The position numbers and the translations under genes were made by a program. Below are positions 1 to 33,994 of a stretch of DNA of 33,994 nt, one piece after another. Numbering within the stretch: the first letter of the stretch is position 1; each line of letters opens with the position of its first letter. Origin of the DNA: Opitutia bacterium. GTDB lineage: Bacteria; Verrucomicrobiota; Verrucomicrobiia; Opitutales; Opitutaceae. The stretch is from assembly GCA_947453695.1 (NCBI GenBank), contig CANGHW010000049.1, forward strand, positions 1 through 33,994, given 5' to 3'. The notes beneath the pieces were generated by a model. The model saw nothing but the letters and a program-made list of their open reading frames with translations. It made no database searches and was not told the origin of the DNA.

Positions 1-1
1 G

Positions 2-619
2 AATTTCGCGGACCACTTCATCAACTGTGTGAACAATGTGTGGCGACCGGGGCCGATGACGGATGTGACGCGGCAGCCCATCGCGATGAAGGGCAGTCTG
101 CCGGACCTCGCGAAAGGCTACATGAGCGGCAACGTGTTTGAAGGGCGGGACGACTTCACGCGGGACAACTATGCGGCGCTGGATTTCAAGCGGTGGCTGG
201 TCGGGGCCAATCCGACGAGCGGCTACAAATACGCGGGCACGGTGAAGGACTGGCGTGCGGATGCGCCGGCGGAGTTGGGCGCGGCGCTGCCGGAAACGCA
301 GGCGGCGAAGGAGGCGATGGAACTCGTCCTGGCTCGCGCCGGAGCGTCGTGGCGGCGCGATGCGGTGGATGTGCGGGTGGTGGAGAATGTGCGGTCGAAG
401 CAGGGCAGGGTGATCGACTCGCAGGCAGAGGTGGGCGGCTGGCCGGTTTTGAAATCAGGAGTGGCGCCGGTGGACACGGATCGCGATGGGATGCCGGATG
501 CGTGGGAGATCGCGCACGGGCTGGATCCAAAAAATCCCGTGGATGGATCGAAGGTGGCGGCGGGGGGTGGGGGCTACACGAACTTGGAGATTTATTTGAA
601 TTCGCTGGTGAAGGAATGA
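2..619 (+). CDS. Pectate lyase-like exported protein, C-terminal part (5' truncated)
   Basis: The frame is open from base 2, so the gene begins upstream; 205 residues are visible. The first methionine codon at 29 is internal, since in-frame residues (NFADHFINCVNNVW) precede it. The C-terminus holds a DTDRDGMPDAWE segment followed by HGLDPKNP. This is a thrombospondin-type-3-like, acidic calcium-binding stretch often found at the end of exported polysaccharide lyases, and it ends in a YTNLEIYLNSL tail. The upstream part (GNVFEGRDDFTRDNY) resembles the C-terminal region of family PL1 pectate lyases of Verrucomicrobiota and Bacteroidota. The catalytic arginine/aspartate region is outside the window, so activity cannot be judged. 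Pectin cleavage would suit the GH105 gene further downstream. The family call is from pattern recognition and moderately sure. Confidence 0.68.
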   Translation, partial: NFADHFINCVNNVWRPGPMTDVTRQPIAMKGSLPDLAKGYMSGNVFEGRDDFTRDNYAALDFKRWLVGANPTSGYKYAGTVKDWRADAPAELGAALPETQAAKEAMELVLARAGASWRRDAVDVRVVENVRSKQGRVIDSQAEVGGWPVLKSGVAPVDTDRDGMPDAWEIAHGLDPKNPVDGSKVAAGGGGYTNLEIYLNSLVKE

Positions 620-667
620 GGCGCGGGGTGGCGCGGTGGGCGGTGGGTGAAGACTCCGCGTCGTAAC

Positions 668-708
668 CGCCGCGGCTACGGGAAACCGAGAGCGCCGCGG
701 CTACGGGA
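668..708. repeat. Two direct copies of a 16-bp intergenic repeat
   Basis: The 16-mer CGCCGCGGCTACGGGA occurs at 668-683 and again at 693-708, a 25-bp period, in the non-coding spacer between the pectate-lyase-like gene and the convergent cyclase gene. The copies are identical. The internal CCGCGG is a perfect palindrome. No reading frame uses the sequence. It resembles short dispersed intergenic repeats of large verrucomicrobial genomes, but dispersal cannot be tested from one window. Confidence 0.55.
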
Positions 709-770
709 GACGGGTGGGGTGGTGGGGCCGCGGCGTTCTATCAGGCTCCATGCGCCGGCGAAGCGGTGAG

Positions 771-796
771 GGTGGCAGGCGTAAGGCTGCCCCACC
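771..796. repeat. Imperfect inverted repeat, REP-like
   Basis: GGTGGCAGGC, a GTAAG centre and GCTGCCCCACC form an imperfect stem: GGTGG pairs with CCACC and CAG with CTG, with a two-base bulge. It lies between two convergent genes, where it could act in transcript ending or be a dispersed palindromic repeat. There is no U-run, so it is not a typical intrinsic terminator. Otherwise the spacer 620-872 holds nothing I recognise. Confidence 0.3.
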
Positions 797-872
797 GGGG
801 AACGGCAGAGCGGCGGGCAGGGGGCAGTTGCTACGCGAGAGGGCGGATGGAGGCGCGCCCTGCGGTCGGGGG

Positions 873-2612
873 CTACTCGACGGCGAAGATTTCGACGGGT
901 TCGGCGCGGCCTTTGACGGGGACGGTGCCGAGGGGGCGGGCAGTGAATTTCGTCGGCTCGCGGAGGGCGGCGAGGGTGGCGGCGCTCGTGATCACGTTGG
1001 TGCGATAATCGGCCGTGCGGGTGAGCGACTGGAGGCGGCTGGCGACGTTTACGCCGTCGCCGATCACAGAGTAGTTGAGGCGGCGGGCGCTGCCGATGTT
1101 GCCGGCGACGACGCGGGCGGTGTTGACGCCCACGCCGATTGCGAGGGGCGCGATGCCTTCGGCGGCGAGTTCGGCGTTGAGTTGCACGAGGGCTTTTTCC
1201 ATCGCGAGCGCGGCGGCGAGGGCACGGTCGGCGGCGTCGGCTTGGGCGACCGGGGCGCCGAAGAGGGCCATGATGGCGTCGCCGATGAACTTATCGATCA
1301 CGCCGCCGTGGGCTTCGATGGCGGCGCTCATCCGGTCGAGGTAGCGGTTGAGGAGGGTGAGGAGTTCCTGCGGAGTGAGTTTCTCGCTGAGGGTGGTGAA
1401 GCCGCGGAGATCGGCGAAGAGGATGGTGACCTCGCGCTCCTGGCCGCCGAGGATGGCACCGTCGCGGAGGAGGGCGGCGGCGACTTCGGGGGAGACGTTT
1501 TTGTCGAGGAGGTCGCGGACGCGGTCGCGTTCGGCGAGGCCGCGGGCCATGTCGTCGAAGGCGAGGGAGAGGCGGCCGAGTTCATCGGCCCGGTAGTCTT
1601 GGTTGCGCACCACGTAGTCGCCGCGCGCGATGCGCTGGGTGTGACCGACGAGGGCGACGACGGGCTGGGAGACGCTACGGGCGATGAAGAGGACGAGGAG
1701 GGTGGCGACGGCGAGGGCGAGGAGCGAGGTGAGCTTGATGGCGTTTTCGAGGTCGCGGGCGGAGGCGAGTTCGGTGGGCGGGCGCTGGAGGACGAGGGCG
1801 ATATAATCCTCGGCGAGCATTTCCTGGAAGCGGATTAGGGTGACGTAGCGTTCCTCGGGGAGGGCGACCATCTCGGTCTCGGGGCGGAGCTCGCGGGCTT
1901 CGCGGGCGCGTTTGGCGGCGGCGGCAGCGCGGGCGGTGGGCGCGGTGCCGGCGACGGGGAGCGTGGTGGCGAGGACGCGGGGTTGGTCGGGGTCCTCGAC
2001 GTTGACGTAGGTGAGCTCGACGCCGCTGATCGCGCTAATCTTGCCGACGAATTCGCGGTCGAGGGGGAAGGCGAGGCCGAACCAGCCAAAGATATTCGGA
2101 TACGGGGCGTAGAAAGGCACGACGACGAGGACGTGGAGCTGGCCCTTCAGGTAGGAAAATCCGCTGTGCTGGGTGAGGTCTTTTTCGGTGGCTTGCTGGA
2201 TGAGGAAGGCGAAGGGCCCGGCGTTTTCGTTGTCCATCGCGTGATCGGAATTCGCGAGGAGTTTACCGTCGGGGTCGTAGAGCGTGATGACGGGAGCGCC
2301 GACGCGACCGGTGAAACTGACGAGCGCGGAGGAGAGGGTGCGGGCATCGCCGTCGCTAAAGGTCTGCTTGAAGGCGTAGTCGCCGGTCATGACCTTGGCG
2401 CTGCCCACGAGGAACTCGATGCGTTGCTTGATGGCGGAGTCGACGAGGCGGGCGGCGAGCTCGAGGTTGGCGCGGGCGTTTTCGCGGGCGTTGGACTCGT
2501 TGGTGCTCGTGACGACGAAGTAGGTGGTCGCCAGCGCCGCACCGAGGAGGCCGACGAAGAGGACGAACAGGCGGTGACTGAAGCGCCGGAACTGCAGAAA
2601 GCGGAAAATCAC
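873..2612 (-). CDS. Membrane adenylate cyclase with extracytoplasmic sensor and HAMP domain
   Basis: This 579-residue class III nucleotide cyclase should make cAMP in the cytoplasm in response to an extracytoplasmic signal. A membrane helix lies at about 14-35, an extracytoplasmic Cache-like sensor at about 36-292, a second helix at 293-313, HAMP at 310-362 and the cyclase domain from about 393. All catalytic positions are visible: metal-binding D401 (ILFADLRGF) and D445 (FIGDAIMA), purine-selecting K441 and D519, which predict ATP rather than GTP, and transition-state N522 and R526. The start appears to be GTG at 2612, as no in-frame ATG fits upstream. It is the last gene of a minus-strand run with the cupredoxin (38-bp gap), beta-barrel and tesA-like genes, so the sensor may read something those envelope proteins handle. 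Fold and activity are sure; the signal is unknown. Confidence 0.92.
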   Translation of the reverse strand: MIFRFLQFRRFSHRLFVLFVGLLGAALATTYFVVTSTNESNARENARANLELAARLVDSAIKQRIEFLVGSAKVMTGDYAFKQTFSDGDARTLSSALVSFTGRVGAPVITLYDPDGKLLANSDHAMDNENAGPFAFLIQQATEKDLTQHSGFSYLKGQLHVLVVVPFYAPYPNIFGWFGLAFPLDREFVGKISAISGVELTYVNVEDPDQPRVLATTLPVAGTAPTARAAAAAKRAREARELRPETEMVALPEERYVTLIRFQEMLAEDYIALVLQRPPTELASARDLENAIKLTSLLALAVATLLVLFIARSVSQPVVALVGHTQRIARGDYVVRNQDYRADELGRLSLAFDDMARGLAERDRVRDLLDKNVSPEVAAALLRDGAILGGQEREVTILFADLRGFTTLSEKLTPQELLTLLNRYLDRMSAAIEAHGGVIDKFIGDAIMALFGAPVAQADAADRALAAALAMEKALVQLNAELAAEGIAPLAIGVGVNTARVVAGNIGSARRLNYSVIGDGVNVASRLQSLTRTADYRTNVITSAATLAALREPTKFTARPLGTVPVKGRAEPVEIFAVE

Positions 2613-2650
2613 GAAATGCGGGGTCGGACGCTCAGGGGCGGGAGCAAGGT

Positions 2651-3301
2651 CTACTTGTAGCCGCCGCCCGCGCCATCGGGGGCGCGGCGGATCCGCCGGT
2701 CGGGCTTGAGGATGACGGTGATGGACTGTTGGGCGGTGTCACCGGCGGCGATGGTGACTTCGCGGTTGGCTTCGCCGGAGAGCCGGGGATGCCAGACCTC
2801 GAGGCGGTAGCGCCCGGGAGGGAGATCGACGAGGCGGGCCATGCCGTCGGTCGCGGTTTTCAGGTAATACGGCGTGGCGACGATGACGATGTAGGCGGCC
2901 ATCCAATCGTGGATATTGCAGCCGAGGGCGACGATGCCGGGACGTTCGAAGAGGAGGGATTGCTCGGTGCCAGGGCCGTAGAGCGGGATCTCGAACGGCT
3001 TGGTTTTGGAGAGCGAGTAGACCTGATGGCGGATGTTGTCCTGATTGGGAAAGTTTACGCGGGTGCCGGGGACGATGACCGTGACGTAGGGCTCGAATTC
3101 CTGGCCTTGTTGCGCGACCACGACCGGAGTGGTGGAGGGAGTGAAGACCGGGGCGGCGTCGAGTGGGATGAGGGAGACGACGGCGTCGGCGACGGAGGAC
3201 TGCTTGGCGTCGGTGACGTGGACCTGCACCACCGCGGCGGCGGTGAGCCGGGCCGCGGTCAACAGGAGGGCGAAAGAAAGAGAGAGAAGGAAACGCGGCA
3301 T
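2651..3301 (-). CDS. Exported cupredoxin-like (plastocyanin/methylamine-utilisation type) protein
   Basis: The product has 216 residues from the ATG at 3301. A longer in-frame opening upstream only overlaps the neighbouring gene antisense-free frame and is rejected because a clean signal peptide (residues 1-22) begins here. A cupredoxin fold is indicated by the type 1 copper ligand set H92 (NIRHQVYS), C128, H131 and M134 (GCNIHDWM, the C-x2-H-x2-M pattern of plastocyanins). The stretch 140-195 (DLPPGRYRLEVWHP) is a carboxypeptidase-regulatory/PEGA-like beta segment. Such proteins are often annotated as methylamine utilisation protein, but no methylamine genes are nearby. It is probably a periplasmic copper-binding electron carrier or sensor partner. 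It sits 14 bp after the beta-barrel gene and 38 bp before the cyclase, within one operon. Confidence 0.85.
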   Translation of the reverse strand: MPRFLLSLSFALLLTAARLTAAAVVQVHVTDAKQSSVADAVVSLIPLDAAPVFTPSTTPVVVAQQGQEFEPYVTVIVPGTRVNFPNQDNIRHQVYSLSKTKPFEIPLYGPGTEQSLLFERPGIVALGCNIHDWMAAYIVIVATPYYLKTATDGMARLVDLPPGRYRLEVWHPRLSGEANREVTIAAGDTAQQSITVILKPDRRIRRAPDGAGGGYK

Positions 3302-3315
3302 GGTAGGGCGGCGGG

Positions 3316-4218
3316 TCAGAAGCGATGGAGGATGCCGAGGGTCCAGAGATCCTGCCGGTATTTCACGCCGACGAAGTTGACGGTGAACGTGCTCTCGTAA
3401 CGGAGTGGCAGGGAAGTATTGGGGCCGAGTGCGGGGGCGAGCTCGAGCCACCAGAAGTCGGAGCGCGCTTTGAAACGGTAGGTGACGTAGCCGGGGCCGA
3501 AGGAGTCGGTGGTCTCGTAGCTGAGCGTGGGGTAGTAGGCGCCGACCGCGGGCGAGATGAGACCGCCGAGGGCGCGGGCCCAGATGCGCGCGGACGCGTT
3601 GGCGGTGATGTCGCCCCACAGGCTGCCGCGGCCATAGGTGAGTTGCCAGCGATCGGTGAGGTCCCACGTGACCTGGCCGAAGAGGCGGTGGTGGCGGGTG
3701 TCGAACACGGAGTGAGGCGCGTAGTTTTGCGCCCAATCGCCGGTGAGTGACGCGCGCCAGGAGTCGGTGAAGCGTTTCGACAGGGAGAGACCAGAGGTGG
3801 CGAGCCAGCTATCGGCGCCGTTGAGACGGGAGGCGCGGCGGGCCAGCGTGACATCGGTGGTGAGCACCGGAGCGAAGGCGCCGAGGCCGAACTTCCACCG
3901 CAGGGCGGTGCGGGCGCCGGCGTGGACGGTGGAGTTGCGATCATAACGCGGCAGGCTGGTGTAACCGGCATCGACCTCGGTGATCAGGCTGACGCCGGTG
4001 ATGAGCGGAGTGAGAAGGCTGGCCGTGGCGCGGGCGTCGACTTGCACGCTATCGGTCCAATCGGACGGGCTGGAGGCGCGATTTATATTCTCCGCCCACG
4101 TGGTGGAGGTCTCCATGCGCGTGGAAATCGGCAAACGCAGGGGGGCGGTGGCGGCGAAAGCCGGAAGGCTCAGCACGCCAACGAAGGCGAGGCAGCGGAA
4201 CGACCAAGGGACGATCAT
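3316..4218 (-). CDS. Predicted outer-membrane beta-barrel protein
   Basis: This 300-residue protein has a signal peptide (about 1-23, ending PAFAA). The rest is alternating hydrophobic/polar segments rich in Tyr, Trp and Arg, typical of transmembrane beta strands. It ends in a terminal phenylalanine (LGILHRF), the usual outer-membrane assembly signal. I do not recognise a named family. Its ATG overlaps the stop codon of the upstream tesA-like gene by 4 bp (bases 4215-4218), which implies translational coupling, and the cupredoxin gene follows after 14 bp. The context suggests a barrel working with the cupredoxin and membrane cyclase; pore or receptor function is inference. A non-porin surface protein is possible. 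Confidence 0.7.
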   Translation of the reverse strand: MIVPWSFRCLAFVGVLSLPAFAATAPLRLPISTRMETSTTWAENINRASSPSDWTDSVQVDARATASLLTPLITGVSLITEVDAGYTSLPRYDRNSTVHAGARTALRWKFGLGAFAPVLTTDVTLARRASRLNGADSWLATSGLSLSKRFTDSWRASLTGDWAQNYAPHSVFDTRHHRLFGQVTWDLTDRWQLTYGRGSLWGDITANASARIWARALGGLISPAVGAYYPTLSYETTDSFGPGYVTYRFKARSDFWWLELAPALGPNTSLPLRYESTFTVNFVGVKYRQDLWTLGILHRF

Positions 4219-4868
4219 GGGGACAGGAGGGGCTTGATAACGCCCCAGACGGTCTCGGCAACCACGGCATGGCCGGCGGGGTTGGGGTGAATCTGGTCAG
4301 CCTGATTCAGCGACGCGACGCCAGCGACGCGATCAAGGAGGAACGGGATTAAGACAGCACCGGGCTTCTCGGCGAGAGCCGGGTAGATGGCGGCAAACTC
4401 GCGGGTGTAATCGGCGCCGAGCGTCGGCGGCATCATCATGCCGGCGAGGACAATTTGGGCGGAGGGATTCTTGGCGCGCACGCGTTCGATGATACGGGTG
4501 AGGTTGGTGCGGGAGATGCCTAAATCGATGCCCCGCAGACCGTCATTTGCCCCGAGGGCGAGGACGAAGAGGTCGACGGGTTGGCGCAGGATCCAATCGA
4601 CGCGGCGAAGACCGCCGGAAGTGGTTTCTCCACTCAGGCCGGCGTTGACGACGCGCCAAGGCAGGCCGGCGGCGGTGATCTTTTGCTGGATGAGGGCGGG
4701 GTAGGCGTCGGCGCCGGGATTATCGAGGCCGTAGCCGGCGGTGAGGCTGTCGCCGAAAAACACGAGGGTGCGTTCGCGGGTCTCGGTGGCGCCGCGGAGA
4801 AAGGGAGTCAAAAGGCCGCAGAGAACCGCGAGACAGGTGAGGAGAGGGGAAGGAAAACGCAGAGTCAT
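4215..4868 (-). CDS. tesA: SGNH/GDSL esterase, TesA-like (arylesterase/lysophospholipase)
   Basis: This exported hydrolase of 217 residues has a signal peptide at about 1-26. All SGNH blocks are present: nucleophile S41 in FFGDSLTAGYG, G80 in AGLSGETTSGG, N108 in LGANDGLRG, and D191/H194 in DQIHPNPAGH. Length and motifs match the E. coli TesA/arylesterase group, which cleaves acyl esters and thioesters in the periplasm. It is divergent from an ABC ATPase gene with 44 bp between starts, the same arrangement as tesA with ybbA-ybbP in proteobacteria. The stop overlaps the start of the beta-barrel gene by 4 bp, so here tesA also heads a four-gene envelope/signalling operon. The natural substrate cannot be told from sequence. 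Confidence 0.9.
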   Translation of the reverse strand: MTLRFPSPLLTCLAVLCGLLTPFLRGATETRERTLVFFGDSLTAGYGLDNPGADAYPALIQQKITAAGLPWRVVNAGLSGETTSGGLRRVDWILRQPVDLFVLALGANDGLRGIDLGISRTNLTRIIERVRAKNPSAQIVLAGMMMPPTLGADYTREFAAIYPALAEKPGAVLIPFLLDRVAGVASLNQADQIHPNPAGHAVVAETVWGVIKPLLSP

Positions 4869-4912
4869 TGCTGGCTTTTGATGCTATCGTGTCTTTCGTG
4901 AGCGGCTTAACG
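4869..4912. promoter_or_regulatory. Short divergent promoter region tesA / ABC ATPase
   Basis: Only 44 bp separate the two divergent starts (tesA 4868 minus, ABC ATPase 4913 plus), so promoter elements for both must sit here or reach into the opposing coding regions. I could not pick convincing -35/-10 boxes and no strong ribosome-binding site is visible for either gene. Confidence 0.35.
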
Positions 4913-5605
4913 ATGAGTGTTCAATCCATGCTGAAAGTCGAGCGGCTGACCAAAACGTATGCGACGGCCGGCGGCCCGCTGACGGTCCTGCGCGAAGTGA
5001 ACTTCGAACTGCTCCGCGGGGCGAGCATGGCGATCGTCGGCCCGAGCGGGAGCGGCAAGACGACGCTCCTCGGGCTGTGCGCCGGCCTCGACCGTCCCTC
5101 GGGCGGCGATGTGGTGCTCGCGGGTGAGTCGATCGGCGCCATGAACGAGGACCAGCGGGCGCTGGTGCGCAACCGGCACGTGGGCTTCGTATTTCAGAAC
5201 TTCCAGCTCGTGCCGACCCTGACGGCGCAGGAAAACGTGATGGTGCCGGTCGAATTGCGCGACGAAGGCGGCGCGGCGGCCGAGGCGCGGGCGCTGGAGC
5301 TGCTGACTCGCGTGGGACTCGGAGCGCGCGCGGACCACTACCCGGTGCAACTGTCGGGCGGCGAACAGCAGCGCGTGGCGCTCGCGCGGGCGTTCATGAA
5401 TGAGCCGAAGATTCTCTTCTGCGATGAACCGACGGGAAACCTCGATGGCGACACCGCGCATGCGATGGTGGAGCTGATCTTTGGGCTGAACCACGAGAAG
5501 CAGACGACGCTGGTGCTCGTGACGCATGACTTGGAATTGGCGAAGAAGTGTCAGCGGGTGATCCGGTTGAAGAGCGGGGCGGTGATCAGTGATGAGACGG
5601 CGTGA
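4913..5605 (+). CDS. ybbA: ABC transporter ATP-binding protein, LolD/YbbA type
   Basis: This 230-residue ATPase has Walker A GPSGSGKTT (43-51), Q-loop Q95, signature LSGGEQQR (147-154), Walker B ILFCDEPTGNLD (from 167) and the switch His205 in VTHD. The sequence is closest to the LolD/MacB/YbbA class, whose partners are FtsX-type permeases. These systems usually act on envelope lipids or lipoproteins or as mechanotransmitters rather than on small-molecule uptake. The frame is open from a TTG at 4868, but ATG 4913 is chosen because family alignments start just before LKVERLTKTY; ATG 4928 is also possible. The cognate permease gene begins at 6077; between them lies an inserted 444-bp unit, so the pair is no longer directly coupled. 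Confidence 0.92.
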   Translation: MSVQSMLKVERLTKTYATAGGPLTVLREVNFELLRGASMAIVGPSGSGKTTLLGLCAGLDRPSGGDVVLAGESIGAMNEDQRALVRNRHVGFVFQNFQLVPTLTAQENVMVPVELRDEGGAAAEARALELLTRVGLGARADHYPVQLSGGEQQRVALARAFMNEPKILFCDEPTGNLDGDTAHAMVELIFGLNHEKQTTLVLVTHDLELAKKCQRVIRLKSGAVISDETA

Positions 5606-5621
5606 AGGGGGACGGACTTTG

Positions 5622-5649
5622 GCCCACGAAACACACTAAATACACGAAA
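5622..5649 (+). repeat. Left inverted repeat of the GxxExxY unit, built of 9-bp subrepeats
   Basis: After GCC, the repeat reads as three 9-bp units, CACGAAACA, CACTAAATA and CACGAAAGG (the last running just past the repeat edge). Its final AAAG and the following GAAAA supply the only purine-rich ribosome-binding-like stretch before the ATG at 5659. Translated in frame it would give a THR-LYS-HIS-THR-LYS-TYR-THR-LYS pattern, which explains a spurious N-terminal extension of the gene. Confidence 0.85.
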
Positions 5650-5658
5650 GGAAAACCC

Positions 5659-6036
5659 ATGAGAGATCTGATCTACCCGGAGGAGTGCTACAAGATCGTT
5701 GGAGCTTGTTTTGAGGTTTATAAAGAAAAGGGCTGTGGGTTTCTGGAGGCGGTATTTCAGGAGTGTTTGGAACTGGAGCTTGGATTCCAGGGCATCCCCT
5801 TCGAGGCGCAGCAGGTATTGAAACTGAACTACAAAGGCAGCCCGCTGCAGCAGGTTTACGTCGCTGATTTCGTCTGCTATGACAAAATCATCGTTGAGAT
5901 AAAGGCCGTCTCGCATCTGACCGACGAGCATCGGGCGCAAGTTTTGAACTATCTGAATGCGACGGGTTACAAACTAGGATTGTTAGTTAATTTTGGCCAT
6001 TTCCCGAAAGTGGAGTGGGAGCGGATCGTGCTCTGA
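5659..6036 (+). CDS. GxxExxY-family protein (PD-(D/E)xK nuclease-like fold)
   Basis: This small 125-residue protein belongs to the GxxExxY family, of unknown biological role. The naming motif is present in variant form, G27-F-L-E30-A-V-F33, with Phe in place of Tyr. It also has the pattern of PD-(D/E)xK nucleases: D70 in YVADFV, E80-x-K82 in IIVEIKAV and a following Q94 in HRAQVLNYL, so a nuclease-like active site is plausible. ATG 5659 is chosen over ATG 5602 because the extra 19 residues are only the translated inverted repeat (TKHTKYTK) and an AAAGGAAAA stretch precedes 5659. The base composition looks more AT-rich than both neighbours, and the gene interrupts an ABC transporter pair, both pointing to insertion. 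Family membership is sure; function and mobility are open. Confidence 0.88.
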   Translation: MRDLIYPEECYKIVGACFEVYKEKGCGFLEAVFQECLELELGFQGIPFEAQQVLKLNYKGSPLQQVYVADFVCYDKIIVEIKAVSHLTDEHRAQVLNYLNATGYKLGLLVNFGHFPKVEWERIVL

Positions 6037-6037
6037 A

Positions 6038-6065
6038 TTTCGTGTATTTGGTGTGTTTCGTGGGC
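6038..6065 (-). repeat. Right inverted repeat of the GxxExxY unit
   Basis: This is the reverse complement of 5622-5649 with one mismatch (T versus C in the middle 9-bp unit). It starts 2 bp after the GxxExxY stop codon and ends 11 bp before the permease ATG. In RNA the two arms could pair into a 28-bp stem enclosing the whole gene. Confidence 0.85.
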
Positions 6066-6076
6066 TCCTCTTCTGA

Positions 6077-8689
6077 ATGAATTTCATCCTTAAAATGGCC
6101 TGGCGGGATTCGCGGGCTTCGCGGCGGCGGCTCGTGTTGTTTTCGCTTTCCGTGGTGCTCGGCATCGCCGCGCTCGTCGCGATCGGGTCGCTCGGGGCCA
6201 ATCTTGAACGCGCGATCGACGATCAGGCCAAGGGCCTCCTCGGGGCCGATCTGATCGTCGCGGGGCGCAATCCGCTCAGCGAGCAGGCCGTGGCGTTTGT
6301 CGATGCCCTCGGCGGCGAGCGGGCACAGGAGAAGAGTTTTACCTCGATGATGGCGTTTCCGACGGCGGAAGGGCGCACGCGGCTCGTCAATGTGCGCGCG
6401 ATGGAGGGGGCGTTTCCCTACTACGGCGATTTCACGACGGTGCCGGCAGATGCGCCGGCGAAGCTGCGGGCCGGCGGCGAGGTGGCGATCGTGGAGGAGA
6501 CACTGTTGCGGCAGTTCAATGTGTCGGTCGGGCAGCAGGTGAAGCTCGGGACCACGCTCTTCACGGTGGTGGGAGCGCTACAGAAGCTGCCAGGCGAATC
6601 ATCAGCACTGACCGCGACGATGGCGCCGCGGGCGCTGATTCCGTGGAGCACCCTGCAGGCGACCGGACTCGCGGATCGCAACGTGCTCGTGCGGCACCGC
6701 ACGATGCTGAAGCTGCCAGCGCTGACGGTGCCCGAAACGGTGGAGCGTGACATGCGGCGGCAGTTCCGAGCGGAGGGACTCGGCTTCGATACCGTGGCGG
6801 AGCGAAAGCGGAATCTCGGCCGCGTGCTCGACAACATTGAAAACTTTCTCGGGCTCGTGGGCTTCGTGGCGCTGTTTCTCGGCGCGATCGGCGTGGCGAG
6901 TGCGATTCACGTCTATGTGCAGCAGAAGATCCCGACCGTCGCGGTGCTGCGATGCCTCGGCGCGACGGCGCGACAGGCCTTCGGCGTTTATCTGATTCAA
7001 GGCGTGGCGCTGGGTATTTTCGGGGCGCTGGTGGGATCGGCGCTGGGCTTGATCGTGCAAGTGGCACTGCCGCCGATGCTCGGCGACCTGCTGCCCTTTG
7101 AGGTGAAGTTCTTCATCGCGTGGCCGGCGGTGGCGCGCGGCACAGGCGCGGGTTTCGTGATCTGTGTGCTCTTCACCTTGTTGCCGCTGCTGGCGGTGCG
7201 CCGCGTGTCGCCCCTCGTGGCGCTGCGCTCGGCGTTTGCGGAGAAGGTCAATGCGGGGCCCGATGTGTGGCGCATTGCGATCGGCGTGTTTATCGTCGCG
7301 GCCGTGGCGGGATTTTCGATATGGCAGACCGGCCGGCTGCGCGACGGGCTTGCGTTTACCGCGGTGCTCGGGGTGGGCTTCGGCATTCTCGGCGGGACGG
7401 CCAAGCTGGTGTCGTGGGCGGCGCGGCGGTGGTTTCCGCGGCGCTCGCCGTATGTCGTGCGACAGGGCGTGGCGAATCTCTACCGGCCGAACAACCGCAC
7501 GGTTCTCCTGCTGCTGTCGCTCGGTCTCGGCACGTTTTTGATGCTCACGCTTTTCCTCACGCGCACGACGCTGCTGAAGGAGATCGAATTTTCCGGCGGT
7601 GGCGGGCGGCCGAATCTGTTGTTTTTCGACATTCAGGACGACCAGATCGACGGCTTGAAGAAGGCCACGGCGGCGGAGGGTGCGCCGGTGCTGGTGGATG
7701 CGCCGATTGTGACGATGAAGATCACGGCGTTGAAGGGGCGCAAAGTGGAGCAGATCCTGCGCGATCCGGCGGCGAAGCGAGAGGCTCCGGCTGAGCCTAA
7801 GCCGGAAGGGGAAGACGCGCCGACGAAGAAGCGCATGGGGCCGGGCGGCGAGCGCCTGCCGGGCTGGACGCTGCGGCGCGAGTATCGTTCGACATTTCGC
7901 GGCGCGCTCACGGGCACGGAGCGGCTGGTGAGCGGGACCTTTACCGGCAAGGTGCGCGGTGGGGAGGCCGTGGTGCCGATTTCACTCGAAGAGGGACTCT
8001 TCAAGGACATGGGCCTCCAACTCGGCGATGAGATCGAGTGGGATGTGCAAGGCGTGCCGATGCGGACGAAAGTCGGCAGCGTGCGCGCGGTGGAGTGGCG
8101 CCGGCTGGAGCCGAACTTCTTCGTGGTGTTTCCCGAGGGTGTGCTCGAGGGCGCACCGAAGGCCTACGTCGCGGCGGTGCGCGCGGAGAACGCCGAGCAC
8201 TCGGCGCGGGTGCAGCGGGCGGTCGTCGCCGGGTTTCCGAGTGTGACGGCGATCGATCTCGCGCTCGTGATGCAGACGGTGGATGGGATTTTCTCGAAGG
8301 TGGCATTTGTCATCGAGTTCATGGCGGGCTTCACGGTTTTGACCGGCGTGATCGTGCTCGTGGGCGCGGTGCTGACGGGGCGGTTTCAACGCATCCGCGA
8401 GACGGTGCTGTTGCGCACGCTGGGTGCGACGCAGCGCCAGCTCGTGCAAATCCAATTCGTAGAATACGCGATCCTCGGCGTGCTCGCGGCAATCGTGGGC
8501 GGCGGCCTCGCGCTTGCGGGCAATTCGCTGCTGGCGAAGTTTATCTTCAACATCACGCCGAGCGTGCCGGTCGGCCTGCTGCTCTTGAGTGCGCTGGCGG
8601 TGAGTGCGGTTACTGTGGTGACGGGATTGCTCACGAATCGCGGTATCACGAACCATCCACCGCTCGAAGTGCTGCGGCAGGAAACTTAA
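6077..8689 (+). CDS. ybbP: ABC transporter permease, FtsX/YbbP type
   Basis: This is an 870-residue integral membrane protein with two FtsX-like modules, the arrangement of YbbP. An N-terminal helix (about 18-38) is followed by a MacB-like periplasmic domain (about 40-250). Helices follow at about 256-280, 303-330, 354-374, 399-416, 424-444 and 480-500, then a second soluble region (about 505-730), and three C-terminal helices with FERRIC-type coupling segments (LRTLGATQRQ, matching LRCLGATARQ in the first module). It should pair with the YbbA-like ATPase at 4913. The stretch before its ATG (CTCCTCTTCTGA) contains no Shine-Dalgarno sequence, perhaps because the inserted GxxExxY unit ends only 11 bp upstream. 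The stop overlaps the stop of the convergent esterase gene by 3-4 bp. The transported substrate is unknown. Confidence 0.9.
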   Translation: MNFILKMAWRDSRASRRRLVLFSLSVVLGIAALVAIGSLGANLERAIDDQAKGLLGADLIVAGRNPLSEQAVAFVDALGGERAQEKSFTSMMAFPTAEGRTRLVNVRAMEGAFPYYGDFTTVPADAPAKLRAGGEVAIVEETLLRQFNVSVGQQVKLGTTLFTVVGALQKLPGESSALTATMAPRALIPWSTLQATGLADRNVLVRHRTMLKLPALTVPETVERDMRRQFRAEGLGFDTVAERKRNLGRVLDNIENFLGLVGFVALFLGAIGVASAIHVYVQQKIPTVAVLRCLGATARQAFGVYLIQGVALGIFGALVGSALGLIVQVALPPMLGDLLPFEVKFFIAWPAVARGTGAGFVICVLFTLLPLLAVRRVSPLVALRSAFAEKVNAGPDVWRIAIGVFIVAAVAGFSIWQTGRLRDGLAFTAVLGVGFGILGGTAKLVSWAARRWFPRRSPYVVRQGVANLYRPNNRTVLLLLSLGLGTFLMLTLFLTRTTLLKEIEFSGGGGRPNLLFFDIQDDQIDGLKKATAAEGAPVLVDAPIVTMKITALKGRKVEQILRDPAAKREAPAEPKPEGEDAPTKKRMGPGGERLPGWTLRREYRSTFRGALTGTERLVSGTFTGKVRGGEAVVPISLEEGLFKDMGLQLGDEIEWDVQGVPMRTKVGSVRAVEWRRLEPNFFVVFPEGVLEGAPKAYVAAVRAENAEHSARVQRAVVAGFPSVTAIDLALVMQTVDGIFSKVAFVIEFMAGFTVLTGVIVLVGAVLTGRFQRIRETVLLRTLGATQRQLVQIQFVEYAILGVLAAIVGGGLALAGNSLLAKFIFNITPSVPVGLLLLSALAVSAVTVVTGLLTNRGITNHPPLEVLRQET

Positions 8690-10347
8690 CGCGCGGGCGA
8701 CGCGGCGACTTCGAGGAGGAAGGGTGCGGCGGGCAGGCCGTCGCGATTGTAGAGATTGGCGCGCGGGGCGCCGGCCCAGGCGTAGCGCACGGCGGTCGGG
8801 GCGGGCAGGGACTCGGCAGAAACGAGAACGTCCTGGCCGTCGAGGCGGGCCGTGGCCTCGCGCCATGCGCCGTCGGCGCCACGCAACTCAAAGCCGACGA
8901 GGTGGTCGGTGGGGAGGAGCGCGACGCCCCTGGCACGCCAGGGCGATTGACCGAGCGTGAGGCCGGAGCCGACCGAGTCGAAGCGCAGGCGGAGCGCCGG
9001 GCCATCGGGGCGGACGTCGCGGGCGGTGGGGCCGCGGGAGACGAGCGTTTCGCCATAGACATCGGCGCGGGCGAGGCGGGCGAGACGGAGGCCCACGTCG
9101 CGTTTACCGGCGGGATGGACGTCGGCCGGATCACCGAGGTCGTGGGTGACGGCAAGCGCGGTGCGCGGGCTGTGCAACGCGGCGAGACGCTGACCCTCGC
9201 GGAAGTCCGGCATTGCCGAGGCGTCGCCCGGTCGGGCCCAGCCGGGCAGCTGGACGACGAGAAAGGGAAACTCGCCCAGGCCCCAGCGGGCGCGCCAGTC
9301 GGCGATGAGACGGGGGAGCAGGGTTTCGTATTCCTTCGCCTGGCCGACATTGGCCTCGCCCTGATACCAGAGCGCGCCGCGCAAGGCGTAGGGGGCCAGC
9401 GGAGCGATCATGGCGTTGAAGATCACGGAAGGGGTTTGCGGCCGGGCCGAAGGGCTGGGGATGGCCATGGGGTCGGGGTTGACGGGCTCGGGCCGCTCGG
9501 GCTTCGGCGCCGTCTGCGTGGTGTCGCCGTTGGCGCGGGCCTGATTGTAGGCGCGCTGGGCGGCGGCGAACTTGGGGGCAACTTCCTTCTGCCACTGTTG
9601 CAAATCGGCGCGGTAGGCGGCGAGCGGCGACGGATCGGCCTGGAGGGCACGGTAGGCCGCCTCGGCTTTTTCCCACGTCGCGAGGTGGCGGGTAAACGGC
9701 GGTGCTTGCCGCAGGGCCGCGAGGCTGAGCCACGTTTGAATGGGTGTGCCGCCCCACGAGCTGTTGATCAACCCGACCGGGCGGCGCAAGGAGGCGCGGA
9801 GATCGCGGCCGAAAAAATACGCTACGGCAGAAAATCCGCGCGCCGTGGCGGGCGTGCACACTTCCCAGCGCCCCTGCAGCGTGGTCTGCTCTCGGGCAGA
9901 GGTTTGCTTGGTCACGACGAAGAGACGGAGCGAGGTGTCGTTGGCGCGCGGGATTTCCTCGTCGGCGTCGTGAGCGGACGACAGCGGAAACGCCATGTTC
10001 GACTGGCCGGACGCCAGCCAGACTTCGCCGACCAGCACATCGTCGAATGCAACTGTCGTGCGCCCGCTGACCGTGAGACGTTGCGGCGTGGCGCTGGCGG
10101 ACTGGCGGGGGAGCGTGACGCGCCACGTGCCGTCGGCGGCCGTCGTCGTGCTGGCCTCGGTGGCGCCGAACCGCACGGTGATCGCTTCGCCGGCGTCGGC
10201 CGTGCCCCAGACCGGCAACGGGACCTCCTGCTGGAGCACCATGTGGGAGCCAAAGATGGCGGGCAGCCGCACCTCGGCGAGCAACGGAGCAGCCAGGGCT
10301 GGCAGGAAAGCGAGGAAGACGAGGGCGGAGCGGAGGTGCGCGTGCAT
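8686..10347 (-). CDS. Sialate O-acetylesterase-like exported carbohydrate esterase
   Basis: This is a 553-residue exported esterase with a signal peptide at about 1-24. The start is ATG 10347, since an upstream in-frame ATG at 10413 would only add a Pro-rich leader before the signal sequence. An N-terminal beta domain (VLQQEVPLPVWGTA) precedes the SGNH-like core: nucleophile S116 in EVWLASGQSNM, WGGTPIQTW, the ALWYQGEAN block and the DPADVHP Asp/His block. This is the domain order of the family annotated as sialate O-acetylesterase, whose members in plant-polymer degraders more often deacetylate xylan or pectin; that substrate is inference. An Ala/Pro/Gln-rich insert (about 275-300) sits within the core. 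It is monocistronic, convergent with the permease gene and divergent from slyD. Confidence 0.87.
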   Translation of the reverse strand: MHAHLRSALVFLAFLPALAAPLLAEVRLPAIFGSHMVLQQEVPLPVWGTADAGEAITVRFGATEASTTTAADGTWRVTLPRQSASATPQRLTVSGRTTVAFDDVLVGEVWLASGQSNMAFPLSSAHDADEEIPRANDTSLRLFVVTKQTSAREQTTLQGRWEVCTPATARGFSAVAYFFGRDLRASLRRPVGLINSSWGGTPIQTWLSLAALRQAPPFTRHLATWEKAEAAYRALQADPSPLAAYRADLQQWQKEVAPKFAAAQRAYNQARANGDTTQTAPKPERPEPVNPDPMAIPSPSARPQTPSVIFNAMIAPLAPYALRGALWYQGEANVGQAKEYETLLPRLIADWRARWGLGEFPFLVVQLPGWARPGDASAMPDFREGQRLAALHSPRTALAVTHDLGDPADVHPAGKRDVGLRLARLARADVYGETLVSRGPTARDVRPDGPALRLRFDSVGSGLTLGQSPWRARGVALLPTDHLVGFELRGADGAWREATARLDGQDVLVSAESLPAPTAVRYAWAGAPRANLYNRDGLPAAPFLLEVAASPAR

Positions 10348-10460
10348 CGGGGAGGCGGGAGAGGCGGGAGGGGCGAAGCGACCAAGACGGTGATCGTCTG
10401 CAGGCGGTTGCACGAGCGAGATTGCTTTGCGGCGCCGTTCCCCGCAATGACAACGGCCTT

Positions 10461-10961
10461 ATGAGCCGACGCGTTGTCTCCTTCCACTACACCTTGCGCG
10501 ATCCCGAGGGTCGCGTCCTCGACAGTTCCGCAGGCGGCGAGCCTGTGACCTACCTCGAAGGCGCCGGCCAGATCATCGATGGACTCGATGAGCAGCTCCG
10601 GGCCGTGGAGGCGGGCGTGAAGACGCGGGTGCAGGTGCCGGCGGCGCGCGCCTACGGCGAACGCGACCCGGCACAGATTCAGCGGGTGAAACGCGGGTTG
10701 TTGCCCATCGAAGGCGAGATTCAGCTCGGCGAACAGTTTCAGACCGGGCCGGACCGGCATTCACCGGTGGTGACGGTCGTGGGCGTGGAAGGCGATGAAG
10801 TGCTGCTCGACGGCAATCACCCGCTCGCGGGTGTCGCGCTGACGTTTGATGTCGAGATCGTCGCGGCCCGTGAAGCCAAGGCCGAGGAACTCAGCCACGG
10901 CCATGCGCACGGCGGCGGGGGCGGTGAGGGCAGTTGCGGACACGGCTGCGGGTGTCACTAA
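10461..10961 (+). CDS. slyD: FKBP-type peptidyl-prolyl isomerase, SlyD-like
   Basis: This 166-residue cytoplasmic folding catalyst has split FKBP halves at about 1-68 and 118-135 and the insert-in-flap chaperone domain between (about 68-118), closed by the family motif DGNHPLAG (117-124). A metal-binding tail follows: HGHAHG, a glycine run, then CGHGCGCH, resembling the nickel-binding C-terminus of SlyD. The start is ATG 10461, because the family begins directly before VVSFHYTLRD; an earlier in-frame ATG at 10422 lies in the leader. The stop overlaps that of the convergent LacI-type regulator by 3 bp. Likely roles are general folding and nickel handling; no nickel enzyme gene is seen nearby. 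Confidence 0.92.
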   Translation: MSRRVVSFHYTLRDPEGRVLDSSAGGEPVTYLEGAGQIIDGLDEQLRAVEAGVKTRVQVPAARAYGERDPAQIQRVKRGLLPIEGEIQLGEQFQTGPDRHSPVVTVVGVEGDEVLLDGNHPLAGVALTFDVEIVAAREAKAEELSHGHAHGGGGGEGSCGHGCGCH

Positions 10962-12019
10962 GCGCTCGATCGGGCGGCGGTTAGCTTGCGGGCCGGGCGG
11001 AGGGACTTTCCTTCGTTCCACGTGCCGACAACCAATTCCACCTTGGGAAACTCCGGCGCGGCGAAGTCGCGCAGGAGCATGCGGCTGAGCAAGAGATCAA
11101 CCGCGGCCGCACCGATGCGCTCTGGACTCTGGCAAATGCCGGTGTAGCGGGAGGGATCCGGGTTCTTGTCGAGCAACGCCAGACCGATGTCGCGCGGGAC
11201 GCGGAGCCGTTGGCGGGCGAGGTAGCGTTCGATCTCCGCGAGGTAGGCCTCGTATTGGTGCACCACGATCACGTCCGGCCGGTGTTCGCTGAACCACGTG
11301 TGAAACTCGCGCTCGTTCCACGTCTCCGCGCGCAAAATGGGAAGGTAAGGGGTCGCGCCCGACCGCTCCTGTTCGCCCAGATAGGTCGCCGAGTAAAGAT
11401 GGTCGGTCCGACGATCGCCCGAAACGAGAATCGCCAAACCGGGGCGGCGATAGCCGCGCCGGGCGAGCTCCGCAAAGACGGTGCGCGCATCGGCGGCGAA
11501 GTGGCTCACCACGCGATGCATGCGGCCGGGAATGCTCGCACCCTGGGTCACCACCGCGAAGCGTTGCAGGGCCGGGGGAAAGCTCTCGTCGGGATCCAGG
11601 CTGCCGAGGCAAAACAATCCGTGAATGCCCCGGGCCTCGAGGATAGAGGCGAATCGCCGCGGGTTCATGCGCGGAGCCTTGAGCCAAAAATTATCGAGCT
11701 TGTAGCCCCGCAACGCCGCCCGGGCGCGAGCTCCGCTGAGCATGGGTTCGAGGTGACCGTAGGTGGGGGTTTGCCGCCAGGGCTCCTCTTCCGGAAACAG
11801 TGAAATCACGCCAAGGGTAGCGTGATAGCTGGGCTGGGCGGAGAGCCGGACCGCGCTCATGAGCTCGGCCAGTTTGGCATTGGGCACGTGGCCCTCGGCC
11901 TGGGCCGCATGCCGCACCTTGGCGCGCAGTTCGGGAGAGATGCGGGTGTTGTCCCGGAGCGCGAGGGAAACGGCGGTGGCCGAGATGCCAAGTTTACGGG
12001 CGAGGGCGCGGACGCTCAT
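10958..12019 (-). CDS. LacI-family transcriptional regulator
   Basis: This 353-residue repressor has an N-terminal LacI helix-turn-helix (2-46: VRALARKLGISATAVSLALR, then a hinge region). A periplasmic-binding-protein-like effector domain starts about 66 (HATLGVISLF) and runs to about 340 (DIGLALLDK, ERIGAAAVDLLLSRM). The start is ATG 12019, as the 79-codon extension upstream carries no domain and crosses the operator region. The gene is divergent from the TonB receptor at 12147. A palindrome with a LacI/PurR-like half site lies between them, so it probably controls itself and the pectin-type operon. The effector is likely a sugar or oligosaccharide fragment; which one cannot be told. Confidence 0.9.
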   Translation of the reverse strand: MSVRALARKLGISATAVSLALRDNTRISPELRAKVRHAAQAEGHVPNAKLAELMSAVRLSAQPSYHATLGVISLFPEEEPWRQTPTYGHLEPMLSGARARAALRGYKLDNFWLKAPRMNPRRFASILEARGIHGLFCLGSLDPDESFPPALQRFAVVTQGASIPGRMHRVVSHFAADARTVFAELARRGYRRPGLAILVSGDRRTDHLYSATYLGEQERSGATPYLPILRAETWNEREFHTWFSEHRPDVIVVHQYEAYLAEIERYLARQRLRVPRDIGLALLDKNPDPSRYTGICQSPERIGAAAVDLLLSRMLLRDFAAPEFPKVELVVGTWNEGKSLRPARKLTAARSSA

Positions 12020-12037
12020 GGGAAGTTGACGTAAACT

Positions 12038-12049
12038 AAACGGGCGTTT
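12038..12049. promoter_or_regulatory. Candidate LacI-type operator
   Basis: AAACG-GG-CGTTT is a perfect 5+5 bp palindrome 19 bp upstream of the regulator's start and 98 bp before the receptor ATG. The right half extends to CGTTTGCG, the half site known for PurR/LacI-family operators. The CGTTTGC heptamer recurs at 12098-12104, exactly 53 bp away, close to five helical turns. Confidence 0.5.
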
Positions 12050-12086
12050 GCGGGTGCGGGGCAATCGCCAAAAGTGCGGCGAACAA

Positions 12087-12112
12087 GTGGTCAACCCCGT
12101 TTGCCCGACCAC
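12087..12112. promoter_or_regulatory. Inverted repeat in the receptor leader
   Basis: GTGGTC (12087-12092) and GACCAC (12107-12112) are perfect 6-bp arms around a 14-bp spacer that contains the second CGTTTGC heptamer. It lies 35 bp before the receptor start, so it could be an operator or a leader hairpin. Confidence 0.35.
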
Positions 12113-12146
12113 GCAACCCCGCCCCGAAACTCGCTTCGCCTTTCCC

Positions 12147-15100
12147 ATGTCACACCACCCCTCCCACTCCCTGTCGACCCAGCTGCGCGTCCTCCTCCTT
12201 TCGGCCGGTTCTATGGTTGGCCTGTCCATGAGCGGACAATCGGCGCCGAAACCCACCCCTGCTCAGGCTGCCACCGCCGGAGAGGAAACCGTGGTCCTCA
12301 CGCCCTTTGAGGTGTCCACGAATCAAGACACAGGCTACGCCGGCCAGGATACGTTGTCGGGTTCGCGTTTGCGCACGAATTTGAAGGATGTGGCGGCGGC
12401 GATCAGTCCGATGACCGCAGAGTTTCTGCGGGACATCGCGGCGACCAATATTGAGAGCGCGATCGAATACGGCGTGGGCACCCGCATGGACACGGACGAC
12501 GCCCGCACCGCCGGTCCGGTCGGCGACGGCTACAATGACAGCATCCGCAGCATCCGCATTCGCGGCCTGCCGGGTGGCGGGCGCAGCATCAATTTCTTCG
12601 GCGCACCGGGCGAGGTGGACATGTATATGATCGAGAGCCTGGAGGTATCGCGCGGCCCCAATTCCATTCTCTATGGCTTCGGTTCGCCGGCGGGCCGCAT
12701 CAACATCGCGAGCAAACAGGCCCAGACGAACCGGAATACCTACAGCTTTTCGAGCCGGCTCGATTCCTGGGGTGGTGAGCGCTGGATCGCGGACGCCAAC
12801 TACTCCCTCATCAAAAACAAGCTCGGCGTGCGGGCCGCGGTATTGAAGGGCCGCGAGGATTCGTGGCGCCGGGCGGGCTACAACGACCAGGACCGCCTCT
12901 ATCTCACGGGCAAGTGGCAGATTGATCGCAAGACGACGCTCAAGGCCGATTTCGAGCGCGGCAAAGCGAAGCGCTTCGTGCCCCGGCCCTTCTTCGGCCT
13001 GGACATGACCTCGACGTGGAACGCGAGCGGGCAGCCGATCTTCAATAACTTCAATCCGGCTCTGGCCGCGGGCGCTGTCGGCACGCCGGGCAATGCGTTT
13101 CGCGATACCGGGGCGACGCAAGTGAACGGTGTGATTGAGATCACCACCAACAACTGGGTCGCCGTTTCGAACGGTTTCACCAACGCGCAGGATTTTCGCA
13201 ATTTCACCCGCTCCGAGGCTCCGGCCGGCGGCGTGCAAGGGCTCGATTTTGCCCGTGGTCTGAGCAATCCCGAGGCCGCGCTTGAGGCCAACTGGTCGCG
13301 CGGGAGTTTCTCCACGAACTACGGCTCGGTGATTCTGCAACGGGAACTGTTGAAGGATCTCAACGTCGAGATCGGCCTCAACCGGCAGACCAGCCAGACC
13401 GACACTCACAATCTCGCGACGTGGAACTGGTTTGGCGTGACCGCCGATACCAACCGCTACCTGCCCAACGGGCAGCTCAAGCCTGCGGCCAACCAATACT
13501 ACATCGACGTATCGCCCGATCACCGGCCGGCCAGCTCGCAGGTAACGCAGGCCCGCATGGCGCTCTCCTATGAGAAGAAGCTCCACGAAATGGCGACGCT
13601 GCGGATGGCGGGGCTCGGGGAATTAGCCTACACCAAGTCGCGGAGCCAGATTCTCCAGCAGTATTGGATGAAGGGCACCTCGCTCACGAGCGGCGGTGCG
13701 TTCAATGCGACGCCGGAGAATGCCTCCAATCAGGCTTACCAGCGTTTCTATATTAAGGATCTGAGTGTGCTCGACGATCCGAACTTTCGCATTCCCGGGC
13801 CCATCGATTTGTCGGGCGCAACCAAGTTCCAAGATCCGGCCACCGGAGCGGTGCGCGACATCTACATGCAGGAATTCAACCGCGCGCAGGGTAACATCGG
13901 CTTCGTCGATCGCGACACCGGTGCGTATATGGGAGTCTTGCAGGCGTTCCTCTTGAAGAACCGGCTCGTCGGCACCTACGGCTATCGCAAGGACCGGTTG
14001 AAGAGCTGGAACGGATTGGCCTTCCGCGATCCCGCGGCGGAGAAGGTCGCACTCAACTCGGGCGTGTGGTTGCCCGCCGATCCGCGGACTTCGACGGCGA
14101 GCATCTTTTCCGGTCAGACGCAGACGCTGGGTGGCGTTTTACACATCACTTCGTGGCTCTCCGGTTTCTACAACACGTCGAACAGTCTCAGCACCCCCGG
14201 CACCAACTTCATCACGCCGGCGGATCCGGTGAACGCGACGATCGCCGACTACGTCAAGGCTCCCTCGGGCAAGACCAACGACTATGGCGTTAAGGTGAGC
14301 CTGTTGAAGAACCGCCTCTACGTGACGGCCACGAAGTTCCACACGATCTCGAAGAACGAGTTTGGTTTCTCCGGCTTCAACAAGACGAACGTGGTGAATA
14401 TTTGGAACGCCATCGGCAACTCGGGCGCGCTCGATGCGGCCGGATCGGCCTTCGCCCTGCGGCAGGGGCAGATCATGAACCAAGTCCAGGGCTACATGCA
14501 GAACGCCGAGAGCCGCGGCTATGAATTCGAGATTGTCGGTCAGCCGCTGCCGAATTGGTCCGTGTCGCTGAACTATTCCAAGAACGACACGCGCCGGAGC
14601 AACATGGCCACCGAATACCGGGCCTATATCGACAAATACAAACCCGAGTGGCTGAAGTATCGCGACCTCTCCCTGACGCAGACGGCCGCCCCGGGTGTGG
14701 AGAAAGCGGCTAACTTCAATGACTGGCAGCCCGCGGCGACGGTGCTCACGACCGGTGACGTGACCATCAACACCGACAGCGTGAACGAGGCGATCGCCGA
14801 CGCCGAGGCGCTCTTCTTCGACAATCCCTACACCTTCGAGGGAAAACGCTTCGTGGGCGATCCACTGCATAATTTCAACATCCGCACCCGTTACGAATTC
14901 AAGGAAGGCGACCTCAAGGGGTTCACGGTCGGAGCGGGCACGCGCATTCGCAAAGGCCGGATCGCCGGGGCGCGTTCTGACTACACCTACACTCCGGGCA
15001 GCACGTTTACCGACACATGGAATGGCCGTGTTTCCGACAGCGTGACGATGGTCGAGGCCAAGGACCAAAGCGTCTACGACCTCCAACTCGGCTATACGCG

Positions 15101-15269
15101 CAGTTTCACCAATCGGAAAATCCGCTGGAGCATCCAACTCAACGTCAACAACGTCACCAACCAGCGCGAACTCGTCGTGAACAATATCAATCCCCGCACG
15201 CTGGTGCCGCTTACTTACCGCTATCAGGACCCGCGCCAGTATATCCTGACCAACACGTTTTCGTTCTAA
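12147..15269 (+). CDS. TonB-dependent outer-membrane receptor (first)
   Basis: This 1040-residue energy-coupled outer-membrane transporter is probably for oligosaccharides. A signal peptide (about 1-33) is followed by the TonB-box-like segment ETVVLTPFEVST (about 46-57). A plug domain (about 65-200) follows, including IRIRGLPGGG and the plug-end signature SLEVSRGPNSILYGFGSPAG. The 22-strand-type barrel ends in TNTFSF with terminal Phe. ATG 12147 is chosen for the signal peptide; the 33-codon extension from 12048 is discarded. The leader is pyrimidine-rich with no Shine-Dalgarno sequence. It is the first gene of an operon with GH105, esterase, GH29 and a glucokinase-like gene, and is divergent from the LacI regulator. 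No SusD-like partner is present, as usual for Opitutaceae. Confidence 0.9.
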   Translation: MSHHPSHSLSTQLRVLLLSAGSMVGLSMSGQSAPKPTPAQAATAGEETVVLTPFEVSTNQDTGYAGQDTLSGSRLRTNLKDVAAAISPMTAEFLRDIAATNIESAIEYGVGTRMDTDDARTAGPVGDGYNDSIRSIRIRGLPGGGRSINFFGAPGEVDMYMIESLEVSRGPNSILYGFGSPAGRINIASKQAQTNRNTYSFSSRLDSWGGERWIADANYSLIKNKLGVRAAVLKGREDSWRRAGYNDQDRLYLTGKWQIDRKTTLKADFERGKAKRFVPRPFFGLDMTSTWNASGQPIFNNFNPALAAGAVGTPGNAFRDTGATQVNGVIEITTNNWVAVSNGFTNAQDFRNFTRSEAPAGGVQGLDFARGLSNPEAALEANWSRGSFSTNYGSVILQRELLKDLNVEIGLNRQTSQTDTHNLATWNWFGVTADTNRYLPNGQLKPAANQYYIDVSPDHRPASSQVTQARMALSYEKKLHEMATLRMAGLGELAYTKSRSQILQQYWMKGTSLTSGGAFNATPENASNQAYQRFYIKDLSVLDDPNFRIPGPIDLSGATKFQDPATGAVRDIYMQEFNRAQGNIGFVDRDTGAYMGVLQAFLLKNRLVGTYGYRKDRLKSWNGLAFRDPAAEKVALNSGVWLPADPRTSTASIFSGQTQTLGGVLHITSWLSGFYNTSNSLSTPGTNFITPADPVNATIADYVKAPSGKTNDYGVKVSLLKNRLYVTATKFHTISKNEFGFSGFNKTNVVNIWNAIGNSGALDAAGSAFALRQGQIMNQVQGYMQNAESRGYEFEIVGQPLPNWSVSLNYSKNDTRRSNMATEYRAYIDKYKPEWLKYRDLSLTQTAAPGVEKAANFNDWQPAATVLTTGDVTINTDSVNEAIADAEALFFDNPYTFEGKRFVGDPLHNFNIRTRYEFKEGDLKGFTVGAGTRIRKGRIAGARSDYTYTPGSTFTDTWNGRVSDSVTMVEAKDQSVYDLQLGYTRSFTNRKIRWSIQLNVNNVTNQRELVVNNINPRTLVPLTYRYQDPRQYILTNTFSF

Positions 15270-15283
15270 AGCGGCGGGCAATC

Positions 15284-15312
15284 CGCAGGAGATTCTGATC
15301 CACGTTCCTGCG
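15284..15312 (+). promoter_or_regulatory. Hairpin holding the ribosome-binding sequence before the GH105 gene
   Basis: CGCAGGA (15284-15290) and TCCTGCG (15306-15312) are perfect 7-bp arms separated by 15 bp, the right arm ending at the base before the ATG at 15313. The best Shine-Dalgarno match, AGGAG at 15287-15291, is in the left arm and 21 bp from the start codon, too far unless the structure changes the distance. Confidence 0.4.
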
Positions 15313-16806
15313 ATGAATCGCCGATCGTTTGTTTACCACACAGGCCTCGGGTCGGCCGTGGCCTGTCTGGCGCCGGCTTGGCTGGGAGCGGCGCAGACGG
15401 GTGGCTCGGCGCGGCACCTTGCCGCCCGGGTCATCTCGGGGCCGGACGTGCCTTTGCCGGCGGGTAAGCGGCGTCCGTTTGGGTGGCAGACGGTGGCCGT
15501 CGCCGCGGCCGGCGGGGCGCCGCTAGTGCTGGCCTGGCCGGATTTGCCAGCGGAGCTGCGGCCGACGCACTTCCGCCTCGCGATCGGACTCGATGAGCGG
15601 GACGAGAAGACACTGGAACTCTCGCTGCCGCAGTCCGGGCGCGTGCTGTGGACGATGGAGCTGCGGTTTGTGAGTCAGTTTCAAGTCTACGAGTGGGCGC
15701 TCTCGGACGCGTATGTCGCCGCGGTGCGCCGCGAGGGGCTGGCCTTGCGGCTCACGCGAGGGAGCGATCTCGAAGTGCTCTCAACCGGGGAAGGGCTTCC
15801 GGAGGTGTTGAGCCCGCATTTGCTGGTGCCGGGACAGGTGGACGCGACGACGGAATACTTCGCGCGGATGCGGTCGCTGGCGTGTGTGCAGCAGTTCGGC
15901 TGGATGGAAGGATGCGTCCTCGACGGCTTGCTCGATCTGGCCGTGCTCCCGCAACACGCGGCGATGCGCGCAACGGCACTGCAACACCTGGGGCTCTTCT
16001 TCCGCGACGGGAAGCTGATCTACGAAAATCACCTGAGCGCGCCGAGCGATGGACGGCTTTACGGGATCGAAGGCGGCCTGCCCTTTGCCGCGCTGGCCCG
16101 GGTGGAGCCGTCGAGTCCTGTGCTGGATCTCGCGGTGCAGTTTTGGCGCTCTCGCTTACATGCGTCGGGCTCGATTCACGACGACGTCACGATGACGAGC
16201 GAGGGGGCCTACACGGTCGGCTACGCCCTCGCGGAAATCGCGCAGGCGCGGCACTCCGAGGAATTGATGACGCTGGCGCTCGCCCAAGTGCGGCTGCGAC
16301 AAGCGGCGTTGTTTGACGGCAAGGAGTTTTGGCGCACGCACGACGACAAGGGGAAGCGCGGCAACCGCAACTGGGCCCGCGGCATTGCGTGGCAGATTCT
16401 GGGGCTCGCTCGGACACTTGTAGTCGCGAAAGCCCGGGCTGACGTCGCGGATCTCGTCGCGTCGCTGCAGCAGATGTCGAACTGGGCGATGCGACTGCAA
16501 CGTCCCGACGGACTCTGGAGCGTATTTGCCGATGAGCCCGCGCTTACGCCCGATACTGCGGGCAGTGCGGGCATCGGTGCGGCATTGGCGATCGGCGCCA
16601 AGCACGGTTGGCTCGGGGCGGAGGCGCGGGCCGCGGCCCAACGGACCCTCGCGGGACTGGGACGGCACCTTACGGCGGATGGCCTGTTGGGCGGTGTATC
16701 CCAATCGAACAAAGGTGGAGAGGCGCTGCAGCGGGGTGACTATCGCAGCATCTACCAAATGGGGATGGGCTTGAAAGCTCAGCTCATGGCAGGTCTTGCG
16801 AAGTAG
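15313..16806 (+). CDS. Exported glycoside hydrolase, GH105/GH88 (unsaturated rhamnogalacturonyl hydrolase-like)
   Basis: The protein has 497 residues. The N-terminus MNRRSFVYHTGLGSAVA looks like a twin-arginine-type signal with cleavage around 26. Residues about 30-170 form an extra beta-rich N-terminal region not part of the catalytic core. The (alpha/alpha)6 barrel spans about 175-495, with GWMEGCVLDGL, DDVTMTSEGAYTVGYAL, NWARGIAWQILGLA (353-366) and TAGSAGIGAALAIGA, which are family hallmarks. GH105 enzymes hydrate the 4,5-unsaturated uronate at the end of pectate- or rhamnogalacturonan-lyase products, freeing it. It lies 43 bp after the receptor gene, followed by an esterase and a fucosidase, consistent with pectic side-chain breakdown and with the lyase fragment at the window start. 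Family sure; exact linkage not. Confidence 0.83.
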   Translation: MNRRSFVYHTGLGSAVACLAPAWLGAAQTGGSARHLAARVISGPDVPLPAGKRRPFGWQTVAVAAAGGAPLVLAWPDLPAELRPTHFRLAIGLDERDEKTLELSLPQSGRVLWTMELRFVSQFQVYEWALSDAYVAAVRREGLALRLTRGSDLEVLSTGEGLPEVLSPHLLVPGQVDATTEYFARMRSLACVQQFGWMEGCVLDGLLDLAVLPQHAAMRATALQHLGLFFRDGKLIYENHLSAPSDGRLYGIEGGLPFAALARVEPSSPVLDLAVQFWRSRLHASGSIHDDVTMTSEGAYTVGYALAEIAQARHSEELMTLALAQVRLRQAALFDGKEFWRTHDDKGKRGNRNWARGIAWQILGLARTLVVAKARADVADLVASLQQMSNWAMRLQRPDGLWSVFADEPALTPDTAGSAGIGAALAIGAKHGWLGAEARAAAQRTLAGLGRHLTADGLLGGVSQSNKGGEALQRGDYRSIYQMGMGLKAQLMAGLAK

Positions 16807-16829
16807 GTGTCGGCAGTTGTGATGCGGCC

Positions 16830-18035
16830 ATGAAACGTATCGTGGCCGCGCTGAGTTTGTTCGTGGTGGGGCTCGCCTGGGGCGGGCCCGCAGCGGGCGC
16901 CGGGGATGAAATTGGGCCGTGGAATATGCGAGAGGGCGAACGCGTGCCCGGCACGTATCCGGCAGTCGAGGGAGATCAGGCGGGGGTGCGGGCGCTATTT
17001 TTTGACGGGCCGGACTTTGAGGGAAAGCCCACGCGAGTCTTTGCCTACATCGGTTTACCGGCGATGGGCGGCGGCGAGAAAGTCCCGGGTATGGTGCTGG
17101 TGCACGGGGGTGGTGGCGCGGCGTTTCCCGAATGGGTGAGGCTCTGGACGGCCCGCGGCTATGCGGCGATTGCGCTCGATACGGGCGGAAACGTGCCGGC
17201 GAAAAACAAGACCGGCCGGGAGCGTCACGAATGGGCCGGTCCGGTCGACGGCGGGGCGAGTATCGCGCTGGGCGATCAGCCGCAGCGCGACCAATGGATG
17301 TATCACGCGGTCGCGAATATCATGCGGGCGCACTCACTTCTGGCCGCGCAGCCCGGCGTAGATGCGCGACGAATCGGACTCACCGGGATTTCGTGGGGCG
17401 GGGTTTTGACGGCGGCGGTGGCCGGCGTGGATGCGCGCTTCGCGGCGTTTGTGCCGGTGTATGGCTGCGGATTTCTCGGGGAGAGTGAGGCGTTTGGCCC
17501 GCAGAGTTCCTCAGCGGCCGGGGCGGATTGGATGAAACTTTGGGATCCGAGTCACCGCTTGGCTCGCGCCGCGGCGCCGATGTTTTGGGTGAACGGCACC
17601 AACGACCGATTTTTCCAGCTCGGCATCTGGCAGCGCTCGGTGCGTTTGGCGCAAGGACCGACGACGTTACGGGTCGAGCCGAGGATGGGGCACAGCCATC
17701 CGGCGGGTTGGAAGCCCGCGGAGATCGGGGTGTTCGTGGACTCCGTGTTGAAGGGAGGCCTGCCGCTCCCGGTGTGCGACGAGCCGCGCCGAAACGGCAA
17801 CGAAGTGGTGATGGCCGTGGCGACCAAGACGGCGATTGTGGAGGCGAAGATCCATGCTACTCGCGCCGCAGGAGTGGCGTCGAAGTGGCTGTGGGACGAG
17901 GCTCCCGCGGAATGGGACGCGGGGCACGGGCGCGTCACGGCGAAGCTGCCACTCGATGCGCGCTATTTCTTCGTCAGTGTGAAAGATATCCGGGAGTGCA
18001 CCGTGACCTCTTTCGTAGGTGAAGTTTTCCACTGA
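16830..18035 (+). CDS. Exported alpha/beta-hydrolase, acetylxylan esterase/dienelactone hydrolase-like
   Basis: This 401-residue protein has a signal peptide (about 1-24). The alpha/beta-hydrolase core shows an oxyanion loop HGGGG (92-96), nucleophile S188 in LTGISWGG, a likely acid D259 in WVNGTNDRFF and a histidine in MGHSHPAG (H288 or H290). The C-terminal part from about 310 is an additional beta domain. The type resembles cephalosporin-C-deacetylase/acetylxylan-esterase-like enzymes of polysaccharide clusters, so removal of acetyl or other acyl groups from the cluster's polymer is the likely job; a prolyl-peptidase-like activity is less likely but not excluded. It lies 23 bp after the GH105 gene and 23 bp before the fucosidase, apparently one transcript. 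No good ribosome-binding site precedes ATG 16830. Confidence 0.75.
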   Translation: MKRIVAALSLFVVGLAWGGPAAGAGDEIGPWNMREGERVPGTYPAVEGDQAGVRALFFDGPDFEGKPTRVFAYIGLPAMGGGEKVPGMVLVHGGGGAAFPEWVRLWTARGYAAIALDTGGNVPAKNKTGRERHEWAGPVDGGASIALGDQPQRDQWMYHAVANIMRAHSLLAAQPGVDARRIGLTGISWGGVLTAAVAGVDARFAAFVPVYGCGFLGESEAFGPQSSSAAGADWMKLWDPSHRLARAAAPMFWVNGTNDRFFQLGIWQRSVRLAQGPTTLRVEPRMGHSHPAGWKPAEIGVFVDSVLKGGLPLPVCDEPRRNGNEVVMAVATKTAIVEAKIHATRAAGVASKWLWDEAPAEWDAGHGRVTAKLPLDARYFFVSVKDIRECTVTSFVGEVFH

Positions 18036-18058
18036 TTGTGCGTGCTGGAGATTTTTCA

Positions 18059-20167
18059 ATGAAACCAAATCTGCGCTCTTTGTTGCTCTGTGGGCTTCTG
18101 CCTTTCGTCGGCGTGTCGGCCCGTGCCGCTGTGGCCCCGCCGGCGCCCTACGGTCCACTGCCCACCGAACGACAGCTGCAATGGCATGCGCTGGAGGCCT
18201 ACGCCTTTGTGCACTTCACCGTGAACACATTCACGGATCGCGAGTGGGGCCTCGGCGACGAGTCGCCGGCGGTCTTCAATCCCAGTGCGTTTGACGCCGA
18301 CCAGATCGTGCGCACGGCGAAGGAAGGCGGACTCCGGGGCGTCATTCTCACCGCCAAACATCATGACGGCTTTTGCCTCTGGCCGTCTCAGTATACCGAG
18401 CACTCGGTGAAGAACTCGCCGTGGAAGAACGGCCGCGGCGATGTCGTGCGTGAGATGGCGGACGCATGTCGGCGCGCGGGTCTCGCGTTTGGCGTCTACC
18501 TCTCGCCGTGGGATCGCAATCATCGCGACTATGGCCGGCCGGAGTATCTGACCTATTACCGCAACCAGCTGCGTGAGCTCCTCACGAATTACGGTCCGCT
18601 CTTCACCGTGTGGTTCGATGGGGCCAATGGCGGTGACGGCTACTACGGCGGAGCGAACGAGAAGCGGAGCATCAACAATCGCACCTACTATGACTGGCCC
18701 AACACCTGGAGCATGGTGCGGGAACTCCAGCCGCTGGCGTCCATGTTCAGCGATGCGGGGCCGGATTTTCGCTGGGTCGGCAATGAGAGCGGGATCGCTG
18801 GCGAAACCTGTTGGGCGACCTTGGACATGACCAAGCCCATGCGCTACCCCGGCGGCGGCTCCGAAGGGCTCAACGCCGGTGAACGGCCCGGCACCCAGTG
18901 GCTGCCAGCCGAATGTGACGTCTCGATTCGCCCGGGCTGGTTTTACCACGCAAGCGAGGATACGGCGGTAAAGTCGCCGGCGCAGCTGCTGGATATTTAC
19001 TACAAATCCGTCGGTCGCGGAGCCGATCTGAATCTCAACCTGCCACCGGATCGGCGCGGGGTGATCCATGAAAACGATGTCCGGTCGCTGCGCGAATTCC
19101 GCCGCCGGCTCGACCAGACCTTCGCGACGAACCTCGCAGCCGGGGCGCGCGTGATCGCGAGCAATACGCGCGGGGGTGATGTGCAGGGCGAGTTTGCCCC
19201 GGCGCGCGTGCTCGATGGCAAGCGGGACACCTATTGGGCCACCGACGATGCCGTGACTGCGCCAGAGCTTGTGGTGGAACTGGGGGCGGTGAAGACGTTC
19301 AACGTCGTCGACCTGCGCGAATACCTGCCGCTCGGACAACGCGTTGAAGCCTTCGCGGTGGATGCGTGGCGGGAGGGGGAGTGGGTCACGTTCGCGCAGG
19401 GCACCAGCATCGGCAACCGTCGCCTCGTGCGCGGCGTCTGTGTCACGACCGACAAGGTGCGGCTACGCATCACCGCCGCCCCGGTCGCGCCGGCGATCGC
19501 AGAGTTCGGGCTCTACGCCGAGCCTGAGTCGCTGGCGGCGCCGACGATTGCGCGGAACCGCGTCGGCCATATCACCCTCGTCGCGGACTCGGCGGCGGTG
19601 ACCATGCGCTACACGACCGAAGGCAGCGAACCGACCGCGCAATCGAGCGCCTACACCGAGCCCTTGCGGCTGACCCGCGGCGGTGTGGTGCGCGCCCGGA
19701 GCTTCGCGGCGGATGGAACGGCGGGGGCGACGGCCACCCTGCAGTTTGGCGCGACGAAGTCGCGCTGGCGCGTGCTCAGCCCGACCGCGGATGCGCGGCC
19801 GAAAGAGGGACCGCGTCTGATGATCGACGATTCGCCGGCGAGCGTCTGGCACGCGCCAACGGCCGGCCCCTGTGAGGTAACGATCGATCTCGGCGAGGCC
19901 CTCGCGTTGACCACCCTGCGCTATCTTCCGCCCTCGGACGGTGCGCCCCGCGGGGCGGTCGACCGCTATGAGTTTCTCGCCAGTGCGGATAACAAAACGT
20001 GGACGTCGGTCGCGGCGGGGGAGTTCGCCAATCTTCGCGCTAACCCCATCGAGCAGGTGATCCCGGTCGATCCGCCCACCTTGATGCGCTACTTGCGTTT
20101 CGTGGCGAAGCACACGCTCGATGATGCGCCGGCAGCGATCGCGGAGATCGGGCTGACGGCGAAGTGA
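18059..20167 (+). CDS. Exported alpha-L-fucosidase, GH29, with C-terminal carbohydrate-binding modules
   Basis: This 702-residue enzyme has a signal peptide (1-23). The GH29 barrel (about 35-350) contains [27 protein letters not shown] (98-110) and the nucleophile D187 in [12 protein letters not shown]. These are typical of the subfamily with broader or linkage-selective fucose removal. Downstream are an F5/8-type-C-like domain (about 360-480), a chitobiase/Hex C-terminal-like module (about 495-560, [13 protein letters not shown]) and a second F5/8-like domain (about 575-700, [20 protein letters not shown]). ATG 18059 is preferred over GTG 18038 because TGGAG (18046-18050) is well spaced and the signal peptide begins there. 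Fucose occurs on rhamnogalacturonan side chains and xyloglucan, which suits the operon. Confidence 0.9.
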
Positions 20168-20214
20168 CGCGGGATTGCCAAGCGGGGGGCGGGTCTCTTC
20201 CTTCGCCCGCTTTC

Positions 20215-20955
20215 ATGAAAACCCTCGGCATCGACATCGGCGGCTCCGCGCTCAAAGGCGCACCCGTTGACACCAAAACCGGCCAGCTTCTCGCGGAGCG
20301 CCATCGCATCGATACGCCCCGCAACCTCACGCCCAAAGAGATGGCGCGGGCGGTGGCGCACATGGCCGAGCACTTCGATTGGAAGGGGCCGATCGGCATT
20401 GGGTTTCCCGGCGTGATCGAAGAATCGACGATCTGGACCTCGGCCAATCTCGACAAAAAATTCATCGGCTGCGACGGCGCGAAGCTCTTTGGCAAGTCGA
20501 CGGGTTGCCCCATTGCGCTGGTGAACGACGCGGCGGCCGCCGGCATCGCCGAGATGCATTTCGGCGCGGGCCGGGACTTCATGGGCAAGACGCTGCTCCT
20601 CACACTGGGCACCGGCGTCGGGTCGTGTCTCGCCTACCAAGGCGTCGTCACGCCGTTGGAGCTCGGTCATTTTCCCTGGGGCAAGCATGGCGACTCGGCG
20701 GAGAAATTTCTGGCCGCATCGGTGCTCGAGCAAAAGGGGCTTTCGTGGAAAGAGTGGGGCGGCCGCCTCCACGACTATGTGGCGGTCTTGGAAAAGCTGT
20801 TTTGGCCCGAATTGATCATTGTGGGCGGCGGGGTAAGCGCCGACCACAAGAAGTTCTTCAAGTTCATCAAGCCGCGCGCGAAACTCGTGCCGGCCGAATT
20901 CTTCAACAACGCCGGCATCGTCGGCGCCGCGCTCTGGGCGGCCGAGAAGAAGTGA
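20215..20955 (+). CDS. ppgK: ROK-type kinase, polyphosphate glucokinase-like
   Basis: This 246-residue cytoplasmic sugar kinase starts at ATG 20215, since the N-terminal phosphate-binding motif [15 protein letters not shown] follows at once. The layout matches polyphosphate glucokinase closely: [23 protein letters not shown] with the catalytic Asp, [46 protein letters not shown] and [16 protein letters not shown]. Such enzymes phosphorylate glucose with polyphosphate and often also ATP. It follows the fucosidase by 47 bp on the same strand and faces the convergent RraA-like gene, so it may close the carbohydrate operon and trap released glucose. The ROK superfamily is sure; polyphosphate use is inferred from overall resemblance. 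Confidence 0.85.
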
Positions 20956-21000
20956 TGCAGACGGACAAGGGGCGGAGGGATGGGCGGCCCAAGGCGCCGC

Positions 21001-21708
21001 TTAGAAGTATCCGCCCTTGTCCGTGATCTGTTGCACCGTCTGGCCTTCGGCAACCCAGCTGAAGATCTTCTTTTCGTTGGCGCGAATCTCTTCGGCGCGC
21101 ACGAGGACTTCGTAGGCGATATCGCGCGGGACGACTACGATGCCATCAATGTCGCCGAGGATCACGTCGCCCGGTTTGATCACCACGCCGCGGATCATGA
21201 TAGGGGTCTGATAGTGCGTGATCAGGCAACGGCCGAGACTGCCGTTCGGAATGCGGTATTTGTAGAAGACCGGGAAATCCTTCTCGAGTATCTGGTGCGT
21301 GTCGCGGATACCGCCGTCGATCAACGCGGCTTTAACCCCTTTGGCGACGACCGTGGCCGTCATGACTCCGCCCCAGAGCGTGGCTTTTTCGTCGTTGGTG
21401 GTATCCCAGACGACGAAAGCGCCGGCCTGCATCTCATCGAGCATCTGGCCACGATAGGTGAGCTCGCCGGTGATCTTCACGTTGGGCGCACTCTTTACGG
21501 TGAACGCGATGCCCGCGACGCTGCGCTCGGGGCGGAGTGGGATCAGCTGGCCGATGCCCTGGTCGAGGAGCGCGTGTTCGCGAAGCACGTCGCTGATCGC
21601 ACCGGTGTAGAGTTGTTCGTAGCGGGCGAGGAGCTCGCTCACCGGGATGGGGAATTCTTTGGTCGAGATCGTCTCGCGCGCAGCGATCAGCTTCTCGAGT
21701 TTCATCAT
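21001..21708 (-). CDS. RraA-like protein (HMG/CHA aldolase / oxaloacetate decarboxylase superfamily)
   Basis: This 235-residue protein of the RraA fold carries the superfamily core GGVMTATVVAKGVKAALIDGGIRDT (113-137), where the Gly-rich turn and R135/D136 bind substrate and metal, and the GDIDGIVVVP strand (185-194). Members include 4-hydroxy-4-methyl-2-oxoglutarate aldolases, oxaloacetate decarboxylases and RNase E inhibitors. Next to a mannonate dehydratase and an IclR regulator, a role on a keto-acid in uronate breakdown is the likeliest (inference). ATG 21708 is chosen because a strong AAGGAAG lies 5 bp before it; an earlier in-frame ATG at 21756 would add 16 residues and has no ribosome-binding site. 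The last gene of a minus-strand run IclR - uxuA - this gene. Confidence 0.82.
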   Translation of the reverse strand: MMKLEKLIAARETISTKEFPIPVSELLARYEQLYTGAISDVLREHALLDQGIGQLIPLRPERSVAGIAFTVKSAPNVKITGELTYRGQMLDEMQAGAFVVWDTTNDEKATLWGGVMTATVVAKGVKAALIDGGIRDTHQILEKDFPVFYKYRIPNGSLGRCLITHYQTPIMIRGVVIKPGDVILGDIDGIVVVPRDIAYEVLVRAEEIRANEKKIFSWVAEGQTVQQITDKGGYF

Positions 21709-21713
21709 CTTGG

Positions 21714-21720
21714 CTTCCTT
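21714..21720 (-). promoter_or_regulatory. Shine-Dalgarno sequence deciding the RraA-like start
   Basis: On the minus strand AAGGAAG is followed by CCAAG and then ATGATG (first ATG 21706-21708). It is one of the few strong ribosome-binding sites in the window and argues for the shorter protein. Confidence 0.6.
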
Positions 21721-21772
21721 TTGGAGAAGGCCTTCAGGTTTTTCAGCGGGAGTCATAGTCGGAGGAATATCG

Positions 21773-22741
21773 TTAGGAGTAAGGAATGTGCGCGGTATCG
21801 AGGATGCCCTTCATGTAGCCGATCGCGAAGAGGCGGCCGAGGTAGGCGTAGCCGTGGGGCAGGTCTTCTTCGCCAGCGAGCGAGGGAACGTGGTCGACGC
21901 GGATGGGGCCGCGAAAACCGATTTCGTGGTAGAGTCGCAGCATGGCCGGCATGTCGGTGGGGCCGGCGTCGTGAAACGTCTCCGTGAAGTCGGTCGCCGG
22001 GCCCTCGATGTCGCGGAAGTGCACGAAGGCGATGCGGTCCGCGAAACGACGGGCGGCAGACGGAATATCGCAGCCCATGGCTTTGAAGTTGGCCTGACAA
22101 AACGTGATGCGATGCGACGGCGAATCGCTTAGCGCCAGCGCGCGGGCAAAGCCTGCCGGGTCCGAAAAAATCCGGCCGACGCCGCGCAACGGTGAAAGCG
22201 GCGGATCATCGGGATGCAGGCCCAATTTCACGCCGGCCTGCTCGGCGGCTGGCAAGACGGCGCGGAGGAAATAGGTGTAGTTCTCCCAGAGCTTCTCCTC
22301 GGTGACGCGATCCTCGGGTGCGACGGGATGCGGATCGAGGGCGCTGAGTTGAAAGCGATTCGTGAGTGCGCCGCCGCGGGTTGGCACGTGGGTGTGCGTG
22401 CGGCACCAGCCGATGGTCGCCATGAAATTGTAGCACAGGAGCGGAATGCCGAGTTCGCCCATGTTGCGGAGCATGCGACAGTAGAGCGCGAGATCCTCGT
22501 CGCGGCCGTCGAGGCCGAGTTTGATCCGCCGCATGTCGAACTCGTCGCCCTCGAGGCCGGCGAGCGTAAGTCCGGCGTCGGCGAATTGCCGCTGCACCGA
22601 GCGGAGCGCGTCGAGGTCCCACGGTGGGTTCAGCCCGGTGTCGCGCGGGTGGCAGCGGACGATCGCGTGGGTGACGCCGACTTGGCGCGCAAAATCCCAC
22701 GACCGGTCGCGTTTGGGCGGGAGAAAATCAGTGAGGATCAT
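21773..22741 (-). CDS. uxuA: Mannonate dehydratase-like (UxuA family)
   Basis: This 322-residue TIM-barrel protein of the UxuA family converts D-mannonate to 2-keto-3-deoxygluconate in hexuronate catabolism. Visible family blocks are LLCYNFMATIGWCRTHTH (101-118), GLHPDDPPLSPLRGVGRI (174-191), FCQANF with C215, HFRD with H241, and RVDHVP with D283. These supply the His/Cys/His/Asp set used for metal binding. It is shorter than the enterobacterial enzyme (near 390) but close to other bacterial homologues. It is 34 bp downstream of the IclR regulator and 64 bp before the RraA-like gene. The GH115 and MFS genes of the next cluster would supply glucuronate. A related sugar-acid dehydratase specificity is possible. 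Confidence 0.85.
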   Translation of the reverse strand: MILTDFLPPKRDRSWDFARQVGVTHAIVRCHPRDTGLNPPWDLDALRSVQRQFADAGLTLAGLEGDEFDMRRIKLGLDGRDEDLALYCRMLRNMGELGIPLLCYNFMATIGWCRTHTHVPTRGGALTNRFQLSALDPHPVAPEDRVTEEKLWENYTYFLRAVLPAAEQAGVKLGLHPDDPPLSPLRGVGRIFSDPAGFARALALSDSPSHRITFCQANFKAMGCDIPSAARRFADRIAFVHFRDIEGPATDFTETFHDAGPTDMPAMLRLYHEIGFRGPIRVDHVPSLAGEEDLPHGYAYLGRLFAIGYMKGILDTAHIPYS

Positions 22742-22775
22742 GGCAGGTGGGCAGGGCGGGGCAGGGGAGGAGAGG

Positions 22776-23567
22776 TTAGCGCGCGGAGGGTGCGGCGTGG
22801 CCGACGATCAACTCGGAGCAGTGGCGAGTCGTGGCTTGGAGCTCGCGGACCAACGCCGGACGCACGGCCGGATCAAAATCGGTGGGAAATCCCAGGAGAG
22901 TCACCTCGCCGACGAGCTTGCCTTCATGCCCGTGGAGAGGAGCGGACAGGGTGTTGATGTGCGGTTGATAGGAGCCGTGGTCGAAACCGTAGGATTGGCG
23001 CCGAAACTCGCGGATGCGTCGCAGCGCGGATTCGCGCTTTTGGAAGCGCCATACTTCGTCAGGCGCCTCGTCCAGAATGCGGGACACCTCGTCGTCTTTG
23101 AGTGCCGCCAAAAAGGCTGCTCCACTCGAGCCGATGGGCAGGGGAACCACGGAGCCGACACGCGAAGTAATGGCAGTCCCTTTCGGTGAACTGGCGCTGT
23201 GCAGCGTCACGGCATCATCGCCCTGACGCACGGTCAGTTTCGCCGTTAGGCCGGTGGTCTTGGCCAGCCGCGCCAGAGGCTCGCGCACGGTTTCGACGAG
23301 TAATTCATGGCGCAGCAGCGGTCGCAGCAAAGGCACCAGGCCGAAGGAAAGTTCAAACGTGCCATTGGCTCCCGCGCGCAGCCAGCCGTGCGCGACCAAG
23401 GTTTGGAGAATCCGGTAACACGTCGTGGGCGAGATCGTCAGCGTGGAGGCGAGGCCCTTCGTCGTGACCGGACCCTGGGCTTGCGCGACGGCCTCAAGCA
23501 CCGCGATGGCCTTCCGCAAGACCGGCACGGTGTGGGCGGTTTTTTTCGGCGAGAAAGGTGGGGGCAT
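22776..23567 (-). CDS. IclR-family transcriptional regulator
   Basis: This 263-residue regulator has a winged helix-turn-helix at about 15-75 (VLRKAIAVLEAVAQ, LTISPTTCYRILQTLVAHGWL) and an IclR effector-binding GAF-like domain at about 85-255 (GSVVPLPIGSSGAAFLAAL, ISAPLHGHEG-like NTLSAPLHGHEGKLVGEV, ending with the LVRELQATTRHCSELIG-type helix). ATG 23567 is chosen because the upstream 27 codons are Arg/Pro-rich and without motif. It lies 34 bp ahead of uxuA on the same strand, so it likely regulates the uronate genes in the manner of KdgR, an IclR member that responds to 2-keto-3-deoxygluconate; that effector is inference. Confidence 0.88.
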   Translation of the reverse strand: MPPPFSPKKTAHTVPVLRKAIAVLEAVAQAQGPVTTKGLASTLTISPTTCYRILQTLVAHGWLRAGANGTFELSFGLVPLLRPLLRHELLVETVREPLARLAKTTGLTAKLTVRQGDDAVTLHSASSPKGTAITSRVGSVVPLPIGSSGAAFLAALKDDEVSRILDEAPDEVWRFQKRESALRRIREFRRQSYGFDHGSYQPHINTLSAPLHGHEGKLVGEVTLLGFPTDFDPAVRPALVRELQATTRHCSELIVGHAAPSAR

Positions 23568-23945
23568 GACGGGTTTGGGCCTGCGGCGGTGAATCGCGGC
23601 TCGCGGAGGGCAGGTGACGTTGCACCGGAGATGCGGTGGGCACGTCAAGGCGACAGGCCGCCAATATTCAATAGGGAATAATAATCGTCAGGCGGGAGGG
23701 CGACGGAAGACAGGTGTCGGTGGAGTCGAGCGGGAAAGCCACGATGGAGTTCGGCGAGCTCTCACGTTTGGCGTGGGAGGTCTGCCGGAGATTTTGGGGC
23801 GGACCGGCTGTTTCGTTGGTGTCGGGTGGCGACGGCGCGGGAGCGATAAGCTCGGACGACCGCAGCGCAGTGCATCTCTCCGGTCGCGCCTCTGCCTATC
23901 TTGGCCTTCCTGCGTGCTGTGGGGCGTCGCAGCCCGTAGTGGCGA
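23568..23945. other. 378-bp spacer without a convincing gene
   Basis: This stretch lies upstream of the iclR gene and downstream of the araC-type gene, both minus strand. Frames open on the plus strand (for example 23714-24013) have no motif, run into the araC-type gene antisense and have no ribosome-binding site. An AT-rich island at about 23660-23690 stands out from the GC-rich surroundings and is the best place for the iclR-uxuA promoter. Confidence 0.5.
23665..23680. promoter_or_regulatory. Candidate IclR operator/promoter island
   Basis: TATTC-AATAGG-GAATA is a perfect 5+5 bp palindrome of 16 bp, about 98 bp upstream of the iclR start, inside a local AT-rich island. IclR-family sites are typically imperfect palindromes of this size near their own promoter. 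Assignment is by position only. Confidence 0.35.
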
Positions 23946-24848
23946 TTACCAGCGCACATGTTGGGCCCGGTCGTGGCGATAGGCGGAGGGACTTTGGCCA
24001 ATATATTTGGTGAAGTTGCGGCTGAAGAGGGAGAGCGAGCCAAAGCCGGTTTCGGCGGCGATCTCGGTGAGTGTTTTGCTGGAATTGATCAGCAACGTCT
24101 TCGCCGTTTCGAGTCGGATGGTGCGCAAGTAGTCGAAGACGGTTTGACCGGTGACCTTACGGAAGATGCGGGCGAGGTGTTCCTCGCTCACTTTGGTGTG
24201 CCACGCGATTTCACCCAAGGTGAGGGGCTTGCTGAAGTTACGCCGGAGGTATTCTTTCGCCTGATTGGCGGCAAACCCATGGCCGGCCGCGGTGGTTTTG
24301 GCGGCGGTGGGACCGTCGTGGAGCAGGCGGGCGACATGGACGACGAGGTTGGTGCAGAGCGCACGAACGCGGTGACGAATGCCGGCCCGGTGTTCCTCCG
24401 CCTCGCGCCGGATCGCCAGCATGATCTCCTGCATCCGGGCATCCTGCGCCCCGGGCAAGTGGCGAATTTCGGTAAAGTGATGGCGCACGAACGCGGTCAA
24501 ATCCGCTTCGGGGTCACCATTGGGCGGGGCCTTGTCCGCCGATTCGCCGGGGGCCGAGAGCGCAGCCGGGCTTAGCGCGATCTTTAGGACGTGGAGGCGG
24601 GCGGAGTCCTTTGCCGCTACCTGCCGATAATGCTGCCGGCAGGTGCGTGGCACCACGCAGATGTCGCCGGTCTTCACGGGGAATCGACCGAGGCCCTCGA
24701 TCTCCTGCTCGCAGTCGGCTTGGAGGAAAAACAGGAGCTTCATCTCGTGGTTGCGCACGAGTAGCTCTCCGTCGTCGGCAATCACGAGGCCCAGTTCGGA
24801 CACGCTGACAAATGGAGGGGCGAGGCGCTCGATCGAATGAAAGATCAT
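23946..24848 (-). CDS. AraC-family transcriptional regulator with cupin-like sensor
   Basis: This 300-residue regulator has an N-terminal cupin/AraC-ligand-like beta domain (about 15-95, including EMKLLFFLQADCEQEIEG and GDICVVPRTCRQHYRQV), an alpha-helical linker (about 110-190) and the double helix-turn-helix AraC domain (about 195-295). The latter shows AKEYLRRNFSKPLTLGEIA, SEEHLARIFRKVTGQTVFDYLR and EIAAETGFGSLSLFSRNFTKYIGQSPSAYR, the last being the family signature. It is divergent from the second TonB receptor with 152 bp between starts and is the likely activator of that operon. The ligand is probably a sugar or sugar acid; the cupin type alone does not say which. Confidence 0.9.
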   Translation of the reverse strand: MIFHSIERLAPPFVSVSELGLVIADDGELLVRNHEMKLLFFLQADCEQEIEGLGRFPVKTGDICVVPRTCRQHYRQVAAKDSARLHVLKIALSPAALSAPGESADKAPPNGDPEADLTAFVRHHFTEIRHLPGAQDARMQEIMLAIRREAEEHRAGIRHRVRALCTNLVVHVARLLHDGPTAAKTTAAGHGFAANQAKEYLRRNFSKPLTLGEIAWHTKVSEEHLARIFRKVTGQTVFDYLRTIRLETAKTLLINSSKTLTEIAAETGFGSLSLFSRNFTKYIGQSPSAYRHDRAQHVRW

Positions 24849-25000
24849 GGCGGCGGGCTAATCAATTTGGGGAAAGTAATATCAAGCGAGTCCATAGACC
24901 ACCCCTTTCTGCTCTGCTAGCTTCTTCCGTTCACCGGACGCGCTCACCCCATCGCCGGGTCAACCTCGAGCAAACTCTGGTGTCTCCACCCACACCCCCT
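24849..25000. promoter_or_regulatory. Divergent control region araC-type regulator / second TonB receptor
   Basis: A 152-bp region between divergent starts. An AT-rich patch at about 24858-24885 (around TAATCAATTTGG and GTAATATCAAG) is the best promoter candidate; on the minus strand it offers TTGATA as a -35-like hexamer. The last 40 bp before the receptor ATG are pyrimidine-rich with no Shine-Dalgarno. No clear direct repeats for AraC binding were found by eye. Confidence 0.35.
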
Positions 25001-28000
25001 ATGAACCCCACCTACCCACTTGGCACGGTCCGCCGACTTGTGCCCGCCCTCGTGGCGCTCGCTGCCCTGCCGCTCGCTGCGCAAACCTCGCGGGAAAAGC
25101 CGACCGAGGAAGAAGTCCTGAAGCTCTCGCCGTTCACGGTGCAGACGGACAAAGACGTAGGCTACGAGGCCAGCAGTTCACTGTCCGGCACGGGTCTGAA
25201 TACCAAACTGACCGATCTGGGCGCCTCAGTTTCGGTGATCACTTCCAAATTTTTGGAAGACACCGGCTCATTCAATCTCCGCGACGTGCTCGTTTACCAA
25301 ACGAACATGGAGGTGACGGGCTTCGGTGGTAATCTCTCGGGGGCTACGCCCTCTCTGGGTGGCGTCACCGCGGAGCCGGATCTAGGAAACGGGCCGGTTG
25401 GCACACGCGTCCGCGGTCTGGCGGAAGCCACGCAGGCGATGAATTTCTACCGCGCGATCATTCCGATGGACGGTTACAATACCGACCGCGTGGAGATCAA
25501 CCGCGGCGCCAATGCCCTGCTGTTTGGCGTCGGCAGTCCGGCCGGCATTGTCAATACATCGACCACCACGGCGGATCTTCGCCGGCAATTCGGCAGTCTC
25601 GATCTCTCGGCCGGCAGCTATGGGAGCACGCGGGCCGCGTTTAACTCCAACTTGGTGCTGAGCAAAGGGGAACTCGCGATCCGGGCATCGGCGGTCAAGA
25701 GCGACGACAAGTATCAACAGAAGTTCACCTACAGTAATAGTGATCGCCGCTATGTGACGGCCGGTTGGGATATCAAACAGCTGCGCAACCGGGGCATACT
25801 GAGTTCAACGACGATCCGCTCCAGTTTCGAGATGGGTGTCATCACCTCGAACCGCCCGCGCACGCTCACGCCGTCGGATCGTATTTCCTCCTGGTTCGAC
25901 GCCACCTTGCCGGCCGACATCAAGGCCCTCGGTGCGCGCGGTAAAGTGGGCTACGATCCCACGGTCGGCCCCTTCAACACCTTCACCGCTGCGCTCCGCA
26001 ACGCCACGCTCGGCGTGCCGGAGAACGTCAACCGCTCGCCGACCTTCTTCTTTCAAAGCCCCACTGCGACCGCCCCGCGGGATAACATCCCGACCACCGC
26101 CAGCGGCCAGATTCTGCTCGGGCGCCCGTTGGTCTCGAACAACGTATACTATCCCTCGTCCGGTCTGACTGGCACGGCGGTGGGCGCATATACCCGCGAA
26201 ATGAGCCGCGTGCGCGCGGACTACAATCTCGCCGACCAAGCCTTCTACACGGCGGAGAATCTCACCGACCCGACGGTCTTCGACTACTTCAACAACCTCC
26301 TCGCCGGTCCGAATTCAGAGGGGAAATCGAATTTTCAGAATTTCGATGCCTCGCTCCAGCAGTTGTTGCTCAACCGCAAGGCTGGCTTCGAGACCTCCTT
26401 CAATCAGCAGCGATGGGCCGAGGGCTTTCAGTCCCTCATGAACCAGGCTTCGCCCTACATCTCGATTGATCCGAACACGAAAATGTGGACCGGCGAGGCG
26501 AATCCCAATTTCGGGCGCCCGTTTATCTCCACGGCCGGCGCAGCCAGCTTCAATCGCCAAAAGGTAAACACGATGCGCGCGAAGTTGTTCTATGAACTCA
26601 ATCTTCAGGAGAAACTAAACAGCCGTATCGGTAACATTCTCGGTAAGCATGTGCTCTCCCTGCTCGGGCAGAAGGAAGTGTTTACCACGGAGTCTCACAG
26701 TGGCGGCTCGATGTTTTATACGCCGGACAATTGGACCAACGGAAACAACCAGGCTCGCACGGCTGCGCAGAGTAAGCAGATCGTCACGTGGGTTTATATC
26801 GGACCCTCGCTCCTCAGCGCCGCGTCGCCGAGCGGGGCAAACTTGCAGGGACTGCAGCAGAACCTGATGAACATGCAGAACGAGATTAACGGCAAAGGCG
26901 TGGTGCTCGCCCGCGTGCAGGCCCCCAGCGTCGCCGTCGCGCAGCAGACCCTCTACAATCCCACGACCGTGCCGCTCACGGTTTTGCGGGAAGACCGCGA
27001 AGTCACCCATACCGCCGGAAGTGCCAGTATCAATGAGCGCACCCTCGATTCACAGGCTCTGGCGATGCAGAGTAACTGGCTGTGGGACCGGGTCGTGACC
27101 ACGTTTGGCTGGCGCCGAGAGAAGTCCTCCATCGCCAGCATCAATGCGCCCTTCGAATCAACGGGCGAAGGCTATCGCGTGGTCGACTCGCCCGCGTTCA
27201 AGCTCAGTAATCCCACGGTCGTGCCCCAGTCATTCAAGAAGCAGGTATTTGCCTGGAGCGCGGTCGCCAAGGCCCCAGAAGCCGTGTTGAAACGCGTGCC
27301 GGTGATCTCCGCGCTCAACGCCTTCTACGGGTCGTCGGAGAACTTTAGCCCGCCCACGACCAAGACGGTCGATGCGTTTGGCAAAGAGTTTGGACCTCCC
27401 CGGGGTATTACGAAGGAGAAGGGACTCTACCTCGAGGCGTTCAATGGCCGGATTACGGCTCGCGTGAATTTCTTCGAGACGACCCAGACCGGGAGCTTCA
27501 ATGCCACGGTGGGCGGGATTCCGGCCGCCATCATGAGCATCTACGGCCAGGCGGTCACCATGGTGCGCACCGGGCAGATTCCCGACGGCGGTGGCGGCCT
27601 GCCGGTGGGCTTTGTGGCCCCGCCCCAGGCGCTCCTCGATACTTTCAAGGCACGCATTCAGAATGGTAGCTTGATCACCACGGATCCGGGCGTGCGCGAT
27701 ACGAGTGATGCCGTGACCAAGGGTAAGGAGATCGAGGTGATGTTCCGCCCGACCCGCGGACTCTCATTTGTCCTCAACGTCTCCGAGCAGGAATCGGTGC
27801 GGAGCAATACCGGTGCGGCCGTTCGCAAGCTGCTGTTCGATACGCCGACGGCAACCGGCAAGCCAATCGCGACCGAATGGAAGAATGACTGGGCTTACCA
27901 AATCCCGCTCAATGTGGGTGCGATTCCGGCCATTGGCAGCCGCACCGACGTCAATATTCTGGCCAACAACTTCCAATCGCTCGCCCTTAATCGCTTCAAC

Positions 28001-28459
28001 ACCGCGGCCTCGGCCGACGGTGCAGCGGTGCAGGAACTCCGGAAATGGCGCGCCAATGTGGTGGCCAACTACGATTTTCAGAACGATCGCCTGAAGGGCT
28101 TTGGGGTGGGCACGGGTCTGCGTTGGCTCGACAAGGCGGCGATTGGTTTTCCGGTCATTTCCCTCCGGGCGGACCTTACCCCGGTGCCGGCCGGTGGTGC
28201 GCCCCTGCTGAGTGACGTGCGCGTCTCTGATGTGCGCCACCCGTTTTACGGTCCGACTGAAATGCGGTATGACGGTTGGATCTCCTACCAGCGTAAAATC
28301 CTGAAAGGAAAAGTCGGCATGCGGGTGCAGTTGAACGTCCGGAATATGTTCACGCACAACGAACTGGTTCCCGTGGTGATCAACCCCGATGGCAAGGCCG
28401 CCGTCTACTCCATCGCGGAGGGCCGCAAGGTCTCCTTCGCGACGAAGTTCTCGTTCTAA
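25001..28459 (+). CDS. TonB-dependent outer-membrane receptor (second)
   Basis: This 1152-residue outer-membrane transporter has a signal peptide 1-28 (ending PLAAQ), the TonB-box-like VLKLSPFTVQTDKD (38-51), a plug (about 55-200: SVITSKFLEDTGSFNLRDVL, VRGLAEATQAMNFYR, DRVEINRGANALLFGVGSPAG) and a long barrel ending FATKFSF with terminal Phe. It is longer than the first receptor and the two differ widely outside the plug, suggesting different ligands. ATG 25001 is used; the 63-codon upstream extension is leader. It is the first gene of an operon with GH115, amidohydrolase, Rieske protein, MFS carrier and another glycosidase, divergent from the AraC-type regulator. By context it could import glucuronate-decorated oligosaccharides (inference). 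Confidence 0.9.
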   Translation: MNPTYPLGTVRRLVPALVALAALPLAAQTSREKPTEEEVLKLSPFTVQTDKDVGYEASSSLSGTGLNTKLTDLGASVSVITSKFLEDTGSFNLRDVLVYQTNMEVTGFGGNLSGATPSLGGVTAEPDLGNGPVGTRVRGLAEATQAMNFYRAIIPMDGYNTDRVEINRGANALLFGVGSPAGIVNTSTTTADLRRQFGSLDLSAGSYGSTRAAFNSNLVLSKGELAIRASAVKSDDKYQQKFTYSNSDRRYVTAGWDIKQLRNRGILSSTTIRSSFEMGVITSNRPRTLTPSDRISSWFDATLPADIKALGARGKVGYDPTVGPFNTFTAALRNATLGVPENVNRSPTFFFQSPTATAPRDNIPTTASGQILLGRPLVSNNVYYPSSGLTGTAVGAYTREMSRVRADYNLADQAFYTAENLTDPTVFDYFNNLLAGPNSEGKSNFQNFDASLQQLLLNRKAGFETSFNQQRWAEGFQSLMNQASPYISIDPNTKMWTGEANPNFGRPFISTAGAASFNRQKVNTMRAKLFYELNLQEKLNSRIGNILGKHVLSLLGQKEVFTTESHSGGSMFYTPDNWTNGNNQARTAAQSKQIVTWVYIGPSLLSAASPSGANLQGLQQNLMNMQNEINGKGVVLARVQAPSVAVAQQTLYNPTTVPLTVLREDREVTHTAGSASINERTLDSQALAMQSNWLWDRVVTTFGWRREKSSIASINAPFESTGEGYRVVDSPAFKLSNPTVVPQSFKKQVFAWSAVAKAPEAVLKRVPVISALNAFYGSSENFSPPTTKTVDAFGKEFGPPRGITKEKGLYLEAFNGRITARVNFFETTQTGSFNATVGGIPAAIMSIYGQAVTMVRTGQIPDGGGGLPVGFVAPPQALLDTFKARIQNGSLITTDPGVRDTSDAVTKGKEIEVMFRPTRGLSFVLNVSEQESVRSNTGAAVRKLLFDTPTATGKPIATEWKNDWAYQIPLNVGAIPAIGSRTDVNILANNFQSLALNRFNTAASADGAAVQELRKWRANVVANYDFQNDRLKGFGVGTGLRWLDKAAIGFPVISLRADLTPVPAGGAPLLSDVRVSDVRHPFYGPTEMRYDGWISYQRKILKGKVGMRVQLNVRNMFTHNELVPVVINPDGKAAVYSIAEGRKVSFATKFSF

Positions 28460-28472
28460 GGAAGTTTCGGCC

Positions 28473-30650
28473 ATGCATCCTCGCCTCCTCTTTTGCTTCG
28501 CGTTGCTAGGCGGAATGGTAGGAGGCGCAGGTGCCTTTGAGCTCGTCGGCCCGCAGCGGGTTGCTGCGGTAGTCGTGCCGGCGGCCGAGGCGGAGTGCGT
28601 GCAGTTGGCGGCGGCGGATTTGGCCGAGGACGTGCGAAGGATAACGGGGAAATCGCTGACGCTTTTGACCCAGCTGGGCGAGCGTGAAGCGGGAGGGCGT
28701 GTTGTGATGGTTTCCCTCAATCAACCCGGTTCAGCGGCACTGCTGGAGAAGTTTGCTCCCGGGTTCGGTGATAGTCTCCGCGGCAAGTGGGAGTCCTATC
28801 GGGTGGAGGAGGTGGGCTCACACCTCATCATTGCGGGGAGCGATGAACGCGGCACGATGTTTGGTCTCTACGCGTTCGTCGAAAAATACCTCGGGGTCGA
28901 CCCGCTGTATTTTTGGGCGTCGCGCCCGCCGCAGTCGCGGGCGACGCTCGCGTGGCCGGAAGTGAAGCTCAGCTCTGGCGAACCTACCTTCAAGTATCGC
29001 GGCTGGTTCATCAACGACGAGGACCTCCTCACCGAATGGAAGGAGGCCGGCGGGAAGCGAAATATTGACTATCCCTACTACGGCCAGGTCGTGCCGCGCG
29101 AGGTGATGCGCCATATCGCCGAGGCGCTCGTGCGCAGTCGGTGCAACCTGATCATCCCGGCTAGCTTCGTCGACATTATGAATCCGCCGGAGGAGGCGCT
29201 CGTGCAGGAATGTGCGCGTCGTGGGGTGTTTATTTCGCAGCACCACGTTGAGCCGCTCGGGGTGAGTGCGTTTGCCTACTTCAACTACTGGAAGGCACGT
29301 GGGCGCGACCTCAAGTATTCGTATTTCAGCCATCCGGCCGAGGTGCGCGAGGTATGGACGGCTTACGCGAAAAAATGGGCGGTCTATCCGAATGTGATCT
29401 GGCAGCTGGGCCTGCGTGGTATCGCCGACCGACCGATGTGGATGGCCGATCCTAACACGCCTCAATCCGATGCCGACCGCGGTCGCCTCATCTCCGACGC
29501 GATGGCGGATCAAGTGAGAATCCTCAACGAGGTTGCGCCCGGTAGGACGCCGGTGCTCTCGACGACCCTTTGGGCTGAGGGCTCGGTCTTGAATCAACAA
29601 AAGCTCCTGACGATCCCTGCCGGCACGATCATCGTCTTTGCCGACAACTCTCCGGGCTGGAGGTGGCAGGCGGACTTCTATTCCACGCTCCGCAATCCGC
29701 AGAACCGCTACGGTGTTTACTATCATCACGCCTTGTGGAGCTCCGGTCCGCATCTGGCGCAGGTGCCGTCGCCGCACCGGACCTTTGAGTGTCTGCGCAC
29801 GGCGGTCGACAAGGGCGCCGGCACGTATGCGATCTGCAATATCTCAAATATCCGTGAGTTCGTGCTGGGCATTGATGCCACCGCGAAGATGACGTGGCGC
29901 ATGGACGGTTTCGCCCCCGATGACTGGCTGACCGGGTGGGTGGGCGAGCGGTTCTCCACCCGACAAGCCGAAATCGCGAATGCCTATCGGGTGTATTTCA
30001 ACGCCTGGCAGATCCACGATATCCAACAGGTGCCATTCTTGATGGATGGTCAGATGGCGAGCCGGGGCAACGCCGGCCTCGGTGAGATTGCGAAGAAGAT
30101 CAACGAGGGAAAGTTCGCTGGTGGCGTGGCACCGGAAACCGTCGTGCAGCCCGCGCGTGCAGCGGTCGCCGGACCTTCCACACCGTCCGCGGGTGGCGAT
30201 GCGTTTTGGGCTTCGATCAATGACATGCACCCCAAGGTCGCACGCCGCGAAGTGTTCCAACGGGTGGCGATGCAACGGGCGGGGTTTGAGCTGACGCTCC
30301 TCCATGCGCGCTCCGCTGCTGCGGCACTCCCTGAAAACGAGGCCGCGTTTCTCCGGGACAACTTGATTCATCAGAGTGCGATTGCGCGGCAGATGTGCGT
30401 CTGGCTGGAGCAGGTCGAGCTGGCGCACGAGGCCCTCGACCTCGGCGATTGGGCGGCCTGCACCTCTGCCCTGACCGAGGCCGCTGCGGCCTTCGCCCAG
30501 ATTCCGATCCTCGCCGAGACTTACTCCCGCGGCCCGTGGGAGAATTGGTATCGCGGCACAAAAAAAATCAACCTGACTGCCCTGCTCAAGCGCACGCGCG
30601 ATGTCCTCACGGCTGCAGTCGCAGCCAAGGAAAAGAATTCCCGGCCATGA
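28473..30650 (+). CDS. Exported GH115-like alpha-glucuronidase
   Basis: This 725-residue protein has a signal peptide 1-21. The N-terminal alpha/beta domain (22-165) contains AADLAEDVRRITGK, also seen before the GH67/GH115 barrels. The barrel begins near 172 with the GH115 hallmark YRGWFINDEDLLTEW (175-189), then RSRCNLIIPASF and GVFISQHHVEPLGV (251-264), corresponding to the SHHEP block. GH115 enzymes remove (4-O-methyl-)glucuronic acid from xylan or other polymers. The protein is shorter than characterised members (roughly 950 residues) and seems to lack the terminal accessory domain. A good AAGGAAG (28458-28464) overlaps the receptor's stop codon, 8 bp before ATG 28473. Its stop overlaps the amidohydrolase start by 4 bp. 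Confidence 0.8.
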   Translation: MHPRLLFCFALLGGMVGGAGAFELVGPQRVAAVVVPAAEAECVQLAAADLAEDVRRITGKSLTLLTQLGEREAGGRVVMVSLNQPGSAALLEKFAPGFGDSLRGKWESYRVEEVGSHLIIAGSDERGTMFGLYAFVEKYLGVDPLYFWASRPPQSRATLAWPEVKLSSGEPTFKYRGWFINDEDLLTEWKEAGGKRNIDYPYYGQVVPREVMRHIAEALVRSRCNLIIPASFVDIMNPPEEALVQECARRGVFISQHHVEPLGVSAFAYFNYWKARGRDLKYSYFSHPAEVREVWTAYAKKWAVYPNVIWQLGLRGIADRPMWMADPNTPQSDADRGRLISDAMADQVRILNEVAPGRTPVLSTTLWAEGSVLNQQKLLTIPAGTIIVFADNSPGWRWQADFYSTLRNPQNRYGVYYHHALWSSGPHLAQVPSPHRTFECLRTAVDKGAGTYAICNISNIREFVLGIDATAKMTWRMDGFAPDDWLTGWVGERFSTRQAEIANAYRVYFNAWQIHDIQQVPFLMDGQMASRGNAGLGEIAKKINEGKFAGGVAPETVVQPARAAVAGPSTPSAGGDAFWASINDMHPKVARREVFQRVAMQRAGFELTLLHARSAAAALPENEAAFLRDNLIHQSAIARQMCVWLEQVELAHEALDLGDWAACTSALTEAAAAFAQIPILAETYSRGPWENWYRGTKKINLTALLKRTRDVLTAAVAAKEKNSRP

Positions 30651-31750
30651 CCACCACCTCCACCACGCTCAAACTGATCGACTCTGATGTGCACAACGCC
30701 CTCGCGTCTCCGCAGGACTTGCTGCCCTTCCTTCCCTCGTATTGGCGCGAAAAGGTGAAGGCCGATGGCATTGATATTCCGCACGCCGGGTATTCCTCAC
30801 CGGTGGGGGTTCTGCGCGAGGATGCCCGACCTGAAGACGGCGGCCGCCCGGGCAGCAGTCCGGCCTTCTTGATGAAGGACCACATGGACCGCTACCACAT
30901 CGACTACGCGGTGCTCACGGGCTCGGGCATGTTGTCACTCTCGTTGCACGACGACCCTGATTACGCTTCGGCGCTTTCGTCGGCGTTGAACGAGTGGATG
31001 GTTGCGACCTGGCTCGCGTTTTCGCCCCGTTACCGCGGGTCGATCATCATTAATCACTCGGAGCCGCTGGCGGCTGCGCGTGAGATTAGGAAGTGGGGGA
31101 AGCATCCACAGATCTCCCAAGTGCTCATGGCCAGCGGGTCCAGTCGGCTGTTTGGCCAGCGATTCTTCCATCCGATTTACGAGGCGGCGGCCGAGATGGG
31201 CCTGCCGGTCGCGATTCACCCGGGCAGCGAGGGTGCCGGCACGGCACCGCATGTGACGCCGGCGGGTCGGCCCACGCGCTACATGGAGTGGCACAATATT
31301 CTCCCGATAAATTACATGGCCACCGTGAACTCGCTCGTGTGCGAGGGCGTGTTCGAAAAATTTCCCACGCTCAAGTTTGTCGCCATCGAGGGCGGGATCG
31401 CGTGGTTGCCGCATCTCATGTGGCGCATGGACAAAAACTACAAAGCGCTGCGGGCGCAGACGCCGTGGCTCAAGAGACTCCCCAGTGAATACATTCGCCA
31501 GCACCTCTACGTGACGACGCAGCCCATCGAGGAGACGGAGAAGCCGGAGCAGCTTCAGCAGATCTTTGAGATGATCAATGCGCCGCACATGATTTTGTTT
31601 TCCAGCGACTATCCGCATTGGGATTTCGACAATCCGAAGATGGCGCTGCCTCCACTTTCGAAGGAGTGGAAGGATCGCATTTTCTGGAAAAATGCCGCTG
31701 AGCTTTACGGTCTCACGGCTCCCGTGGCTTCGCTCGCCGTCGCCTCCTGA
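30647..31750 (+). CDS. Metal-dependent amidohydrolase family 2 protein (ACMSD-like)
   Basis: This 367-residue cytoplasmic TIM-barrel protein is of the amidohydrolase-2 family, which includes decarboxylases and hydrolases acting on aromatic or cyclic acids. Metal-site elements are visible: DVH at 14-16 near the N-terminus, H191 in VAIHPGSEG, E248 in IEGGIAWLP and D321 in LFSSDYPHWDFDNP, the last being characteristic. The ATG at 30647 overlaps the GH115 stop (ATGA), implying coupled translation, and the Rieske gene follows after 5 bp. I recall this kind of amidohydrolase paired with the same Rieske subgroup in other phyla, but cannot check it here. Substrate unknown; a lactone, aromatic acid or modified uronate is possible given the neighbours. 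Confidence 0.82.
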   Translation: MTTTSTTLKLIDSDVHNALASPQDLLPFLPSYWREKVKADGIDIPHAGYSSPVGVLREDARPEDGGRPGSSPAFLMKDHMDRYHIDYAVLTGSGMLSLSLHDDPDYASALSSALNEWMVATWLAFSPRYRGSIIINHSEPLAAAREIRKWGKHPQISQVLMASGSSRLFGQRFFHPIYEAAAEMGLPVAIHPGSEGAGTAPHVTPAGRPTRYMEWHNILPINYMATVNSLVCEGVFEKFPTLKFVAIEGGIAWLPHLMWRMDKNYKALRAQTPWLKRLPSEYIRQHLYVTTQPIEETEKPEQLQQIFEMINAPHMILFSSDYPHWDFDNPKMALPPLSKEWKDRIFWKNAAELYGLTAPVASLAVAS

Positions 31751-31755
31751 CGACC

Positions 31756-32169
31756 ATGAAAGCTCATCCCGTCGCAAAGGTCGGCGAGATCCCGCCGGGC
31801 GGGCGCAAGCTCGTCACCGTCGGCAAGGTGCAGTTCGGCGTTTTTAACGTCGCCGGCGAATTCTTTGCCTACCGCAACATCTGTCCGCACGCGGGTGCCC
31901 CGGTCTGCGTGGGAAAGATCTCCGGCACCACCTTGCCTTCGCCGGTCTATCACTACGACTACGGTCGCGAAGGCTGTATTTTGCGCTGCCCGTGGCACGG
32001 GTGGGAGTTCGACCTCCGCACTGGCGAACACCTCGTCGACCCGGAGACGAAATTGAAGCGCATCGACGTCGAGATCCAAGGTGAGGCACTAGAAAAATTT
32101 CCGGTTACGCAGTCAGGAGACACGTTGCACGTGATCTTGCCCGCGTCGGTCGTCGGCGAAGGTCCCTGA
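31756..32169 (+). CDS. Rieske [2Fe-2S] protein with enlarged cluster loop
   Basis: This small soluble Rieske-domain protein of 137 residues holds a [2Fe-2S] cluster by two Cys and two His: C43-P-H45 and C78-P-W-H81. The 32 residues between H45 and C78 are about double the usual spacing of ferredoxin-type Rieske proteins. The insert carries two further cysteines (C51 and C74) and a Tyr-rich YHYDYGREG stretch. No oxygenase catalytic domain or reductase gene is in the window, so it may serve as an electron carrier for an unlinked enzyme or act with the amidohydrolase. It is 5 bp downstream of that gene and 26 bp before the MFS gene, all one strand. Confidence 0.87.
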   Translation: MKAHPVAKVGEIPPGGRKLVTVGKVQFGVFNVAGEFFAYRNICPHAGAPVCVGKISGTTLPSPVYHYDYGREGCILRCPWHGWEFDLRTGEHLVDPETKLKRIDVEIQGEALEKFPVTQSGDTLHVILPASVVGEGP

Positions 32170-32195
32170 GGCCCGCGCATCGATTTTCTGCCCCC

Positions 32196-33446
32196 ATGAC
32201 GACCGCCCCTGCTCACAAAATTCCGGCGCGTGCGTGGGGCATCGTGGTCCTCGTCTCGCTGGCGCTGCTGCTCTTCATCCTCGATCGGCAAGTGCTGTCC
32301 GTGCTCAAGACCACGCTGAAGACGCGGATGGGGTGGACGGACAAAGATTACTCGTGGCTCATGACAAGCTTCAGCGTTGCCTACACGCTCGGGGCGCTGG
32401 TGGCGGGCCGGTTTATCGATCGCGCTGGCACCCGTCTCACTGCGACGCTCTCGATCGGAGTGATGTCGCTCGCCGCGATCCTATGCGGCACGGCGAGCAG
32501 CCTTTATGAAATGATGGCGGCCCGCGTGCTGCTGGGCTTTGCCGACGCGGGCGTGACGGTCTCGGCGGTCGTGGCGGTGGCGCGGTGGTTCCCGCCCGAG
32601 CGACGCGCGACGGCGATTTCATTTAAGACGCCCTTTGGGCTGATGGGTTTTGTGATCGCGCCGCCACTCGTGGCGCTGATCACGCAGCACTACGACTGGC
32701 ACTACGCGTTCTTCATTCCCGGTGGATTTGGTCTGCTCGTGCCCGCCGTCTGGTGGTGGCTCGACAAGAACCCACCGGACTATGGTGTTCCGCAGGAGGC
32801 GGGACGCTCCGTGTCGTGGAAGGAGTTGTTCAGCCATCGGGCGTTGTGGGGCATCCTCATCGCGCGCGTCGTGGCCGAGCCGGTGTATGTGTTCTACACG
32901 AACTGGCAGCCCGGTTATTTGCAGGAGGGGCTGGGACTCACGCTCGCCGACGTCGGGCGCTATGCCTGGATCCCGCCGATCGCGAGCTCGGTCCTCGCTG
33001 TGCTGGGCGGGCTGGTCTCGGACCGGTTGTTCAAAGGAGGCATGTCCGCGTCGCGTAGCCGCACGGCCGTGATGCAGGCTCTGGCGCTGCTCGGGGCGTC
33101 GCTGTGGTTGCTTCCTTTTTCGAAGAACTGGGCCCTCGCGATTGGGGTGTTTGCGTGCATCCACATGATCTACGCGCAGTGGAACAATCTCGGTGCTGCC
33201 CTCATCGCTGATAGTCTTCCGCGTGGTTTCACGGGCACGGCGTTTGGGGTGCTCAACTTCCTGATCGGTGTCGTGGGAGCCGTGATGAATCTCGTCATTG
33301 GTGCGCTGATCCAGGCTTTCGGTTACGGCGTGATCTTTGCCGTGCTGGGGCTGCTCTATCCACTCTCCGCGGCGATTCTCTGGTGGTTCTACGTGCGCAC
33401 ACCGAAACCGCCAACGCCGCCCACCCCGAGCCCGGCTCCCGCCTGA
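32196..33446 (+). CDS. MFS transporter, anion:cation symporter/hexuronate-type
   Basis: This 416-residue inner-membrane carrier has about 12 predicted helices, the first at 14-32. The motif FILDRQVLSVL (27-37) is like the conserved start of ExuT/GudP-type acid transporters, and the MFS motif A variant GRFIDRAGTR (71-80) lies in the 2-3 loop. A cytoplasmic loop of about 30 residues (DKNPPDYGVPQEAGRSVSWKE) separates the halves. The C-terminus is a Pro/Thr-rich tail. Sugar acids (glucuronate, galacturonate) or aromatic acids are the usual cargo of this subgroup; a neighbour of GH115 and of uxuA makes uronate the likelier cargo. 26 bp after the Rieske gene and 9 bp before the next glycosidase. 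Confidence 0.85.
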   Translation: MTTAPAHKIPARAWGIVVLVSLALLLFILDRQVLSVLKTTLKTRMGWTDKDYSWLMTSFSVAYTLGALVAGRFIDRAGTRLTATLSIGVMSLAAILCGTASSLYEMMAARVLLGFADAGVTVSAVVAVARWFPPERRATAISFKTPFGLMGFVIAPPLVALITQHYDWHYAFFIPGGFGLLVPAVWWWLDKNPPDYGVPQEAGRSVSWKELFSHRALWGILIARVVAEPVYVFYTNWQPGYLQEGLGLTLADVGRYAWIPPIASSVLAVLGGLVSDRLFKGGMSASRSRTAVMQALALLGASLWLLPFSKNWALAIGVFACIHMIYAQWNNLGAALIADSLPRGFTGTAFGVLNFLIGVVGAVMNLVIGALIQAFGYGVIFAVLGLLYPLSAAILWWFYVRTPKPPTPPTPSPAPA

Positions 33447-33455
33447 TCGCATTCT

Positions 33456-33994
33456 ATGAAAACGAAACTTCGCTCCATTCTCCGCTCCGCTATCGGTGCC
33501 GCCGCATTGGCGCTCTTCGTGCAGCTCGGAGCCCAAGAGATTACGCCGACCACGGGAATTTTGCTGCCGGTGCTCGGCAAGGTTGCCCCGCGCGCGGCGA
33601 AGGACATCGCGTCTTCGCCGTGGTCCATCGGCGCCGAAACCATTGATCGCGACTTCACGGTCTACGCGAACTTCAAAAAATATCTCGGCCCGCTCGGCGC
33701 CAAGGGCGTGCGACTCCAGGCCGGCTGGGCGAAGTGCGAGAAAACCAAGGGAGTCTATTCGTGGGAGTGGCTCGATGCGATCGTCAACGATGCCGTCGCA
33801 CAGGGCGTGCGCCCGTGGCTGGAGTTCAACTACGGCAACACGATCTATGCCGGTGGCGGTGGCACGGGCCTCGGTGACGGGTTTCCCTCGTCGCCCGAAG
33901 CGCTCGCGGCGTGGGACAAATGGTGTCGCGCACTCGTCGAGCGCTACAAAGACCGCGTCAACCAATGGGAAGTGTGGAATGAGCCGGACCTCAA
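33456..33994 (+). CDS. Exported clan GH-A glycoside hydrolase, GH39-like (3' truncated by window end)
   Basis: The first 179 residues are visible and the frame is open to the last base. A signal peptide (1-27, ending QLGAQ) is followed by the start of a TIM barrel: VRLQAGWAKCEKTKGVYSWE (strand 2 region), PWLEFNYGN, and VNQWEVWNEPDL, where E176 is the acid/base Glu of the WNEP motif shared by clan GH-A families. The spacing resembles GH39 xylosidase-like proteins of unknown or mixed specificity; the nucleophile lies beyond the window. It starts 9 bp after the MFS stop and is the sixth gene of the operon. Family level is moderate; clan is sure. Confidence 0.78.
   Translation, partial: MKTKLRSILRSAIGAAALALFVQLGAQEITPTTGILLPVLGKVAPRAAKDIASSPWSIGAETIDRDFTVYANFKKYLGPLGAKGVRLQAGWAKCEKTKGVYSWEWLDAIVNDAVAQGVRPWLEFNYGNTIYAGGGGTGLGDGFPSSPEALAAWDKWCRALVERYKDRVNQWEVWNEPDL

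Follow-up and report, generated by a model that had tools for sequence, protein, structure and literature searches.

A GxxExxY nuclease gene and its inverted word-array ends as a probable, hitherto unrecognised type of mobile DNA

A 33,994-nucleotide stretch of DNA from an Opitutia bacterium (the window; contig C49 in a draft genome of 6.38 Mb) raises the question of why two genes of an ABC operon are parted by an inverted repeat that encloses one small gene. A first-pass annotation had taken this gene and its ends for a small mobile unit splitting a conserved ABC pair divergent from tesA. The features concerned are as follows.

4215 to 4868, minus strand: GDSL esterase gene resembling TesA, the divergent neighbour; below the TesA cut-off
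4916 to 5605, plus strand: YbbA-like ABC ATPase gene, the upstream neighbour; profile match below the equivalog cut-off
5622 to 5649, plus strand: left end, GCC followed by the units CACGAAA (5625), CACTAAA (5634) and CACGAAA (5643); type A
5659 to 6036, plus strand: GxxExxY/PDDEXK_3 gene of 125 residues, with profile matches and conserved E30, D70, E80 and K82
6038 to 6065, minus strand: right end, an inverted copy of the left end (27 of 28 positions) with its units on the minus strand
6077 to 8689, plus strand: YbbP-like FtsX-family permease gene, the downstream neighbour; below the equivalog cut-off

The neighbours are thus YbbA-, YbbP- and TesA-like, as the annotation had it, and all three fall below the curated cut-offs for those names.

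The unit and its protein

The two arms are 28 nt each and 96% complementary, and each carries three CACGAAA-type units spaced by 9 bp, which agrees exactly with the 28-bp ends with one mismatch and 9-bp subrepeats described at first pass. The coordinates of the gene were likewise confirmed, as the ATG at 5659 begins 9 bp past the left arm and the stop codon (6034–6036) ends 1 bp short of the right arm. The arm score was 51 against a maximum of 28 among 200 dinucleotide shuffles of 5400–6300, and triple-unit runs were detected just at the two arms in the whole window (mean of 0.01 and maximum of 1 in 100 shuffles); a chance inverted repeat was ruled out by these values. The content of the unit is one PDDEXK_3 gene, and no known transposase was found in it among the open reading frames or with Pfam profiles, which sets it apart from classical insertion sequences. 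The left end contains no stop in the frame of the gene, and reading from a GTG at 5602 extends the protein by a TKHTKYTKGK-like start (5602–5658), an N-terminus that is probably false.

The window protein clearly belongs to its family, matching PF13366 (E = 1.6e-41; 141.8 bits against a curated cut-off of 22) and TIGR04256 (E = 6.5e-42; 142.6 bits against 35). Among other Pfam profiles, DUF559 matched just below its cut-off and Y1_Tnp gave no match. In the family alignment, E30 was conserved in 210 of 210 sequences, D70 in 209 and K82 in 208, and position 80 was E in 204 with D in 5 more. These catalytic E, D and E-x-K residues are in place within the modelled PD-(D/E)XK fold, for which the predicted structure had a pLDDT of 93.6. 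The closest structural match of the model was SSO0001, which we take to be a Cas4-family nuclease; the fold is alike, and the window protein is instead a small single domain within its own element, with no CRISPR genes seen beside it. A sequence search of solved structures gave one weak match (E = 0.028). The dN value was smaller than dS in 10 of 10 nuclease gene pairs, showing that the gene is under purifying selection. Two loci, L198 and L242, are apparent repeats of L042 and L056, with contigs of equal length and identical ends; they were excluded from the residue counts and from the core and spacer counts given below, and kept in the genome_contigs end count.

A defence-gene reading was dropped, since PADLOC-DB returned no family for any of three proteins tested. 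With PHROGs, one of the three had a single weak match. PMC8934634 reports a GxxExxY domain next to a reverse transcriptase, at a spot that a different program had called cas4; this agrees with the Cas4-like fold match of the window protein. No link between the GxxExxY family and end repeats was found in the openly licensed literature, and a report elsewhere is possible. The TIGR04256 and PF13366 family models themselves showed no tie to end repeats or mobility.

Spread of the unit, and its words in relation to the protein

The window's own genome holds three GxxExxY genes, every one with inverted ends, of which one uses quite a different word. TIGR04256 genes were present in 67 of 95 genomes, this one included, at 1–11 copies apiece. 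We collected 132 loci, namely 32 from the initial searches and 100 top-scoring ones, a sample that favours high-scoring genes. Inverted unit-repeat ends, defined by a flank match above the 99th percentile of shuffles, were detected in 111 of them, and the ends of the other 21 were not above the threshold. The same test scored in 48 of 788 swapped flanks, in 28 of 132 same-orientation flanks and in 4 of 216 windows of real sequence. Each end mostly has two to four units, spaced by 8, 9 or 10 bp. In genome_contigs, where at least 593 stretches matched, the best 80 were taken and 77 were usable (three had short flanks); ends were found in 61 of these 77. Among the latter are loci with record titles that name Chloroflexi, Bacteroidetes, Planctomycetes, Acidobacteria, Proteobacteria, Cyanobacteria and one archaeon. 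The swapped-flank control scored here in 159 of 611, a high value ascribed to sampling with one subfamily that has one word. The arrangement is a general one, located at differing places in numerous bacterial genomes. Searched with one subfamily, viral_contigs gave 57 stretches that fit a pattern and 0 that were confirmed, 50,697 phage records gave no match, and plasmid records gave matches in 8 of 72,556. A reading of the gene as phage or plasmid cargo was rejected on this near-absence, again for the one subfamily.

The type of end follows the protein. Protein identity correlated with end similarity across the 111 loci that have ends (r = 0.486); after removal of pairs with related outer flanks, the Mantel r was 0.385, and the best of 2000 permutations reached 0.071. 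End type thus follows protein subfamily even amid unrelated surrounding DNA. One word was traced closely. CACTRAT at a 10-bp period gave 215 matches in 15 of the 95 genomes (control, 0), and at a 9-bp period it gave 0 in all 95. The cognate subfamily, defined at 67% identity or more, occurs in nine genomes, and these hold 201 of the 215 matches; the word was found in eight of the nine versus 7 of the 86 others, which had 1–3 each. The ninth, G044, has the subfamily and no exact word match, its own element deviating in the middle unit.

Agreement between the two ends was 95–96% in the cores of the units and 48–62% in the spacers. These values come from two-unit runs with spacings of 8, 9 and 10 bp (52, 62 and 36 loci, in overlapping sets). 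The runs were picked because their cores agree, so that the core value is raised by the choice and the spacer value is free of it. The pattern suggests that at the ends it is the words that are recognised, more than pairing that is selected. Contrary to selection on words only, many gene-less pairs were read by eye as having identical outer spacers, which would be expected from recent copying or from hairpin selection.

Such gene-less pairs are frequent. The first-pass annotation had proposed checking whether each pair of ends encloses a GxxExxY gene; many end copies have no gene. With up to three mismatches allowed, the window's own genome has 56 occurrences of the end pattern (reversed control, 0), and the ends are therefore not confined to the window. 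Neighbouring CACGAAA matches within 500 bp were inward-facing in 6 cases, outward in 0 and on the same strand in 13, indicating that tidy pairs are a minority in this genome. Same-strand runs of CACGAAA, CACGGAA, GCGAAT, CAATGAC and CACAAAG words were seen there at L012, L014, L015, L025 and other loci. The CACTRAT word is arranged more regularly: among the 145 of 215 matches listed, 33 of 35 neighbour pairs faced inward, 2 outward and 0 the same way. The inward pairs measure 65–270 bp from edge to edge, apart from one of 470 bp that encloses a gene. When 20 pairs were read fully (two of which, L311 and L312, share a flank), AACCAC...GTGGTT edges were common and the loops were mostly unrelated; T-runs often precede these pairs and A-runs often follow them. 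A generic CRCRRAR triplet occurred 1480 times in the 95 genomes versus 18 times in the control, and two or more such repeats were present in 57 of the 67 genomes with the gene and in 2 of the 28 without it. The latter are G029 and G033, which hold 7 and 8 repeats yet have no gene match; fewer than two were found in 10 of the 67, with zero in seven, G014 included. For the one word tested, gene-less pairs are dispersed mainly in genomes that have the cognate gene.

Occupied sites and changes of place

The ABC site was compared over 30 permease loci, of which 28 were assessable (L075 and L077 were not; L074 and L089 were judged by eye). An intact gene was present at 12, a remnant at two (L064 and L074) and a gene-less element at one (L089), and the gene was absent at 13, so that the empty sites for which the first-pass annotation had called do exist. 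Six further occupied sites were reached via other loci, which places the gene there in 18 genomes. The gene-less element at L089 (G013) lies 5' of the permease and is an inverted element of another type, with GAACAGAAG and AACGAAG words. At the occupied sites, the ends were read by eye as type A (CACGAAA) in 5, type B (CACGGAA) in 7 and type C (CGCGAAT) in 6, and left and right types agree within every one of them. A short A-like remnant adjoins the B element at L064.

The nucleases of this site form approximately one clade (18 rows, 2 label changes), within which the B and C rows are subclades. The tree was made without L126, L152 and L191, which have internal stops, and without end-less loci except two; L152 lies outside the ABC site and yet is 75% identical to two of its members, and its inclusion would probably require more label changes. 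Operon and nuclease relationships conflict. Between G000 and G004, the permeases are 82% identical, the nucleases 59%, and the end types A versus B. A nuclease fragment of G004 (approximately 61 residues) is 81–83% like the B genes of five genomes, the permeases of which are only 50–54% like that of G004. This conflict indicates that units replace or displace one another at the site relative to the operon, where types A, B and C alternate independently of operon relatedness. An alternative to repeated fresh insertion, given that the nucleases form almost one clade, is long residence together with exchange. Permeases from the genus of the window diverge by as much as half, and given this divergence, the operon itself may have been exchanged. 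In a comparison of the empty G006 with its filled close relative G007, the right boundary was exact and the left was approximately 13 bp off. The element does lie between the two ABC genes, as was noted at first pass. The site is, however, old and repeatedly occupied, and is not a fresh insertion into the operon.

Units were also found to have changed place. A relative of the window unit in G042, which belongs to another genus, has a nuclease 75% identical to that of the window (its frame has a stop) and is located between different genes, an M24-type peptidase and an Fpg-like gene, named from reading the open reading frames. Homology with the window unit runs from TTGGCCCACG to CGTGGGC, stopping near the outer edges of the unit. 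G067 has two copies 2.3 kb apart that share the unit and have unrelated further flanks; by anchored alignment, the left boundary is 31–43 bp outside the arm and the right 0–9 bp. Likewise, L136 and L156, which come from two congeneric species, are alike in the unit and unrelated in the outer flanks. Of the 120 boundaries in 30 such pairs, 70 fell no more than 15 bp from the outer edge, 21 lay further out and 29 further in. No target-site duplication was evident by eye in the G006/G007, G067, L136/L156, G042 and pstB-phoU comparisons. Gene and ends hence occur jointly as a unit at unrelated places. Within 6 kb of contig C92 of G067 (4807–10736), a four-helix-bundle gene was also seen along with a pair of GxxExxY units that are almost identical.

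The pstB-phoU site (L317 and L324–L327, named from translated flanks) has differing hairpins in three relatives and none in two. It carries a CACTAAT pair in G013, a CGCAGAG-type hairpin that comes after a CACTAAT remnant in G060, and a third hairpin in G053; G021 and G050 have none. This pattern fits insertion into or beside existing elements.

Proposed movement, rival readings and known systems

We consider it likely that 5622–6065 is a mobile unit, that its nuclease recognises the ends of the unit itself, and that gene-less copies are moved in trans. The copies in G042 and G067, together with the tie between word and subfamily, support the small mobile gene-plus-ends unit proposed at first pass. 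We infer that recognition, cleavage and copying of the ends are shared by nuclease and host. The GxxExxY nuclease would bind its own word array and cut at the ends, possibly once a hairpin has formed from them in single-stranded DNA; host repair would then copy the unit into intergenic sites, often ones already holding such an element, and gene-less pairs would be copied likewise with the nuclease acting in trans. We know of no joining activity in this protein, and host repair is invoked because none is recognisable. If the class is mobile, homing-like break repair is tentatively preferred, since the nuclease fold has no known joining activity and sites are reused, with a RAYT-like single-strand route as the chief alternative, at lower probability.

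Were the unit instead an RNA-level element, the end stem would be cut in the mRNA by RNase III, pairing would be selected, and the nuclease would be incidental. The 28-bp stem does close the predicted fold of the window element (z = −2.40; 0 of 100 shuffles equally stable), and matched outer spacers in many gene-less pairs, read by eye, point the same way. PMC4990558 describes the Coxiella intervening sequence as a 428-nt element that has one small ORF and is closed by a stem of 28 bp at its termini; elements of this kind are excised by RNase III. However, the ends of gene-bearing units match in their cores and poorly in their spacers, unlike the outcome of pairing-only selection, and pairing alone would not link a word to a protein subfamily. 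We regard this reading as improbable. A known Rfam RNA was rejected, since a search of 5500–6200 gave no match up to E = 1. About as improbable as the RNA-level reading is the view of the unit as a passenger, with a Y1 (RAYT-type) transposase, an IS transposase or some other enzyme acting on its ends. Y1_Tnp genes occur in 70 of the 95 genomes and the repeats behave in a REPIN-like manner, but G025, G031, G036, G039 and G079 hold 9–37 repeats with no Y1_Tnp match, for which RAYT-driven repeats were dropped as the main reading, and the words track the GxxExxY subfamily (the transposase survey covered Y1_Tnp).

A vertically inherited gene at a fixed site, with ends evolving in concert and no mobility, would account for the near-single clade at one place in 18 genomes. 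It is contradicted by the disagreement of operon and nuclease relationships, by the close relative elsewhere in G042 (excluded from the tree for its stop) and by the two copies in G067, and it appears slightly less probable still. Neither outcome that the first-pass annotation had named as refuting its unit occurred, as the ends are abundant elsewhere in the genome, and empty sites and conserved ends both exist. Movement driven by the unit's own nuclease is therefore kept as the best explanation.

Among known systems, REPINs and their RAYTs are the nearest. In PMC3116915 they are inverted hairpin doublets, extragenic, with word types tied to particular proteins, and dispersed extragenic gene-less inverted doublets with protein-tied words were found here too. 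The doublet arrangement is evident for the CACTRAT type, with its almost wholly inward pairs, and less so for CACGAAA in the window's genome, where same-strand neighbours prevail. The enzyme differs, being a PD-(D/E)XK nuclease and not a tyrosine transposase, and the ends are tandem 7-bp words at 8–10-bp spacing; PMC3733652 gives GTAG- or CGTC-tagged palindromes for RAYTs and REPINs, where the ends here are word arrays. The 23S rRNA intervening sequence with its S23 protein (approximately 430 nt, a small ORF and a 28-bp terminal repeat; PMC4990558) resembles the window unit in that one small ORF is enclosed by long inverted repeats at the termini. The window ORF is PDDEXK_3 and not S23, it is intergenic in an ABC operon, and its gene-less copies are dispersed.

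These features point to an unrecognised kind of mobile DNA. It is conceivable, at somewhat less than even confidence, that GxxExxY proteins are a natural set of word-reading nucleases driving mobile hairpin elements across bacteria and archaea, and that the four-helix-bundle S23 proteins with 7-bp words form a parallel class that would take in both dispersed heptamer repeats and the intervening sequences of 23S rRNA. If this is true, a very common uncharacterised nuclease family would gain a function, short dispersed repeats in many phyla would gain a source, and the known mobile elements would be joined by one that depends on a stand-alone PD-(D/E)XK nuclease. The tie between subfamily and word makes recognition directly testable, with many matched protein-word pairs available from sequence alone. 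As to the parallel class, heptamer repeats of unsettled origin have been published, and PMC4679880 suggests that a protein binding such repeats could itself be the mobile element. Four-helix-bundle (TIGR02436, S23-like) genes were present in 26 of 38 genomes, and inverted ends were found in 21 of 29 usable loci among L273–L302 (one of the 30 was dropped for short flanks). Read by eye, the end units of many of these loci are apparently 7 bp long, such as AGGAGTC, AGTAGCG and AGTTGAG.
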